From Porticoccaceae bacterium (GTDB taxonomy: Bacteria; Pseudomonadota; Gammaproteobacteria; Pseudomonadales; Porticoccaceae): a stretch of DNA of 64,000 nucleotides. Below, piece by piece: positions 1 through 64,000 of the stretch. Within the stretch, counting starts at the first letter, position 1; each line of letters begins with the position of its first letter. The notes under the pieces are model-generated. The model was not told the DNA's origin, made no database searches, and was given only the letters and a program-made list of their open reading frames with translations. Position numbers and translations under genes: made by a program. The stretch lies in NCBI GenBank assembly GCA_902562425.1, contig CACETF010000001.1, positions 124,001 to 188,000 on the forward strand, given 5' to 3'.

Positions 1-101
1 ATTATTTCTTCCCAAAATAGACCACTCTGGTCAATCTATTGAAAGATAGCTAATCATTTGTTATGTTTAAAATGCTATTGACTAAGTAATCGGAGTGGGT
101 C

Positions 102-297
102 ATGCGTTTCTTTTTGTCAATTGTTTTGTTAATGTTTTTTTTCATCAGTTGGCTACGGTCAGGAAAGCACTCAAAAAATCGGAGACTCTTATTTTCACTC
201 TGATGGCTCACGTAGTCAGAAAATAGGTAACACAACATTTTATTCGGATGGTTCAAGCAGCCAAAGAATTGGCAACACAACATATCATTGGGAATAA
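102..297 (+). pseudogene. Frameshifted small secreted repeat protein
   Basis: ATG at 102 follows a good ribosome site (GGAG at 92-95) and starts a hydrophobic signal-like segment (MRFFLSIVLLMFF). In this frame a TGA at 201 ends the peptide at 33 residues. Removing one T from the run of eight T at 135-142 joins it to a second frame that runs to TAA at 295-297. That frame reads through imperfect repeats of the type IGNTTFYSDGSSSQ and IGNTTYHW. The joined product would be 64 residues: signal peptide plus about two and a half repeat units. Short secreted proteins with such repeats occur in gammaproteobacteria (from memory); their function is unknown to me. The second frame has no start codon of its own after the TAA at 130-132, so a single-base insertion, a read error or slippage on the T run is the simplest reading. 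Confidence 0.7.
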
Positions 298-307
298 TCT
301 TTAACTA

Positions 308-336
308 AACAGAGGCTACAACTTTTAGTCTCTGTT
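308..336 (+). terminator. Hairpin after the small repeat gene, probable terminator
   Basis: An 11-bp stem (308-318 pairs with 326-336, one G-T pair) with a 7-base loop lies 10 bases after the stop at 297. The following bases are AT-rich (CAATTAATT) but not a clean T run, so termination may be weak. Its position supports 102-297 having been a real transcription unit. Confidence 0.5.
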
Positions 337-604
337 CAATTAATTGCTGATAATTTTAGGTCAACAATAAAAGTAATAGTACCAATTCTTTAGAAACTAC
401 AAAAGGCGGCAAAGGTGGTTATTTACAAACTGCTGGACACTTCCCCGGAGCCACCAAGTCCGCTGTAACATGGACCTCCGGAACCATAATTCCCCCATTT
501 AAATCAAACTCTTAAGAATTTAGCTTTACTCTGCTGACTACATATTCATACATCAGGTACAGTAGAGTTAACAGTTGATGACCACATATATCAACACACG
601 TTAA
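337..604. other. Decayed non-coding stretch with a GC-rich hairpin
   Basis: No open frame of note is seen. A GC-rich inverted repeat sits at 445-481: CCGGAG (445-450) pairs with CTCCGG (476-481), and inside it GTCC (458-461) pairs with GGAC (472-475). This stands out in AT-rich surroundings and looks like remnant sequence of the decayed patch. No coding match is recognised. Confidence 0.35.
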
Positions 605-808
605 AAAACAAAAGCAGTTATTCGAAAACAAGGGCATCCCACCCAATGCAAAACCTTTATTAAGAAGTCAGATGCGGTCATCTGGGCGCGAAAGGTGGAA
701 TCAGAGATAAAACGAGGCGTCCTTGAGAACAATACTAAAGCAACACTGATGGCTTTTAGTAAAGTTTTAGATGAGCACTACAAACGTTGCATATTTCAGT
801 ATAGCTAA
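605..808 (+). pseudogene. Relic of a tyrosine integrase N-terminus
   Basis: The frame is open from 605 to TAA at 806-808, without a start codon. It reads KTKAVIRKQGHPTQCKTF, then KKSDAVIWARKVESEI, then KRGVLENNTKATLMAF. This is the typical opening of phage-type integrases: a basic arm-binding segment, then the WARxxExE(I/M)xRG motif that precedes the SAM-like core-binding domain. Nothing of the catalytic domain (R-H-R-Y) follows, so the gene is truncated at both ends. It lies about 240 bases from the 3' end of the tRNA-Met gene, the usual position for an integrase of an island inserted into a tRNA. Inference: the last trace of an excised or eroded integrative element. Confidence 0.75.
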
Positions 809-861
809 AATTACCCTCTAATGTATCACCACGGATACTGTAACAATGACAAGCAACAGAA

Positions 862-996
862 GACCCCCGCCCGCCCCCTAGAGGCTACCCAAATGGATAC
901 TAATGGGCGCCTTGTGTGGGTTTGAGGTAGACAAAAGGGTAGTATAAATTCTGATTAGAGGATAATAATGGGATGGAATGCAGTGCATATGCAGTG
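862..996. repeat. C-rich tract and short direct repeat in decayed patch
   Basis: Positions 862-879 hold an almost pure C/G tract (ACCCCCGCCCGCCCCC) unlike the rest of the window. At 978-986 and 989-996 the word ATGCAGTGC / ATGCAGTG occurs twice 11 bases apart. No gene is recognised between 809 and 1045. The odd base composition fits the idea that this patch is foreign or decayed. Confidence 0.35.
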
Positions 997-1045
997 CGTC
1001 ATGTATGCTTGTTTTTTAGGATTATAGCTAAGTCATTGAAAAAAC

Positions 1046-1122
1046 TGGTAGCTACGGCTGGACTTGAACCAGCGACCCCAGCATTATGAATGCTGTGCTC
1101 TAACCAGCTGAGCTACGTAGCC
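1046..1122 (-). tRNA. metT: tRNA-Met (CAT, elongator)
   Basis: The 77-base minus-strand gene begins GGCTACGTAGCTCAG and has anticodon CAT in the loop TTCATAA. Its T-arm is GGTTCAAGTCC and the encoded CCA end is at 1046-1048. The acceptor stem GGCTACG/CGTAGCT has a G-U first pair. The sequence resembles E. coli elongator tRNA-Met and lacks the initiator-type mismatched first pair and GGG/CCC anticodon stem. It follows ychF as the next minus-strand gene. An integrase relic lies beyond its 3' end. Confidence 0.95.
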
Positions 1123-1229
1123 ACTACATACGGTAAATGTGGGACTCTTATTGGCCAAGAATTCTGGACAGCATGGGTTTAATTGTCAAGTTTCGCTTCC
1201 CCCTCAATTCATACATATGCACGTATATT

Positions 1230-2321
1230 TTAAACGTTGAATCGGAAATGGATAATGTCTCCATCTTGCACAATGTAGTCCTTTCCCTCCAGTCTCCATC
1301 GACCCCTGTCTTTAGCTCCTTGTTCACCATTGCCAAGAATAAAGTCCTCATATCCTATTGTCTCGGCACGAATAAAACCTTTCTCAAAATCGGTATGGAT
1401 TTTTCCGGCAGCACTAGATGCAGTGAATCCTTTCGGAATGGTCCATGCGCGCACTTCTTTAGGCCCTGCCGTAAAAAATGTATGAAGGCCCAAAAGCGAA
1501 TAACCGGCTCTGATCACTCGAGCTAGGCCGGGTTCTGTTAATCCCATTTCCAAAAGGAATTCTTCTTTTTCATTTTGCTCTAACTCAGAAATTTCCGATT
1601 CCAGTTTATTACAGATTGGTACAACTTCTGCTCCTTCTGATCTTGCAATATCACCAACAGCATTTAAATAAGTATTTTTCTCTAAAGCGTCATCATTTAT
1701 ATTTGCGATATACATTGTTGGTTTAAGTGTAAGGAACTGAAGCGGCTTTAGTAATTTCAATTGCTGCTCGTTTAGTCCCAGACTACGGAGTGGTTGGGCA
1801 TCATTCAGGTGCGGATGTATAGCCTCAAAAGCAGCAGCGAGAGCCATTGAATCGTTATCTTTACCTTTGACCAGTTTTTTTATACGGGTCGCCGCTTTTT
1901 CCATTGTATCTAAATCTGCTAGGGCAAGCTCGGTATTGATGATATCTATGTCATTTTTGGGGTTAATTTTATTATCTACATGGATTACATTTTCGTCATC
2001 AAAGCAGCGTACTACGTGAGCGATGGCATCAGTTTCTCTAATATTCGAGAGAAATCGGTTCCCTAAACCCTCTCCATTTGAAGCACCCGCGACAAGACCA
2101 GCAATATCTACGAACTCCATGGTCGTCGGTGTCAACTTGTCTGGTTTGATGATTTCAGCGATATTTTTTTGTCTCGGATCTGGAATTGCTACAATGCCGT
2201 TATTTGGTTCTATTGTACAAAAAGGGAAATTTTCAGCACCGACCGCGGCCTGAGTTAATGCATTGAAAAGAGTAGATTTGCCAACATTAGGTAAGCCAAC
2301 TATTCCACAGTTGAAACCCAT
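1230..2321 (-). CDS. ychF: Ribosome-binding P-loop ATPase YchF (OLA1/Obg family)
   Basis: The 363-residue length is normal for the family. Walker A is GLPNVGKST at residues 9-17 and the G3 motif VDIAGLV is near residue 71. A TGS domain fills the last 85 residues. YchF is an Obg-related protein that prefers ATP, binds ribosomes and affects start-codon choice and oxidative-stress response in E. coli. It begins one base after the pth stop (pth ends at 2323), so rplY-pth-ychF form one minus-strand operon, the standard gammaproteobacterial order. No oddities seen. Confidence 0.97.
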
Positions 2322-2322
2322 A

Positions 2323-2928
2323 TTATGACTCCTTTTTACTTAATTGTTGATCACTATGTAGACCAGTCATCGCCTGTTCCCAGGCACCAGAAACTGCGAA
2401 TGGCAACCACGTCAGAATCCTATTAAAATTGACTTCAATCATCTTTTTTTCCTCAGTTGAAGCTTTCTTCAGAACATAATTACTGACTAGTTTGGAGCAT
2501 CCGGGATGTCCAATGCCTATGCGAATTCGCGCAAAATCGCTACAGTTATCAAGTCGTTGAATGATATTACGCAGACCGTTGTGACCACCGTGACCCCCAC
2601 CCAATTTAAATCGCACTACACCCGGTGAGAGATCAAGGTCATCATGTATGATTAATATTTCTGACGGATTAATCTGATAAAAGTTACAAAATAACGCTAC
2701 GGACTTGCCGCTTGAGTTCATGAAGGTGGTTGGCGCGAGTAGGGAGATATCTTGATTTCCAACGATTATCCTTGCGGAATTACCCAGAAATTTACTATCC
2801 CGTTTTAGAGGTGCCCCAGCACTTTCGGCAATAATTTTGAGAAGAGCGTAACCGATATTGTGTCTGGTTCCTTCATACTCGGCACCAGGGTTGCCTAATC
2901 CAACTATCACTTTGATTGGATTTAACAA
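2323..2928 (-). CDS. pth: Peptidyl-tRNA hydrolase
   Basis: The protein is 201 residues. It recycles peptidyl-tRNA released from stalled ribosomes by cleaving the peptide-tRNA ester in the cytosol. Visible family signatures are GLGNPG with the conserved Asn near residue 13, TRHNIG with the catalytic His at 23, the HDDLD segment and [10 protein letters not shown]. The first codon at 2928 is TTG with no clear Shine-Dalgarno site. A GTG at 2910 would give MIVGLGNPG and is a possible alternative. It lies between rplY and ychF in the usual operon. Confidence 0.96.
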
Positions 2929-2966
2929 TCTAAATACACGCAGTCAAATATATCAACAATTCAGAA

Positions 2967-3599
2967 TTAGTTATTCTCGTTCTCTCCCTCACTCGCATCG
3001 GATGCAGTGCTGCTCCCCTTTGATTTATTGACCACTGCGACAGGGAGATCGTATTCGGGACCTTGGCTCAGAACCACGCTCTCTACTCCTCTTGGCAAGT
3101 TTAAGCTTGAAATGTGAAGCGTTTCGCCAACAGCAAGATTTGAGACATCAACCTCAATACATTCTGGGATATCCTTTGGCAAGCACTTTACCTCAAGTTC
3201 GCTCATGGTACGTGAAATGGTCCCACCTTGTTTCCTCACACCAACACACCTGTCCTCGTTCGCAAAGTGTAATGGAATTTTAATGCTAATGTAGGTCGAT
3301 TTGTTTATTCTGAGAAAGTCCATGTGTAAAACAGTAGCTTTAGCCGGGTGCCGCTGAATGTCTTTTATGACTACTTCTTCATCTTTGCCATCTATTTTTA
3401 GATTAATAACATGAGCATAGAAAGATGCATTTTCTAGAGCTTTCATCACATCTTTATGAACCAAACTTATAGATTGAGGATCTATTTTTCCGCCATAGAT
3501 TACTGCTGGGACCTCACCATTTAAACGGCGCATCCGCCTAACCTCTGCTTTTCCGAGCATATTACGATTTCTCGCTGACAAAGCAAAATTACTGGCCAT
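2967..3599 (-). CDS. rplY: 50S ribosomal protein L25, long CTC/TL5 form
   Basis: At 210 residues this is the long form of L25, with an N-terminal 5S-rRNA-binding barrel (about 1-95) and a C-terminal CTC domain (about 100-190). E. coli has only the short form of about 94 residues; the long form is usual in Pseudomonas relatives. The N-terminus (ALSARNRNMLGKAEVRRMRR) and VIYGGK are typical. The acidic, Ser-rich tail ends in GENENN. It is first of the rplY-pth-ychF set and follows prs. Confidence 0.96.
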   Translation of the reverse strand: MASNFALSARNRNMLGKAEVRRMRRLNGEVPAVIYGGKIDPQSISLVHKDVMKALENASFYAHVINLKIDGKDEEVVIKDIQRHPAKATVLHMDFLRINKSTYISIKIPLHFANEDRCVGVRKQGGTISRTMSELEVKCLPKDIPECIEVDVSNLAVGETLHISSLNLPRGVESVVLSQGPEYDLPVAVVNKSKGSSTASDASEGENENN

Positions 3600-3688
3600 A
3601 GCTATTCTCCTAAATTTTTATATTTCAAATTCATCAGCGACCTGACATATATCCCATACCCATTTAAAGGCGACTATCTCCCTATTCA

Positions 3689-4651
3689 TCACAAGAACAT
3701 AGCACTTATTGATTCTTCATTACTAATGCGACGTATTGTCTCTGCAAGAAGGGGACCCAGTGGTAGAACCCTAATGTTCTGACAATTTTTTGCTTCTTCA
3801 GTGAGAGGTATGCTGTTGGTCACAACTAGTTCATCCAATTTTGATTTTCGAATGTTATTGACGGCGTTACCGCTCAATACAGCATGAGTTGCATAAGCAA
3901 CCACACGAGCTGCTCCGTGGTCCTTAAGTGTTTCTGCTGCCTTGCACAGGGTGCCAGCCGTATCCACAATATCATCGATAAGCATGCATGTTTTGTCTGA
4001 AACTTCACCAATTAAATTCATTATTTCTGACTGATTGGCTAGCGTTCTTCTTTTGTCTATGATTGCCAAGTCACACCTTAATTGTTTAGCAACAGCTCTG
4101 GCACGCACTACGCCGCCGATGTCTGGCGACACCACATGAAGACTTGAATAGTTACGTCGCTCAATATCGGCCAGTAGTACAGGAGCGCCATACACGTTAT
4201 CTACTGTGCAATTGAAGAACCCTTGAATTTGCTCTGCGTGTAAATCAACAGTTAAAACGCGGTCCACGCCGGCATTTGATAGAATGTCGGCTACCACTTT
4301 AGCGCTTATGGGTACCCTTACTGATCTTACCCTTCGGTCTTGCCGAGCATAACCAAAATATGGGACGACCGCCGTAATGCGACCAGCTGAAGCACGTCTT
4401 AATGCATCAATCATCAAAACTAACTCCATAACATGGCGGTTGGTGGGTGAACATGTGGGCTGAACTACGAAGACATCTTGTCCCCTAACATTCTCGCAGA
4501 TCTCAACGTTGATTTCTCCATCCGAAAATAAAGATACCACTGCTTTGCTTATGGCAACACCAAGGGACTTCCCAACCTCTTTTGCCAATTCTTTGTTGGC
4601 ATTTCCCGAGAAAACCATCAGTCTTGACACAGAAACTTTCCTATTTTGCAT
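3689..4651 (-). CDS. prs: Ribose-phosphate pyrophosphokinase
   Basis: The enzyme makes PRPP from ribose-5-phosphate and ATP for nucleotide, His, Trp and NAD synthesis. Signatures are [20 protein letters not shown] (ATP site), [12 protein letters not shown], and the PRPP loop [12 protein letters not shown]. The C-terminus [13 protein letters not shown] matches E. coli Prs. The preferred start is ATG 4651 (320 residues); ATG 4618 would begin directly at MVFSGNA. An upstream ATG at 4717 lies inside the tRNA-Gln gene and is unlikely. tRNA-Gln is directly upstream, an arrangement known from many gammaproteobacteria. Confidence 0.97.
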
Positions 4652-4674
4652 AACATAAACAGCTTCGGTATTTT

Positions 4675-4750
4675 TGGCTGGGGCGGGAGGAGTCGAACCT
4701 CCGAATGACGGGATCAAAACCCGTTGCCTTAACCACTTGGCGACGCCCCA
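4675..4750 (-). tRNA. glnT: tRNA-Gln (TTG)
   Basis: The 76-base minus-strand gene has acceptor stem TGGGGCG/CGCCCCA with the U1-A72 pair typical of tRNA-Gln. The anticodon is TTG in GGTTTTGATCC, the T-arm is GGTTCGACTCC, and the CCA end is encoded. It sits between ispE and prs, its conserved place in this class, and is probably co-transcribed with them. Confidence 0.96.
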
Positions 4751-4767
4751 ATTAAATTATCAATGAG

Positions 4768-5643
4768 TTAAATGATATTCTTTAATTGCTCATGCAGAAT
4801 AGAGTGGTTTACGCCTTTTGCGACGAGCGATCTCCACCCACTTGGTACTTTTTTTTGCACCCTTTCAGCGCTGACACGGAGTTGAAAACTACAAAATACG
4901 CCTGAACCAGTCCCGGTCAAGCGAGGGGAACCAAACGTTTTTAACCATTTCATCGCTTCTTTCACTTCAACATGCAGAGTTTCTACAACGTCTTGACAAT
5001 CATTTTTATATAAAAACCCATCAACTAACTTAGTAACATCTAGCGACGCCATTTTGATCGGTGGGGAGTTTCTTGTCAATTCGGGATGTGAAAATATTCT
5101 TCTTGTGGAAATACGAAGGCTAGGCACTACTATCAAGTACCAAATTTCAGGTAGTGAAATTGGCTTGAGGATTTCGCCGATACCCTCGGCAGAGGCACTG
5201 AACCCTCGCACGAACACAGGCACATCTGCACCGAGGTTTTTCCCAATACTTGCGAGTTGATTTGTGTTTAGATTGCAGTTCCAAAGGACGTTTAGCCCGA
5301 TTAAAGTAGTCGCTGCGTTACTGCTACCACCGCCCAGACCGGCTCCAATTGGGATGTTTTTGTGAAGTGATATTTCGCATCCGGAAGTGACTCCAGCGGT
5401 GGTCTGAAGAATTTTCGCTGCGCGAACTACTAAATTATCTGACGGATTTATTGTATCGTCTTGGAAGTTTAAAAGGATCTTTTTATCTTCTCGGAAATCG
5501 AGCGTGATGAAATCGCCAATGTCAAGTAAATGAAATATTGTTTGCAAATTGTGGAATCCGTCACGTCGACGATTTAAGATGTTTAAGAAAAGATTCAGTT
5601 TCGCAGGGGCTGGTAGCCTGAGAGCTCGTTGATAATTTAGCAT
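4768..5643 (-). CDS. ispE: 4-diphosphocytidyl-2-C-methyl-D-erythritol kinase
   Basis: This GHMP kinase carries out the fourth step of the MEP isoprenoid pathway. The opening LPAPAKLNLFLNI and the ATP loop PIGAGLGGGSSNAATT are diagnostic; LTGTGSGVF near the C-terminus is the third GHMP motif. ATG 5643 lies two bases after the lolB stop (5646) and gives 291 residues. ATG 5667, overlapping lolB, is an alternative. It follows lolB and precedes tRNA-Gln and prs, the conserved lolB-ispE-prs order. Confidence 0.96.
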   Translation of the reverse strand: MLNYQRALRLPAPAKLNLFLNILNRRRDGFHNLQTIFHLLDIGDFITLDFREDKKILLNFQDDTINPSDNLVVRAAKILQTTAGVTSGCEISLHKNIPIGAGLGGGSSNAATTLIGLNVLWNCNLNTNQLASIGKNLGADVPVFVRGFSASAEGIGEILKPISLPEIWYLIVVPSLRISTRRIFSHPELTRNSPPIKMASLDVTKLVDGFLYKNDCQDVVETLHVEVKEAMKWLKTFGSPRLTGTGSGVFCSFQLRVSAERVQKKVPSGWRSLVAKGVNHSILHEQLKNII

Positions 5644-5645
5644 GC

Positions 5646-6239
5646 TTAAATTTTTATTTTTGACCATTGTGAAATTATTAGTTTAAATGATTGCCCTTTC
5701 TTAGATCCTAAAATTTTTCGAGGCATATTTCCAAGTGGCGTCTGTTTATATTTGTCAAATTCTAATGACCAACCAGCTTGCTCAAACTTATGGGCTTGCC
5801 CCTCAGGGTAAATTAACAAGTTTGTTTGGATTAAATTTGGATAAGGAATACCCCTTAGCCAATAAGCTAAGGCGTTGATTTGGACAGGAATACCGATAAT
5901 TTCTTTTATTAACTTGTTCGGCGATCCCACTTTGGTTTTCCCTTTATAGTGTATTACTGCTTCATCACTATCCCCCGTCATTAACATATTTTGAAGCCCG
6001 AGTGGACCTGTTAGTATAATTGAAAAATTTTCATCTAATTGTTTCCAGTTAAGCCTTACCGACCCAGAGTATTTTGGGCTTTGCACCGATATTTTAGCGA
6101 CTGCTTGCCATTTGCTATGAGGAAATATTGAAGCCTGATGAATTTTCCAATTGCTTGTTTGGGTTGTGTCAGTGCGCGGTGTTATGGTGCCACAGCCATA
6201 AAGAATAGTTATGATTGAGATTACTGCTATTTTTCTCAA
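5646..6239 (-). CDS. lolB: Outer-membrane lipoprotein receptor LolB
   Basis: LolB accepts lipoproteins from the periplasmic carrier LolA and inserts them in the outer membrane. The protein is 197 residues, with a short lipoprotein signal ending at LYGC (Cys about residue 16). The middle carries the family pattern GSVRLNWKQ, then LTGPLGLQNMLM and YWLRGIPYP. The start overlaps the stop of the upstream TPR gene by four bases, so the two are translationally coupled. Similarity to E. coli is modest, as usual for LolB, but context fits. Confidence 0.92.
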   Translation of the reverse strand: MRKIAVISIITILYGCGTITPRTDTTQTSNWKIHQASIFPHSKWQAVAKISVQSPKYSGSVRLNWKQLDENFSIILTGPLGLQNMLMTGDSDEAVIHYKGKTKVGSPNKLIKEIIGIPVQINALAYWLRGIPYPNLIQTNLLIYPEGQAHKFEQAGWSLEFDKYKQTPLGNMPRKILGSKKGQSFKLIISQWSKIKI

Positions 6240-7996
6240 TTATCGCTTCGCTTCTGTAAAGAGATTCCCAAACGTTCCATTGTGCTCATGATTTGTAATG
6301 CGTTAGGACTGTTTTTCAATCCTTTACGCCACGTTTTCATTGCTTGCACTTCATCACCCAAAGCCCAATAAACTTCACCAAGATGCGCTGCGATTTCTGG
6401 ATCTGGCATTTTTTCCATAGCTTGCTTTAAAAAGTCTAGAGCCTCTTTTATTTTTCCTCGTTTAAACAGTGCCCATCCCATGCTATCAATAATTGCGGGG
6501 CTTTCTGGTTTAAGAATATAGGCTCGTTTAATTAGTTGGTACGCCTCATCCAAGCGATCAGTGTGTAGTAACATCAAATAACCAAGGGCATTGAGCGCAT
6601 GGGCATTGTCTGCATCACGCGAAATGATGTTTAGCAAGTCAGATTCAGCTAACGAGAAATCGCCCTGCTGTTCTGCCAACATTGCCCTGGCATAAAGTAA
6701 GTCAGCATCATGGGGGTGAGTGTTTAAACCTTTTGCAAGAATATCAAGCGCTTTATGAGGCTTTTTAATATTTATTAATATGTTAGATTCCAACTCAAAA
6801 AGATCTTTACTTCGTTCGGGAACTGAAGAACGCAACGCATTGAGATGGTTGCTGGCATCCACTAGGCTGCTGGTTTGTATTAGTAAGTTAAAAACACGCG
6901 ATGTAGCGGCTAGGAAGTTGCTTCCTTCTGACACTTTTTTGTAATTACGTATTGCTTCACTAAAGTTTTCTTTCCTATCGTGTATGTAGCCGAGATAGTA
7001 GTGAGCCTCCGAAGAATAACTATAACTTTCAGTCAGTGGATTTAAGAGTTTTTCGGCTTTTCTGTAATTGTTATCCTCTAGATAGAGCAGCGCCAATAAA
7101 AAGTTAATTTCTTCGCTTTTCTTGTAAGTTTTTTGTAATAGTTCGAATTGGTGTAACCCTTTGGAGCGGTCAATGGTCGTGAGTAAACGCGCATACTGCA
7201 GACGTAGTTTTTTATTGTCTGGGAAACTTTGTAAGGCTTGCTGAAGGAGTAGTATAGCGTCTTCGGTTTGTTTTTGTTGTTGAAGTATTTGTGCGAGAAT
7301 CTGTGGACCTCGAACATCGTCTGGCTTTTTACTGATGTAATCTTTTACAACTTGTTTTGCCTCGACTAGTTCGCCGTCTTCTCTCAATAACATCGCTATA
7401 GCCAGTTTACTGGTTACTTTCTTTTCCGCCGGCAGATCAACAGCTCTGTAAGCCTTTATTAATTGTTTTATTTGTGATTTTTTTCTACCCTCTGCGATGG
7501 TCGTTATCGCCAAAAAAATACTATCAATTCCCTCTTTTTCGTAGAGCCAGGCTGCGTATGGTAGGGCCTCTACTGCATTTTCGAGGATAGAATATGCTTG
7601 GAGCATTGCCCGATATGCATCGTTATTTAGTGGATTTATATCTAGCCACAACGCAGCCATGTCCAGTGATGCTTTACCGTCTTGTGCATGCTGCGCTATC
7701 CCAAATGCCATTGCCGTTATCGCCTCATCACGAGTATATTTTGCCTGTGACATGTATTTTGATAAAGCGGTGGTGTATTGCCCTCGGATCAATGCGATAT
7801 CAGCCACCAGCAATTGGTATAGTGTTTCTTCATCGAAAGGTTTGATTGTCTCAAGTTTGGTCTTTGTGAGTGCCGGTTGAGCATTCAACTCCTCAGCACG
7901 TTGATCGGCTGGATCTGGATTTAAAAAATAAAAACATCCATGCAGAGCAGGAACAAACAAAAGGCATATTAACATCACGGGCAGAAACTGTCTCAT
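6236..7996 (-). CDS. Tetratricopeptide-repeat lipoprotein of unknown role
   Basis: From ATG 7996 this is a 586-residue lipoprotein: signal MRQFLPVMLICLLFVPALHG followed by the lipid-bearing Cys. An upstream ATG at 8038 would bury the signal. Most of the chain is helical TPR-type repeats, clear around the middle (YYLGYIHDRKENFSEAIRNY) and toward the end (SMGWALFKRGKIKEALDFL, then HLGEVYWALGD). A TPR protein commonly precedes lolB in Pseudomonas-type genomes. It is divergent from hemA. It likely acts as an envelope scaffold; no enzymatic motif is seen. Confidence 0.9.
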   Translation of the reverse strand: MRQFLPVMLICLLFVPALHGCFYFLNPDPADQRAEELNAQPALTKTKLETIKPFDEETLYQLLVADIALIRGQYTTALSKYMSQAKYTRDEAITAMAFGIAQHAQDGKASLDMAALWLDINPLNNDAYRAMLQAYSILENAVEALPYAAWLYEKEGIDSIFLAITTIAEGRKKSQIKQLIKAYRAVDLPAEKKVTSKLAIAMLLREDGELVEAKQVVKDYISKKPDDVRGPQILAQILQQQKQTEDAILLLQQALQSFPDNKKLRLQYARLLTTIDRSKGLHQFELLQKTYKKSEEINFLLALLYLEDNNYRKAEKLLNPLTESYSYSSEAHYYLGYIHDRKENFSEAIRNYKKVSEGSNFLAATSRVFNLLIQTSSLVDASNHLNALRSSVPERSKDLFELESNILINIKKPHKALDILAKGLNTHPHDADLLYARAMLAEQQGDFSLAESDLLNIISRDADNAHALNALGYLMLLHTDRLDEAYQLIKRAYILKPESPAIIDSMGWALFKRGKIKEALDFLKQAMEKMPDPEIAAHLGEVYWALGDEVQAMKTWRKGLKNSPNALQIMSTMERLGISLQKRSDN

Positions 7997-8131
7997 GTGG
8001 ACATTGTCACGGTTATTTGAAGTGAAGACAACGGACAAAACAGATTACAATAATAAAACTTGAATACTGTGACGACCGTACATTGAAACTGTGAGATATA
8101 AAAATTACCTACATGATTTTGTTCTGCAAGC

Positions 8132-8171
8132 TATAATATCTTGGTGAGAGCAAGACTTGTGGTGTCACAAG
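8132..8171 (+). promoter_or_regulatory. hemA leader: -10 box and perfect hairpin
   Basis: A consensus -10 hexamer TATAAT lies at 8132-8137 in the divergent TPR/hemA gap; no good -35 is seen. Downstream, in the presumed leader, CTTGTG (8156-8161) and CACAAG (8166-8171) form a perfect 6-bp hairpin with a GTGT loop about 20-40 bases before the candidate hemA starts. It could affect translation or bind a protein as a dyad. This role is inferred only. Confidence 0.4.
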
Positions 8172-8190
8172 ACAATTCGTCAGATCCTTT

Positions 8191-9459
8191 TTGAACAGAG
8201 GGGCAACGCATATTTTAGTTTTTGGTGTCAATCATAAATCGGCGGGTGTTGAGATCCGCGAAAAAATTCATTTTTCTCCAGATGAAATTATTGAGGCGTT
8301 ACACTCGGTTGTGCGCGAGACTGAATTGAGAGAGGTTGCATTACTATCGACCTGTAATCGCACTGAACTATATGGTGTGGGTGACGTTTCCGATCATGAT
8401 GTATTACTTTGGCTGGCAAGGAATCGAAACTTGGAGTTTGAAAAGCTGAAACAAGCTTTTTATTGTCATAAAAACTTACTGGCACTCAAACATCTGATGC
8501 TGGTGTCAAGTGGATTGGATTCAATGGTATTTGGTGAACCGCAAATTTTTGGTCAAATCAAGTCTGCTTATTCTGTGGGTCGGGAAGCTGGCACAGTATC
8601 CTCTGGCTTAAATCAGGTCTTTCAACACGTTTTTTCCACTGTCAAACGTATTCGCACTGAGACGGCCATAGGTCAGAATCCAGTCTCAGTAGCGTACGCG
8701 TCTGTTCGGTTAGCGAGACAAATTTTTTCCGATTTTGAGTCCAAAACTGCACTTCTCATTGGCGCAGGTGAAACAATAGAACTTGTTGCTCGGCACCTTG
8801 GAGATCAGGGACTGGGTGAAATTATCGTTGCTAACCGGACTCACAGTCGGGCAAGGGATGTAGCGCAAGATTTCGCCTCTAAAATTATTTTGCTCTCCGA
8901 GATTCCCGAACATTTATACAAAGCAGATATCTTGATCTCATCTACAGCCAGTCAGTTGCCCATCTTAGGGAAAGGTGCTGTTGAAGATGCTATAAAAAAG
9001 CGCAGAAAAAAACCAATGCTACTGATTGATTTAGCAGTGCCGAGGGATATCGAGCCGCAGGTCGATGAAATGTCAGATGTGTATCTATATAACGTGGATG
9101 ATTTGACTAATGTTGTTCAAGATGGTTTGGAATCGAGACGTTCAGCGGCTGATGCGGCTGATATTATCATTGAGCAGGAGATAAAAAACTGGACTCGACA
9201 TCAAAAAGCCTTGAATGCTGTGGATACTATAAGAGCATTTCGGAAAAGTATAGAATCACTTCGCGATGTAGAAGTTGAAAAAGCTCTTTCGTCTGTAAGA
9301 CGTGGTCAAGATTCAGAGGAGGTTATCAACACGCTCGCTCGCAATTTGACAAATAAATTGATGCATAAGCCCACCACTCGACTGAAGTTGGCTGGTGAGG
9401 AAGGTCGCGAGGATACAATACATGTAACCAAAGACTTGTTTGGGTTGACTGCTGAGTAA
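8191..9459 (+). CDS. hemA: Glutamyl-tRNA reductase
   Basis: The enzyme reduces Glu-tRNA(Glu) to glutamate-1-semialdehyde, the first step of C5 haem synthesis. Signatures are FGVNHKSAGVEIREK, the nucleophile Cys in LLSTCNRTELY, SGLDSMVFGEPQI and the NADPH site LIGAGETIE. The longest frame starts at TTG 8191 without a ribosome site. The only good site, GAGGGG at 8198-8203, is followed 8 bases later by ATT 8212, in frame, giving LVFGVNHK directly after the start as in E. coli. The start is therefore uncertain and may be a rare ATT. It heads hemA-prfA-prmC. Confidence 0.95.
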   Translation: MNRGATHILVFGVNHKSAGVEIREKIHFSPDEIIEALHSVVRETELREVALLSTCNRTELYGVGDVSDHDVLLWLARNRNLEFEKLKQAFYCHKNLLALKHLMLVSSGLDSMVFGEPQIFGQIKSAYSVGREAGTVSSGLNQVFQHVFSTVKRIRTETAIGQNPVSVAYASVRLARQIFSDFESKTALLIGAGETIELVARHLGDQGLGEIIVANRTHSRARDVAQDFASKIILLSEIPEHLYKADILISSTASQLPILGKGAVEDAIKKRRKKPMLLIDLAVPRDIEPQVDEMSDVYLYNVDDLTNVVQDGLESRRSAADAADIIIEQEIKNWTRHQKALNAVDTIRAFRKSIESLRDVEVEKALSSVRRGQDSEEVINTLARNLTNKLMHKPTTRLKLAGEEGREDTIHVTKDLFGLTAE

Positions 9460-9519
9460 CTAAAATATGGTCAGATTTTTCGTTGTCTTCGTCAACATTT
9501 TCAATAGTGCAGGGTTGTG

Positions 9520-10602
9520 ATGAAAGAGTCGATCGCAGCGAAACTAGAGGCGCTGTGTGATCGTTTTGATGAGTTATCAGCCCTTTTAAGCGACAAAAAA
9601 ACCCTAAGTGAAACAGACTCATATAAGCTTCTTTCAAAAGAATACGCTGAGTTGAATCCTGTAGTAACATTATACAAAACTTATACCAAAGTTTTAGATG
9701 AAGTTAATGGCTTGAATAATATGCTGCAGGATCCTGATCATGGTATCCGTGAGTTGGCACAAGAAGAGCTGCGAATCAATAACAAAAGACTGAAGAGACT
9801 TGAGTATGATCTGCAACAAGCTTTACTCTCGAAGGATCCAAATGACGACAAGAATGTGTTTTTAGAAATACGCGCAGGCGCGGGAGGTGATGAAGCAGCG
9901 ATCTTTTCAGGAGATCTTTTCAGGATGTACAGTAAATATTCTGAGCGTCAGGGCTGGAAAGTAGAGATAGTTAGTTCCCATGTAGCAGACCATGGTGGTT
10001 TTAAAGAGGTCATAGCGAGGATTAGCGGCAGGGATGTTTATTCTAAATTGAAATTCGAATCTGGCGCGCACAGGGTGCAGAGGGTACCTGAAACTGAATC
10101 ACAGGGTAGGGTTCACACCTCGGCATGCACAGTGGCAATACTCGCAGAGCCTGATCAACGAGATGTAATTGCAATTAGCAAGTCAGACCTTCGTATAGAT
10201 ACATTCAGAGCGTCAGGTTCGGGTGGACAGCATGTAAATAAAACTGACTCTGCGATTCGACTGACTCACATACCCACTGGTTTCGTGGTTGAATGTCAGG
10301 ATGAAAGGTCACAGCATAAGAATCGTGCCAAAGCAATGGCAGTTCTTCAGGCCAGATTAAGTTCGGCTCAAAATGATGCACTTGTTCGTGAGGAAGATGA
10401 AAAGCGACGAATTCTAGTAGGAAGTGGTGATCGTTCAGAGCGTATTCGAACTTATAATTTTCCTCAGGGACGACTCACTGATCATCGCATCAATTTAACG
10501 CTTTATAGGCTTCCCGAAATTGTGGAAGGTGATTTGGACGAGATTTTGCAAGAGCTTACGAACGATTTTCAAGCATCACAATTATCAAAAATTGCGGAAT
10601 AG
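9520..10602 (+). CDS. prfA: Peptide chain release factor 1
   Basis: RF1 reads UAA and UAG stops and triggers peptide release. The GGQ motif is in [12 protein letters not shown]. The codon-recognition tripeptide is P-E-T in RVPETESQG, matching the RF1 P-x-T pattern. ATG 9520 with AGGG at 9511-9514 gives [12 protein letters not shown], close to E. coli; a GTG directly before it (9517) is less likely. The length of 360 residues is normal. The modifying enzyme PrmC follows 11 bases later, the standard pairing. Confidence 0.98.
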
Positions 10603-10613
10603 GTAATTTTCTT

Positions 10614-11486
10614 TTGACATCAATCTTAGACTTATTAGGGCGAGCTTCCGAGCTTGAAAAAATAAGCGATTCTCCAGTTTTGGATACACAAAGAATTATT
10701 TGTAGAATCATCGGCCGTGATACTAGCTTCTTGCATACTTGGCCTTATGCGGAAATTTCGCCTAATGAGCTTAAAAATTTTGAGTTATTGTTTGCTCGGA
10801 GATTAAAGGGAGAACCAATTGCCTATCTAACAGGAGAACAAGGATTTTGGTCGTTGATTTTAAAAGTTAATGCACATACATTGATACCTCGTCCTGAAAC
10901 AGAGTTGCTCGTGGAGATTGCCTTGACGGTCAGCTTAGGTCCACACGCTTCGGTGCTTGATTTGGGTACCGGCAGCGGTTCGATTGCTTTAGCTTTAGCC
11001 AGTGAACGATCGAATTGGGACATAGTTGCGGTTGAAAAAAATACTAATGCTCTAGCAATGGCAAAATCAAATGGGTTTCGTTTGGGGTTGAAAAATGTCG
11101 ATTTCTTGGCGGGTGATTGGTTTAGTTCATTGTTGGCGCGCAGATTTCACTTAATTGTGAGTAATCCTCCATATGTGGCAATGGGCGATGAGAGTCTTGA
11201 CGGCGATGGAGTTTGCTTTGAGCCCAGAGAGGCTCTGGTGTCTGGTGTCGATGGTTTAGATAGTTTGCGTTATATTATTTCCCAGTCACCCAATTTTTTG
11301 CATGACGGTGGATGGCTTCTAGTGGAACATGGATGCGATCAAGGTTTAGAGGTCCGAAAATTATTTTTGTCTAGAGGATATTCAGAAGTTTCGACTTACT
11401 TGGATTTAAACCATCGGGAGCGAATTACGCTGGGATGTACAAAACGCTCAAGCTCAGGGAATATCAGCTATTTGGATTACACTTAG
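10614..11486 (+). CDS. prmC: Release factor glutamine methyltransferase
   Basis: PrmC methylates the Gln of the GGQ motif in RF1 and RF2 using AdoMet. The N-terminal helical domain precedes the conserved PIAYLTGEQGFW. The AdoMet site is LDLGTGSGSIALALA and the catalytic NPPY is in LIVSNPPYVAMGD. The frame opens with TTG at 10614 shortly after prfA, giving 290 residues. It is the third gene of hemA-prfA-prmC, so it probably relies on that operon's transcription. Confidence 0.96.
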   Translation: MTSILDLLGRASELEKISDSPVLDTQRIICRIIGRDTSFLHTWPYAEISPNELKNFELLFARRLKGEPIAYLTGEQGFWSLILKVNAHTLIPRPETELLVEIALTVSLGPHASVLDLGTGSGSIALALASERSNWDIVAVEKNTNALAMAKSNGFRLGLKNVDFLAGDWFSSLLARRFHLIVSNPPYVAMGDESLDGDGVCFEPREALVSGVDGLDSLRYIISQSPNFLHDGGWLLVEHGCDQGLEVRKLFLSRGYSEVSTYLDLNHRERITLGCTKRSSSGNISYLDYT

Positions 11487-11553
11487 AACGGATAAAACAT
11501 ATTCATAAAGAAATGGTACAATGAAATTCTCAAGCAGATAGTGAGAAGATAAT

Positions 11554-12912
11554 TTGACCGCACAGCCAGACGAGGCAAAGCATAAACTCAATGATGAAAC
11601 ACGTGCGGAGTCCAGAGAAGTTAAAATACAGGACGCAGCTGGACAAGCTTGGTCTTTGGATCAGTTTGTCGTAGAACCGAGTACGAATAAAGTACGTTTT
11701 CATGATTTTTCTCTCCCGTTAGAATTGATGCGAGGATTGGCAGCAATGAATTTTAAATATTGCACCCCAATTCAAGCACAATCTCTCCCATACTCTCTCA
11801 ATGGTCACGATATCGTTGGTCGAGCACAGACTGGGACGGGTAAGACCGCAGCCTTTTTAATAAGTATTGTGAATGACTTGATAAACTATGCAATTGAAGG
11901 AAAGCGTTATGTCGGAGATGCGCGTGCCTTGATTTTGGCCCCGACACGGGAGCTTGCGTTACAAATAGCAGAGGATGCGTTAAAGCTTACGCGTTTCACC
12001 AATATCAAAGTTCATGCTCTTGTGGGAGGTTTGGATTATGGTAAACAACTCAAGCAAATAGAATCAAAACACTGTGATATTCTTGTCGGAACTCCCGGAC
12101 GTTTATTGGATTTTGCGAATAACCAAGACATACATTTGGACCAGATCGAGATTCTTGTGATTGACGAAGCGGATAGGATGCTAGATATGGGCTTTATTCC
12201 TCAGGTACGCAGAATAGTGCGGTTGACTCCACGTAAAGAAGATCGTCAAACGCTATTGTTCTCTGCAACTTTTTCCGAGGATGTTATTCGACTGGCAGAA
12301 CAATGGACAGAACAATCGGTGCTTCTTGAGCTAGGTGCTGATAAAGTAACAACCGACACAGTAGTTCAAAAAGTTTATATTACAACGGCTGTCGAAAAAT
12401 TTGCTCTGTTGAATCAAATTTTAAGCCAAAAAAAAGTAGAAAGTGTGATGATTTTTGCGAATAGAAGAAATATTTGTAAAGATCTCCACTATAAATTACG
12501 CAAAAAAGGTTTCAAAGTCGGTATTTTGTCCGGCGATGTGCCTCAGGCTAAGCGACTGAAAACTTTAGATTCTTTTAAAAGTGGATCAATCAGGATATTG
12601 GTGGCTACAGATGTTGCTGGACGCGGCATACATGTTGACGACGTTAGTCACGTGATAAACTATACCTTGCCTGAAGAACCGCAGGACTATATTCACCGCA
12701 TCGGGCGCACTGGAAGAGCGGGGCACACAGGTGTTTCTATCAGTTTTGCGTGCGAAGATGATGCATTTTTGCTAGAGCCAATTGAAAACCTTCTGGGTCA
12801 TAAACTGGCTTGCGTTATGCCAGATATAAAAAACAATTCAGATTATCTTTTGGGACAAGAAGGGAATGCCACCAATGTCGCTGGTGAGCACTTTCCGTCT
12901 AGACAGAGTTAA
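11554..12912 (+). CDS. rhlB: DEAD-box RNA helicase, RhlB type
   Basis: The 452-residue ATP-dependent RNA helicase has the Q motif (YCTPIQAQSLP), Walker A AQTGTGKT, PTRELALQ, DEAD in VIDEADRMLDMG, SAT (LFSATF) and the C-terminal HRIGRTGRAG. RhlB is part of the RNA degradosome in relatives. The start is TTG 11554. A hydrophilic N-terminal extension of about 50 residues precedes the helicase core, as in Pseudomonas RhlB. Assignment to RhlB rather than another DEAD-box member rests on overall resemblance and is moderately sure. Confidence 0.85.
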   Translation: MTAQPDEAKHKLNDETRAESREVKIQDAAGQAWSLDQFVVEPSTNKVRFHDFSLPLELMRGLAAMNFKYCTPIQAQSLPYSLNGHDIVGRAQTGTGKTAAFLISIVNDLINYAIEGKRYVGDARALILAPTRELALQIAEDALKLTRFTNIKVHALVGGLDYGKQLKQIESKHCDILVGTPGRLLDFANNQDIHLDQIEILVIDEADRMLDMGFIPQVRRIVRLTPRKEDRQTLLFSATFSEDVIRLAEQWTEQSVLLELGADKVTTDTVVQKVYITTAVEKFALLNQILSQKKVESVMIFANRRNICKDLHYKLRKKGFKVGILSGDVPQAKRLKTLDSFKSGSIRILVATDVAGRGIHVDDVSHVINYTLPEEPQDYIHRIGRTGRAGHTGVSISFACEDDAFLLEPIENLLGHKLACVMPDIKNNSDYLLGQEGNATNVAGEHFPSRQS

Positions 12913-12967
12913 GCGCCGAGACAGAAGACTAAAGTCTGACACTGCTAAATAAGCATATGGTGGTCCG

Positions 12968-13006
12968 CTAAAAAGAGAATCAACATGGTCTCTTCTTTAG
13001 TTTTTC
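12968..13006 (+). terminator. Rho-independent terminator after rhlB
   Basis: CTAAAAAGAGA (12968-12978) pairs imperfectly with TCTCTTCTTTAG (12989-13000) and is followed by a T run at 13001-13005. It lies about 55 bases after the rhlB stop on the same strand. Confidence 0.6.
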
Positions 13007-13147
13007 AAGTTTAAGAACGCAGATTGGTGAATCTATAGCGGCCATTTTTTCACCCATCGCAACGGCGAAAAATGATTTCGGTTATCCACATACTGAAATA
13101 AGAGAGCTAAATAATTTTCTTTGGGATTAGTTTTTAGTTCCTATGTT

Positions 13148-13624
13148 TCAGGTTGAGGTCCGCAAAAGCCGCTGTCGTTGAATTTCCCAATCGCGCTTTT
13201 TATCATCGAAACGTTTATCATGAAGTGCTTTACCTTTCGCTAGCGCTATCTCACATTTGACAAGGTAACGCTTCCAATACATCGCAACACATACACATGT
13301 AAAACCTTTTTGGTCAACTTGAGTTTGCAGATCAGATAGTTCGTTTTTATGAAGCAATAATTTTCTCACGCGCGCTGGTTCAATCATACTTGTTGAGGAA
13401 GTAGTCGCCAACGGCGTGATTAATGCCCCTATCAACCATGCTTGATAGTTTCTGATATGAATGTAACTTTCAGTAATTGAGATTTTTCCTGCCCGAAGAC
13501 TCTTCACTTCCCAGCCGAGCAATGCGATCCCTGCTTCGTATTTTTTCCCAATGAAGTAGTCGCGTTTACTTTTTTTATTTAGTGCTATTGTTTTGGTAAG
13601 TTTTTTTACTTTTTGCTTCGACAT
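13148..13624 (-). CDS. smpB: SsrA-binding protein SmpB
   Basis: SmpB escorts tmRNA to stalled ribosomes in trans-translation. At 158 residues it has the family pattern: KRDYFIGKKYEAGIALLGWE, then VKSLRAGKISITESYI, and a basic C-terminal tail ending RDWEIQRQRLLR that mimics codon-anticodon pairing. No tmRNA gene is seen beside it. The neighbouring divergent transporter gene and ratA match the order of Pseudomonas relatives. Confidence 0.97.
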   Translation of the reverse strand: MSKQKVKKLTKTIALNKKSKRDYFIGKKYEAGIALLGWEVKSLRAGKISITESYIHIRNYQAWLIGALITPLATTSSTSMIEPARVRKLLLHKNELSDLQTQVDQKGFTCVCVAMYWKRYLVKCEIALAKGKALHDKRFDDKKRDWEIQRQRLLRTST

Positions 13625-13795
13625 TGCGTAATTATACTCTGGGCGCTACCATTGTCATCGATTTTCCTTTTTACTTTCAGCGTGAAGATCTTACCTGTAC
13701 AAGTTTCATGACAGAAAGGCACAGTTATTTATTAAACTAATATTTCTAGAATATAGTATTTCGAATTTATTAAGACAGTTTGAGTCAGGAAAAAA

Positions 13796-15172
13796 ATGGA
13801 TGTTCAGCTAAAGAGTATGCATGGTATTTGGAGCAGTCGTTGGACTTTTATACTTGCTGCTACTGGTTCAGCTGTTGGTCTTGGAAATCTTTGGAAATTT
13901 CCGTATGTGGCAGGGACATTTGGCGGTGGAGCTTTTGTGCTTATTTACTTGGTTTGTATTTTATTGATTGGAGTACCGGTGATGATGGCTGAAGTTCTTT
14001 TAGGTAGAGCAGCGCGCAAAAGCCCCATTAACGCGATGCACCACGCCGTCGTAGCAAGTGGGAGTCGCTCTGGTTGGCGGCATATTGGGTGGGTTGGTAT
14101 TTTTTCTGCTCTTTTGATTTTATCCTTTTATGCTGTGATTGCTGGGTGGGCGATGGATTATTTCACGTTAACTGCCAAAGGTGCTCTTGATAAATTAAGT
14201 GGCGATGATGCAGTGTTTGTATTTTCAAATTTGGTGGGTGATCCGATTCGCTTGGTTTTGTGGCAGAGTGCCTTTCTTACTTTGTGTTTGTTTGTGGTTG
14301 CCGCTGGTGTCCAGAGAGGATTGGGAAGAGCAATCACTATTTTAATGCCCATTTTATTCCTACTGCTGATCCTTATGATGTTACTCGCTGTTTTGAAGGG
14401 TGACTTTTATTCGGCATGGATGTTTTTATTTGCTTTTGACTTTGGATCCATTACTTGGAGGGCAGTTCTAGAGGCAATGGGTCTTGCTTTTTTTACTTTG
14501 AGCATCGGAATGGGTGCGATTATGGCATACGGAGCTTATATGCCAGCTGAAGCTAGTGTAGGTAGAACGGTTCTTACAGTAGCCATTTTAGATAGTGTAG
14601 TAGCTGTCATTGCAGGTTTGATGATTTTTTCAATTGTTTTTGCGACTCCAGGCATAGAACCAAGTGCGGGCCCAGGATTGATGTTCATTAGTTTGCCAGT
14701 AGCCTTCGGTAATATGGCTGGTGGACAACTGTTAAGTTTTTTATTCTTTTTTCTTGTCGTTGTAGCGGCTTGGAGTTCAGCAATTTCACTTCTGGAACCG
14801 TCTGTTGCTTGGTTAATAGAAGAAAAAAAAATTTCTCGCCCAAAAGCGAGTATCTTTTTATCTTTTCTAGTTTGGATTCTGGGACTTGGGACAGTTTTAT
14901 CTTTTAATATTGCGAAGGATGTAAAAGTTGCCGGATTCACGTTTTTTGATGCATTAGATTTTTTAACTGCAAATATTATGTTACCGCTAAGCGGCTTTGC
15001 GATAGCCGTTTTTACTGGTTTTATAATGCGGCGTGATCTTGTAAGAGCACAAATGATTGATTTAAAAACCCAATATTTTCGGCTATGGCTATGGCTGTTG
15101 CGTTACGTTGCTCCGGTTGCTGTGTTAATCATTTTTTTGATGGGCATTTATGATAAATTTTCTTCGGTGTAA
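13796..15172 (+). CDS. Sodium-dependent transporter, NSS/SNF family
   Basis: This 458-residue inner-membrane protein has about 11-12 hydrophobic segments. The sodium/substrate-site opening SAVGLGNLWKFPYVAGTFGGG (SAVGLGNLWKFPY near residues 25-37) is the family hallmark, followed by PVMMAEVLLGR. NSS proteins such as LeuT couple amino-acid or amine uptake to sodium; the substrate cannot be read here. ATG 13796 follows AGGAA. It is divergent from smpB, with ratA two bases downstream. The sodium dependence fits a marine lifestyle. Confidence 0.9.
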   Translation: MDVQLKSMHGIWSSRWTFILAATGSAVGLGNLWKFPYVAGTFGGGAFVLIYLVCILLIGVPVMMAEVLLGRAARKSPINAMHHAVVASGSRSGWRHIGWVGIFSALLILSFYAVIAGWAMDYFTLTAKGALDKLSGDDAVFVFSNLVGDPIRLVLWQSAFLTLCLFVVAAGVQRGLGRAITILMPILFLLLILMMLLAVLKGDFYSAWMFLFAFDFGSITWRAVLEAMGLAFFTLSIGMGAIMAYGAYMPAEASVGRTVLTVAILDSVVAVIAGLMIFSIVFATPGIEPSAGPGLMFISLPVAFGNMAGGQLLSFLFFFLVVVAAWSSAISLLEPSVAWLIEEKKISRPKASIFLSFLVWILGLGTVLSFNIAKDVKVAGFTFFDALDFLTANIMLPLSGFAIAVFTGFIMRRDLVRAQMIDLKTQYFRLWLWLLRYVAPVAVLIIFLMGIYDKFSSV

Positions 15173-15174
15173 CT

Positions 15175-15609
15175 GTGACTCGAATTAAACGTTCGCTAGT
15201 TGTGAAACATTCAGCAAGGAAAATGTATGATTTAGTTAATGATATAGAACGTTATCCTGAATTTGTGACGTATTGCTCTTCGGCGGAGGTTATCAAAAGT
15301 AGTAATCAAGAAATGTTAGCCAGGCTAGAGTTAAAAAAAGCAGGAGTGAATATCAATGTCTTGACGAGAAATAAACTTAATCCTCCTTTTGGCATAAATA
15401 TGTTCTTGGAAGAAGGGCCTTTTAATTTATTGGACGGGCGGTGGGCATTCCATGAAATAAGTGAATCAGCTTCTAGGGTCTCTTTAGTTCTGGACTATGA
15501 ATTAAAAAGTTTTGCGATGCACGCATTAGCTTCAAATATACTCACGAATATTGCAAGTGATTTGGTTGATACGATCTGCCGACGTGCTGATCATCTTTAT
15601 ATGGAGTGA
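15175..15609 (+). CDS. ratA: RatA/PasT family START-like protein
   Basis: The 144-residue single-domain SRPBCC protein has the conserved opening VKHSARKMYDLVNDIERYPEF (VNDIERYPEF near residue 20-30). Relatives are Coq10-like ubiquinone-binding proteins; E. coli RatA/PasT was reported to inhibit 70S association and also to act in respiration and stress. GTG start at 15175, two bases after the transporter stop. In most relatives rnfH follows directly; here the next 215 bases contain no rnfH and bamE comes next on the opposite strand. Confidence 0.93.
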   Translation: MTRIKRSLVVKHSARKMYDLVNDIERYPEFVTYCSSAEVIKSSNQEMLARLELKKAGVNINVLTRNKLNPPFGINMFLEEGPFNLLDGRWAFHEISESASRVSLVLDYELKSFAMHALASNILTNIASDLVDTICRRADHLYME

Positions 15610-15824
15610 GTAATTTAGCCGTATCATTTAAAAGTTAAACTCATGGAATCGATTAATTGTGAGGGACTTTCTATCCTAATCGTCGTAATGTGAGAAACGG
15701 AGTCCATTGACTACTGCCAATTGAGAAGCGTTAAAATTTTTTCATGTTGGTTTCAACATTGTTCATTGGGAACTGTTGAGTGGTACTTAATCAGCTGAGC
15801 GTTCAAGATCTCCCACACCTCGCT

Positions 15825-16202
15825 TCAGTGACCCTCAGTTTCTAATAGAGATTTACCGAGTTTGGCATCCTTGGGATGGTAATCTCCTCGAAGCACACTC
15901 AGTTTATTTTGTTCGCTAAAGTATACTTCCAACCGTTTTTCTTTTGTTTGCGAACGAGCGTCAGTAACACTATTTAGATATATCCAATGATTCTGATTAA
16001 AGCTATCTTTAATTAGCGGTGTTCCTAAAATAAACTTTACTTGCTCTTTTGTCATCCCAGGTTCTAGCTGATTGACCATCTCTTGTGTCACAATGTTCCC
16101 TTGTTGAATAGAAACTTTGTGGACGCTCGGAAATTGTGGTGTGCTACATGCAAATGATACAATTGCCAAGCATATCGAGGCTGTTTTTGCGAGTATGGAC
16201 AT
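15825..16202 (-). CDS. bamE: Outer-membrane assembly lipoprotein BamE
   Basis: BamE is the small lipoprotein of the BAM beta-barrel insertion complex. From ATG 16202 the signal is MSILAKTASICLAIVSFA with the lipid Cys next (VSFAC). The family core is QEMVNQLEPGMTKEQVKFIL then GTPLIKDSFNQNHWIYLN. It is 125 residues. An upstream ATG at 16235 would put nine more residues before a less typical signal. It is divergent from fur, the conserved arrangement. Confidence 0.94.
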   Translation of the reverse strand: MSILAKTASICLAIVSFACSTPQFPSVHKVSIQQGNIVTQEMVNQLEPGMTKEQVKFILGTPLIKDSFNQNHWIYLNSVTDARSQTKEKRLEVYFSEQNKLSVLRGDYHPKDAKLGKSLLETEGH

Positions 16203-16274
16203 AAATATTGGTCTTTTCAGGAAGTTCAAATGCAAAACTATAAATTAAATTAATATCTGTTTGAAGCTTTAAAG

Positions 16275-16679
16275 ATGAAAACTAGCGATAAAGAGTTAAA
16301 GAGAGCAGGACTTAAAGTGACTTTGCCTAGAGTAAAGATACTTCATATACTCGAACAATCAGAGCTTCATATGACTGCGGAGGATATATATTTGAGGCTT
16401 ATTGATGCTGAAGAGGATGTCGGGATCGCTACTGTATATAGAGTCTTGGCTCAATTTGAAAGTGCTCATTTAGTGAATAGACACAATTTTGATAATGGGC
16501 CGGCCGTCTACGAGTTGAATAGAGGTGAACACCATGATCACATGGTATGCTCGGAAACGGGGACAGTAATAGAATTTCATGATCCTGAGATAGAGGAAAT
16601 ACAGAGAAGAATTGCCGCAAGGCATGGATACGAATTAGTTGACCACAATTTGGTATTATACGTTAGAAAACAAAAATAG
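16275..16679 (+). CDS. fur: Ferric uptake regulator Fur
   Basis: The iron-responsive repressor is 134 residues. The winged-helix domain (about 1-82) carries LKVTLPRVKILHILEQ and DVGIATVYRVLAQFE; the dimer/metal domain has GEHHDHMVC. Where E. coli has CxxC for structural zinc, this protein has C-S-E-T, so the second Cys is missing, as in P. aeruginosa Fur. It is divergent from bamE with a 72-base gap. It probably controls iron genes such as the ferritin and isc genes elsewhere in the window, though no clear Fur box was found here. Confidence 0.97.
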   Translation: MKTSDKELKRAGLKVTLPRVKILHILEQSELHMTAEDIYLRLIDAEEDVGIATVYRVLAQFESAHLVNRHNFDNGPAVYELNRGEHHDHMVCSETGTVIEFHDPEIEEIQRRIAARHGYELVDHNLVLYVRKQK

Positions 16680-16805
16680 CCTGACTGATCTCTTTGGATA
16701 TGTTGGCTTCAAACAAATTGTTCTTAATTCACAAATCGTGGTTCCTATATCCAAATCCAAACACGTGTCATCGACTTGAAGACAAACGCTTACTTAATAA
16801 CGATT

Positions 16806-17591
16806 TCACTCCACAAAGTGCTCTGAAGTTGGAAATGTCGAGTTACGGACAGCCGATGCATAATTTTTTAGTGCGGATAAAATAGAGTTACTGTCGACCA
16901 GGAAATTCCTAGCAAACCTTGGAATTTGGCTCGAAATTCCAAGGATGTCATACAGAACAAGAATTTGTGCGTCAGTGTAGGGCCCAGCACCGATACCAAT
17001 CACAGGGATTTGTAGATTTTTTGTGATTAATGTACTCAGTCTTGAAGGTATACATTCCAAGACTAACAGCTGCGCCCCGGCCTGTTCTAAAGTCATGGCA
17101 TCACTAAAGATTTTGTCAGCGGCTTTTGAATCAACCCCTTGGATTGTATATCCTCCAAATTGGTGGACTGATTGCGGTGTTAATCCCAAGTGACCGCATA
17201 CTGGGATACCACGCTCAGACATTTGATAAACCGTTTCGGATAACCAATGGCCGCCTTCAAGCTTTACCATTTTTGCCCCATTTTGCATTAGCTTACCAGA
17301 ATTTTTCAAAGCATTCTGGGTAGTACCATAGGACAAAAATGGCATGTCAGCTATGACAAAAGTGTCCTTCACCCCTCGGGACACGGAAGCGGTGTGATAG
17401 ACCATATCACCGATCGATACAGGAATTGTTGTTTGGTGTCCTTGACATACATTGCCCAGCGAATCTCCAATCAATATGATTTCGATACCCGCGCTTTCTA
17501 TGATCTTAGCGAAACTGTAATCATAAGCTGTAAGCGCGGTAAATTTTTCTCCCCGAGTTTTCATTTTATTTAAATCGGTGATTGTAACCAT
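16806..17591 (-). CDS. panB: Ketopantoate hydroxymethyltransferase
   Basis: The enzyme makes ketopantoate from ketoisovalerate and methylene-tetrahydrofolate for pantothenate and CoA. Metal and substrate motifs are visible: LTAYDYSFAKIIESAGIE, LIGDSLGNVCQGH, MVKLEGGHW and PVCGHLGLTPQSV. The length of 261 residues is normal. It lies downstream of pcnB-folK and a deoxynucleoside kinase. The usual partner panC does not follow: fur converges on it from the other side, so panC must be elsewhere or absent. Confidence 0.97.
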   Translation of the reverse strand: MVTITDLNKMKTRGEKFTALTAYDYSFAKIIESAGIEIILIGDSLGNVCQGHQTTIPVSIGDMVYHTASVSRGVKDTFVIADMPFLSYGTTQNALKNSGKLMQNGAKMVKLEGGHWLSETVYQMSERGIPVCGHLGLTPQSVHQFGGYTIQGVDSKAADKIFSDAMTLEQAGAQLLVLECIPSRLSTLITKNLQIPVIGIGAGPYTDAQILVLYDILGISSQIPRFARNFLVDSNSILSALKNYASAVRNSTFPTSEHFVE

Positions 17592-17681
17592 CTATAAAAA
17601 CCTAGGTATGAGTTGTATTGTTTCACGTTAATCAGTGTACATTAAAATTACCAGCCGAGTAAAAATCTCACCATCAGAATG

Positions 17682-18368
17682 TCAGTAATGTGGTATGGGA
17701 TTGTAGTAGTGGCGACCTTTTTTTACTTTACTAATTTGTTCAGCAAGATAAAGAAAATCAGATTTGTTCTCAGAAAAATTTACTTGATTGGTATTCACTA
17801 TCAGCAGTGGTGTTTCAGAATAATGATGAAAATATTGGGTGTAAGCATCATTGATCTCCGCTAAATATTCAAATTCGATTTCTTTTTCAATTACTCTCCC
17901 ACGCTTTTTTACTCTATCAAAAAGTGTTTTTGTCGATGCTTGCAAATAAACTACTAAATCCGGTTTGGGTAACTCTCTGATAACACTGCTAAAAACTTTC
18001 TGGTAAAGTCGATACTCATCATTATTTAAATTTACTCCAGCAAATAATGGATCCTTTTGAATAAAAAAATCGCTGATAAATATTTTTTTAAAAATGTCTA
18101 CTTGACGCATTTCTTGAAGTTGTTGAATTCGTTGGAAAAGAAAGTAGAGTTGCGTTGGTAATGCTGCACTCAACCTATCTTTGTAAAAGTTTTCTAGAAA
18201 CGGATTTACACTCGCATCTTCTAACAAAGTTTCAGCTCCAAAGTTTTGAGCTAGTTCTAGAGTTAATGTGGTTTTGCCGATACCTATGGGACCCTCGATT
18301 ACAATATAGTTGGGGATAGAACTCTTTGAAGAGTTAATTTGCTTTAACTGTTCGATATGGTTTTTCAA
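17682..18368 (-). CDS. Deoxynucleoside kinase
   Basis: The 228-residue P-loop kinase of the dCK/dGK family has Walker A GPIGIGKTT near residue 26-34, a FLENFYKD segment, ISDFFIQKDPLFA (ERS-like region) and a LID-type R-K-K-R-G-R stretch. It phosphorylates deoxynucleosides in salvage; whether dA, dG or dC is preferred cannot be told. Its start overlaps the folK stop by four bases (ATGA), so they are coupled. folK-kinase-panB order is known from other proteobacteria. Confidence 0.88.
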   Translation of the reverse strand: MKNHIEQLKQINSSKSSIPNYIVIEGPIGIGKTTLTLELAQNFGAETLLEDASVNPFLENFYKDRLSAALPTQLYFLFQRIQQLQEMRQVDIFKKIFISDFFIQKDPLFAGVNLNNDEYRLYQKVFSSVIRELPKPDLVVYLQASTKTLFDRVKKRGRVIEKEIEFEYLAEINDAYTQYFHHYSETPLLIVNTNQVNFSENKSDFLYLAEQISKVKKGRHYYNPIPHY

Positions 18369-18877
18369 AAAGATCTCCGAGCCTTCAAGTCATAACGTCG
18401 AATAAGTTTTACTTTACTCTTGTCTGGACATTTGTCCAATAGTTGGGAGATAGATTCATTGCGTAAAACAAAATTTTTTGTTAATAAATCGCTTAGTGGT
18501 TTTAGCACGAAGGCCCGTTTGTGCATTCTTGGATGAGGGAGTAGTAATTGTCTACATGTTGACGATAATTGGTCATACATTAATATATCTAGATCTATTG
18601 TCCTCGCAGCCCATTTCCTCTCCCGCTCCCGCCCCTGATTTTCCTCCACTTTTTGTAATACTTTGAGGAGTTTTTCAGAAGAGAGAAGTGTGGATATTTG
18701 TGCGACTGCATTACAGTATGAGGGTTGTACGCCGGGCCCGATGGCTGGACTACTGTAAAATGCGGACACCTTTTCAAGACTTATTAAATTATGGTTGTCA
18801 ATCGCACACAATGCCTTTTCGACTTGCGACACTGGCTTGCAGAGATTACTGCCTAGAGCAATATAAGCTGTTGACAT
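18365..18877 (-). CDS. folK: HPPK, 7,8-dihydropterin pyrophosphokinase
   Basis: FolK pyrophosphorylates 6-hydroxymethyl-dihydropterin in folate synthesis. It has YIALGSNLCKPVSQV at the start, FYSSPAIG, the signature W-A-A-R-T-I-D-L-D-I-L and LPHPRMHKRAFVL. The length of 170 residues is normal. Its start overlaps the pcnB stop by one base and the kinase gene overlaps its own end. This is the conserved pcnB-folK pair. Confidence 0.97.
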   Translation of the reverse strand: MSTAYIALGSNLCKPVSQVEKALCAIDNHNLISLEKVSAFYSSPAIGPGVQPSYCNAVAQISTLLSSEKLLKVLQKVEENQGRERERKWAARTIDLDILMYDQLSSTCRQLLLPHPRMHKRAFVLKPLSDLLTKNFVLRNESISQLLDKCPDKSKVKLIRRYDLKARRSF

Positions 18878-20220
18878 TAGGAATCATCCTTCAATTTTGG
18901 AGGAAAGTATTTCCGTCGCCTCGATTTATTGGATGATATTGCTTTTGGGGGCTTGTACTTTTTTAGGCGATTTTGTGGATGTTGTTCCTGATATTTTGTC
19001 CACCATATTCCTGCCCCACCTAGAGACTCACCGGATTCCTCGCGTAAAAGCAACAAATCATAAGCAGCTCTGAATCGTGGGTGACTCATCAAACGTGCTG
19101 CTCGTTCTTTCTTTTGAAGGGGGACTTGTAATTGCCAGATCTCTCTCATGGCAGTTGTGTAGCGCCGAGGAATCGCGATAATTTGTATTTGTTTGTAGAG
19201 CACTTCATCAGCTGCAAGCATTTTTACGATTGGGACAGTCTTGCCGTTTTGTATGTGTTTTAGAGATTCTTTTTGCACCGCGGGCCACAATAAGGCAGCG
19301 AAAGTAAATGCTGGCGTTACGGGTTTGCCAGAGTGAACTCTTTGATCTGTGTTTGTTAATAATTTTGAAACCAACCGTTTGGCGCGATCTCCTCCGATTT
19401 TGCTGTTTGCAAAGCAGGGCATTAAGTAAGACATAAAATTATATTTACTTAAGAGCTTATAGTTTGCAAAAGCATGACCACTTAAGAAAAGTTTTAAGCA
19501 TTCTTCGAACAGACGAGGGGCAGATATTTGTGGTAATGTGTTCCCGAGCCTGTACATGGGTTCAGCAGTTTTTGAATCTATTTTAAAGTTCAACTTTGTG
19601 GAAAATCTTACCACTCTGAGAAGTCGAACTGGATCCTCCTTAAATCGAACGGTTGGATCACCAATTATTCTTATGATATTTTTTTTTATATCGGTAAAAC
19701 TGTCAAGGAAATCGTGGATACTGTTATCAGTAGGATTATAATAAAGAGCATTAATTGATAGATCTCGACGGTTCGCGTCATCTTTGATACTCCCAAAAAC
19801 ATTGTCTCGGGTAAGCATTCCGGTTTTAGTTTGGTGACGCAACTTGTCAGATTGGTGGTGCTTTTGATTTGATCTAAACGTAGTCACTTCAATGATTTCT
19901 CTATGTAGTTGAACATGCACTATTTGAAATCGACGACCAATTATTTTAGCTCGATTAAATAAAAGTTTTATTTCTTTTGGATTTGCATTAGTGGCAATAT
20001 CAAAATCTTTTGGATTTAAACCGAGGAGAGCATCGCGGACGCACCCCCCTACGAGGAAGGCATCAAAACCTGATTTTTGTAATTTAGTGACAATTTCACA
20101 TGACCCTGAGCTCATATGCATTGGGGAAAGTGGGTGATTACCGTCAGAAATAATCACTCCCATGGCGTTTTTCTTTAAAAAACTTCTGGTTTTAGGTTTT
20201 TTAATGACGCTGTAAAGCAT
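18877..20220 (-). CDS. pcnB: Poly(A) polymerase I
   Basis: PcnB adds 3' A tails that mark RNA for decay. The nucleotidyltransferase core has LVGGCVRDALLG then DFDIATNA with the two metal-binding Asp. The DPVRLLRVVRF region is typical of the class II family, and the Lys/Arg-rich C-terminus ends SRRRKYFPPKLK. From ATG 20220 it is 447 residues; ATG 20163 (MGVIISDG) is a possible shorter start. Neither has a strong ribosome site. cbrAB, which lies between gluQ and pcnB in Pseudomonas, is absent. Confidence 0.95.
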   Translation of the reverse strand: MLYSVIKKPKTRSFLKKNAMGVIISDGNHPLSPMHMSSGSCEIVTKLQKSGFDAFLVGGCVRDALLGLNPKDFDIATNANPKEIKLLFNRAKIIGRRFQIVHVQLHREIIEVTTFRSNQKHHQSDKLRHQTKTGMLTRDNVFGSIKDDANRRDLSINALYYNPTDNSIHDFLDSFTDIKKNIIRIIGDPTVRFKEDPVRLLRVVRFSTKLNFKIDSKTAEPMYRLGNTLPQISAPRLFEECLKLFLSGHAFANYKLLSKYNFMSYLMPCFANSKIGGDRAKRLVSKLLTNTDQRVHSGKPVTPAFTFAALLWPAVQKESLKHIQNGKTVPIVKMLAADEVLYKQIQIIAIPRRYTTAMREIWQLQVPLQKKERAARLMSHPRFRAAYDLLLLREESGESLGGAGIWWTKYQEQHPQNRLKKYKPPKAISSNKSRRRKYFPPKLKDDS

Positions 20221-20553
20221 AATTACGTTTAACTTTTAAAGGTAATAAGGATGTGGAGAACGCCAGGAGGCATTTTGTGCTTCACTCAGCCAATAACTAA
20301 TGAGGGGCTAAAAAATAGCCCCTCCTAAAGGCCGAGGACTAGTATTTTAGTCTGAGACCACTCTTTAGTAATAAAAGTTTTTTATAATTATTTATTGTTA
20401 TTTTAGCGTTTATTTTTACGAGAAAAATATCCACACCTGAGACTGTAACAGAAAATCAACCGATTACAATAACTATATTTCTAGTTCGACAGGATTTGAG
20501 AAGTGAATTTATATTTTTAAAGTATTGGACCATATTAAACTTCAATTAGTCTT
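20221..20553. other. Intergenic gap gluQ-pcnB with perfect hairpin
   Basis: This 333-base AT-rich gap has no gene. GAGGGGCTA (20302-20310) and TAGCCCCTC (20316-20324) make a perfect 9-bp GC-rich stem with a loop of five A. On the minus strand it lies after gluQ and before pcnB without a clear T tract, so it may be a terminator or a leader element of pcnB. No small RNA is recognised. Confidence 0.5.
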
Positions 20554-21486
20554 TTAGTCTTTGCCACTCCCACCGCAGAGATTATTTGGAGTACTAATGT
20601 CAGTTATAACACATTGGTTTTGCTTAGGCACGAATGAGATATCCCATTTCCATACTGCCCAAGAAAGTATCTGATCTAAAGGAGCACCGAAAAGATAGCT
20701 AGGTGGTTTTTGATTGAGTATATTGAGTGCATGCCATATTGTTTTATTGGCGTCTTTATTTCGCACGGCAGGTGCATTTCTTTGCTTGCTGAGTTTTTGA
20801 TTATCAAGATTAACTACGAGGGGTAGATGCGCATATCGAAGGGTTCGGTAATTCAAACATTTTTGTAGGTATCTCTGCCTTGGCGTAACTGGAAGAAGGT
20901 CATTGCCTCGAACAACATGGGTAATTTGTTGCTTCTCGTCGTCAACAACTGAAGCTAGCTGGTATGAAAAAAAACCGTCTCGTCTCTTCAAAATAAAATC
21001 CCCTACACACCTATAGACATCTTGATAATAATCGCCGAAGACTTCATCGTTTATCAAAATTTTTGTTTCCTCGTTTTTGGCAACAAGTAAACGAGTGGAG
21101 ACATCCTCCTGAAACTTTATCTTATTCCTGCATTGTCCATCATATACTCCACCTAATTCTTTAACTCTTTTACGATTACAGTCACAGTCATATGCGAGGT
21201 TGTTTTGTTTTAAGTCCTCTATAATATCTCGATAGAGCAGCAGACGATTACTTTGATATAAGATTTCACCATCCCAATGTAAACCATGAATATCAAGCTG
21301 TTCTTGTATCGTTGACGTGTGTCTGACGTTTTCGCGAGGTGGGTCTAAATCTTCTATTCGTAATAACCAAGTGCCATTACATTTTTTTGCGTCGAGATAA
21401 CTAGCTAGTGCACAAACTAAAGAGCCGAAATGTAATGGTCCAGTAGGAGATGGGGCAAAACGTCCGATGTATTGTGGGAGCGACAT
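20554..21486 (-). CDS. gluQ: Glutamyl-Q tRNA(Asp) synthetase
   Basis: GluQ is a GluRS-like paralog lacking the anticodon domain; it attaches Glu to queuosine in tRNA-Asp. The HIGH-like element is PTGPLHFGS, the KMSKS-like element KLSKQRNA, and a zinc site is C-D-C near residue 102 with Cys further on (DGQCRNK). At 310 residues it ends soon after the catalytic core. It lies 18 bases downstream of dksA on the same strand, the conserved dksA-gluQ pair. Confidence 0.96.
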   Translation of the reverse strand: MSLPQYIGRFAPSPTGPLHFGSLVCALASYLDAKKCNGTWLLRIEDLDPPRENVRHTSTIQEQLDIHGLHWDGEILYQSNRLLLYRDIIEDLKQNNLAYDCDCNRKRVKELGGVYDGQCRNKIKFQEDVSTRLLVAKNEETKILINDEVFGDYYQDVYRCVGDFILKRRDGFFSYQLASVVDDEKQQITHVVRGNDLLPVTPRQRYLQKCLNYRTLRYAHLPLVVNLDNQKLSKQRNAPAVRNKDANKTIWHALNILNQKPPSYLFGAPLDQILSWAVWKWDISFVPKQNQCVITDISTPNNLCGGSGKD

Positions 21487-21504
21487 TCGGCAGGGTCTGA
21501 CAAA

Positions 21505-22002
21505 TTAACCACCAGTAATTTGTTTTTCTTTAATCTCATCAAGTGTCTTACAGTCGACGCATAAGTTTGCCGTTGGTCTAGCTTCTAGTCGCCTTACACC
21601 GATATCGACTCCGCATTGGTCACAAAAACCATAATCGTTGTCGTCCACTCTGACTAGAGTTTTATCAATTTTTTTAATTAGCTTTCGCTCGCGATCCCGC
21701 GTTCGCAGCTCTATACTAAACTCCTCTTCTTGAGAAGCGCGATCTGCTGGGTCTGGGAAATTTGCAGCTTCATCTTGCATGTGGTTGACCGTTCGATCTA
21801 CCTCCTCCATAAGTTCTTGACGCCACGCCTTTAGTATAGAGCGAAAGTGATTTCGTTGAGATTCACTCATGTATTCTTCACCGATTTTTTCCTCGTATCG
21901 GGGTAATCCATGAATTGTTAAGACTGTAGTCTTTTTACTATTTGTATTGACCGCATTGTTTGGTGTGGTCTCTGACTCATTCGACTGCCCTGATAGTGCC
22001 AT
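21505..22002 (-). CDS. dksA: RNA polymerase-binding regulator DksA
   Basis: DksA binds the RNA polymerase secondary channel and with ppGpp tunes rRNA and amino-acid promoters. The coiled coil (about 50-120) has the tip D-P-A-D-R-A-S. The four-Cys zinc finger is complete (CDQCGVD and CVDCKTLDE). The N-terminus of about 40 residues is variable. The length of 165 residues is slightly long. It is divergent from sfsA with a 180-base gap. Confidence 0.97.
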   Translation of the reverse strand: MALSGQSNESETTPNNAVNTNSKKTTVLTIHGLPRYEEKIGEEYMSESQRNHFRSILKAWRQELMEEVDRTVNHMQDEAANFPDPADRASQEEEFSIELRTRDRERKLIKKIDKTLVRVDDNDYGFCDQCGVDIGVRRLEARPTANLCVDCKTLDEIKEKQITGG

Positions 22003-22182
22003 TGCTTAACCCATCCTTGTGTGTTGTCACTCAAATCTACCGCCAGCGTTATAGATCGCTTAGCCACAATTTTCAAGAAGAATTTTTAAAACATAGAAAT
22101 TTTCTATGTCTTCCTTTATCTTTCCATAATTCAAACCTGTTTCTTCTCATGCCAGCTTAATTGAGAACAACTTTTCTATACA

Positions 22183-22920
22183 ATGCTCGGCACCAAAAAT
22201 GGAGATTTCAAAGTTTTGCGATACAAGACTCCATTACAACAGGGTGTGTTTCTACGACGATATAAGCGTTTTTTTGCTGAGGTCGAGACCCCAGACAAAG
22301 ATGTTTTGACTCTGCACTGTCCAAACACGGGTGCAATGAGAAATTGTATGGTCGAAGGATCGGATTGTTGGTACTCTTTATCAGATAATCCGCGCCGCAA
22401 ACTTTCGGGAACACTTGAGCAGGTCACCACTTCTTCAGGAAATTTGGCTGGAATAAACTCGGCACTGGCAAACACAATAGTTTTTGAAGCATTGCAAGAT
22501 GACCGGATTGGACGGTTAACAAATTATAGAACGATTGCGCGGGAGGTAAAATTTGGTGTAGAAAATAGTAAAGTCGATTTTTTGTTAAAAGGGGAAAACC
22601 AAAATTGTTTTGTTGAGGTAAAAAGTGTTTCGTTTGATATGGGTAATCACTTTGCCCTTTTCCCTGATACCCGGACTTCAAGGGGAAGAAAGCATTTAAG
22701 GGAGCTCGCACATGTCGCTGCCTTGGGACACCGAGCGGTACTCTTTTTTTGTGTACAAATAAGTTCTGTGACTTCTATGGGCTTTGCGAAACAAATAGAT
22801 CCCGATTATGTGACGGCTTTGAAGGCTGCGATGAAAGACGGCGTTGAAATTTTAGCTATGAGATGTAATTTGACGAAATATGGCATTACTTTGACACGGG
22901 CAGTCGATCTATTAATCTAA
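22183..22920 (+). CDS. sfsA: Sugar fermentation stimulation protein SfsA
   Basis: The protein is 245 residues. It has an N-terminal OB-like part (FLRRYKRFFAEVE, HCPNTGAM) and a nuclease-like C-terminal part with VDFLL, FVEVKSVS and FPDTRTSRGRKHL. The D-ExK pattern is that of restriction-type nucleases. E. coli SfsA was named for a maltose phenotype and its biochemical role remains unclear. It is divergent from dksA, as in many relatives. Confidence 0.95.
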   Translation: MLGTKNGDFKVLRYKTPLQQGVFLRRYKRFFAEVETPDKDVLTLHCPNTGAMRNCMVEGSDCWYSLSDNPRRKLSGTLEQVTTSSGNLAGINSALANTIVFEALQDDRIGRLTNYRTIAREVKFGVENSKVDFLLKGENQNCFVEVKSVSFDMGNHFALFPDTRTSRGRKHLRELAHVAALGHRAVLFFCVQISSVTSMGFAKQIDPDYVTALKAAMKDGVEILAMRCNLTKYGITLTRAVDLLI

Positions 22921-23018
22921 AAGCATGTACGTGGTTAATATTAACGGTTTGGCATGAAGAAACAGACCATATCATATACGCTGGAACTTTTGGTTGGTCA
23001 AACTTTGGAAAATTGATA

Positions 23019-23753
23019 ATGATTGAATTTGAAAAATACCATGAGAATCTGGACATAGATGATAATGATATTGTAACGGGCTTGACGGATCGACATGTTG
23101 TCGAGTGGACGGCTAATGAGCCGTCGGATGTGTGTAAAAATATTTTCATTCATCATCAATTAGTCAACCCCTTAAATGAGTTGAAATCGGAAGCGGCGAA
23201 TTATGGATTTAATTTGTGTGTTTGCAGTGGTTACAGATCATTTGCCCAGCAGGCCTCAATATGGGATGGAAAGCTATCGGGTCAAAGAGATGTTTTGGGT
23301 AGTAACGGTAAAGTTTTGAGTCTTGAAGGGCTGTCTGATCTTCAGAAAATTGAAGCAATATTAAGGTGGTCTGCTCTCCCGGGAGCATCTCGACATCATT
23401 GGGGCTCGGACATTGATGTTTTTGATGGTGCTGCTATGCCAAATAACTACCAATTAAGATTGGTTCCCGAAGAAACAATTGAAGGTGGCATGTTTGCACC
23501 CATGCATACTTGGTTGGATAAAAAATTGGATTCTAATAATGGATTCTTCAGACCGTATAACATTGACAATGGGGGATTAGCGCCGGAAAGATGGCATCTA
23601 AGCTATGCTCCGATAGCAAGGAATTTTGCTAACTTGTTGACGCCAGAACTAATAAAAAATTGCTTGATGACTCATAAGATTAGCCTTCACGCTACTGTTA
23701 TTGAAAATTTACATGAGATTTATCGACGCTACATCTCTGATGATATTAGGTAA
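23019..23753 (+). CDS. M15 family D-Ala-D-Ala carboxypeptidase-like protein
   Basis: From ATG 23019 the protein is 244 residues. The zinc ligands are seen in SRHHWGSDIDVFD (HxxxxxxD) and PERWHLSY (the catalytic Glu and third ligand His), with the substrate element CSGYRSF upstream: a VanY/M15B pattern. No signal peptide is evident, so export is uncertain; it may act on cytosolic cell-wall fragments. The end overlaps the longest possible cysE frame, and with the preferred cysE start the two are 16 bases apart. Confidence 0.87.
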   Translation: MIEFEKYHENLDIDDNDIVTGLTDRHVVEWTANEPSDVCKNIFIHHQLVNPLNELKSEAANYGFNLCVCSGYRSFAQQASIWDGKLSGQRDVLGSNGKVLSLEGLSDLQKIEAILRWSALPGASRHHWGSDIDVFDGAAMPNNYQLRLVPEETIEGGMFAPMHTWLDKKLDSNNGFFRPYNIDNGGLAPERWHLSYAPIARNFANLLTPELIKNCLMTHKISLHATVIENLHEIYRRYISDDIR

Positions 23754-23769
23754 TTTTGGGAGATTAGAT

Positions 23770-24561
23770 TTGATTGATGCCAAAGACTTATGGAAGACAA
23801 TGTTAAAAGAAGCAAGGATGATGCAAACGCTAGAACCCTCACTACGGGACTTTCTGGAAGTGCGAATACTCAAGAACCCTAATTTTGCTGATGCTTTAGC
23901 TAAAAATCTAAGTTCACATTTTTTTAAAATAGCTGAGTATAACATTAATCTTGAAAATATATTTTCAGACTCTTTAGATTTCGATTATGAGATTGTGCAA
24001 TGCGCATGTCGGGACTTGCAAGCATATGTAGATCGCGACCCAGCATGTGATCATTACGTGACTCCACTTCTCTTCTACAAGGGATTTCACGCTCTACAAT
24101 TACACCGAATTTGTCATAGCTTGTGGATTCGCGATCAACGTTACTTAGCTAGGTATCTACAAAGTAAAATGTCGGAATATTATGGGGTGGATATCCATCC
24201 CGGAGCAATTATTGGTGGTGGTGTTATGCTTGATCATGCAACTTCTCTCGTAATCGGAGAGACTGCGGTTGTTGGTGATGATGTGTCAATTCTTCACTCA
24301 GTAACACTGGGAGGAAGTGGGTTGCAATCGGGTGATCGACATCCAAAAATTGCTAATGGTGTTCTTATTGCAGCGGGTGCAAAAGTGTTGGGCGACATTG
24401 CCGTAGGAGAGGGGGTAAAAATCGGCGCGGGAAGCTTAGTACTAGAATCAGTCCCAGCTTATGTGACCGTTGCTGGGGTGCCAGCTAAGATAATTGGAAG
24501 TTCTACCGCCGGAATGCCCGCTTTAAACATGGATCAGCAAATAAATGATGAAGGGAATTGA
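23770..24561 (+). CDS. cysE: Serine O-acetyltransferase, first copy
   Basis: CysE makes O-acetylserine for cysteine synthesis. The left-handed beta-helix has VMLDHATSLVIGETAVV (catalytic Asp-His), DRHPKI and GAGSLVLESVPAYVTVAG. The substrate segment RDPACDHYVTPLLFYKGF is canonical, including the Asp matching E. coli D92. TTG 23770 with GGGAGA at 23758-23763 (6-base spacing) aligns best with the E. coli N-terminus; ATG 23740 is an alternative. The C-terminus ends in Asn, not the Ile that docks into CysK. A second copy lies at 28806-29597. Confidence 0.93.
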   Translation: MIDAKDLWKTMLKEARMMQTLEPSLRDFLEVRILKNPNFADALAKNLSSHFFKIAEYNINLENIFSDSLDFDYEIVQCACRDLQAYVDRDPACDHYVTPLLFYKGFHALQLHRICHSLWIRDQRYLARYLQSKMSEYYGVDIHPGAIIGGGVMLDHATSLVIGETAVVGDDVSILHSVTLGGSGLQSGDRHPKIANGVLIAAGAKVLGDIAVGEGVKIGAGSLVLESVPAYVTVAGVPAKIIGSSTAGMPALNMDQQINDEGN

Positions 24562-24587
24562 CAATTTGGAATTAATTTACCGATCAT

Positions 24588-25820
24588 CTATGTGTCAACC
24601 TGAGTGCTTTTTACTAGTTCATAAAAGCACACATCCGCTAAATACTGAATTTGTTTATCCATAAGATCCTGACGATTAGGAGAAAAAGCCTTTAAAATAA
24701 AAAAATTGTCATCGCTTTGAGATAGCACAGCGATAGTTGATAACTCGTCGCAGGAAAAACCGTCAGTAAAAATCGAGATTTCTCCTGGCTCCAGTTTATG
24801 AGACAGTTGAGTGCAAAACTTCTTGAGATCATTTACTTGCTCCTGATATTGGAAGATGGGTGTCGTGACGGTTGTATCACCGCAAGCAGTAAAGCCAACT
24901 TTTAGCTCAATGCCCATTAGGCTCGCAAGGTTGCTGAGGAGTTTTTTCATGGCATACATGCACATCATGTTTGCCAAAAGGTGCTTTTTAGAGCACTCAT
25001 TGGCTTGTATTTCGAAGTAAAGCACGCCCTCCTCGCCCTCTAAACGCCTTGCCCCATATAACTCCGTTGTGCGCGTTATACAGAGGTCTAATTTCTCAAA
25101 AAGTATCTCTTGATTTTCCCTGTTAAGTTGGTTTGCAATACATTTTCGATTAAAGAGTGTAACTCTTACAATGGAACAATATCTGATTCTTTTTCCGTGA
25201 CCGTCAAGATCATCGGATGGCGTTATCAAAGTTTCAATTTGTTGCTCGAGAATTCTAAATTCATCTCCATGCAATGCTCTTTTATTTGGTAAATGGTTGC
25301 TTAAATGGGTTATTCGACTGGATATTTTTTTTGTGAATTTAAAGCAGGTGATTGCCATTATGATGGTAAATATTGTCCAAAATGATAAGCATGCGATTAT
25401 TACCCAGCGATAAGGTAATAAGGCGCGCTCTTTATCCAAAAATAATTCAATGAATCCTGACGGATTTATCTTTGATTTAACGGGCACTCTTAAAATTTGC
25501 AACTGAGATGGGATGTGACCGCCACGTTGGCTTTGGACTCTCATGTCATTTGTACGATTATATAAACTTGCACTGTAGATTAGGGGATCCTTTGTGATTT
25601 GATTAAGTGAAACCTGTATACTGATATTATCGTTATTATCCATTGCAGTGGAGAGTCGTTCTATCAGATTTTTGAGTAGTAAATTTCCTTTTGACGTGAG
25701 TATTTCATTTGCGTGTTGATGGGAAAGGTGCGATACGAAACTTAAGTTGGTTAATCCGAAAATAAGATATGTCAATACCACGAAGGCGGTAGTTTTCCTC
25801 GTCAAAGTATTGAGGCGCAT
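24588..25820 (-). CDS. AhpA/YtjB family membrane protein
   Basis: The 410-residue protein has an N-terminal membrane segment (about 12-30), an extracytoplasmic region of about 100 residues, a second membrane segment (about 133-160, ending at FKFTKKIS) and a cytosolic C-terminal region. YtjB/Smp of E. coli has the same layout and is also divergent from serB, which is the main basis for this call. Function is not established; a sensor-like topology without kinase or GGDEF residues is seen. Confidence 0.75.
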   Translation of the reverse strand: MRLNTLTRKTTAFVVLTYLIFGLTNLSFVSHLSHQHANEILTSKGNLLLKNLIERLSTAMDNNDNISIQVSLNQITKDPLIYSASLYNRTNDMRVQSQRGGHIPSQLQILRVPVKSKINPSGFIELFLDKERALLPYRWVIIACLSFWTIFTIIMAITCFKFTKKISSRITHLSNHLPNKRALHGDEFRILEQQIETLITPSDDLDGHGKRIRYCSIVRVTLFNRKCIANQLNRENQEILFEKLDLCITRTTELYGARRLEGEEGVLYFEIQANECSKKHLLANMMCMYAMKKLLSNLASLMGIELKVGFTACGDTTVTTPIFQYQEQVNDLKKFCTQLSHKLEPGEISIFTDGFSCDELSTIAVLSQSDDNFFILKAFSPNRQDLMDKQIQYLADVCFYELVKSTQVDT

Positions 25821-25917
25821 TTGTTATTTTTATCCGGAATAAAATCTCAACCGTTATTCTATCCTATTATTCACGCGTTTATATAATACTCTTACAAATT
25901 TTAGGGACTAGATTTAA

Positions 25918-27141
25918 GTGAAAAAAATACTATTACTCAATGTCTTTGGTGTAGATAAACCAGGAATCACTAGTGAGGTCATGACCGTGCTTGCAAGATT
26001 TAATGCAGACATTTTAGATATTGGACAAGCAGTTATCCATGACCAATTGAATCTGGGTGTTCTCGCCGCTCTAGTTGATGGGCCGACTGAATCGATGGTT
26101 GTCTCAAAAATTTCGGAAAGAATGGTTCTATTAGATATGCGGGTAAAGTGTTTTTCGATTTCGCCTGAACGGTATTCAAATTGGGTTGATCAGCAAGGCA
26201 AGCCGAGACATGTTGTTACGTTATTGGCTCGAAAATTAGAAAGTCAGCATTTGGCAGCCATTACTCAAGTAATGGCTGAAGTTAGTTTGAATATCGATAA
26301 GATTACGCGGCTGTCTGGTAGGGTTCCCTTAGAAAAAGATGAATTTTTGAGGAGCACTTGTATTGAATTTTCGGCGCGGGGTACGCCGAATAATTTGGAT
26401 CACTTTCGTCGTTCATTACTTGAACTTGCAGGGGCATATAATATTGATCTAGCTTACCAAGAAGATAATATTTACCGACGTAATAGACAGTTGATTGTTT
26501 TCGACATGGATTCGACCCTTATAGATGCAGAAGTCATTGACGAGTTGGCAAAGGAAATGGGCGTAGGCCGCGAGGTAGCATTAATTACGGCCGCAGCGAT
26601 GCGAGGAGATATCGATTTTGATGAAAGTTTTCGCCAGCGTTTGGCGCTCATTAAAGGGTTAGATTTTAAAGCCTTAAACTCTGTTGCGAAGCGTTTAAGC
26701 CTGAATGAGGGAGCTGAATATTTAGTGAGGCGATTGAGTCAACTTGGATATAAAACTGCAATAGTATCTGGCGGCTTTGATTACTTCGCACGTTATTTAC
26801 AGTCGATTTTAGGCGTGGATTATGTTTTTGCTAATGAATTAGAGATAGAAAAAGGGTTGGTTACTGGGAGGATAAAAGGTCCAATTATTGATGGTCATCG
26901 AAAGGCCGAATTGCTGCGAGAATTAGCCAATAAAGAGGGACTGCGATTAGAGCAAGTAATTGCTGTTGGAGACGGCGCTAATGATCTGCCAATGCTGGCT
27001 ATCGCTGGTTTGGGCATTGCATTTCGAGCGAAGCCGGTTGTTAAAGCGACAGCGAGACAGTCCATCTCAAATCTTGGCTTGGATGGAATTCTATACCTTC
27101 TCGGATATAGTGACCGCGAGATCAAGTGTTTAGATGATTGA
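25918..27141 (+). CDS. serB: Phosphoserine phosphatase
   Basis: SerB performs the last step of serine synthesis. It has an N-terminal ACT-type regulatory region (about 1-180, a double ACT as in Pseudomonas) followed by a HAD domain. The nucleophile Asp is in FDMDSTLIDAEVIDELA, motif II is SGGFDYFA and motif IV is GDGANDLPML. The length of 407 residues equals the long SerB type. GTG start at 25918. Its product feeds the two serine acetyltransferases encoded either side. Confidence 0.97.
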   Translation: MKKILLLNVFGVDKPGITSEVMTVLARFNADILDIGQAVIHDQLNLGVLAALVDGPTESMVVSKISERMVLLDMRVKCFSISPERYSNWVDQQGKPRHVVTLLARKLESQHLAAITQVMAEVSLNIDKITRLSGRVPLEKDEFLRSTCIEFSARGTPNNLDHFRRSLLELAGAYNIDLAYQEDNIYRRNRQLIVFDMDSTLIDAEVIDELAKEMGVGREVALITAAAMRGDIDFDESFRQRLALIKGLDFKALNSVAKRLSLNEGAEYLVRRLSQLGYKTAIVSGGFDYFARYLQSILGVDYVFANELEIEKGLVTGRIKGPIIDGHRKAELLRELANKEGLRLEQVIAVGDGANDLPMLAIAGLGIAFRAKPVVKATARQSISNLGLDGILYLLGYSDREIKCLDD

Positions 27142-27209
27142 GCAAAATCTAGCTTTCAATGTGCTTATATCACATACTGCATATCAAACATCAGCGGAGA
27201 CTTTAAACT

Positions 27210-27779
27210 ATGACTGTTTACTCAACGAGTGATTTGCGTTCAGGGTTGAAAGTTATGTTTGAGCGAGAACCTTGTTTAATACTCGAAAATGAATTCGTGA
27301 AACCAGGGAAAGGACAAGCTTTTAGTCGGATAAAAATCAGAAACCTCAGAACGGGCAGAGTGCTTGATAAAACTCTTAAGTCTGGGGATTCCCTCGAGTC
27401 AGCTGATGTTGTTGATACAGAAATGCAATTTTTGTATGAGGATGGAGAATTTTGGTATTTCATGGAACCAAATACCTTTGAACAATATCAGGCTGATAGC
27501 AAAGCGGTAGGGCACGCTTGTAACTGGCTGAGTGAGCAGGATTTATGTGTTGTGACGCTTTATAATTCGGTCCCACTAACGATTACACCTCCAAATCATG
27601 TCGAATTAGAAATTAAAGAGACTGACCCAGGATTGCGTGGAGATACTGCATCGGGGGGTACAAAGCCAGCTGTGTTGAGCACTGGAGCCGTTATAAAAGT
27701 ACCGCTTTTTTTAGAATCTGGTGAGAAAATTCGAGTTGATACGAGGTCTGGAGATTATTTAGGTCGAGTAAGGGATTAA
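27210..27779 (+). CDS. efp: Translation elongation factor P
   Basis: EF-P relieves ribosome stalling at polyproline. It has three barrel domains in 189 residues. The loop [10 protein letters not shown] carries Lys34, the site of beta-lysylation in the EpmA pathway; the C-terminal signature is [14 protein letters not shown]. epmA follows 32 bases downstream, so substrate and modifying enzyme are probably co-transcribed. No epmB is seen in this window. Confidence 0.98.
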
Positions 27780-27811
27780 AAAAATAATTAAAACTGATCA
27801 AGGATTGTTTA

Positions 27812-28774
27812 ATGACTACTGAAGTTGCCCAGAATTGGCAGCCTGCAGCTGAAATTTCTGCGTTAGTTGAGAGAAGTCGTATTGTAGCCAAATTGCGAAC
27901 TTTTTTGGCCGACAGAGGTGTTTTAGAGGTGGACGTTCCAATTCTTGGAAACTACTCTGTCAGTGACCCTTACATTGACAGTTTTGAAGTCCTTAATGAG
28001 CGTGTCGAAGGGTTTTTACAAACTTCACCAGAGTCATTTATGAAACGTCTACTGGCAGCTGGTAGTGGAGATATATTTTTCCTAGGGAAGGCTTTTCGTG
28101 CAGGAGAAATTGGAGTCAATCATAATCCAGAATTTACCATGCTGGAGTGGTACAGAGTGGAATGGAGCGAGCATGAATTAATGGCTGAAATTGCCGAGCT
28201 CATAAATACACTGGCGCCAAATATTGGCAGCTTGACAATGAGTTACAGAGATGCGTTTATACAACATTTGGGCATAGATCCGCACGATATATGTTTATCA
28301 AATTTGCAGAGACATGTTTCCTCAATTACAGGATGTAAATGGAGGCCAGAATCACGTTTCAATTGTTTAAACTTCCTTTTCGCAAATGTTATTGAACCCA
28401 AGTTGCCGAGAGGCTTAGTATTCTTGTATGACTACCCTGAGTGTCATTCTGCTTTTGCTCAGTTGCATTACAACCGAGAGGGTCAGCTTGTAAGTAGGCG
28501 GTTTGAGGTTTATTTGAATCGCTTAGAGTTGGCGAATGGTTATTTCGAATTAACTGACCCAAAAGAGCAACATCGCAGGTTTGACAGGGATAAACGGGCG
28601 AGAACTGCGATGAGAAAGAAAATCCTAGAGGAAGACGCAAGTGCTTTGGCAGCTTTGGATGTCGGACTACCCAGTTGCGCGGGCGTCGCCTTAGGTGTTG
28701 ATAGATTAATTATGCAGCTTCTTGATAAAAATAGCATTCAACAAATAATGGCATTTAGCTGGGCCCAAAGATAA
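27812..28774 (+). CDS. epmA: EF-P lysine ligase EpmA (PoxA/GenX)
   Basis: EpmA is a LysRS-like enzyme without the anticodon domain that attaches beta-lysine to EF-P Lys34. The class II core is visible: motif 2 GKAFRAGEIGVNHNPEF, then TMLEWYRVEW, and the C-terminal motif 3 GVALGVDRLIM. The length of 320 residues fits. It lies directly after efp. Full modification would also need EpmB to make (R)-beta-lysine; it must be sought elsewhere. Confidence 0.96.
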   Translation: MTTEVAQNWQPAAEISALVERSRIVAKLRTFLADRGVLEVDVPILGNYSVSDPYIDSFEVLNERVEGFLQTSPESFMKRLLAAGSGDIFFLGKAFRAGEIGVNHNPEFTMLEWYRVEWSEHELMAEIAELINTLAPNIGSLTMSYRDAFIQHLGIDPHDICLSNLQRHVSSITGCKWRPESRFNCLNFLFANVIEPKLPRGLVFLYDYPECHSAFAQLHYNREGQLVSRRFEVYLNRLELANGYFELTDPKEQHRRFDRDKRARTAMRKKILEEDASALAALDVGLPSCAGVALGVDRLIMQLLDKNSIQQIMAFSWAQR

Positions 28775-28805
28775 ACAGTAAAATAAAGTGATATCAAAGT
28801 AATTA

Positions 28806-29597
28806 CTAGATCTCAAAATAATGATTCATATCCAAAGCAGGGTGTTCTGAGAGAGCGGTACCTATTATCTGACCGGGTACACCTACAACCAAGGAGTGGG
28901 GGCTCACTGATTTTAGAACAACACTACAGGCTCCAATCATGGATCCCTCACCTATTTCGATATTTCCGAGAATTTTTGCACCTGCACCAATAAGTACTCC
29001 GCACCGAATTTTGGGGTGGCGCTCTCCATACTCTTTACCAGTGCCTCCAAGAGTTACGCCTTGCATAATGGAAACATAATCCTCTACAACTGCGGTTTCT
29101 CCCACTACTAAGCCGGTGGCATGGTCTAGCATTACAGAGGCCCCAATTTTAGCTGCTGGATGAATGTCTACCCCATAACATCTTGAAGTATTTGACTGAA
29201 TCAAAAGAGCAAGCACCCTGTAGCCATCGCACCACAAGCTGTGCGCTAGTCGGTGGGCTTGGAGAGCTAAAAAACCGTTATAAAAGAGAAATGCCTCTAA
29301 GTTGGAATTACATGCTGAATCTCTATTGTTAATGGCCAATATGTCCAGAGTTGCTGATTTTACTCTGTGTGCCTTTTGGTTTTGAGTCAAGTGATAGCTC
29401 AATAGATCTTCAGGTAAATGATCATTCATAAGTGCATTCAATAAACGGCAATAAAGAGCCGTTTCAAAGTCTTTATGGCTTAAAACTGTTTGATTCAAAA
29501 AAATTTCAAGTAAAGGTTCATGTTTTATTATAGCTTTTGCTTCTGCGGTTATGTTTTGCCACACTTCGTCCACAAAATTTGCTGGTTTAGATTTCAT
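28806..29597 (-). CDS. cysE: Serine O-acetyltransferase, second divergent copy
   Basis: The 263-residue hexapeptide-repeat acetyltransferase has the catalytic Asp-His in VMLDHATGLVVGETAVVE and ERHPKI. It differs clearly from the copy at 23770: the substrate segment reads NRDSACNSNLEAFLFYNGF instead of RDPACDHYVTPLLFYKGF, so one Asp is Asn and the TP pair is lost. The chain ends in HYFEI, with the C-terminal Ile that inserts into CysK in the cysteine synthase complex. ATG 29597 is preferred over TTG 29609. It converges with epmA. Confidence 0.92.
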   Translation of the reverse strand: MKSKPANFVDEVWQNITAEAKAIIKHEPLLEIFLNQTVLSHKDFETALYCRLLNALMNDHLPEDLLSYHLTQNQKAHRVKSATLDILAINNRDSACNSNLEAFLFYNGFLALQAHRLAHSLWCDGYRVLALLIQSNTSRCYGVDIHPAAKIGASVMLDHATGLVVGETAVVEDYVSIMQGVTLGGTGKEYGERHPKIRCGVLIGAGAKILGNIEIGEGSMIGACSVVLKSVSPHSLVVGVPGQIIGTALSEHPALDMNHYFEI

Positions 29598-29758
29598 TGT
29601 CGCTGACAAGCCAAAAGTGGTTGTTGACCCTTTTTGTAGTTTTTAAAAATACAAATTATCATGTTAAGTAATCATCCAACTGCGTGTGTAGCCAAAGCCT
29701 ATTTGATAAATTATGTGAGAAATCAGAAATTTAAAAATTCGGTCAACGGAGTTTCATG

Positions 29759-30295
29759 CTAAACGGCACTTTTAAAATTATAAGCTGGTTTGGACGGTTT
29801 ATGAGTGCTGTTTCCATCTTTACTGCCAACGTTTTGGTCAACAATTTCGGGATTCTGTTCACTATCTCGAAGGCCATATTCTTCACTGAGAATTCCTCCG
29901 GGAACTTTTGGTGCGTAATCTTTAGGTGGTTCGACTCTCGCTTTGTGGGCGCTTGAAGATTCTTTTAAGTGGTTTGGAAAGAAAGATGAGCCATGATTTT
30001 GCAGAATTTGGTTGCTAATTTCTTGGCTTGCAAGCCGGGTGGAGCTAATAGCAATTTGTTCATGAATTTCTTGATAATATTTTGCTATCTTGCGAGTTTG
30101 TTGGGACAGATTGATCATATGTTGATTAACCGAATCTTGGTACTCTGCGTATTCTTTTTGAATCCTCGTCAATTCTTCAGACATGTCTCTGCTAGTCCCC
30201 GTGCTTTTTGACAATTTATCTTTGGCAAAATACCCAAGAGTTATCCCTGCGATAAGGGTCATGGCTGGAATTAGAATAGTTTCTGTGTTTAACAT
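29759..30295 (-). CDS. zapG: ZapG/YhcB family (DUF1043) cell-division protein
   Basis: The 178-residue protein has one N-terminal membrane helix (ILIPAMTLIAGITLGYF), then a coiled coil (about 40-95, SEELTRIQKEYAEYQDSVNQ) and a disordered Pro/Lys-rich tail. E. coli YhcB/ZapG is an inner-membrane protein linked to divisome and envelope growth. It is divergent from zapE, exactly as in E. coli and Pseudomonas, which supports the call. Confidence 0.88.
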   Translation of the reverse strand: MLNTETILIPAMTLIAGITLGYFAKDKLSKSTGTSRDMSEELTRIQKEYAEYQDSVNQHMINLSQQTRKIAKYYQEIHEQIAISSTRLASQEISNQILQNHGSSFFPNHLKESSSAHKARVEPPKDYAPKVPGGILSEEYGLRDSEQNPEIVDQNVGSKDGNSTHKPSKPAYNFKSAV

Positions 30296-30488
30296 TAACA
30301 GAACCTCAAAAAACTTTTATGTAGTTTCGTTTAAAATTACTCGATTTGACAACAGGTTTTTACAATACACTGAGTACACTTAATTTTAAACTTATTTGGG
30401 TGTGTTGGAAGTACCTTCATCTGATTGAGTAATCTTGGCCTTTAAGTTTTAATTATACAAATTTCAGAGGTATGTCTCAAAGTTCAAT

Positions 30489-31589
30489 ATGTCAAGTCCA
30501 AGAGAACTCTATTTAGAAGACGTAAGACTCAATAATGTGTCTTTGGATCATGCTCAATTGGAAGTTATTAACGGCCTTGACAAGCTCTACCATCAGTTAG
30601 AATCATCAGCGTTGCCGAATTCCACTGCTGCTAAACGCTTTCTTTATTGGTCTGGATTTTTGAAACGGGAAAAGGGACTCTATCTATGGGGTAGTGTGGG
30701 TCGTGGAAAGACTTACTTGATGGATATTTTTTTCGAAGCTCTACCTTTTGAAAATAAAATAAGGACACACTTCTATCGTTTTATGAAAATGGTACATGAT
30801 GAATTAAGGCTATGTAACGGAAGTGCTAATCCAATAAACATGGTAGCGAATCGATTAGCCAAACAGGTAAAGGTCGTATGCCTGGATGAATTTTTCGTGA
30901 ATGACATAACTGATGCTATGATACTGGGTTTGTTATTGGATGCTTTATTCTCTAAAAATGTTTGTATGGTGTTTACCTCAAATAGCTGCCCTGACAATCT
31001 TTACTTAAATGGTCTTCAACGACAACGCTTCATTCCTGCGATTCAACTTCTAAAATTGAATTGTACCGTTTTTAACCTCAAGGGAACAATTGATTACCGA
31101 CGAAGAGCTCTTACCCAAGCACCGCTGTTTTACAGCCCCTTGTGCTCTAATTCGGATCATGCGCTAACCACTTTATTCCAAAGTTTATTAAACGAAAATT
31201 GTCAAGTTTTAGAGACTACCATGGTTCAAATCGCGAAGCGGGAGATTCAGGTACATCGACTTTGTGATAAACAAGCTTGGTTCAAGTTTTCTGATTTGTG
31301 TGAAGGACCGAGAAGTCAACTTGACTACATTGAGATCGCGCGTCTTTTTCACACTATTTTTATATCTGAAGTGCCAGAGATGAATGAAACGAAACAAGAT
31401 GTCACCCGTCGCTTCATATGGATGGTGGATGAATTTTATGATCGAGGAGTAAAATTGGTGATATCGGCAGAATTGCCCTTGAAAACATTTAATTGTGGAG
31501 GGATTTTATCCTCAGAATTTCAGCGGACTAAAAGCCGTTTGATCGAGATGCAAAGTCATAAGTATCTATCCAAAGGACATCGTCGATAG
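30489..31589 (+). CDS. zapE: Cell-division ATPase ZapE
   Basis: This AFG1-like P-loop ATPase of 366 residues has Walker A WGSVGRGKTYLMD and a Walker B-like CLDEFFVNDITDAM, with FTSNSCPDNLY further on. In E. coli ZapE interacts with FtsZ at late division. It is divergent from zapG, with rplM-rpsI after it, the normal order. Confidence 0.95.
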   Translation: MSSPRELYLEDVRLNNVSLDHAQLEVINGLDKLYHQLESSALPNSTAAKRFLYWSGFLKREKGLYLWGSVGRGKTYLMDIFFEALPFENKIRTHFYRFMKMVHDELRLCNGSANPINMVANRLAKQVKVVCLDEFFVNDITDAMILGLLLDALFSKNVCMVFTSNSCPDNLYLNGLQRQRFIPAIQLLKLNCTVFNLKGTIDYRRRALTQAPLFYSPLCSNSDHALTTLFQSLLNENCQVLETTMVQIAKREIQVHRLCDKQAWFKFSDLCEGPRSQLDYIEIARLFHTIFISEVPEMNETKQDVTRRFIWMVDEFYDRGVKLVISAELPLKTFNCGGILSSEFQRTKSRLIEMQSHKYLSKGHRR

Positions 31590-31703
31590 TTTCTTGGGTG
31601 CCTTTATTGAAAAATTGATTATGTCTTTACTAGGGGGACTTGTAAAAAATAATCAAATCGTTACAATCCCCCGAAGATAATATGCACCACATCGGTCGAT
31701 CAC

Positions 31704-32153
31704 ATGAAAACTTACGTAGCCAGAAACGAGAGCATCCAACGCTGTTGGTACGTCATTGATGCTGACTCACTAAAACTTGGAAGATTAGCAGTCGTGATAG
31801 CGTCTTATTTACGAGGAAAGCACAAGCCCGAATATACTCCGCATGTTGATACCGGCGATTATGTTATAGTGATTAACGCTGAAAAAATTGTTGTTACAGG
31901 GAACAAAGAAAAAAACAAAATTTATTATTCGCATACTGGGTATCCAGGAGGTATCAAAAAGATTAATTATGGCGATCTCAATAAGAAGTTGCCTCAAAAA
32001 GCTATTAGATTGGCCGTCAAAGGTATGATGCCACGTGGGCCGTTGGGAAGGGAAATGCTTAAAAAGTTGAAAGTCTATGTTGGAGAGGCCCACCGCCATG
32101 CTGCGCAGCAGCCACAGAGGCTGGATTTTCGAGGAATGAGTAATGTCGTTTAA
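31704..32153 (+). CDS. rplM: 50S ribosomal protein L13
   Basis: The 149-residue protein matches E. coli L13 along its length: [53 protein letters not shown] and HAAQQPQ. The C-terminus is about seven residues longer than in E. coli, and its last 11 bases overlap the rpsI start. This small extension and overlap couple translation of L13 and S9. Confidence 0.98.
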
Positions 32154-32535
32154 GCACTTTTATGGGACGGGTAGACGAAAAACGTCCTCCGCGAGAGTCT
32201 TTATGACGTTGGGCACTGGTGACATCAGAATAAACGATAGATCAATTGAGACTTATTTTGGCAGAGAAGTGGCTCGAATGATTGTCAGACAACCACTAGA
32301 CGTTGTTGAGGCGCCTCAAACCTTTGATATTAAAATTACCGTAAATGGTGGTGGGAGTTTTGGACAAGCTGGAGCAATCAGACACGGTATTGCGCGCGCA
32401 CTAGTGAAATATGATGAAAGTTTTCGTGTGCCTCTTCGGGGAGCAGGATTTCTTACAAGGGATGCAAGGCAAGTAGAGCGGAAAAAAGTGGGTCTTCATA
32501 AGGCCCGTAAGCGACCTCAATTTTCCAAAAGGTAG
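32143..32535 (+). CDS. rpsI: 30S ribosomal protein S9
   Basis: The 130-residue S9 has [15 protein letters not shown] at the start, [19 protein letters not shown] in the middle and the invariant basic tail RPQFSKR that reaches the P-site tRNA. It overlaps rplM by 11 bases. It is followed by a 180-base gap and the bc1 operon, as in Pseudomonas. Confidence 0.98.
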
Positions 32536-32716
32536 GCTGATTTATTTGGTTCTTTGACCCAATCGTCACAGTATTTTTCTTTAAATTCATAGGCTTGCGG
32601 CGTTTTATGCCTCCGCACTGTATTGCGTTGTAAGGGTATTTCATTTATCATATTAAAGACGTGAAGCGCGAAATGGCTCGGGTCGCGTTATCATTAAATT
32701 GGGAGGTATTACTCCA

Positions 32717-33352
32717 GTGGATACTAAGCAAGGAATTGTTTCTGATCACTCCGCCATTCCTGTTAACTCAACTCGGCGCAAATTTTTAGCGGGTGCTACG
32801 TCTGTCCTGGGCGGACTAGGTTTAATAGGAGCCTCGGTGCCTTTTGTTGCGTCCTGGAAACCAAGTGCTAAAGCAAAAGCGGCGGGAGCACCCGTTAGGA
32901 TTGACATAGAGAAACTTGAGCCCGGCGGGAGAATTGTAGTGGAGTGGCGCGGAAAACCGGTTTATGTTATTCGAAGAACCAAAGAGGCACTGGATTCTGT
33001 TGCCAATTTCCCTCAACAAGCACTCAAAGACTCAGACTCTGTGGCTGCGAACCAGCCAAGTTATGTTAGTGGTTTTGCACGAACACAACCAGGCAAGGAA
33101 GAATATCTGGTGCTGATTGGATTGTGCACTCATCTCGGTTGCGCACCCATTTATCGCCCGGAAGTTGGAGCTGAAGATCTTGGTGGTGATTCTTGGCTTG
33201 GGGGATTTTTTTGTCCCTGTCATGGATCTAAATTCGATTTATCGGGACGAGTTTTTGCGGGAGTTCCTGCACCCACTAATCTAGAAATTCCGCCTCATTC
33301 GTATGAAACAGACTCAATCATTGTAATTGGAATTGACGCGGAGACTGCCTGA
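32717..33352 (+). CDS. petA: Ubiquinol-cytochrome c reductase Rieske iron-sulfur subunit
   Basis: The Rieske subunit carries the 2Fe-2S centre of the bc1 complex. Cluster motifs are CTHLGC and CPCHGS. The N-terminus has a twin-arginine signal (STRRKFLAGATSVLGG) acting as membrane anchor. The start is decided by GGGAGGT at 32701-32707 nine bases before GTG 32717, giving 211 residues; a TTG at 32699 lies before that site and is unlikely. The stop overlaps the petB start by one base (TGATG). Confidence 0.97.
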   Translation: MDTKQGIVSDHSAIPVNSTRRKFLAGATSVLGGLGLIGASVPFVASWKPSAKAKAAGAPVRIDIEKLEPGGRIVVEWRGKPVYVIRRTKEALDSVANFPQQALKDSDSVAANQPSYVSGFARTQPGKEEYLVLIGLCTHLGCAPIYRPEVGAEDLGGDSWLGGFFCPCHGSKFDLSGRVFAGVPAPTNLEIPPHSYETDSIIVIGIDAETA

Positions 33353-35385
33353 TGGATAAGCATTCAGATTTTGCGAGCTGGCTAGATGCTAGGCTACCCA
33401 CTCTCAAAAGAGAGTGGAACCGGCATATGGCCGAGTATTATGCCCCAAAAAATTTTAACTGGATGTATTATTTCGGAGTATTGTCAATTGTAGTACTTTT
33501 GATTCAATTAGTTACTGGTGTTTGGTTGCTTATGAGCTATCAAGGTTCTGCAGAGCAGGCATTTGCATCAGTAGAGTACATAATGCGAGATGTGGAGTAT
33601 GGCTGGATAATAAGATATGCACATTCAACTGGAGCATCTGCGTTTTTTATTGTGGTGTACATGCACATGTTCCGTGGTTTAGTTTACGGTTCATACAAAG
33701 CTCCAAGAGAGTTGGTTTGGGTGTTTGGGATGTCCATATACGTTGTGCTAATGGCAGAAGCGTTTCTTGGTTACGTGCTCCCTTGGGGTCAAATGTCCTA
33801 CTGGGGCGCTCAGGTGATTATTTCGTTATTTGGAGCGATTCCGATTGTTGGAGAGGATCTAGTACAATGGATCCGCGGTGATTATCTGATCTCAGGTATC
33901 ACTCTTAATCGTTTTATGTCACTTCATGTAGTTGCCATGCCAATAATTTTAATAGCACTTGTTGCTATGCATATTGTAGCGTTGCATGATGTAGGATCTA
34001 ATAATCCAGATGGAGTGTCGATCAAGAAGTATACTGATGCTACTGGTAAGCCTATTGACGGGATTCCATTTTATCCATATTTCGTAATCCATGACTTGGT
34101 CCCAATAACTGTTTTCTTGTTTGCGTTTTGCTCAGTCTTATTTTTTATGCCAGAAATGGGAGGATACTTTCTAGAACATGCGAATTTTGAGATAGCAAAT
34201 TCGCTGAAAACTCCAGAGCACATTGCTCCAGTTTGGTATTTTACGCCCTACTATTCGATGTTGAGGGCAGTACCCGACAAGTTGGGAGGTTTTGTTACAA
34301 TGGCAGCAGCAATTGCCATACTTTTCGTTTTACCGTGGCTTGATCGAAGCCCAGTCAGATCAATGCGATACAAAGGGAATGTGAGTCGAGTGATGATACT
34401 TCTATTTGTTACGAGCTTTATTATTCTGGGTTTTCTTGGCGTAAAAGCCCCTACCCCTGCTCGTACAATACTGGCTCAAATATGTACCATCATTTATTTC
34501 TCATACTTTGTTGGCATTTATTTTTGGACGCGTTATGAAAAAACTCGTATCGAACCAGATAGAATAACGATGGATGGAGGAATTGGCACATTTAAAACCT
34601 TATGCGGCTTCGGTTTAGTGGCACTTTTGGTTTTTGTGCCGCTAAGTGTTGTCGGTGCAGAAGGCAAAGATTGTGGCACAATCAATTGTGATAACTTCCG
34701 GCCCAGCTTAGGGGATGAGGTGTCTTTACAGAAAGGGGCAAAGCTTGCGGTCAATTATTGTATGGGTTGTCATTCTTTCAAGTACTCGCGTTGGGAGCGA
34801 GTGGCAGATGATTTGACGATACCGCATGATTTAATGATGGAAAACTTAGTATTTACGGACCAGAAGATTGGTGACTTGATGCATATCGGCATGAGCGAGG
34901 AGAAGGCTGCATCTTGGTTCGGGGCGGCGCCTCCCGATTTGACCCTTGTCGCGCGATCTAGATCGCCGGAATGGATATTTACTTATCTGAGGAACTTCTA
35001 CGCTGATGACTCTCGTCCTTTAGGTGTCAACAACAGAGTGTATAAAGATGTAGGAATGCCCCATGCATTGTTGGACCTACAAGGACTGACTGAATGCGCT
35101 CCAGGCCCCGTTCTGGCGAGCAATGGAGGTGTGAAAAGAGACCTGCTCACTGGAGAGGATTTGTTAGATGACGCTTGCGGGCGTTTTGAACAAATTTCCG
35201 ATGGAATTCTTTCCCCGTCTGAGTTTGATGATGCCGTTTATAACCTGGTTAATTTTCTAACCTACATTGCAGAGCCAATGGCACAGCAGCGCCAGCACAT
35301 TGGAAAGTTGGTGCTTTTTTTCTTGGCGTTATTACTCGTATTCGTCTACCTTCTGAACCGAGAGTATTGGAAGGGCATCCATTAG
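33352..35385 (+). CDS. petB/petC: Fused cytochrome b / cytochrome c1 of the bc1 complex
   Basis: One uninterrupted 677-codon frame encodes both subunits. Residues 1 to about 405 are cytochrome b, with likely haem ligands His91, His105, His192 and His207 and the Qo motif PEHI. Residues about 407-677 are cytochrome c1, with haem motif CMGCH at 470-474, probable axial Met569 (VGMPHAL) and a C-terminal anchor (VLFFLALLLVFVYLL). The junction contains a signal-peptide-like stretch ending SVVGAEG, near residues 417-440. Met407 could be an internal start but has no ribosome site. The same fusion, cleaved after synthesis, is known as FbcH in Bradyrhizobium; separate genes are usual in gammaproteobacteria. 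Confidence 0.95.
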   Translation: MDKHSDFASWLDARLPTLKREWNRHMAEYYAPKNFNWMYYFGVLSIVVLLIQLVTGVWLLMSYQGSAEQAFASVEYIMRDVEYGWIIRYAHSTGASAFFIVVYMHMFRGLVYGSYKAPRELVWVFGMSIYVVLMAEAFLGYVLPWGQMSYWGAQVIISLFGAIPIVGEDLVQWIRGDYLISGITLNRFMSLHVVAMPIILIALVAMHIVALHDVGSNNPDGVSIKKYTDATGKPIDGIPFYPYFVIHDLVPITVFLFAFCSVLFFMPEMGGYFLEHANFEIANSLKTPEHIAPVWYFTPYYSMLRAVPDKLGGFVTMAAAIAILFVLPWLDRSPVRSMRYKGNVSRVMILLFVTSFIILGFLGVKAPTPARTILAQICTIIYFSYFVGIYFWTRYEKTRIEPDRITMDGGIGTFKTLCGFGLVALLVFVPLSVVGAEGKDCGTINCDNFRPSLGDEVSLQKGAKLAVNYCMGCHSFKYSRWERVADDLTIPHDLMMENLVFTDQKIGDLMHIGMSEEKAASWFGAAPPDLTLVARSRSPEWIFTYLRNFYADDSRPLGVNNRVYKDVGMPHALLDLQGLTECAPGPVLASNGGVKRDLLTGEDLLDDACGRFEQISDGILSPSEFDDAVYNLVNFLTYIAEPMAQQRQHIGKLVLFFLALLLVFVYLLNREYWKGIH

Positions 35386-35467
35386 AGATAGTTAGAGCGA
35401 TGCTAAGTCGCTATGCTTGAAACTCATAATTGAGTATATTAATGATTTTTTTGTAAAAGGGGTTAAT

Positions 35468-36088
35468 GTGAGACGTTCTTCAATGACGTTATTCTCTGAT
35501 CCGGTTTGTCAATATAGCCATCGCGTCCGCTTAGTATTGGCAGAAAAAGGCGTGACTGTAGATATCGAAGACGTGAGTGCTAACCATGTGACTGAGGAGA
35601 TTTTCGAGGCCAATCCTTACGGTAGTCTTCCTACGTTGGTAGACAGAGACCTAGCACTTTATGAATCTAAGGTTGTTATGGAATATTTAGATGAGCGTTT
35701 TCCTCATCCGCCGCTCTTACCGGTGTACCCCGTTGCACGAGCCCAAAGCAGGCTTTGGATTTTCCGAATTGAGAAAGACTGGTGTAGTCTTTCAGACATC
35801 ATTTTATTAGATCCGAATGGTGATTCTGGATGGACTGCTCGAAAAGAACTCAAGGAATCTCTTATTGGCGTTTCATCGATTTTCTCAGATCTTCCATTTT
35901 TTATGAGTGAAGATTACACTCTCGTAGATTGTTGTTTGGCTCCTTTATTGTGGAGGTTGTCGCAACTGGGAATTGAAATTCCCGAAACGTCTCAAACTCA
36001 GCCATTGCGAGATTACATGAAACGAGTGTTCGAAAGAAGTGCGTTTGATGAAAGTCTTACCGACTTGGAACGCGAATTTAAAATGTAA
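35468..36088 (+). CDS. sspA: Stringent starvation protein A
   Basis: SspA is a glutathione-transferase-like protein that binds RNA polymerase and affects stationary-phase and stress genes. The thioredoxin-fold start reads [17 protein letters not shown]; the [19 protein letters not shown] segment is typical. The start is GTG 35468, placed by AAGGGG five bases upstream (206 residues); an earlier ATG at 35417 lacks homology. sspB follows, and the pet operon precedes, as in relatives. Confidence 0.95.
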
Positions 36089-36101
36089 AAAGGACACAAG
36101 C

Positions 36102-36521
36102 ATGAAATCCAACCGTCCATATCTAATTCGTGCTTTTTATGAATGGATAGTGGATAACGATTGCACACCATATGTGGTTATAGACGCCCATCACGAAAAC
36201 GTTGAAGTGCCTCAGAACTTCGTGACTAATGGGCAAATCATTTTAAACATAGCCCCCAGAGCAGTGACGAATTTTCAAATGAATAACGAGCACATCAAAC
36301 TTTCAACCAGATTTGGCGGAATTCCCATAGACATTTTTTGTCCAATGGGTTCAATACTGGGTATATACGCTCAAGAGAATGGTCAGGGAATGATGTTTGA
36401 GCCAGACCCTGATGATGAGCCGCCGCCCCAAGGGCAAACCCCAAAGATTTTGTCATCGTTGCCAAAAGCTAAGGCTCGCGATCCCGTGAAGGGCAAACCA
36501 TCCTTACGTGTTATTAAGTAA
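36102..36521 (+). CDS. sspB: ClpXP adaptor SspB
   Basis: SspB delivers ssrA-tagged proteins to ClpXP. ATG 36102 with AAAGGA upstream gives 139 residues. The folded domain (about 1-110) has RPYLIRAFYEWIVDN at the start and FGGIPIDIFCPMGSILGIYA; an acidic/Pro linker (DPDDEPPP) follows. The short C-terminal basic tail ending SLRVIK is the ClpX-docking peptide. It works with the tmRNA/SmpB system, whose smpB gene is in this window. Confidence 0.96.
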   Translation: MKSNRPYLIRAFYEWIVDNDCTPYVVIDAHHENVEVPQNFVTNGQIILNIAPRAVTNFQMNNEHIKLSTRFGGIPIDIFCPMGSILGIYAQENGQGMMFEPDPDDEPPPQGQTPKILSSLPKAKARDPVKGKPSLRVIK

Positions 36522-36572
36522 AATCGTTGTAGTCCGATATTAAGTTTAAGTACGGGGGATCATTACTAATAT

Positions 36573-37139
36573 TCAATCTATGTATTCAAATACTCTAACT
36601 ACTCTTCTAACGCCGCTAGTTTCTCGAGCTAAATTCACTGCCTTGTCGCTTTCTGACCTAGAAATAATCCCCATCATGTATACTATACTATCTTCGGTTA
36701 TTATCTTAAAATCACTACCCTTTACTTCCTCATTTAATCTTAACTTTAGCTGAATTTTTTTAGCGATTAGGCTATCGTTTGTTCTAGAAATAAGTGATGT
36801 ATTATTGCGAACTTGGAGTTCATTATGAACAATCCTAACTCGGTTGAATTTTCTTGCTGTTTCGCCAGCTAATTTTTTTAATTTGATACTGGGCACTTCG
36901 CCTGTGAGGAGTACTATTGAATTATATACATTGACATTTATATGAGATTTCTCTAACTCGGGTTCAGCTTTCTTTATGTTTACGCCTATCCCCGTGGCCA
37001 TGTGTACGTCATTTAAATAAGATCCCGGCCCAGTGTCGGAGGGATCTTCCCCGATTGGTTCTTCCGTGAGATTGTGCATAACGGATGTGCAACTGGAAAG
37101 AAAAATACTCAGAATAAAAATAGGAATTAGTTTTTTCAC
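36573..37139 (-). CDS. dolP: BON-domain outer-membrane lipoprotein DolP
   Basis: DolP (YraP) supports outer-membrane integrity and BAM function. The signal MKKLIPIFILSIFLSSC gives the lipid Cys at about 17. Two BON domains follow (about 45-115 and 118-185), with GIGVNIKKAE and VLLTGEVPS. The length of 188 residues is normal. It starts one base after the diaA stop, and converges with sspB. Confidence 0.94.
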   Translation of the reverse strand: MKKLIPIFILSIFLSSCTSVMHNLTEEPIGEDPSDTGPGSYLNDVHMATGIGVNIKKAEPELEKSHINVNVYNSIVLLTGEVPSIKLKKLAGETARKFNRVRIVHNELQVRNNTSLISRTNDSLIAKKIQLKLRLNEEVKGSDFKIITEDSIVYMMGIISRSESDKAVNLARETSGVRRVVRVFEYID

Positions 37140-37724
37140 TTATTTGCCACCTAATATTATCGAATCAATAAGCTCTGACAGGCACTCCAGCACCTGAAGG
37201 TGCAATACACTCACCACAGAGTGTTCGTAATCGCTCATGTCTATGCGAAGATCTTTGTAACTTAATCTCTCTGCTAATATGGTATCATTTTTATGGCTGA
37301 TTAGTAGGATCTTAATGTTTCTTTCAACAGCTGCATCCGCAGTTTTTAAGAGCGCCGGATGACTGCCACCTCTGCTTATGATTAATAATAAATCGGATTG
37401 CTTTCCATGTGTAAGCAAAGCATCAGCGAAGCGATTTCCGCCTAATCGATTTTGGCATAATCGGTTTAGACTTAAAGCTGGGAAACCTGGCCGTTCAATT
37501 TGCGTGCCTACAGTTAGATTATCGCTAAAAAGCTGTCCTAGCAGGCTGGCGGGACCATCGTTACCGCAGGTAAAAATCGTGTGGCCGTGCAGAAGGGAAG
37601 ATGAGATCATTTCTGCAGCCTTTAAAATTTCAGAAGCTGATGAATCACCCATTGAAATCGACGCTTCCACAAGACGCTGGTGGAAATTAAAAATCCTTTG
37701 ATTCACTCTAAAAACCTTACCCAA
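37140..37724 (-). CDS. diaA: SIS-domain protein DiaA (DnaA-binding)
   Basis: The 194-residue GmhA-like SIS protein has an N-terminal helix pair, IFTCGNDGPASLLGQLFSDN (sugar-phosphate pocket) and LLIISRGGSHPALLK. The context lpoA-diaA-dolP identifies it as DiaA, which promotes DnaA assembly on oriC, rather than the heptose enzyme GmhA. yraN, which lies between lpoA and diaA in E. coli, is absent here (150-base gap). Confidence 0.88.
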   Translation of the reverse strand: MGKVFRVNQRIFNFHQRLVEASISMGDSSASEILKAAEMISSSLLHGHTIFTCGNDGPASLLGQLFSDNLTVGTQIERPGFPALSLNRLCQNRLGGNRFADALLTHGKQSDLLLIISRGGSHPALLKTADAAVERNIKILLISHKNDTILAERLSYKDLRIDMSDYEHSVVSVLHLQVLECLSELIDSIILGGK

Positions 37725-37874
37725 GGGTGAATTTAAGGCAAAATTATATCCTCTAGTTATGCTCCCTTCGATAGCTATTTGAAATTTTGCTGCTTTTTTA
37801 ATCGTTGTGCGGGTTTATGAGATTAAGATCTCTAATTTTTTTGTTGAAAAAAATTATTTACTTCGGTAGCCGTC

Positions 37875-39788
37875 CTATCTAGGAGCTGCCGAACTAGTTC
37901 CCTCTTGACTATAAGGAAAGTTAATCGGAATGACCTTACCATTCTTGAACTTAGCCCATCCAGTTTTTCGTTTAACCTTGCCATCGATCAGATCCAAAAT
38001 TCCGGTGGCCGAATATAAGGTGTTGGGCAGATATTTTTCTTGCATTTGAGGAAATTTTCTTGAGACGAGAAAAGCATCATAACCGAGGACATAGAGGTGT
38101 TTCAAAGCTGTGTGCATTTCTTTATTAGGAGAGACCCCATCGGGTAATTGGTCTGCAAGTGTCCAAGGCATTGCACAGAATTCGATACCTGATAGATCGT
38201 TATCAAGAGAAATTTGTTGTGTTCCGTTGTAAATATGTGAGGTAGCGTAGATTGGGAGATCGGTGGCATATAAAAAATCTAGCGCCGGTTTTATTTGTCT
38301 ACCCATCGATGGAAAGCTTATGATAACCACAAGATCTATATCTTGACGACGACGAGAATTTAATTTTAGTCGGCTATTCACGTATTTAAGCAATTCTAGT
38401 CCACGCTCTTCACTAGCATCTATATTTAGGGGCTTTTTTAGGACGGTTATAAAATCTTTTATTTGCGCGGGATATCGCACCGAATTGGTGATAATGCCTC
38501 CCTTTTCAAGCCATTTTTGTTCAAAATGGTCAATCGACCGCTCTCCCCAGCCAGTTTCTGGAGCTATCGTTAAAACGTTTCTTTTTCCTAAGAGCCATGC
38601 TCTTTGAGCAATCTGATCCATTTCATCCAAAGGAGATAAGCCGAATTGAACAAAATATTTTGGTTTTTTTTCGACATTGACCTCACTCCGATTCAGAGTA
38701 ACAACGGGAACACGAAAATCTGAGAATTTTAATAAATTCTGCACATTCTCGCTTCGCGCTGGTCCGATAATCATTTCAGCTCCATCACTGACTATCTCAC
38801 TGTAAAGCTTTTTTATAGGGACTCTTGTAGTGTCGTATATTTTTACCAACGGCACACTGTTACCATAGTCTCGTGCGCGATAATATGCAGTTAAAAAACC
38901 GTCCAATAAAGTTTTGCTTGCCGTCAGATGCGAGTCACTCATTGGCAATAATAGCGCAATAGTTTTCGCCTCTTCGCCATACAACTTGGTCAGTTGTTGT
39001 GGTGGTATTATAGCCGCCGGGTGGTCAGGCCATTTGGTTCGCCAAATGTTTGTTTTTTCTGCGCTACTAATTTGATTGTTGGGCATAAACCTGTGTTTTA
39101 TCGCCAATTGCAGCCAGCCAGATAGGTTTTTTTTGTTTGTGTTTTTTTCAAGTTTGATTAGCCTATTCAAAGGAATTCGGTTCAGCATATCCCAAATTTT
39201 ATTATGTACCCTTTGAAGTTTATGCTCGGGGAGTGGTTTCGATAGCTCATAGGCTTGGTTAACTCCGGCCTCGTTATTGCCAATTGAAATATTTAAATCA
39301 ATTAGGAGACTTATCCAAGTCACCCTTTGTTCATGAGTTTGGTTTTCAACAAGTGCTTTTAGACGCGCGTCTGACATCCAAGAGTTCAAAGCTACATAAT
39401 CATTATAACGATTCAATATCTCAGCTTTTAGTAGGCCATATATTAGGTAATTGGCATCTGAAAGCAGTGCACTATTAATCTTTTTTAACGCTTTACTACA
39501 TAGTAAATAATTGTCCTCAATTTTATAAAGCAAAGCGCTCTCGAGAAAAAGTTTGTTCTGAATGGTTACATCTGCCGCTTCGGCAAGCTCATATAGATCG
39601 AGCGCTGAGGTGCGATTTTCTTGATCGCCAAGTGTGGATTTCCTGTCCCTTGATGATTCATCTGTGATGGTCGTTAGAGGTGAAGATGGCGCGCATGAAC
39701 ACATAAAGGCTAAAATACACATAAACATTAAACTGCGATGGATCCAAAAATTTATGATTAAGATCGAATCAATTGGGACTCTATACAT
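37875..39788 (-). CDS. lpoA: Penicillin-binding protein activator LpoA
   Basis: LpoA is an outer-membrane lipoprotein that activates PBP1a. The N-terminal half is helical/TPR-like and the C-terminal half is a periplasmic-binding-protein-like fold (KTIALLLPMSDSHLTASKTL onward). The lipobox is FMCSC. ATG 39788 has AGGTG eight bases upstream but would overlap the divergent rsmI start (39754) by 35 bases. ATG 39728 avoids the overlap but leaves a very short signal. The start is unresolved. Confidence 0.92.
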   Translation of the reverse strand: MYRVPIDSILIINFWIHRSLMFMCILAFMCSCAPSSPLTTITDESSRDRKSTLGDQENRTSALDLYELAEAADVTIQNKLFLESALLYKIEDNYLLCSKALKKINSALLSDANYLIYGLLKAEILNRYNDYVALNSWMSDARLKALVENQTHEQRVTWISLLIDLNISIGNNEAGVNQAYELSKPLPEHKLQRVHNKIWDMLNRIPLNRLIKLEKNTNKKNLSGWLQLAIKHRFMPNNQISSAEKTNIWRTKWPDHPAAIIPPQQLTKLYGEEAKTIALLLPMSDSHLTASKTLLDGFLTAYYRARDYGNSVPLVKIYDTTRVPIKKLYSEIVSDGAEMIIGPARSENVQNLLKFSDFRVPVVTLNRSEVNVEKKPKYFVQFGLSPLDEMDQIAQRAWLLGKRNVLTIAPETGWGERSIDHFEQKWLEKGGIITNSVRYPAQIKDFITVLKKPLNIDASEERGLELLKYVNSRLKLNSRRRQDIDLVVIISFPSMGRQIKPALDFLYATDLPIYATSHIYNGTQQISLDNDLSGIEFCAMPWTLADQLPDGVSPNKEMHTALKHLYVLGYDAFLVSRKFPQMQEKYLPNTLYSATGILDLIDGKVKRKTGWAKFKNGKVIPINFPYSQEGTSSAAPR

Positions 39789-40617
39789 TGTGGCAACACC
39801 TATTGGGAATTTAGGAGATATGACCATTCGTGGTATCCAAATTTTGAAGGATGTTACTATTGTGGCCTGTGAGAGCTCTCGCCATAGTAAGTTACTTCTT
39901 GAACATTATTGCATACATTGTCAAACAATAAGCTATCAAGAGCAAAACGACCAAAAGGTTTTGAAAAAAATTATGTACTATCTGTCACGCGGAGAGTCGG
40001 TGGCATTTATTTCAGATGCCGGAACTCCACTCATTTCAGATCCCGGGTATCGATTGGTGTCGAGTGCGCGTGATGCTGGCCATAATGTAATTCCTGTACC
40101 CGGCTGCTCTGCTTTAATTGCGGCAATAAGTGTTGCCGGGCTACCGACTGATCAATTCAGATTTGTAGGATTTCTATCAGCCAAGGCTTCTCAGCGCAGA
40201 TCTTCTATGAAATCTTTATGCAATTGTAGCGAAACTTTAATATTTTATGAGGCGCCACATCGAATACTTTCTACTTTGCAGGATGCTTCTCAGATCTTTG
40301 GCGCGGATCGAAATGCTTTCATAGCTCGTGAAATTAGTAAAAAGTTTGAGACATATCATCGTGCTTTACTTGGAGATCTTTTCGCACTTGTTAAGTCCGA
40401 TCAGAACCAACAACGCGGTGAAATTGTGTTAGTTGTTGCAGGTAAACAAGAAAAACCAGAGGTTACTGAAATTGAGTCCGAGAGAATCTTAAAGGTTTTG
40501 ATGGAAGAATTGTCCCCAAGTAAAGCGGCAGCTTTAACTTCAAAGATAACAGGGCGTCAAAAAAAAATGTTATATGAAAAAGCGTTGGCAGTTCAAACTA
40601 AGAAAAGGAACAACTAA
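39754..40617 (+). CDS. rsmI: 16S rRNA C1402 ribose 2'-O-methyltransferase
   Basis: RsmI methylates the ribose of C1402 in the decoding centre using AdoMet. ATG 39754 gives 287 residues. Family motifs are GTLYIVATPIGNLGDMTIRG, SDAGTPLISDPGYRLV and PVPGCSALIAA, as in the tetrapyrrole-methylase fold, and FYEAPHRI. It is divergent from lpoA with overlapping or abutting 5' ends, the conserved neighbourhood. Confidence 0.96.
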   Translation: MIKIESIGTLYIVATPIGNLGDMTIRGIQILKDVTIVACESSRHSKLLLEHYCIHCQTISYQEQNDQKVLKKIMYYLSRGESVAFISDAGTPLISDPGYRLVSSARDAGHNVIPVPGCSALIAAISVAGLPTDQFRFVGFLSAKASQRRSSMKSLCNCSETLIFYEAPHRILSTLQDASQIFGADRNAFIAREISKKFETYHRALLGDLFALVKSDQNQQRGEIVLVVAGKQEKPEVTEIESERILKVLMEELSPSKAAALTSKITGRQKKMLYEKALAVQTKKRNN

Positions 40618-40712
40618 CATAACTTGCTACAGAAGATAAAAATCCTATTTATCACATTGATTAGAAGCGCTAACCCAAAAATTTGTTCCATAATGTACGG
40701 TCAGTGTTTTTC

Positions 40713-41357
40713 CTATTTCATAAGATTTTGTTCGTTCCACCCTACGACGTCTTGCCACAAATTAACAATCTCGCAAAATAATTCTGCAGTTTTTATTGCA
40801 TCATATAAAGCGCTGTGCGCTTCTTTGTCATTAAAGCCCATACCCGCCACTCTACACGCTTTTGCCAGAACGGTTTGCCCATAGGCTAGGCCTGCCAACG
40901 ATGAAGTATCGAAGCATGAGAAAGGATGAAAAGGATTATGTTTGATTTTTGTGCGCTTAATTGCTGCGTTCATGAAAGCTAAGTCAAAGTGAGCATTGTG
41001 TCCAACTAATATAGCCCGACTACATTTGGTTCTGCTAATTTCACGACGGATTGACAAAAATATCTTTCTAAGAGCATCTATTTCATCAACTGCTATCCGA
41101 CGAGAGTCCTGCGGATCAATCCCCGTAAATTCTAAAGAGGAGGGTTCAATCACCGAGCCGACGAATGGGGTGATATTCTTATTAATGCTACTTTTTATTG
41201 ATAGCTTAAATTTGTCATCCATCTCTAACATTACAATTGCTATTTCGAGAAGAGCATCAGTCTGGGCGTTGAAGCCACCACTTTCTATATCCACGACTAC
41301 TGGTAAAAAACCTCTGAATCGCTGTGATATAGGATATAAATTTTCTTGATGTGTCAT
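40713..41357 (-). CDS. rnt: Ribonuclease T
   Basis: RNase T trims tRNA and other RNA 3' ends. The DEDDh exonuclease residues are in VVVDIESGGFN (D, E), HNAHFDLAF (D) and HSALYDA (H, D). The RNA-binding basic patches and 214-residue length are typical. It starts 6 bases after pyrC ends on the same strand; the pyrC-rnt pair is characteristic of Pseudomonas relatives. Confidence 0.96.
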   Translation of the reverse strand: MTHQENLYPISQRFRGFLPVVVDIESGGFNAQTDALLEIAIVMLEMDDKFKLSIKSSINKNITPFVGSVIEPSSLEFTGIDPQDSRRIAVDEIDALRKIFLSIRREISRTKCSRAILVGHNAHFDLAFMNAAIKRTKIKHNPFHPFSCFDTSSLAGLAYGQTVLAKACRVAGMGFNDKEAHSALYDAIKTAELFCEIVNLWQDVVGWNEQNLMK

Positions 41358-41363
41358 GTGTAT

Positions 41364-42398
41364 TTAGGTTTCAAGCCGCCAATTTAGGGTAAGTCCTGCC
41401 GCTAACGGCACTAAATGGGAATCTCGATAATCGATCCGCTTGGGCACTTGCCATGGATCACGCACTAACGAAATAAATTCAGAATTTTTTTCTAAGCCGT
41501 AAAATTCAGCGCCATTTATACTTGCAAATTTTTCTAACTGATGGAGCGCGTCTACTCGCTCAAAAGCTTCCGCGTACAATTCGATGGCTGCATGATGACT
41601 AAAACAACCAGCACAACCGCAGGAACTCTCTTTATGCGTGCGAGGGTGTGGCGCTGAATCTGTCCCTAAAAAAAATTTTTTTTCTCCACTGGTTGCGGCT
41701 TTAATGAGAGCATTTTGATGTAGGTCTCGCTTTAGAATTGGTAAACAAAAGAGGTGTGGCCTGATACCACCAACCAGCATATCATTTCTATTAAAAAGTA
41801 AGTGTTGCGGTGTGATGGTAGCAGCGATGTATTTATCGTTGTCTCTTACAAAGTCAACACCTTGTTTTGTTGTGATATGCTCCAATATGATCTTCAACTC
41901 GGGAAATCTATGTTTTATTTGTGTTAGGTGACGATCAATAAATACTTTTTCGCGGTCGAAAATATCTACCGAACTGTCTGTCACTTCTCCATGGATTTGA
42001 AGTGTTATTCCCAGTTCTTGCATAATTTCAAAGACCGCATATAAACCATTGAGATCTGTGACGCCAGATGCGGAATTAGTTGTTGCTCCAGCTGGGTAAT
42101 ATTTGCAACCAAAGATCAGACCCTCACTGTGTGCGGTTCTTATGCACTCTATTGATGTGTGATCGGTCAGATACATAACCATTAGGGGAGTCCAGTCGCT
42201 ATCAGACGGTCTATAACTAAGTATTGAGTCACGATACCTTTTAACTGACTCTGCCGATGTGACGGGAGGCGATAAATTGGGCATTACGATGCAGCGTTTA
42301 AAACAACGCATCGCGGCAGGAACTGTTGTTTCTAACGCGTCTTTGTCGCGAAGATGTGCGTGCCAATCATCGGGCTTTATTATTGAAATTCTATCCAT
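41364..42398 (-). CDS. pyrC: Dihydroorotase, PyrC type
   Basis: This zinc enzyme closes carbamoyl-aspartate in pyrimidine synthesis. The first metal pair is in DWHAHLRD; the carbamylated Lys is in GCKYYPAGATTNS. LEHITTK and GTDSAPHP supply the remaining ligands. The length of 344 residues equals E. coli PyrC. It is upstream of rnt in one unit. Confidence 0.97.
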   Translation of the reverse strand: MDRISIIKPDDWHAHLRDKDALETTVPAAMRCFKRCIVMPNLSPPVTSAESVKRYRDSILSYRPSDSDWTPLMVMYLTDHTSIECIRTAHSEGLIFGCKYYPAGATTNSASGVTDLNGLYAVFEIMQELGITLQIHGEVTDSSVDIFDREKVFIDRHLTQIKHRFPELKIILEHITTKQGVDFVRDNDKYIAATITPQHLLFNRNDMLVGGIRPHLFCLPILKRDLHQNALIKAATSGEKKFFLGTDSAPHPRTHKESSCGCAGCFSHHAAIELYAEAFERVDALHQLEKFASINGAEFYGLEKNSEFISLVRDPWQVPKRIDYRDSHLVPLAAGLTLNWRLET

Positions 42399-42574
42399 TG
42401 GCTAAATCATCGAATTAAAATTGCAACGATTAGATTTGTCTTCATGATAGCCTCGTAATTACGATGGTGCATTCTCTTTTTGTAAATAGACGAATAAAAA
42501 TTATGCGATGTCGCGACGGGTGACTGACAGAATCTTACGAATCTTTATCCTGAGTAAGCGCGATGTAAACGAAT

Positions 42575-43231
42575 TTATTTGGAACATTGGTGCAAATATG
42601 AGTCGATAATATTTTTTACAGCTAAAAGACCAGCCAGTATAAAGAATGCGCCACAGGGAAAATTGAAAATTAATACTTCAAAGTTCTCGCCGAAAGGCTG
42701 TAATACCCAGTTTTTCGCTACTGATCCTAATATTAGATGCATATTTTTAAAAATCGTGCCTGCCCCTAAAAGTTCACGTAATATTCCCACAATTGATATA
42801 ACGACTAAAAAAGCGGTGCCGCAAACTAATCCGTCATATGCCGCTTGCACGACAGTCTTGTTGTATGCAATTACCCTTAGTCGGTCCCATATGACTCCAT
42901 TAGTGGCAATGAGAGGAACGAAGATTCCTATCGAAGTGGATAGCGTGTAGGCAAAAGCTTGCATCACTAAATCGGTAATCGTCACCAGAGCAGCGACCAC
43001 TAAAATAGCAAATGGAATCTTCGTTTTTTCAGTGAGTTTTTTACGATTTAATGAGACAAGAACATTTGAACTTATAAGAACGAGAAGGGTTGCAAGTCCC
43101 AAAGCAAGCGCATTAGCCAAAGTGGTAGCAATTGCCAGCACTGGAGTCATACCTATAAGTCGTACCAGCGTTAAGTTATTAGACCAAAGTTGTTTATTGT
43201 TTTTTTTAAAGAAGGAGGTATCGCTCATCAA
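42575..43231 (-). CDS. rsxE: RnfE/RsxE-like membrane subunit lacking cluster cysteines
   Basis: The 218-residue membrane protein has six likely helices and the RnfE/NqrD layout (NNLTLVRLIGMTP, SIGIFVPLIATN, ILRELLGAGTIF, NFPCGAFFILA). In E. coli RsxE the corresponding positions are GLCPLL and TNCIVVG. Here they read GMTPVL (Thr29) and TNGVIW (Gly112). These two Cys are ligands of the intramembrane 2Fe-2S cluster in Rnf/Nqr, so the site is gone. It overlaps rsxG by four bases (ATGA). nth does not follow as in E. coli. Confidence 0.92.
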   Translation of the reverse strand: MMSDTSFFKKNNKQLWSNNLTLVRLIGMTPVLAIATTLANALALGLATLLVLISSNVLVSLNRKKLTEKTKIPFAILVVAALVTITDLVMQAFAYTLSTSIGIFVPLIATNGVIWDRLRVIAYNKTVVQAAYDGLVCGTAFLVVISIVGILRELLGAGTIFKNMHLILGSVAKNWVLQPFGENFEVLIFNFPCGAFFILAGLLAVKNIIDSYLHQCSK

Positions 43232-43869
43232 TTTATTCCTTCCACTTTTTTGAGTGAATCGTAGCCTTTATTTAAGATAGCATCACTGAAGTTTAGTGTC
43301 GCGAATACTTGTCGTATTACTGCTCTCAGCGTTATGGTTGCTCCTGTAAATGAGTCAAAAGCTCCGCCATCGGGTGCTAAACCCCACTCTACGTCAGTAG
43401 TGTTGGAAAGAGATCGTCCGGAAAATTGGCTGATCCAATGGCTCTCAGTGATTTCTATCTTGTCTCCCAGTCCCGGTGTTTCTTGATGGGACGTTACGCG
43501 GACATCAATAATATTTCCTTCCATATTAACACTAACAAGTATTTTGATATCGCCACTGTATCCTTCTCCAACGGCTGGAATTATCAACGCTACCGGGATG
43601 CCGTAATTCTTGACAACATGGTAATCGCTGCCATTATTGAGCCCGAGTGACTTCAAGTGCGTTTCAGGCACCGATAGTGACTCGATAAAAACGTCTCCAT
43701 CATGATAACTTTTTGGTACGAGTTTAAGTAACTTTTCTTTTTTGGACGAAAGTATATTTGAAGAAATAATTTTTTTCGTGGAGGAGTGCACAAAACCCAA
43801 TACCAGCATTAATAGAATAGCAGGCACACTAATGAACATGATTCTTCGCAGGCTTGCCTTACTTGTCAT
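43228..43869 (-). CDS. rsxG: RnfG/RsxG-like FMN-binding subunit
   Basis: The 213-residue protein has one N-terminal membrane anchor (about 9-28) and a periplasmic FMN domain. The covalent FMN attachment motif is FDSFTGATIT with acceptor Thr168, and HQETPGLGDKIE is conserved. In Rnf, RnfG FMN passes electrons on the outer face. It overlaps rsxD and rsxE by ATGA junctions. The site looks intact, in contrast to the lost cluster sites in A and E. An ApbE flavin transferase would be needed and is not in this window. Confidence 0.94.
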   Translation of the reverse strand: MTSKASLRRIMFISVPAILLMLVLGFVHSSTKKIISSNILSSKKEKLLKLVPKSYHDGDVFIESLSVPETHLKSLGLNNGSDYHVVKNYGIPVALIIPAVGEGYSGDIKILVSVNMEGNIIDVRVTSHQETPGLGDKIEITESHWISQFSGRSLSNTTDVEWGLAPDGGAFDSFTGATITLRAVIRQVFATLNFSDAILNKGYDSLKKVEGIN

Positions 43870-44891
43870 CTATTCTTGTCGCTATCCGCATTTATAACGA
43901 TATACTTATCTATCGTTGGAGCTATGAAGTTGGCTATGAGGACTGCATAGGCAAGGCCGTCTGGATAATCACTCCATCCTCGCAAAAAGAACACTAAAAC
44001 TCCAACGAGAATTCCAAAAGCAACACGCCCACTAGCGCCAGTTGCAGAGGATACAGGATCAGTAATTATAAAAAAAGCGCCGATCATTGTCGCCCCGCTA
44101 AAAAGGTGGAAGATTGGGGACCCTAAACTCGCAGAGCTTCCAGAATCCCAAAAAACAAGTGATAAAATTGCAATGCTTCCCAACATTCCACTGGGTGCAT
44201 GCCAGGTAATTATTTTGGTAATGATCAAAAACAAACCACCCAAAAGAAAACCTAGGTTAACCCATTCCCAACCGACTCCGGCCCACCCACCTTTTGAAAA
44301 GATTTCGTTTTCGAGGTAAAGTTGAGTTACAAGGAGACCATTATTTTGCTTAAAAATCTCGAGCGGAGTTGCGCCAGTAATACCGTCGAATTGCTGTATA
44401 TTGCCAATTATAATCATGATCGAATCAATCAGCGTCAGTTGCTGGGCCTCATTAGAATAAGTTGGGTCCACAGCAACCCATTGACTCATTGAAAAAGGAA
44501 AACACAGTAATAACGTGGCGTAGCCCACCATTGCAGGGTTGAAAGGGTTGGCTCCTTGGCCGCCATAGGCATGTTTTCCTATCAGTATTGCTACAGAGCA
44601 CCCTATGGTGGGTAACCACCAGGGGCAAAGAGGAGGTAGTGATAAGCCAATTAAGACGGCAGTTAAAACGGTACTAAAGTCTAGCGGGCAATAATTAAGC
44701 GATTTTTCTTTAAGGCTGAGTGCAATAGTCTCAAAGACTATTGAACTGAAAATGCAAATAAAAACGTTTAAAGAAACACCCCAACCGAAGTGCCAAGAGA
44801 GTGCCAAGAACCCAGGGAAACAAGCTAAAATGACCAGCAAGGCTATTTGGTCACCGGTTCGATCAGTGGTATTCAGCATGAAATTGGTCAT
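43866..44891 (-). CDS. rsxD: RnfD/RsxD-like FMN-binding membrane subunit
   Basis: The 341-residue protein has about nine to ten membrane helices. NPFNPAMVGY is conserved and the covalent FMN site is DGITGATPLE with acceptor Thr175. The last helices include SGATMIGAFFIITDPVSSATG, the family C-terminal signature (MIGAFFIITDPVS). It starts immediately after the rsxA stop (TGAATG), where rsxB and rsxC would normally lie, and overlaps rsxG by four bases. Confidence 0.95.
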   Translation of the reverse strand: MTNFMLNTTDRTGDQIALLVILACFPGFLALSWHFGWGVSLNVFICIFSSIVFETIALSLKEKSLNYCPLDFSTVLTAVLIGLSLPPLCPWWLPTIGCSVAILIGKHAYGGQGANPFNPAMVGYATLLLCFPFSMSQWVAVDPTYSNEAQQLTLIDSIMIIIGNIQQFDGITGATPLEIFKQNNGLLVTQLYLENEIFSKGGWAGVGWEWVNLGFLLGGLFLIITKIITWHAPSGMLGSIAILSLVFWDSGSSASLGSPIFHLFSGATMIGAFFIITDPVSSATGASGRVAFGILVGVLVFFLRGWSDYPDGLAYAVLIANFIAPTIDKYIVINADSDKNR

Positions 44892-45476
44892 TCACATTAT
44901 CCCACGGAATCCAGAAAAGGCCACAGACATTAGTCCCATTGTAATCAGGGCAATCGGTCCTCCTTGGAGGTGAATGGGGATGTGTGGGCCAGTTATTTTA
45001 TGCTGTAGGTTTGCAAATGAAATTAGAACGATGGAAAAACCAATTCCCGCGCCAAGGCCATGAGATGTTGCTTGAAAAACTGACATAACGTTCTCAGAAT
45101 TCTGCAAGGCGATTCCTAAAACTGCTGAATTAACACATAAAAGGGGAAAAAAAATATCAAAAATTTTATTGGAGCAAACGTTATATTTCTCAATAAAAAA
45201 TTTGTGAAGCGATACGACTGCAGTGATCAACAGCATGAAAAAAAGAGTACGTAAATAAACAAGTTGTAACGACTCAAGAATTATTTTTTCAAAACAATAG
45301 TTAATGCCCGAGCTAACTGTCATCACTGAGGTTGTTATTAGGGCTATGGTGGGAACGGCTTCCCTATCTTCGGGAAGACGCATCGAATCAGACACGCCTA
45401 AGGTTTGCACTAGTACATAGTTATTACTTAGGCTAGCCACAATAACTAAGTAAGTGAATTCTTCTATTGTGAGCAT
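44892..45476 (-). CDS. rsxA: RnfA/RsxA-like membrane subunit lacking cluster cysteines
   Basis: The 194-residue six-helix protein resembles RnfA/NqrE (SNNYVLVQTLGV, YLRTLFFML, NSAVLGIAL, GLGAGIGFSIVLISFA, MGLMSVAFSGF). The two cluster Cys are replaced: GLCPF of E. coli is GVSDS here (Ser29) and TNCAVLG is VNSAVLG (Ser117). A Cys114 three residues earlier is not at the ligand position. It is first of the A-D-G-E operon, 66 bases after metG on the same strand, with GGAG before ATG 45476. Confidence 0.92.
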   Translation of the reverse strand: MLTIEEFTYLVIVASLSNNYVLVQTLGVSDSMRLPEDREAVPTIALITTSVMTVSSGINYCFEKIILESLQLVYLRTLFFMLLITAVVSLHKFFIEKYNVCSNKIFDIFFPLLCVNSAVLGIALQNSENVMSVFQATSHGLGAGIGFSIVLISFANLQHKITGPHIPIHLQGGPIALITMGLMSVAFSGFRGIM

Positions 45477-45542
45477 CCTCTATCTCCAATACACCAGAAA
45501 TGTCAGCCCCAAATTTTTCTAAGGTTAGAAACTTCAATGATT

Positions 45543-47561
45543 TTAGGTTACTCGCTGTCCCGGAGAGGCTCCAATGTCAGGTTCAAGTAAATAGATACCG
45601 GTTTCAGAGCTTGCGGCAAGCACCATTCCATGAGAAGTACCAAATCGCATTTTGCGGGGAGCTATATTCGCTATCATCAATGTAAGCCTTCCTTCCAGTT
45701 GCTCAGGGAGATAAGCAGATTTTATGCCTGAAAAGACTTGTCTTTTTTCCGTGCCAATATCTAATATAAGTTTAACTAACTTATCTGCTCCTTGAACTGT
45801 CTCAGCTTTAACGATTTTTGCGATTCGGAGATCCATTTTTTGAAATTCTTCAATTTTGACCTCTTCAACTGCTTTTGGGTTGACCCCGGCCCTGATCTCG
45901 GTTGTTGATGTTTCGTTTAAATCGACATTATTTGATGCAAGCATTGAATTGATTGATTTTTTATCTATTCTTTTGAGCATAGGTGAGAAAGTTTCAATAC
46001 GGTGATTTTTCAGTGGCTTACTTATACCACGCCAATTTAATTCATCATTCAAAAACATCTCACTGGCTTTTGCTGTCCTGGGAAGGATCGGTTTTAGGTA
46101 GATCATTAGTATGCGGAACAAATTGATTCCCAATGAACAGATTTCATGCACCTCTTGCTTTTTTTTCGGATCTTTATTTAATTTCCAAGGCTCTGATACC
46201 GCGATGTATTCATTAATTGAATCTGCCTGGGCCATGATCAACCGAACCGCTCCACTAAAATCTCGATTTTCGTAAAGACTGGCAATCTTATCGGAAACAC
46301 CCGATACCTTTTCAAAAAGTTCAGCATTATGGATCGTTGCAGACAAAATGCCAGCATTATCATTAGTTATAAATTTTGCGCATCTACTGGCAATGTTCAC
46401 CACTTTCCCAATTAGATCACTGTTGACTTTTTGAACAAAATCATCGAGATTTAAATCCACATCATCAATTGAACGAGATAACTTGCTCGCGTAGTAGTAA
46501 CGGAGATATTCGGGATTTAAATGTTCTAAATAGCTTTTTGCATTTATAAATGTACCTCTTGATTTGGACATTTTGAAACCATTTATGGTTACAAAGCCAT
46601 GCACCGCAATTTCGGTCGGTGTGCGGAAACCAGTGCTTTTGAGAATGGCGGGCCAAAATAAAGCGTGGAAGTTGACTATATCTTTACCGATAAAATGATA
46701 GAGCTCTGACGTGCTATCGGGGCTCCAGAAAGCATCGAAATTAATATCTTGTTTTTTGCATAAAGCTTTAAAACTGGCCATATAACCAATTGGCGCATCA
46801 AGCCAAACGTAAAAATATTTATCTGATGTGTCTGGAATTTTAAAGCCAAAATAGGGGGCATCGCGACTTATATCCCAATCTTTAAGACCATCGTTTAGCC
46901 ACTCACGCAACTTATTAGACACCTCTGTTTGTAAATGTCTGTCCAAGGTCCAAGATTTCAAGTAATCAGTGAATTCTGATAGTTTAAAAAAATAGTGTAG
47001 CGATTCTTTGTGAATAGGAGTAGTGCCAGATAGGACTGATATGGGGTTAATTAACTCTGTAGCTTGATATGTTGCACCGCAGGATTCACAATTATCACCA
47101 TACTGATCAAGCGCCTTACACCTGGGACACTGTCCTTTTACATAACGGTCTGCTAAAAAGATTTTTTTCTTCGAATCGTAAGACTGCACGACGGCTCTTT
47201 GAGTGATGTAGCCTCGGTCGACTAAACGTTTGTATATTAAATTGACTAATGTTTTGTTTTCATCAGTATGTGTGGAGTGAAAGTGGTCAACATTAATCAA
47301 GAAATCAGAAAAGTCAGCTTCGTGGGACGCTTGCATTTTCTTTATGTGCTCTTCTGGAGAAATTTTTTGCTCGTCCGCTTTAAGCATTATTGCCGTTCCG
47401 TGCGCATCATCGGCACACACGTAGTAACAATTGTTACCGCGTAATTTTTGGAATCGGGTCCAAATGTCTGTTTGTGTGTACTCAAGTATGTGCCCAAGAT
47501 GCAAAGGGGCATTAGCGTATGGGAGCGCGCTGGTGACAAGTATGTTTCGGACAGCAGACAT
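45543..47561 (-). CDS. metG: Methionyl-tRNA synthetase
   Basis: The 672-residue enzyme charges elongator and initiator tRNA-Met. HIGH-type element HLGHILEY, zinc knuckle C-P-R-C plus C-E-S-C, KMSKS loop [10 protein letters not shown], and a C-terminal tRNA-binding dimerisation domain (about 570-672, starting near [11 protein letters not shown]). ATG 47561 ([19 protein letters not shown]) is the natural start; ATG 47603 adds 14 unrelated residues. It is divergent from mrp, as in Pseudomonas, and upstream of the rsx operon. Confidence 0.97.
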
Positions 47562-47688
47562 TAAGGTTGATGGCCAAAATAATATATTAAGGGCTTTAAT
47601 CATATATAGTTTGAACTAAATTTTCATTTGTTATTCTTGCGAATATTGTTAGTTTATTAGGGGGAAGTTATGTTTTGCGGGGTGAATT

Positions 47689-48489
47689 TTGATTAATAAT
47701 GTAAAAAGTGTTGTTGCGGTTGCTTCGGGCAAAGGAGGAGTAGGGAAGTCGACAGTTGCAGTTAATTTAGCATTAGGATTATGCCATGGAGGCTACGAGG
47801 TAGGGCTTTTAGATGCGGACGTTTATGGTCCAAGTATTGCAAAGATGCTCAGTGTAAATGAGGGTACACGTCCAGAATCTATTGATGGAAAAAAACTTTC
47901 ACCCATAAAAAGTTTTGGGTTAAGTACCATGTCAATGTCTTACCTTGTAACAGAAACAACTCCAATGGCTTGGAGAGGTCCTATGGCGTCGGGTGCTTTA
48001 AAGCAGATGTTACATTGTACCGACTGGGGAACTCTGGATGTTCTTTTAGTGGATATGCCTCCAGGCACTGGTGATATTCAACTCACGCTCTCGCAACAAA
48101 TAGCTCTTGCAGGTGTGATTATAGTAACAACGCCTCAGGATATAGCTTTGTTGGATGCTAAGCGTGGAATTGAGATGTTTAGTAAAATGCATGTCCCCAT
48201 TCTAGGAGTGGTTGAGAATATGGCAATGCATGAGTGTAAGTTTTGTGGTAAGAGCCAAGAGATTTTCGGGACTGGTGGTGGAACAGCGATTGCCTCGGAG
48301 TACAACACCGTTTTGCTTGGACAATTAGCATTGGATAGGGATATAAGGGAGTATGGTGACCAAGGCATACCAGTGATAGCAGCGGATGCTACAAGCAAAG
48401 CTGCCCTCGCTTACAAAAGCATGGCAGATTCAGTCGGAAGAATTCTTTCCAGCCGACAAGAAAATGAACCGGAGTTGGTTATAGACTAA
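47689..48489 (+). CDS. mrp: Mrp/ApbC P-loop iron-sulfur cluster carrier, short form
   Basis: The 266-residue NTPase has the deviant Walker A SGKGGVGKST near residue 13-22, LLDADVYGPS, DMPPGTGDIQLTL, and the CxxC cluster site CKFCGK. The MIP18-type (DUF59) N-terminal domain present in Pseudomonas ApbC is absent: the frame begins right at the P-loop domain with TTG 47689. An eight-codon ATG frame (47670-47696) with a better ribosome site (GGGGGAAG) overlaps this start and may couple its translation. Confidence 0.93.
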   Translation: MINNVKSVVAVASGKGGVGKSTVAVNLALGLCHGGYEVGLLDADVYGPSIAKMLSVNEGTRPESIDGKKLSPIKSFGLSTMSMSYLVTETTPMAWRGPMASGALKQMLHCTDWGTLDVLLVDMPPGTGDIQLTLSQQIALAGVIIVTTPQDIALLDAKRGIEMFSKMHVPILGVVENMAMHECKFCGKSQEIFGTGGGTAIASEYNTVLLGQLALDRDIREYGDQGIPVIAADATSKAALAYKSMADSVGRILSSRQENEPELVID

Positions 48490-48580
48490 TTTAATAAAAA
48501 GATAAAACTTTCTGCGATCGATGGCTATTCACGTCAGGTATTCTGGCCAAATTGATGGCATGGCGCTTGGAGCAATAATT

Positions 48581-49147
48581 ATGAGTATAAAGTCAGATAG
48601 GTGGATCAGCAAGATGGCCACAGAAATGGGGATGATAGAACCATTTGAAGGAAGGCAAATCAAAGATGTCGCCGGTAATAAAGTTATATCCTACGGAGTA
48701 TCAAGTTACGGATATGATGTTCGCTGTGCTGACGAATTTAAGATTTTCACTAATGTTCATTCCAAAACAGTTGATCCCAAGCATTTTGACTCTGACGCTT
48801 TCGTCGATATCTCTGGTGACTTTTGTGTCATTCCTCCGAATTCCTTTGCATTAGCGAGGACTGTTGAATACTTCAGGATTCCCCGCACAGTGCTCACCAT
48901 TTGCCTTGGAAAATCAACTTATGCTAGATGCGGAATCATTGTGAATGTGACCCCCTTAGAGCCTGAATGGGAAGGGCACGTGACTCTTGAATTTTCAAAT
49001 ACTACCAATCTGCCGGCGAAAATATATGCTAACGAGGGAGTGGCGCAAATGGTGTTCTTTGAATCGGATGATTACTGCGAAATTTCCTATGCGGACCGTA
49101 ATGGAAAGTATCAGAAGCAACGGGGAGTAACACTTCCCAAAGCATAA
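48581..49147 (+). CDS. dcd: dCTP deaminase
   Basis: Dcd deaminates dCTP to dUTP for dTTP synthesis. ATG 48581 ([22 protein letters not shown]) gives 188 residues, the family length; a longer frame from 48521 adds 20 unrelated residues. Conserved motifs are [37 protein letters not shown] (catalytic Glu) and the C-terminal [10 protein letters not shown]. It follows mrp, and dcd-mrp-metG is a conserved neighbourhood. Confidence 0.97.
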
Positions 49148-49166
49148 GTGTTGAATGATTATCTTG

Positions 49167-50012
49167 TCAGGGATTAAGAAGCGCATCCCTTAATTCTAGC
49201 GCCTGCTGCTGTAATTTTTGTGTGTTCTCAGGACCGGTTCGCAATAATTGCTTTTGGATTGGTGATAAGTTTTCAAGATCTGGGTCGGCAAATTGGTAAA
49301 GAACGGACTCCTGTGACAATGCAATTGGTCGCGCTATTATGGGCGTGGATAAAATTTGCTCAATTGATTGCAAGATAATCCCATCCATTTGTCGAGAACT
49401 ATAGCCCATTTCTGCGAAAGCGGCCTCTAATAGTGGCCGAGTGGTGTGAAATATTTCTGCTATTAATTCCATGTCTAAGCCTAATATTACACCAATGGTT
49501 TTGTTGTAACGCTCGTAATTCCCTGCATTTAAGAGAAGCTCATTACCAGTCTTGTGGACGGTAAACTCTCCCTCGGGCGTACTTAAAGGAAAGATTTTAT
49601 TTAATATTACTCCGCGTGACAAACCATCAAAGTAGCTTGCAGCTCTTCGGAAGAGGTCATCTTTAGTGATCCATCGAGTAAAAGAGGAGTCTGACGAAAT
49701 TTTAGTCAAACTATCTCTTAAGAAAGAGTCACTTTCATTTAGTGCTGGCAGAATTACTTGTTCTTCGACCATTACGTCATTTCCCTTGGGATCTAACCTT
49801 GGAGTTAATGGGGGAATTTTCGCTTTGGGAATTATTGGCTCTTTAGGTATTGCTGCCGCGGTTGCATCCGTTTCGCCAGTGTAAACAAGCGAGGAATCCA
49901 TATTTTCGGCTTGGCGGGCAATTAGGGCTAAAGTTGAAACCAAAATGACGATAATAATACACACTAAGATTATGTAGACATTTGATCTTTTTAAAAGATT
50001 GGAATTGTTCAT
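49167..50012 (-). CDS. DUF3014 domain protein with N-terminal anchor
   Basis: The 281-residue protein has one N-terminal membrane helix (about 12-32), a Pro/Lys-rich linker (about 50-85) and a helical domain starting LPALNESDSFLRDSL. That LPxLxxSDxxxR start is what I recall from DUF3014 proteins of Pseudomonas relatives; function is unknown. It overlaps the DUF3108 gene end by four bases, so it belongs to the purM-purN-DUF3108 run. It faces the periplasm by topology. Confidence 0.75.
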   Translation of the reverse strand: MNNSNLLKRSNVYIILVCIIIVILVSTLALIARQAENMDSSLVYTGETDATAAAIPKEPIIPKAKIPPLTPRLDPKGNDVMVEEQVILPALNESDSFLRDSLTKISSDSSFTRWITKDDLFRRAASYFDGLSRGVILNKIFPLSTPEGEFTVHKTGNELLLNAGNYERYNKTIGVILGLDMELIAEIFHTTRPLLEAAFAEMGYSSRQMDGIILQSIEQILSTPIIARPIALSQESVLYQFADPDLENLSPIQKQLLRTGPENTQKLQQQALELRDALLNP

Positions 50013-50746
50013 TTGTCACCCAGATTTTTAGCGATCATTTGCTTACCATTTATTACAGCATTCTGAATTAGCATATAATAGGAGTCATTATTTTCTATTT
50101 GTTCCGATTTTACTAGAAAATATGTCCAGTTTTTTGCGAACCATAAAGTTGTATGACGATTTTTGTTGTCCCGTTTTCTGGATAGAACTATTGTTTCAAT
50201 TGGTCCAAGTGGGGTTTCAATGGTTTCTTCGCCAACTTTCTGATATTTATAAAGTTGTTTTTCCCCACGATTAATAACAACGTATTCAAAAACAACTTGC
50301 CCTTCAACTAAATCGCGCTGCAATTTCAAACGGTGAGTGCTAGTGTCATAAGCATGGGCTGGTACAAAGATTTCCGTAACCTCCCCTTTTTTTTTATATA
50401 CAACTTTATTTTCGTTCCACAAGAACTCTTGCTCCTCGTGACGAATTGCTCCAAAAAAAGAACGTTTATCATTTGAGTATAGGGGTATCGGGTTACCACT
50501 ATTATCAAATTTATACCTCGACAATTGAGATAAAGTGCCAAAAAGAGATGATGCATCTAAAATATCTTCATAGATATTGTTTTTAACAAAAGAGACGGTT
50601 CTTTTCGCTTTGATTGGGATGCCATTATATGTTGCCGTATATTCTGCAATTGATTCGATTACGACCCCGTCTGACGTTTGCACATTACAGAGACTAGGGG
50701 TTGCGGCTAAAAAACTCAGAAGAAGCAGGAATGCTTTTTTTGTCAT
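50009..50746 (-). CDS. DUF3108 periplasmic protein
   Basis: From ATG 50746, with AAGGTG five bases upstream, the protein is 245 residues with a clear signal peptide MTKKAFLLLLSFLAATPSLC. The body is beta-rich and resembles DUF3108 proteins, which follow purMN in Pseudomonas relatives; the YEDILDASSLFGTLSQ and TLWFAKNWTYFLVK segments fit. An upstream ATG at 50779 overlaps the purN stop (ATGA) and is possible. Function is unknown; an envelope role is likely. Confidence 0.8.
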   Translation of the reverse strand: MTKKAFLLLLSFLAATPSLCNVQTSDGVVIESIAEYTATYNGIPIKAKRTVSFVKNNIYEDILDASSLFGTLSQLSRYKFDNSGNPIPLYSNDKRSFFGAIRHEEQEFLWNENKVVYKKKGEVTEIFVPAHAYDTSTHRLKLQRDLVEGQVVFEYVVINRGEKQLYKYQKVGEETIETPLGPIETIVLSRKRDNKNRHTTLWFAKNWTYFLVKSEQIENNDSYYMLIQNAVINGKQMIAKNLGDK

Positions 50747-50775
50747 ATCACACCTTGGGATTAAATTGATTAGTT

Positions 50776-51483
50776 TCATGGGCCAAATCGACCATCGTGT
50801 ATCTGACTAGTTTTCTCGAATTGTTGTCCCATTTTGGGTAGCGGAATGCCATCAAAGATAGCGATTCCATTTTTCAGCGCTAAGCGCTTATCGCAAAACC
50901 ACTGAACTGCCAATGGAAAGATAATGTGTTCCATTTTCAGCACTCTCTTGGCTAATGATTCTGGACTTTCATCAGGACGAATTTTTACTTTTGCTTGCAG
51001 AATGCAAGGCCCATCATCAAGGTTCTCATTGACGAAGTGTACCGTCGCGCCTGCGAAAGAATCGCCAGCCGCTAAAGCTCGTTGATGAGTCCTCAAGCCT
51101 TTGTATTTTGGTAGGAGTGAGGGATGAATGTTAATTACGTTACGGTGGAAGCGGCTCAAGAATATATTGCTCAAAATACTCATAAATCCAGATAAAAGAA
51201 TTAATGTTGGGTTGAATTTTTCCACAGTCTTAGCAAGGGTAAGGTCAAACTCATCGCGATTGTTAAAATAAGCATGATCAAGGGTGATTGCGGGGATGCC
51301 AGCGAGTTTTGCCCTTTCTAGGCCAAATACATTCGCTCGATTACTGATCACAGCGACAATTTCGGCGTTAAATTTTCCTGCATTTCGGGCATCTATTATT
51401 GACTGGAGATTTGTGCCATTCCCCGAAATAAGGATAACGATTCTATTTGTGGCATTATTTTTGCCATATTTATGAACGCTCAA
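50776..51483 (-). CDS. purN: Phosphoribosylglycinamide formyltransferase
   Basis: PurN formylates GAR with 10-formyl-THF in purine synthesis. Motifs are [14 protein letters not shown], the catalytic Asn-His-Asp set in [16 protein letters not shown] (N, H) and [13 protein letters not shown] (D). The start is uncertain: homology begins near [12 protein letters not shown] 51483, just before the purM stop, is preferred; ATG 51522 and TTG 51528 are further upstream. It overlaps the end of purM by 14 bases. Confidence 0.93.
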
Positions 51484-52519
51484 AACAGACTTTGACCTCT
51501 GATGAATCCATTGTTTCGACATGTCCAATTACAAATGGTTCCTCACCTGATTTTTTGAGTACTGCTAATGCATGGTCGATGTCTCGGGGAGAAACACAAA
51601 TTATCATGCCAATGCCACAATTGAATGTGCGGTACATCTCATGCATGTCAATGTTTCCTTTCTGCTTTATCCATTCAAAAACTTTTGGTATTTCCCAAGA
51701 AGAACTAATTATTTTTGCTTTACTGTTTTGTGGGAGAAACCTCGGTATATTTTCGAGTAGACCTCCACCGGTAATATGAGCGAGGCCATGAATGGGTAAC
51801 TCTTTATGTAGGTTTAGCACTGATTTTACGTAAATTTTAGTTGGTGTCATCAGCAAATCGATAAGAGGTTTGTTGTCAATATCCTCACTGACAACAGCCG
51901 TTTCAAGTTCCTCTAACACTTTCCGAATTAGCGAAAAACCATTAGAATGTGGACCGCTGGATCGGAGTGCGAGGAGAGAATCGCCAGCACTCACTTTGCT
52001 CCCATCTATAATTTTATCTTTCTCAACAACCCCGACGCAAAATCCAGCGAGGTCATAATCAGTTCCTCCGTACATGCCTGGCATTTCTGCTGTTTCTCCT
52101 CCAATTAACGCGCATCCTGAGAGCTTGCAACCATTTGCGATACTCTTGATAACAGATGCTGCGGTTCGTACATTTAACTTTCCTGTTGCGAAGTAATCTA
52201 AAAAAAATAGAGGTTCAGCGCCGGAGCAAATAATGTCGTTAACGCACATTGCCACTAGGTCTACGCCGACGTTTTGGTGCTTGTTATATCTTGTAGCTAG
52301 TTTTAATTTTGTACCAACGCCATCTGCGCTGGATACAAGAACAGGCTGACGATATGAAGTCGGCATTTCGAAAAGCCCTCCAAAACCGCCAAGACCGGAT
52401 ACAACCTCTGGTCTATGTGTCCGTGTTACCGAGTCTTTGATTTCTTCAATGAGTTGTGCCCCTGCATCAATATCGACTCCGGAGCCTTTGTAGCTGAGAG
52501 ATTGGTTCTTATTGTTCAT
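51470..52519 (-). CDS. purM: AIR synthetase (phosphoribosylformylglycinamidine cyclo-ligase)
   Basis: PurM closes FGAM to AIR. The protein is 349 residues. [52 protein letters not shown] and [13 protein letters not shown] are diagnostic. It is first of purM-purN-DUF3108-DUF3014 and divergent from the DUF2066-hda pair, the usual Pseudomonas arrangement. Confidence 0.98.
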
Positions 52520-52616
52520 ATAAACTCATAGTGTTTAAAATACGTTTATTTTAGGGGTAATAACCAAATGTTTCATCAATCTCTGGTATATTAACGTTGT
52601 TAATGTGGAGATTAAT

Positions 52617-53684
52617 TTGAAATCTTTCGCCTACCTCATTTCTTTGTCTTTGACCTTGTTTTTTTGTTCATTAAGCATGGGAGAACAGGTAAATAATCTC
52701 TACAGTACAGAAGTTTTAATTCCCAATCAAAGCCGTCTCGCCAAAGAGCAAGGTTTACGGGATGCTTTACGGAAAGTGGTGGTCAAATTAACGGGGAATA
52801 GCAAGTTGGCTTCAGCAGATGAGCTTGTTGAGGCACTTAATAACCTCGATGATTACATCGAAGTGTGGGGTTACGCGGATGCGCCTGACACAACTTTGAA
52901 CGACCCAGAAAAAATCGGTCTGAAAGTAAGTTTCTCTCCAACCGTTATGGAGAGATTTTTGCGTGTCCAAAAATTTCCGCTTCTACCGTCAAATCGACCT
53001 TTGATGTTGCTTTGGATATTAAGCGACGATCTGGAACTTGGACGTCAATTCGTTAACGCTCAGACTCAGCCCGTCATAGTGAATCTAGTAAAAAACAAGC
53101 TGGATCAGCGAGGTATCCCATTTGTTTTTCCAAATTATGATCTTGAAGACGCATTTGCTCTTCCCATCCAAAACGCTTGGCGACTGGATGCCGAAATTAT
53201 TGCTGAAGCATCCCAAAGATATGGGAGTGATGTTTGGTTAATGCTGCGTTTTTATAAAACATCTACAGGTGAAATTCGAGGCGCATGGCTTTATCAAGCA
53301 GCGGGTGTCAGGAAATTGGGTGACTATCGATCAGCTAACATCTCCGATTTTTTAGATGTGTCATTAAACAAAATTATTGATGAGGTGGCTGATTATTACG
53401 TTTTTATTCCTCAGACGATACAAAATCGTGTATTTTTAACAATCGATGGTATTGATTCTTATTCCGAATATAAAGAGTTAATTAGTAATCTTGAGCGGCT
53501 GGAGTTGGTAAAAAACATTCAAATTTCGGAAGTATATGAATCGAGAGTTTCAATTGCTGTTGATGTCGAGGATGAAGTTCACAGACTGTACAGGTCTCTA
53601 TTAAGGAGCGGCGCATTTCTCCCAGTTGTTTCTGAACAATCTTTTGATTCTGGTGAAATCGCGCTTCGTTGGGTAAAAAAGTGA
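52617..53684 (+). CDS. DUF2066 periplasmic protein
   Basis: From TTG 52617 (GGAG at 52607-52610, six-base spacing) the protein is 355 residues with signal peptide MKSFAYLISLSLTLFFCSLS. A GTG at 52605 overlaps the ribosome site and is unlikely. The start of the mature part (QGLRDALRKVVVKLTGN) is the DUF2066 signature. Such genes sit between purM and hda in many gammaproteobacteria; function is unknown. The stop overlaps hda by four bases. Confidence 0.82.
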   Translation: MKSFAYLISLSLTLFFCSLSMGEQVNNLYSTEVLIPNQSRLAKEQGLRDALRKVVVKLTGNSKLASADELVEALNNLDDYIEVWGYADAPDTTLNDPEKIGLKVSFSPTVMERFLRVQKFPLLPSNRPLMLLWILSDDLELGRQFVNAQTQPVIVNLVKNKLDQRGIPFVFPNYDLEDAFALPIQNAWRLDAEIIAEASQRYGSDVWLMLRFYKTSTGEIRGAWLYQAAGVRKLGDYRSANISDFLDVSLNKIIDEVADYYVFIPQTIQNRVFLTIDGIDSYSEYKELISNLERLELVKNIQISEVYESRVSIAVDVEDEVHRLYRSLLRSGAFLPVVSEQSFDSGEIALRWVKK

Positions 53685-54358
53685 GTCAGCTCAGCTTGGC
53701 TGTCACGTTAGATAACGAGGCTACTTTCGAAAATTTTTATGCTCCGTTTGGAACGCTTCAGCATACTGCAATGCAGTGTTTGTCAAAACGATCTGAGCAG
53801 TATATTTTTTTATCGGGTAATGCAGGGTCGGGATTATCTCATTTGCTGCAAGCCGCTTGTAAACTTGAAAGAGATTCAATCTATGTAAATTTTAGACTAT
53901 TGGATGGAAATTCTATAGATAAAATTTTCGACGGCTTGGAACAAATGTCTCTTGTCTGTTTGGATGATATTCATATTATTTTATCAAACCAATACAGGCA
54001 AAAAGCAATTTTCCACTTTTTTAATCGCTGCTCTGAAAACGGAACTCGGTTGGTCTTCGCCTCTCATAAACGACTAAACGCAATAGATATTCGTTTTCCT
54101 GATTTAGTTACTCGGCTGAAGTCAGGAGTGGTATTGCATTTCGAGGATTACAGAGATGATGAACTTCTAAACCTTATAAAATATAGAGCGACGCTGATGG
54201 GATTGAATTTCACGCATGACTGGGCTGTTTACATATTTAACCGCACAAAACGAACAGCTGGAGGCGTGGTAGACGCTCTGAAGAAAATTGATCTTAAGGC
54301 TTTAACTGAAAAGCGACCGATTACACTACCCCTAATTAAGTCTGCACTCGATCTGTGA
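53681..54358 (+). CDS. hda: DnaA regulatory inactivator Hda
   Basis: Hda, with the sliding clamp, stimulates ATP hydrolysis by DnaA to prevent re-initiation. GTG 53681 overlaps the previous stop (GTGA), giving 225 residues; a TTG at 53669 is less likely. The N-terminal clamp-binding motif is QLSLAV. The AAA+ domain has FLSGNAGSGLSHLLQA (Walker A without the Lys of classic P-loops, normal for Hda), LDDIH and a sensor II-type Arg region. Confidence 0.95.
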   Translation: MSQLSLAVTLDNEATFENFYAPFGTLQHTAMQCLSKRSEQYIFLSGNAGSGLSHLLQAACKLERDSIYVNFRLLDGNSIDKIFDGLEQMSLVCLDDIHIILSNQYRQKAIFHFFNRCSENGTRLVFASHKRLNAIDIRFPDLVTRLKSGVVLHFEDYRDDELLNLIKYRATLMGLNFTHDWAVYIFNRTKRTAGGVVDALKKIDLKALTEKRPITLPLIKSALDL

Positions 54359-54375
54359 TCACTTACCAAGCTTCC

Positions 54376-56226
54376 TCAGATAGGGCAGTTATGACAATAA
54401 AGGTAAAGCCCTCGGGGATCATTTAGATCGGAAACCTGTCTTATGTGATCGACAGTCAGGTCCATGGGGGCAACAGCCATTGGATGGGTAAAGACTTGAT
54501 AAAGTGATAAAGCTTTCAATAACTCCAATACATGTGCATTTAAGCTTCTGACGAATTGTTGAAACAGGGTGGTTGGCGATTCTTTAAATTCTATCTCGTA
54601 ATGATCTAATTTTGCTAGCTCTGCAGCAGTTACAGTTGCATCCTTCAAGTCACCCAATTCATCAATTAGTCCGTATTTTAAAGCGTCTTTACCGGTCCAG
54701 ACTTTTCCTTGAGCAATACTTGAAACATGCTCGGACTCAAGGTTGCGTCCACTAGAAACCAAGTTGATGAATTTGTCATAAATGTTATTTACGCTCAGTT
54801 GATAAAGAGCTTTTGCTTGGGATGTCATTGGTTGATCGAGTTGCATAATGGACGCCATTGGCGATGTGTCTGGACCATCTGAGTGAATGCCAAGGGAGGT
54901 AAGGCTACGCGAGAAGTTTGGAATAACACTGTAAACCCCAATAGAACCAGTAAGTGTTGTTGGCATTGCCAAAATCCTATCAGCCTCTGCTGCTATCCAA
55001 TAACCCCCTGAGGCAGCATAGCTTCCCATTGATATGACTACCGGTATTTCTTTTGCCCTCACCGACGCGATAGCATCGCGTATTACCTCTGAGGCAAAGA
55101 CTCCTCCGCCAGGACTGTCGATACGTAGGACTAATGCAGATAAGCTTGGATCATCTCTCGACTGAGTGATAGCCGCTGCTAATGAATCACCACCAATTGT
55201 GCCGGGAGGCTGATGCCCATCCAAGATAGTTCCAACTGCGGTTATCACTACTACTTTCTGTTGAGAATTTGATATTCTTCCAGATTTTGCTGAGTCAATG
55301 TTTTTCAAATAATCATGAAAACCTATGCTATCAGTTTCGCCTTCAGGGCTAGTGATTAAATCTTCTAGATACTGTTTAGTCTCGGTACGAGATAATAATT
55401 GGTCGATCAGGTCTTTTGATTTGGCTAATTGCGCCGCGTCGCCGTGATGAGAATGCAAATGTATGTCCAATCGATTTGAGTAGTCTGATATGGTTCCCGC
55501 GGGCAGTTGTCTCAAGTTTTCAATTTTTTCACAGTAAAACTGCCACAAGGAATCAACGAGTTTTTGACTTTGAGTACGGGTTTCTGATGACATTTTGTTG
55601 GATGTTAATGGCTCTGCAGCGCTTTTGAAGGCGCCCACTCGAAATACATGAACGTCAACTTTTAATGTGTCCAAAGCTTCTCGGAAATAATTCCTGTATG
55701 CTCCATAGCCATATAACTGAACAGACCCAAAAGTATTAAGAATGATTTTATCAGCATGAGCCGCAAGAAAATATTGTTGTTGCGAGTAGTTATCTGCGAA
55801 CGAAATGATTGGTTTTTTGGTTGCCTTGAAGCGCAAGAGCGCATTTCCAATTTCAGTTAATTTGCTTATGCCTCCATTCTCTAAGCTATCTAAACTAAGT
55901 ATTAAATGACTGATCCTATGGTCGTTTGCCGCAATATCGATTGCCCTCACGACGTCTCTTGTGAGAGTTTCTCGACGCTTCATAGCACTTTGGTCAAATA
56001 TCTCTCCCAAAGAATCGATACCTTTTTTTTGATCCACAAGCTTACCTTCCAGCTTGACAATTAGTGCGGCTTGGTTGGGGATCGATATTCCGTGATTTGA
56101 AAATGCGGAAATGCCAAAGTAAATGATAATTATCAACAGTGTCATCCCTAGTAAGGCCCTCACAAAGGTTACAACGCTATTGAAGAAATTGAGAATCCTT
56201 CTAAAAGCTGATTTCTTTCTCGTCAT
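54376..56226 (-). CDS. sppA: Signal peptide peptidase SppA, long 67K type
   Basis: The 616-residue inner-membrane protease degrades cleaved signal peptides. One N-terminal membrane helix (about 20-42) is followed by two tandem SppA domains. The catalytic Ser is in MGSYAASGGYWIAAEAD of the second domain and SPGGGVFASEVIRDAI is conserved; the Lys partner is in the first domain (FRVGAFKSAAEPLTSN). It overlaps the DUF2069 gene end by 26 bases and has its ribosome site (GGAGAG) inside it. Confidence 0.95.
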   Translation of the reverse strand: MTRKKSAFRRILNFFNSVVTFVRALLGMTLLIIIIYFGISAFSNHGISIPNQAALIVKLEGKLVDQKKGIDSLGEIFDQSAMKRRETLTRDVVRAIDIAANDHRISHLILSLDSLENGGISKLTEIGNALLRFKATKKPIISFADNYSQQQYFLAAHADKIILNTFGSVQLYGYGAYRNYFREALDTLKVDVHVFRVGAFKSAAEPLTSNKMSSETRTQSQKLVDSLWQFYCEKIENLRQLPAGTISDYSNRLDIHLHSHHGDAAQLAKSKDLIDQLLSRTETKQYLEDLITSPEGETDSIGFHDYLKNIDSAKSGRISNSQQKVVVITAVGTILDGHQPPGTIGGDSLAAAITQSRDDPSLSALVLRIDSPGGGVFASEVIRDAIASVRAKEIPVVISMGSYAASGGYWIAAEADRILAMPTTLTGSIGVYSVIPNFSRSLTSLGIHSDGPDTSPMASIMQLDQPMTSQAKALYQLSVNNIYDKFINLVSSGRNLESEHVSSIAQGKVWTGKDALKYGLIDELGDLKDATVTAAELAKLDHYEIEFKESPTTLFQQFVRSLNAHVLELLKALSLYQVFTHPMAVAPMDLTVDHIRQVSDLNDPRGLYLYCHNCPI

Positions 56227-56581
56227 GATTCTCTCCGTGTGAAGAATTTATTTTTTGTTTACACCTCGCATGTGTCATTGCAGAAAGGAACAGAAGTATG
56301 ATTATTATAAGTTCGACCAAATCAAGCGGATGAGCATTAGTACCAAAAACTTTATCTGTCGCGATACAAAAATAAAGCAAAGTAACAAAGCACATCCATA
56401 TAAATGTCCTTGTGTTTCCGCGCATGAGACCGCGAGTAAAAATAACTAATGGCAGGGAAAGCAGGCTAAAAATCCATGGCAGATCTTGTACAAGCGCACT
56501 TATGGGAATGATAAGAATTAAGGAGCCAAAGCACCAAAGTGTAGAATGCAGCGATATCGTCATTATACTTGTGGTTTTCAT
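56201..56581 (-). CDS. DUF2069 membrane protein
   Basis: The 126-residue protein has four hydrophobic segments (about 13-30, 33-50, 60-77 and 85-103) and a hydrophilic tail. Small four-helix DUF2069 proteins follow wrbA in Pseudomonas relatives, which is the main reason for the call. Function is unknown. It begins 10 bases after wrbA and overlaps sppA. Confidence 0.78.
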   Translation of the reverse strand: MKTTSIMTISLHSTLWCFGSLILIIPISALVQDLPWIFSLLSLPLVIFTRGLMRGNTRTFIWMCFVTLLYFCIATDKVFGTNAHPLDLVELIIIILLFLSAMTHARCKQKINSSHGENHDEKEISF

Positions 56582-56590
56582 CAGAGAGCG

Positions 56591-57172
56591 TCACATAAGC
56601 TTTTTTGTTAAACGGGCTATGTTTCTGCCCTGCGTGCGGCAGATTTGCCGTTCTTCAGGTGACAATTCATCTGATTCTACATGTGAAGATCCATAAGGTG
56701 TTCCGCCATGCTTTGTTTTGTTGAGCGCGGTTTCCGAATAAGGAACGCCGCACAAAATCATACCATGATGAAGAAGAGGAATCATCATAGACAGCAGTGT
56801 CGATTCTTGACCGCCGTGAAAACTTGAGGATGAGGTAAAAACACCAGCTGGTTTTCCAATTAAGCCTCCGCTCAGCCACACATCAGCCGTGGAATCGAAA
56901 AAATATTTTAATTCGGCTGCCATATTTCCAAAACGTGTGGGGCTTCCAACTAACAGTCCTGAACATTCAGTAAGGTCTGATTCCTTACAATGCAAAGGGC
57001 CATCATAAGAATCCTCCACTAAGCTTGATTTACCAAGTCTGTTGATGGTGGGAACGGTACGCACCCGAGCCTCCATCGCTTCAGATTCGACTCCCAGCCT
57101 TAACTGTTCTGCGAGTTTCTCCACATGACCAAACCGACTATAGTACAAGATAAGTATATAGGGAGGGTTCAT
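56591..57172 (-). CDS. wrbA: NAD(P)H:quinone oxidoreductase WrbA
   Basis: This FMN flavodoxin-like enzyme makes two-electron reductions of quinones. The phosphate loop is YYSRFGHVEKLAEQ near residue 10-23, with GSPTRFGNMAAELKYFFD and TSSSSFHGGQESTL. The length of 193 residues is normal. It probably protects the quinone pool from redox cycling. It is followed by DUF2069 and sppA on the same strand. Confidence 0.95.
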   Translation of the reverse strand: MNPPYILILYYSRFGHVEKLAEQLRLGVESEAMEARVRTVPTINRLGKSSLVEDSYDGPLHCKESDLTECSGLLVGSPTRFGNMAAELKYFFDSTADVWLSGGLIGKPAGVFTSSSSFHGGQESTLLSMMIPLLHHGMILCGVPYSETALNKTKHGGTPYGSSHVESDELSPEERQICRTQGRNIARLTKKLM

Positions 57173-57345
57173 AGGTTTTGTTTAAGCTCTGTTTCCATTG
57201 ATCGTCTAGGCCGTCACGTATGTAGTAAGCAATACCCATTAATAAGGCTTCTTGATAAACATGCAATAATATACGAATTAAACGTTATTGATGGAGCTAT
57301 GGTAGTAAACTTAATCACAGTTATTTTTTAGGTCATGAAAATTTT

Positions 57346-57789
57346 ATGAAATTCAAAGCACTACTCTTTATTGCGACTTTAATTGGTTGCGAATCACATG
57401 AGTCGTACGCTCTGCGGAGTGGTAATGTAGTCAATTTTGATGATTTGCAAGGTCGATGGGTTCTCATCAATTATTGGGCTGTTTGGTGTGCCCCTTGCAG
57501 AAAAGAAATTCCTGACCTGAATAAGTATGCTAGAAATAATAGTGACAACGTCGCGGTCTACGGTGTTAACTACGATGGTGTTCAAGGAAATGTATTGGAT
57601 GAACAGGTGACAAGCCTTAACATTCAGTTTGATACGTTTCTTAATGATCCGAGATTTCGTTGGGACCTAGAAAAAAGTGATATTTTGCCGGAGACATTGA
57701 TAGTCAACGAGAATGGAGAGCTCCGCTATAGACTAGTTGGTCCCCAGACGATTGAAGATCTCAGTGAGTTGATACCAGGTACATTTTGA
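57346..57789 (+). CDS. TlpA/ResA-like thioredoxin lipoprotein
   Basis: The 147-residue protein has a short lipoprotein signal with Cys15 (TLIGC) and a thioredoxin fold with WCAPC (Cys48, Cys51). The cis-Pro segment is LPETLIV. Relatives reduce periplasmic disulfides, often in cytochrome c maturation. A thioredoxin of this type near wrbA is common in Pseudomonas relatives. The substrate here is unknown. Confidence 0.87.
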   Translation: MKFKALLFIATLIGCESHESYALRSGNVVNFDDLQGRWVLINYWAVWCAPCRKEIPDLNKYARNNSDNVAVYGVNYDGVQGNVLDEQVTSLNIQFDTFLNDPRFRWDLEKSDILPETLIVNENGELRYRLVGPQTIEDLSELIPGTF

Positions 57790-57829
57790 TTTATGAGCGT
57801 GAATATTTTTGAGCGAGGTCATTAAGCCG

Positions 57830-58603
57830 ATGGCTGTTTTGTTGACGGAGATTGTAACTGATGTGCATCACTGGAATTGCACTTTATTTAGCTTCAAGAC
57901 TACCAGGGAGAAAAGTTTTCGTTTTAGAAATGGGCACTTTACCATGATTGGACTCCCATCGGATGGAAAGCCACTGTTGAGAGCTTACAGTTTTGCCAGT
58001 GCCAATTACGAGCCGGAATTAGAGTTTTTTAGCATCAAAGTGCCGGATGGACCGCTCACTGCAAAGCTGCAGCTGCTTGAAGTGGGGGACAAGGTACTTA
58101 TTGGAAAAAAATCCAATGGCACTTTAGTCACAGACAATATGTTGCCGGGTAAAACCCTGTATCTAATAAGCACAGGCACTGGATTGGCACCATTCTTGAG
58201 TATCATCAAGGACCCAGAAATCTATGATCAATTTGAACGCATAGTCCTCACTCACGGAGTGAGATGTTTATCGGAGCTGGCTTATTCAAATTATTTGGAG
58301 AACGAGCTCCCGAAGGACGAGTTTATGGGGGACATTGTGCGAAGGAAGCTTGTATATTATCCTTCGGTTACCAGAGAACCCTTTCGTAATCAAGGGCGGA
58401 TTACCGATTTGGTTAGGACCGGCAAGCTTTTTGTTGATTTGAAACTCCCTTTCCCAACTTTAGCAGACGACAGGTTCATGATTTGTGGGGGACCCAGCAT
58501 GTTGAAGGAATTTTGTGCTATTTTAGAATCAAAAGGGTTTGTCGAAGCAAGAAATGGACGATCAGGGCACTTTGTTATTGAGCGTGCATTTATTGAATCT
58601 TAA
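57830..58603 (+). CDS. fpr: Ferredoxin/flavodoxin-NADP+ reductase
   Basis: Fpr exchanges electrons between NADPH and ferredoxin or flavodoxin. ATG 57830 gives 257 residues and aligns with the E. coli start (MAVLLTEIVTDVHHW); a TTG at 57809 is less likely. The FAD site is LRAYSFASANY, the NADP site STGTGLAPFLSI and CGGPSML. It could supply electrons for Fe-S assembly or the ferritin encoded next to it on the opposite strand. Confidence 0.94.
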   Translation: MAVLLTEIVTDVHHWNCTLFSFKTTREKSFRFRNGHFTMIGLPSDGKPLLRAYSFASANYEPELEFFSIKVPDGPLTAKLQLLEVGDKVLIGKKSNGTLVTDNMLPGKTLYLISTGTGLAPFLSIIKDPEIYDQFERIVLTHGVRCLSELAYSNYLENELPKDEFMGDIVRRKLVYYPSVTREPFRNQGRITDLVRTGKLFVDLKLPFPTLADDRFMICGGPSMLKEFCAILESKGFVEARNGRSGHFVIERAFIES

Positions 58604-58619
58604 GTATATTTATCTGTAG

Positions 58620-59078
58620 TTAAGGCTTAAAAACTTCCATTGCACCGGGGCTACGGAGCATCTTGTTGACCTCATCTAGATGCAGAGTTTCCTCAGTAAT
58701 CATTTCTCTGGCATATTCTTCCAACAGGACAGAAGCATTGGACTCGGCGAGCTTTAAAAGCCTGTAGTACATTTTTAAAACGCTCTTCTCATGCTCCAAA
58801 CTCTCGCGAAGAATATCACCAATATCGTGACGCTCGGTTTCTAGTAGCGCTCCGATTTTCAAGGATGGGTGCCCTCCCATTAACGTCACCAGTTCGCCTG
58901 CTCTATGCGCATGCATCAATCCCTCATTAGCGTTGGCTTTCATCCAATCAACAATTGGTATCCGGTTGTATCCATATACCATCAAAGCATAATGAGAATA
59001 TCGAACAACGCCAGCTAGCTCTGCTTCCATTATTTCGTTCAGTATATCAATAGCAGGTTGATTGTTTTTGTCATCCAT
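58620..59078 (-). CDS. Ferritin-like protein, bacterioferritin-related
   Basis: The 152-residue four-helix protein has the di-iron ligand pattern: Glu in EAELAGVVRYSHY, ANEGLMHAHRAGE, ESLEHEKSVL and ITEETLHLDEV. Alignment by eye to E. coli Bfr puts Leu at the haem-ligand Met52, so haem binding is doubtful. Ribosome site GAGGA precedes ATG 59078. It is likely an iron store or ferroxidase. Function beyond ferritin-like is not certain. Confidence 0.82.
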   Translation of the reverse strand: MDDKNNQPAIDILNEIMEAELAGVVRYSHYALMVYGYNRIPIVDWMKANANEGLMHAHRAGELVTLMGGHPSLKIGALLETERHDIGDILRESLEHEKSVLKMYYRLLKLAESNASVLLEEYAREMITEETLHLDEVNKMLRSPGAMEVFKP

Positions 59079-59187
59079 TAAGCGATCCTCAGGAAGTTAC
59101 GTAAAGCACTAATGGCCCGCTTGATTATATTATATTTACCGACTACATATGTCCACTTTGTTTTAGAGTGTGATACCCTATTTTGTT

Positions 59188-59997
59188 TTATAATTTTTTA
59201 GTTAAAGGCAAATTTTTGTGAATTGTTTGTAGACTGGATTTAAATAACTTTGGTGTGCTAGCCAAAATATGCCCGGTTGATAGATATTTTTCTCCCCCTT
59301 GGAAATCACTAACCATTCCACCAGCCTCTGATACAATTAAAGCACCCGCGGCGATGTCCCAAGGGTTTAAATACATTTCCCAGAACACATCCAAACGACC
59401 AGCAGCCACATAGGCTAGGTCAAGAGATGCGACTCCCATTCGTCGGATTCCCGCTGAATTTTTTGCAAATTCACGCATTGTTTTTAGATAACCGCTCATA
59501 TGATCAAATGATGGAGAATTAAAGGGAATTCCCGTCCCATAGAGGGCGCCCTCACGGGAACGTCGACCTGACACTCGAATGCGTCGCCCATTTAGAAATG
59601 CGCCGTTGCCTCTACTCGCGGTGAATTCCTCTCGTTTGAATGGCTCCAACACAATGCCATGCTCCAAATAACCTTTTGACAAACATGCAATTGAAACAGC
59701 AACGTGTGGAATCCCTCTAATAAAGTTGGTGGTACCATCGAGAGGATCTATTATCCACTCGAATTCGCTATTGGGATCACCACTTTTTCCAGTTTCTTCC
59801 CCGCGGAAGCTATGATGCGGGTAAGCTTTGCTAATATTTTGAATGATGGATTGCTCAGAGATTCGATCTACGTCCGTAACAAAGTCGTTACGCCTTTTTT
59901 CGTCTATCCTCACGACATCTAGGTTGTCTGCCGCCTTCACAATCATCTCGCCAGCAGCTCTAGCGGCTCTAAGAGCTATATTGCACATCGGTTGCAT
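59188..59997 (-). CDS. suhB: Inositol monophosphatase family protein SuhB
   Basis: From ATG 59997 (MQPMCNIALRAARAAG) the protein is 269 residues. Metal motifs are FRGEETG, WIIDPLDGTTNFIRG and WDIAAGALIVSEAGG. SuhB of E. coli also acts in rRNA antitermination with NusA. It is divergent from trmJ, the conserved arrangement. An earlier in-frame start at 60024 has no support. Confidence 0.95.
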   Translation of the reverse strand: MQPMCNIALRAARAAGEMIVKAADNLDVVRIDEKRRNDFVTDVDRISEQSIIQNISKAYPHHSFRGEETGKSGDPNSEFEWIIDPLDGTTNFIRGIPHVAVSIACLSKGYLEHGIVLEPFKREEFTASRGNGAFLNGRRIRVSGRRSREGALYGTGIPFNSPSFDHMSGYLKTMREFAKNSAGIRRMGVASLDLAYVAAGRLDVFWEMYLNPWDIAAGALIVSEAGGMVSDFQGGEKYLSTGHILASTPKLFKSSLQTIHKNLPLTKKL

Positions 59998-60107
59998 ATC
60001 ATGAATCCGTGACTCACAAGACAACGCTTATGATACCAGATCATATCAATTCTGTTAAACTCTGTTGATTAGATCTATGTTAAGTTTTGTGTCTCCCGAG
60101 GATTATA

Positions 60108-60866
60108 ATGTTTCAAGAAGGCTGCAGTCACAATATCCGTATCGTCCTGATAAACACCAGTCACCCAGGAAATATAGGGGGTGTTGCCAGGGCTATGAAA
60201 AATATGGCCCTTGATCAGTTATATCTTGTGCAGCCGCGAGAGTTTCCAGCTTCAAGAGCAGTATGGAGAGCAGCTGGAGCAACAGATATTTTAAAGAGAG
60301 CAAAGATATTTGATTGTGTTGATGATGCGATAAGAGATTGCGGTTTAGTGATTGGAACGAGTGCGCGTGGGCGAAGAATTCCTTGGCCGATTATTAACCC
60401 TCGTGATTGTGGAGCTAAAACTTGGAAAGAATCCTCGGTTCATCCGGTAGCGCTTTTGTTTGGTCGAGAGGATCGAGGCCTGACAAATGATGAGTTACAT
60501 AAATGTCATTATCATGTTCACATACCCTCAAATCAAGAGTATAGCTCACTCAACCTTGCCTGCGCAGTGCAAGTGATTGTCTATGAAATTTATTTGGCGT
60601 CCTTAGAGAAAAATGATTTAAACTTCAGAAAGCAAACTGAGTGGGATCAGCCAATAGCGAAAGTTGAAGATCTGGAAAGATTTTTCACACATTTGGAGGA
60701 GACCATGAGAGAAGTCGGTTTCTATGACCCTAGCAATCCAAAACAATTAATGACTAGGATGCGGCGGCTTTTTAGTCGCGTGAGAATAGATGAGATGGAA
60801 GTGTCGATTCTTCGTGGTCTGCTCTCGACGGTGCAACGTAAACTAAATATAAACACGAAATGGTAG
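60108..60866 (+). CDS. trmJ: tRNA (Cm32/Um32) methyltransferase
   Basis: TrmJ 2'-O-methylates residue 32 of tRNAs. The SPOUT fold shows INTSHPGNIGGVARAMKNM, GTSARGRRI, LLFGREDRGLTNDE and SSLNLACAVQ (knot). ATG 60108 with CGAGGA upstream gives 252 residues. In most relatives cysE and/or iscR follow; here the gap to iscS is 344 bases and empty of them. Confidence 0.96.
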   Translation: MFQEGCSHNIRIVLINTSHPGNIGGVARAMKNMALDQLYLVQPREFPASRAVWRAAGATDILKRAKIFDCVDDAIRDCGLVIGTSARGRRIPWPIINPRDCGAKTWKESSVHPVALLFGREDRGLTNDELHKCHYHVHIPSNQEYSSLNLACAVQVIVYEIYLASLEKNDLNFRKQTEWDQPIAKVEDLERFFTHLEETMREVGFYDPSNPKQLMTRMRRLFSRVRIDEMEVSILRGLLSTVQRKLNINTKW

Positions 60867-61210
60867 GGTGGGTAAGGTTAGAGCTGGGTAAAAGTACCTA
60901 AAAAGTAGCCAGCGAGTGCCTCAAATTTTTTGTAAGAAATGGTGTGGCAGTCGGAATTTACAGCCTAAGGGCGTCGCACCGGAGGCAGGAAATATGGTGT
61001 GTTGTCAACGGGCCGTTGGTTTTCTTGGAGAAACAGATTTTAAGCGAAACCTTCCCGTGAAAATTTGTTATCATCAAGATCATTTTGGAGAACAAGAGTA
61101 GGTACACACTGTTCTGACGCTTTTGCAGTATATTAGGAGTGAGAGGCTTGGTAAGCCCACGCAGTTAAGGAAAATAAGCAACGTTAATTATGGAAAAGAT
61201 GGAGCGATTT
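60867..61210. other. Gap trmJ-iscS without iscR
   Basis: The 344 bases before iscS hold no recognisable iscR or cysE. An open frame at 60916-61101 (61 codons, GTG start) has no match I recognise and lacks the IscR helix-turn-helix and C-x5-C-x5-C pattern. A TATATT (-10-like) lies near 61130. The stretch probably holds the isc promoter and possibly a leader. Confidence 0.4.
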
Positions 61211-62425
61211 ATGACAATGCCAATTTACTTGGACTATGCATCAACTACACCGGTCGACCCAGTTGTGGCAGATAAAATGATGGAGTGCCTTACTACTTCA
61301 GGGAAGTTTGGGAATCCTGCATCCAGATCACACGTGTTTGGTTGGGAGGCTGAATCCGCGGTAGAGGAAGCACGTGCTGACGTGGCTAGCATCATGGGTG
61401 CTGATCCGAGGGAGATTGTTTGGACTTCGGGAGCGACAGAGGCTAATAACCTTGCTATTAAGGGCTGCGCTCATTTTAATGTTCGAAGGGGCAAACATAT
61501 CGTTACATCTCGCATTGAGCACAAGGCTGTTTTAGATACTTGTCGGCAGCTGGAGCGGGAGGGATTCGAGCTAACATATCTGGACCCAGATGCAAGCGGT
61601 CTTATTCAGCCAGAAATGGTTTCAGAAGCAATACGGCAAGATACCACAGTTGTATCAATAATGCATGTTAACAACGAGCTCGGCACACGGAATGACATTG
61701 CTTCTATAGGAAAAGTCTGCCGCGATAGGAAAATATTTTTTCACGTCGACGCTGCGCAAAGCGCAGGTAAAACTCCTATCGATGTAGAGGAAATGAATGT
61801 GGACATGATGTCTTTTTCTGCGCACAAATTGTATGGGCCTAAAGGCATTGGAGCGCTCTATGTCAGGCGCAAGCCCCGAGTGCGAATCGAAGCTCAGATT
61901 CATGGTGGTGGGCACGAGAGAGGAATGCGGTCGGGAACTCTGGCTACGCATCAGATTGTTGGTATGGGAGAAGCGTTCAGACTCGGACGCGAAATGCTTG
62001 GATCTGAAACGGACAGGATCACTCGTCTTCGGCACAGGCTTTGGACGGGTGTTGCTGACATGGAAGAAGTGTATTTAAACGGGTCTGCGCAGCAAAGTGT
62101 CCCAGGGATCATTAATATTAGCTTTGCCTTCGTCGAAGGTGAGTCCCTAATCATGGCTCTAAGGGACCTGGCCGTTTCTTCAGGTTCTGCATGCACTTCA
62201 GCGAGTCTAGAGCCTTCGTATGTTTTGCGTGCATTGGGGTTGAATGACGAAATGGCGCACAGTTCTATACGATTCAGTATTGGAAGATATACCACAGAGG
62301 AGCAGATTGATGATACCATTAAAAAGGTGCGTAGAGCGGTAGGGAAGTTGCGTGAATTATCTCCGCTTTGGGATATGTTTAAAGATGGGATCGACCTCAA
62401 TCAAGTGGAGTGGTCGGCTCACTAA
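61211..62425 (+). CDS. iscS: Cysteine desulfurase IscS
   Basis: IscS takes sulfur from cysteine for Fe-S clusters and tRNA thiolation. ATG 61211, six bases after GGAG, gives 404 residues, equal to E. coli; ATGs at 61190 and 61199 lie before the ribosome site. The start [14 protein letters not shown], the PLP Lys in [13 protein letters not shown] and the active Cys in [17 protein letters not shown] are conserved. It is first of iscS-iscU-iscA-hscB-hscA, with no iscR upstream. Confidence 0.98.
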
Positions 62426-62440
62426 CGTAAACATACTTTT

Positions 62441-62467
62441 AGTGCAAATAGTGCAAATAGTGCAAAT
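62441..62467. repeat. Three tandem AGTGCAAAT repeats
   Basis: The 9-base unit AGTGCAAAT occurs three times in a row (62441-62449, 62450-62458, 62459-62467) in the iscS-iscU gap. It might be a regulator-binding array or a replication-slippage product. Confidence 0.8.
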
Positions 62468-62541
62468 CGTGGCGAATATGTTAGCATGTGATGCGTAGGC
62501 TACTAAATATAACCAACTATTAAACTTTAGGAGGATTTGGG

Positions 62542-62925
62542 ATGGCGTATAGTGACAAAGTCATAGATCACTACGAGAATCCAAGAAATGTGGGAAAATT
62601 AGATGATACGTCTAAATTTGTTGGAACGGGCATGGTTGGAGCACCCGCATGTGGTGACGTGATGCGTCTCCAGATTCAGGTAGATTCTGATGGTGTCATT
62701 GAAGATGCTAAATTCAAAACATATGGTTGTGGTTCTGCTATAGCCTCCAGTTCTCTCTTAACGGAGTGGGTGAAAGGTAAGAACATAAATGATGCAGAAC
62801 AAATCAAAAATACAGAAATCGCGCAAGAATTGGCTTTACCGCCTGTGAAGATTCACTGTTCTGTTTTGGCTGAGGACGCTATAAAGGCTGCAGTCAGAGA
62901 TGTGAGAGGCAAGCAAGGGATATGA
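62542..62925 (+). CDS. iscU: Fe-S cluster scaffold IscU
   Basis: The 127-residue scaffold on which 2Fe-2S clusters form has the three cluster Cys in [20 protein letters not shown] and [10 protein letters not shown], and the HscA-recognition motif LPPVK just before the third. Ribosome site AGGAGG precedes ATG 62542. IscA begins 8 bases later. Confidence 0.98.
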
Positions 62926-62932
62926 AACCGAC

Positions 62933-63256
62933 ATGGCTATAACAATGACGGAAGCGGCCCAACTTCATGTGGCGAGGAACCTTTCAGCGAGACAAAAAGG
63001 TATAGGAGTTCGATTAGGAGTCAAGACTACGGGCTGTTCCGGGCTATCTTACCTTCTAGAGTTCGTTGACGAGGCATTGAAAGAAGATCGTGTGTTCGAT
63101 GTAGGCACAATTAAGGTCTTCGTAGATCCCAAAAGCTTATTATTCCTTGATGGTACCGAACTGGACTACGTCAAAGAAGGGATTAACGAGGGCTTTGAAT
63201 TCAAAAATCCAAATGTGAAGAATGAGTGTGGGTGTGGAGAGAGCTTCCACGTTTAG
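62933..63256 (+). CDS. iscA: Fe-S assembly A-type protein IscA
   Basis: The 107-residue A-type carrier has the three Cys in [14 protein letters not shown] and the C-terminal NECGCGESF. It transfers clusters to apo-proteins. It lies between iscU and hscB in one operon. Confidence 0.98.
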
Positions 63257-63276
63257 TGCCTTCATTGACGCTTTAA

Positions 63277-63831
63277 GTGATAAATTCGAAATCATATTTT
63301 GCTATATTTTCTCTTGAGATCGATTGGAATATTGATCTTTTGCTACTCAGGTCTCGTTATCTCAATCTTCAGAAACAGTTTCATCCCGACAAGTTTTCAA
63401 TGAAAAGTACTTTGGAAAAAAGACTAGCTATGCAAACTGCATCAGTGATAAACGATGCCTATGACACACTAGCATCCCCTTTAAAGCGTGCACAGTACCT
63501 TCTCGATCTTAGGGGTTATGGTACCCAGCAGGAAAAGTATACATCTAGTGATGGCTTATTTTTAATGGAGCAGATCGAGTTGCGAGAAGAGCTTGAAATG
63601 ATTGAGGACCAGAACCAGAACCAGAATCCGTATCAGGATTTAAGTAAAAGATTGGGGTCTCTTTCGACTAAAATTCGGCATCGATATGAAAGTTTGCTGA
63701 ACGATTTTAGCGAAAGCTACGCAAAGGGGCTACTCGATAATGCCCTCAGCGTGCTCGCTAAGATGCAGTTTTTTGCTAAGCTATTAGATCAGGTTGAAGA
63801 TCTGGAAAGTCGTTTGATTATTTGCGACTAA
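63277..63831 (+). CDS. hscB: Fe-S co-chaperone HscB
   Basis: The J-domain protein brings IscU to HscA. The HPD motif is in [11 protein letters not shown] near residue 37, and the C-terminal three-helix IscU-binding domain fills about 85-184. It has a GTG start at 63277. The chain has a Gln/Asn repeat (QNQNQNPYQ) at about 113-121. hscA follows 16 bases later. Confidence 0.96.
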
Positions 63832-63847
63832 TCTAATTGGAACTCAG

Positions 63848-64000
63848 ATGGCACTAATGCAGATAGCAGAACCCGGAGTCTTCACCAGCGACAGGCGTCA
63901 ACCAATGCGTGCCGTTGGCATAGATCTTGGCACTACCAATTCTCTGATTGCAATTGTCGAGGACGGTGCTCCAAAAGTGCTGTCTGATAGCAATGGTGGT
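63848..64000 (+). CDS. hscA: Fe-S chaperone HscA, N-terminal part
   Basis: The first 51 codons of this Hsp70-type chaperone lie in the window; the frame is open at the edge. The phosphate-1 motif [14 protein letters not shown] is visible after a 20-residue leader ([10 protein letters not shown] start). HscA uses ATP to help release clusters from IscU. It is the fifth isc gene here. Confidence 0.96.

Follow-up and report, generated by a model that had tools for sequence, protein, structure and literature searches.

The four-gene A-D-G-E operon of the window (the whole 64,000-nt stretch of Porticoccaceae DNA analysed here) encodes an Rnf/Rsx-type core from which RnfB, RnfC and the four cysteines of the intramembrane [2Fe-2S] cluster held by A and E (AE1) are gone, while the checked flavin-site residues of D and G are kept. 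Alignments and gene searches show these losses and retentions, as well as the recurrence of the loss in relatives. With moderate confidence, we suggest that D and G may carry electrons across the membrane through flavins alone, as a wire scaffolded by A/E, and that the complex would no longer be a ferredoxin:NAD Na+ pump.

The operon lies on the minus strand and is flanked by metG upstream (45543..47603, minus strand) and pyrC downstream (41364..42398, minus strand), as judged by reading of the open frames. metG adjoins rsxA in most loci of the family and provides a synteny anchor; pyrC is the downstream neighbour in the window's genus. All encoded on the minus strand, the products are RsxA/RnfA-like (44892..45476, 194 aa, PF02508), RsxD/RnfD-like (43866..44891, 341 aa, PF03116), RsxG/RnfG-like (43228..43869, 213 aa, PF04205) and RsxE/RnfE-like (42575..43231, 218 aa from a TTG, with an alternative ATG start one codon later, PF02508). 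The A/D junction, usual site of rnfB and rnfC, is TGAATG (44889..44894, minus strand), followed by ATGA at D/G and TGATG, a 1-nt overlap, at G/E. An earlier reading made from the sequence alone (the sequence-only reading) had described a four-gene operon with intact frames, tight junctions and no room for rnfB and rnfC between A and D; direct reading of frames and junctions bears this out. The same four frames and tight junctions are kept in five genomes with protein identities down to 60% (G)-77% (A). The joined frames and the same arrangement in four relatives rule out an assembly gap within the operon.

Window D and G exceed the cut-offs of the NCBIfam profiles TIGR01946 and TIGR01947. A remains below the rnfA cut-off (138.8 vs 229.3 bits) and E below TIGR01948 (179.9 vs 213.4 bits) yet above NF009070 (208.6 vs 184); A, D and G score under the stricter RsxA, RsxD and RsxG equivalogs. 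The predicted fold of RsxD matches Azotobacter vinelandii RnfD (8ahx_D, TM 0.82 by query length). The AlphaFold model of RsxA, of low confidence (mean pLDDT 66), was discarded.

According to the available text of two sources, the A/E cluster gates ion transport and occurs in Rnf and Nqr only (PMC11889175; PMC12174285). Cysteines were numbered by alignment of A and E to Acetobacterium woodii Rnf (PDB 9eri). Ser29 and Ser117 of A align with C25 and C113, and Thr29 and Gly112 of E with C25 and C108, showing that all four cluster cysteines are replaced, as had been claimed. Variability of these columns in working Rnf was rejected: among canonical family rows covering at least 60% of the window protein's length, the A columns are Cys in 83/83 and 84/84, and both E columns in 76/76. 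The Na+ ion pair of E (R67/E115), tied to ion gating in the available text of PMC11889175, is replaced by Lys71/Arg119. The five flavin-site residues checked are all kept, namely Asn118 and Asp278 of the riboflavin site and the FMN Thr175 in D, and Tyr104 and the FMN Thr178 in G. The sequence-only reading was right about the retention of both covalent FMN motifs and about Thr175 of D, and misplaced that of G at Thr168. The available text of PMC11889175 reports that A. woodii neither grew nor showed Fd:NAD+ activity when its AE1 cysteines were mutated, and that the substitutions N123A/D249A (D) and T185A/Y113A (G) had the same effect. The window lost the first of these sets of residues but kept the second.

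We then considered the rest of the genome, which is 89.6% complete, so that the absence of rnfB and rnfC is not absolute. No rnfC was found elsewhere in it (best TIGR01945 match, E 1.2e-10), and its sole PF01512 match was judged NuoF-like and rejected as RnfC. No rnfB was found either, the best match (E 4e-9) being short and interrupted by a stop codon, and RseC was not found in this genome. It carries a separate nqr operon, read as nqrA-F, with nqrM and apbE; the latter encodes the only ApbE found. A second Cys-bearing rnfA/E, which could have spoken against the loss, was rejected: the only other PF02508 pair is NqrD and NqrE of that operon, both of which keep their Cys.

Among relatives, we read 102 family loci. 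Each of the five genomes in the window's clade has other residues in place of the AE1 cysteines; the state is not unique to the window genome. AE1 ligands are lost in several groups, some of which retain RnfB/RnfC with Fe-S cysteines. On the MetG tree this loss requires at least 6 changes, 3 of them forced by starred branches. On a branch with support 90 that is not starred, genomes G001 and G007, which keep B and C with Fe-S cysteines, group as the sister of G003 and the window's clade together. G003 carries two Cys and two Ser at the four AE1 sites, and RnfC is reduced to its tail in G003 and G117, as judged by profile matches to RnfC tails (E 5e-7 and 1.9e-29, respectively). G004 (92% complete) and G012 (73%), of the window's genus, gave Nqr-type matches only. 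The flavin residues are unchanged in every covered cluster-lost family protein; in G of two g13 genomes they are kept, one with Ser for Thr. The PHxH motif at the D N-terminus, present in 74/78 canonical proteins, is missing in the window's clade and also in G001, G007 and G111, which retain RnfC.

Two sets of loci were set aside. G044, without PF02508 match and with D fused to G, was rejected as a further A-D-G-E case; a D-G fusion without A/E is nevertheless what a working core made of D and G would predict. Seven loci that seemed to lack RnfC with TIGR01945 (f39, f15 and f43) are actually RnfB-RnfC Fe-S fusions, and all four AE1 cysteines are kept in 6 of them, G149 being read in A only. 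Since TIGR01945 misses such fusions, its absence alone was not used as evidence.

A similar reduction was observed in Pseudomonas, where 80 named loci kept from a scan have an A-B*-D-G-E arrangement without RnfC. As in the window, AE1 ligands (three of four cysteines) and RnfC are lost, flavin sites are kept and RseC was not found (five genomes tested). Unlike the window, these loci keep RnfB and Cys108 of E. Their RnfB has a long tail and a membrane anchor in 0/80, versus 81/82 canonical, and the flavin residues are kept in 80/80 except at D249, where 79 have Glu and 1 has a gap. A likeness of the RnfB tail to RnfC, seen by eye, was not retained, as it gave no BLAST match and only weak profile matches dominated by composition bias. 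Relatives, Pseudomonas included, appear to have followed this path independently, either partway or to its end. Since Pseudomonas carries one reduced form, its function could be tested there.

Selection was assessed by dN/dS, as the sequence-only reading had proposed. Within the window's clade, values are 0.16-0.32 for A, 0.18-0.33 for D, 0.21-0.48 for G and 0.17-0.33 for E, several-fold above the medians of canonical pairs (A 0.018, E 0.043, D 0.058, G 0.094) yet well below 1. A and E are still under some constraint and thus not simply dispensable. Of the columns invariant in canonical proteins, 76% (A), 59% (E), 29% (D) and 39% (G) differ in one or more of nine g1 rows. Protein constraint is clearly relaxed, that of A and E above all. 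With so many D and G columns unchanged, retention of all checked flavin residues has a chance of about 3e-4, only moderately improbable, when columns and lineages are taken as independent and Pseudomonas D is left out.

The operon resembles RnfABCDGE/RsxABCDGE by its orthologous A, D, G and E in the same order, its metG neighbourhood and its D/G flavin sites. It differs by the loss of RnfB, RnfC and the [2Fe-2S] ligands, the replaced ion pair of E and the lack of a detected RseC; since the operon lacks B and C and neither turned up in the genome, it is not a six-subunit Rnf/Rsx. Na+-NQR (NqrABCDEF) has a homologous four-subunit membrane core, but the operon contains no NqrA or NqrF and window D lacks the N-terminal extension of NqrB, so that sequence comparison does not support a quinone site. 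The NQR/RNF-like two-subunit systems of Meheust et al. 2021 also pair a membrane subunit of D type with an FMN subunit of G type and, in the available text (PMC8238504; PMC10979944), are proposed to transfer electrons in the outward direction only; their D-like part is fused to a PF00175 NAD-binding domain and its FMN Thr is not conserved. Window D has PF03116 only, without such fusion, and the FMN Thr, A and E are kept. In the literature searched, we recognised no description of cysteine-less A/E, and the names rnfABDGE, rsxABDGE, rnfADGE and rsxADGE were not found. A precedent is proposed in the available text of PMC4014512, where RnfC would lose its cofactors after RnfB loss and stay as a structural part. 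Matches to 'absence of rnfC' concern, in their available text, Fusobacterium.

Since the Fe-S parts are lost, the flavin parts kept and relatives apparently convergent, the remaining complex must have a task different from the textbook reaction. We propose that the reduced core is devoid of iron-sulfur centres, RnfB, RnfC and AE1 being gone together with the redox-gated Na+ step, and would retain a flavin chain of riboflavin and FMN in D and FMN in G, A/E persisting mainly as scaffold. Electrons would take a one-way path from the cytoplasmic or membrane side to the riboflavin of D, next to the FMN of D and then to that of G, which would exchange them with a periplasmic partner; by analogy with the Meheust systems, outward transfer is proposed. 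Flavin attachment to D and G is presumed, the single ApbE found being encoded beside the nqr genes, and the direction of flow is likewise our proposal. The tree suggests that, in the window's genus, AE1 ligands would have been lost first, with B and C intact, and B and C later. Natural complexes without cluster but with flavins would thus separate a removable pump from a kept wire. They suggest a reduction series in which first the cluster goes while B and C stay, next B or C is lost, and last A/E disappears and D is fused to G.

Relaxed constraint, together with genus members that show only Nqr-type matches (G004 and G012), suggests that some of the complex may be in the course of being lost. 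The operon could even be a slowly decaying relic with little or no function, AE1 having gone first, then B and C, with A, D, G and E following. The survival of RnfC solely as a tail in G003 and G117 points in this direction, as do the dN/dS values raised above those of canonical pairs and the Nqr-only genomes. So does the finding that 107/113 canonical-invariant columns of A and 90/94 of E are changed in one or more of the cluster-lost lineages (counting Pseudomonas). However, four frames and tight junctions intact in five diverged genomes, dN/dS far below 1 and flavin residues kept in about six lineages argue against it, and we consider a relic somewhat unlikely. The earlier view of a reworked, selected complex rather than a decayed one therefore holds for the most part, on open frames, dN/dS, flavin sites and recurrent loss, and is qualified by the relaxed constraint and the Nqr-only relatives.

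Another electron donor, also suggested by the sequence-only reading, would fit these data. In its full form, a cytoplasmic iron-sulfur or flavin protein would take over from B and C by docking on D, electrons still ending in the periplasm. Cluster-lost relatives that keep B and C with Fe-S cysteines, and the anchorless RnfB of Pseudomonas, are consistent with persistent cytoplasmic feeding of an AE1-less core, and loss of PHxH in the window's clade may reflect a changed cytoplasmic face. This motif does not track RnfC cleanly, though, and no candidate donor gene adjoins the operon in the window's clade, making such a swap unlikely. A non-redox role (ion leak or regulation, with structural flavins), raised by the same reading, is disfavoured and very unlikely: the ion pair of E has been changed, not deleted, and A/E are still under some selection, but residues tied to ion gating in the available text of PMC11889175 are replaced and those checked for each of the three flavins are kept. 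Finally, the cluster might still be held by Ser/Thr or other ligands, with usual function and B/C supplied by other genes. Ser can ligate iron, and the two Cys and two Ser of G003 recall such a site; Gly at one of four positions in the window, and the failure to find rnfB, rnfC or RseC in its genome, leave this hardly plausible.

Returning to the flavin wire, the distribution of RseC follows that of the cluster. In 24/24 examined genomes that have lost one or more AE1 ligands, or A/E altogether, RseC is missing; it is present in 47/49 family genomes with the cluster. Among family genomes with a MetG row (44/46 vs 0/16), Fisher's test gave p 5.6e-13, genomes being treated as independent. For a paired test, the MetG tree provided 3 pairs on supported branches and 6 in its best version; RseC went the same way as the cluster in 2.8/3 pairs on average and never the opposite, with p 0.05 unreachable. 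Because RseC is lost with the cluster even where RnfB/RnfC keep Fe-S ligands, we tentatively propose, as a possibility below our main reading, that Rnf was repeatedly turned from redox ion pump to flavin wire, which in the window's clade would contain no iron, and that RseC builds or maintains the A/E [2Fe-2S]. This co-loss offers a direct test of RseC function. As a cluster factor, RseC would be the Rnf counterpart of NqrM.

The window operon is on the minus strand, flanked by metG and pyrC; its four tightly joined genes, rsxA, rsxD, rsxG and rsxE, encode the core membrane part of an Rnf complex. In Rnf, electrons enter and leave on the cytoplasmic side through RnfB and RnfC. Neither is present in the operon and neither was found in the rest of the genome (89.6% complete). 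Residue numbering follows the structure and mutants of Acetobacterium woodii (PMC11889175), transferred by alignment to PDB 9eri. In this alignment, the four ligand positions of the intramembrane [2Fe-2S] cluster AE1 (C25 and C113 of A, C25 and C108 of E) are occupied by Ser29 and Ser117 in the window A and by Thr29 and Gly112 in E. In A. woodii, loss of AE1 ligands, or of residues holding riboflavin or the FMN of G, abolished the reaction (PMC11889175). Since AE1 ligands essential there are gone, the window complex should not, as judged from its sequence, run ferredoxin:NAD+ chemistry. The R67-E115 pair of RnfE, linked to Na+ entry in the same study (PMC11889175), is replaced by Lys71/Arg119. 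The five checked residues holding three flavins are retained (D Asn118, Thr175 and Asp278; G Tyr104 and Thr178), and the complex would keep what electron passage through D and G needs. A Na+-NQR operon is also present in the window genome, accompanied by apbE and a small gene for NqrM, and FMN attachment and assembly of the NqrD/E cluster should therefore be possible.

Ligand loss extends beyond the window. A match was obtained in 108 of the 112 family genomes searched, and gene content and Cys state were then read in 102 loci, some of which stop at contig ends. Canonical loci carry every AE1 Cys where covered. In the window's genus, five A-D-G-E genomes, window included, have lost the ligands. 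In a sixth, G003, RnfB is absent and a 215-aa ORF corresponds to the RnfC tail only (locus L072, 5083-5730). Three others (G001, G007, G013) have B and C, three ligands being lost and E C108 retained; the operons of G001 and G007 are complete and that of G013 is divided between two contigs. G004 and G012 of this genus gave Nqr-type matches only, and G006, G008 and G011 (68-78% complete) gave no match in the family search. Elsewhere in the family, three genomes of genus g12 carry B and C (G034 with all four ligands lost, G111 and G112 covered in A only), two of genus g13 are A-D-G-E with all four lost, and G070 is A-D-G-E with three lost. In G117, two ligands are lost, the RnfC core is deleted and the RnfC tail is fused to RnfB (L164, about 1974-2364). 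Wherever RnfB or RnfC occurs in these ligand-lost loci, its Fe-S cysteines are intact (G013 being partly covered). Genome G131 carries an extra rnf operon (L076) with B, C and four A/E Cys in addition to the usual one.

The number and order of losses were examined on a MetG tree (quick method; 107 rows, 74 of them less than half filled; G424 left out). AE1 loss requires at least six changes, and starred branches alone force three. In the window's genus, G003 and the window's clade together form the sister group of the genomes that keep B and C (joint branch support 90, not starred); therefore, ligand loss would have begun before the loss of B and C. The residues agree with this order: every covered row of the genus has Ser or Thr at A C25 and at E C25, and Cys persists at E C108 in G003, G001, G007 and G013 and at A C113 in G003.

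The A, D, G and E genes of the window's clade are constrained, several-fold less than in canonical Rnf. NG86 dN/dS (six pairs, five genomes) was 0.16-0.32 for A, 0.18-0.33 for D, 0.21-0.48 for G and 0.17-0.33 for E, with 0.05-0.20 for the neighbours metG, pyrC, rnt and apbC; medians of canonical pairs (19 selected, of which 16 to 19 could be used for each gene) were 0.018, 0.058, 0.094 and 0.043, respectively. Among canonical-invariant columns, 76% in A, 59% in E, 29% in D and 39% in G were altered in at least one of nine rows of the genus, flavin columns not being among them. Given how broadly A and E changed, losing the Cys columns is in itself unremarkable for these subunits; its weight lies in its consequence.

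A strong rnfD without a strong rnfC was also observed in further lineages among 391 genomes of the order. Twenty such loci were read, and in two (G214, G228) RnfC turned out to be encoded separately. In one genus, five genomes are A-B*-D-G-E, B* being an RnfB without membrane anchor, with three AE1 ligands lost. Named genomes were scanned with the RnfA of this genus, which gave 237 relatives; the best 80 were kept, every one of them named Pseudomonas. In these best 80, no RnfC match was found, A C25 is replaced by Asp (79) or Glu (1) and A C113 by Ala, and Cys is present at E C25 in none and at E C108 in all; D N123, D T156, G Y113 and G T185 are retained in all 80, and D249 is Glu in 79 with a gap in one. 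The RnfB membrane anchor occurs in 0/80 of them (L221-L300) versus 81/82 canonical loci (B found in 82 of 85; the single miss adjoins masked bases). G431 is A-D-G-E and has lost a single Cys, A C25 having become Arg; in G231, the ligand positions of E hold Ser and Phe. G044 gave no PF02508 match and encodes a 615-aa RnfD-RnfG fusion (L211, 3890-5737) adjoining an RnfB-like gene. G305 and G463 are D-G-E, with no A found adjoining. Seven RnfC-less loci in families f39, f15 and f43 were excluded as RnfB-RnfC fusions with all Cys kept where covered. In L197, L205, L206, L209, L212, L213 and L215, RnfB is joined to an RnfC that lacks its N-terminal part and consists of the Fe-S part and the tail, as read from the sequences.

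RseC (PF04246) was sought in 22 genomes and 80 more. Among family genomes with cluster Cys kept where covered, 47 of 49 have it (the exceptions being G014 and G085); among those with ligands lost, none of 16 does, and nine of the 16 are at least 90% complete. For the Pseudomonas-type family f21, the figures are 0/5 genomes with ligands lost versus 9/9 with RnfC (Cys of the nine not read). With G431, G231 and G044, where it was not found either, the total is 0/24; it is also missing in G187, which resembles G044 by rnfD score (locus itself not read). Five RseC-less, ligand-lost genomes (G001, G007, G034, G111, G112) retain RnfB and RnfC with their Fe-S cysteines, and RseC thus tracks the A/E cluster, not B and C. 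Nevertheless, four f39 genomes with Cys kept (G323, G474, G268, G149) gave no RseC match, perhaps due to divergence; in G445 the match was sub-threshold only. Conversely, RseC is present in three family genomes where no Rnf core was found (G124, G101, G102), which could reflect assembly gaps or another role of RseC. NqrM is described as inserting the cluster of NQR (PMC12174285), and RseC as having a regulatory or stabilising role in Clostridium ljungdahlii (PMC9124969) and as a component of the SoxR reducer in Escherichia coli (PMC11729352). We infer for RseC a role in serving the A/E cluster.

In Rnf, the riboflavin of D faces the cytoplasm and the FMNs of D and G lie towards the periplasm (PMC12174285, PMC11889175). 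Once the Fe-S centres of entry, of exit and of A/E are gone, D and G would be left as a transmembrane flavin path, through which, we think, electrons may move between a donor in the cytoplasm or membrane and a partner in the periplasm. A comparable path is proposed for two-subunit NQR/RNF-like systems (PMC8238504, PMC10979944). The window operon is a new variant of Rnf, a claim limited to the literature searched and to the terms rnfABDGE, rnfADGE, rsxABDGE and rsxADGE, of which no mention was found there.

Two further observations concern other parts of the window. A single 677-aa frame (33352-35385, plus strand) encodes cytochrome b (PF00033, PF00032) fused to cytochrome c1 (PF02167) of the bc1 complex. 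Two frames, at 23701-24561 (plus strand) and 28806-29609 (minus strand), resemble serine acetyltransferases as judged from their translations.
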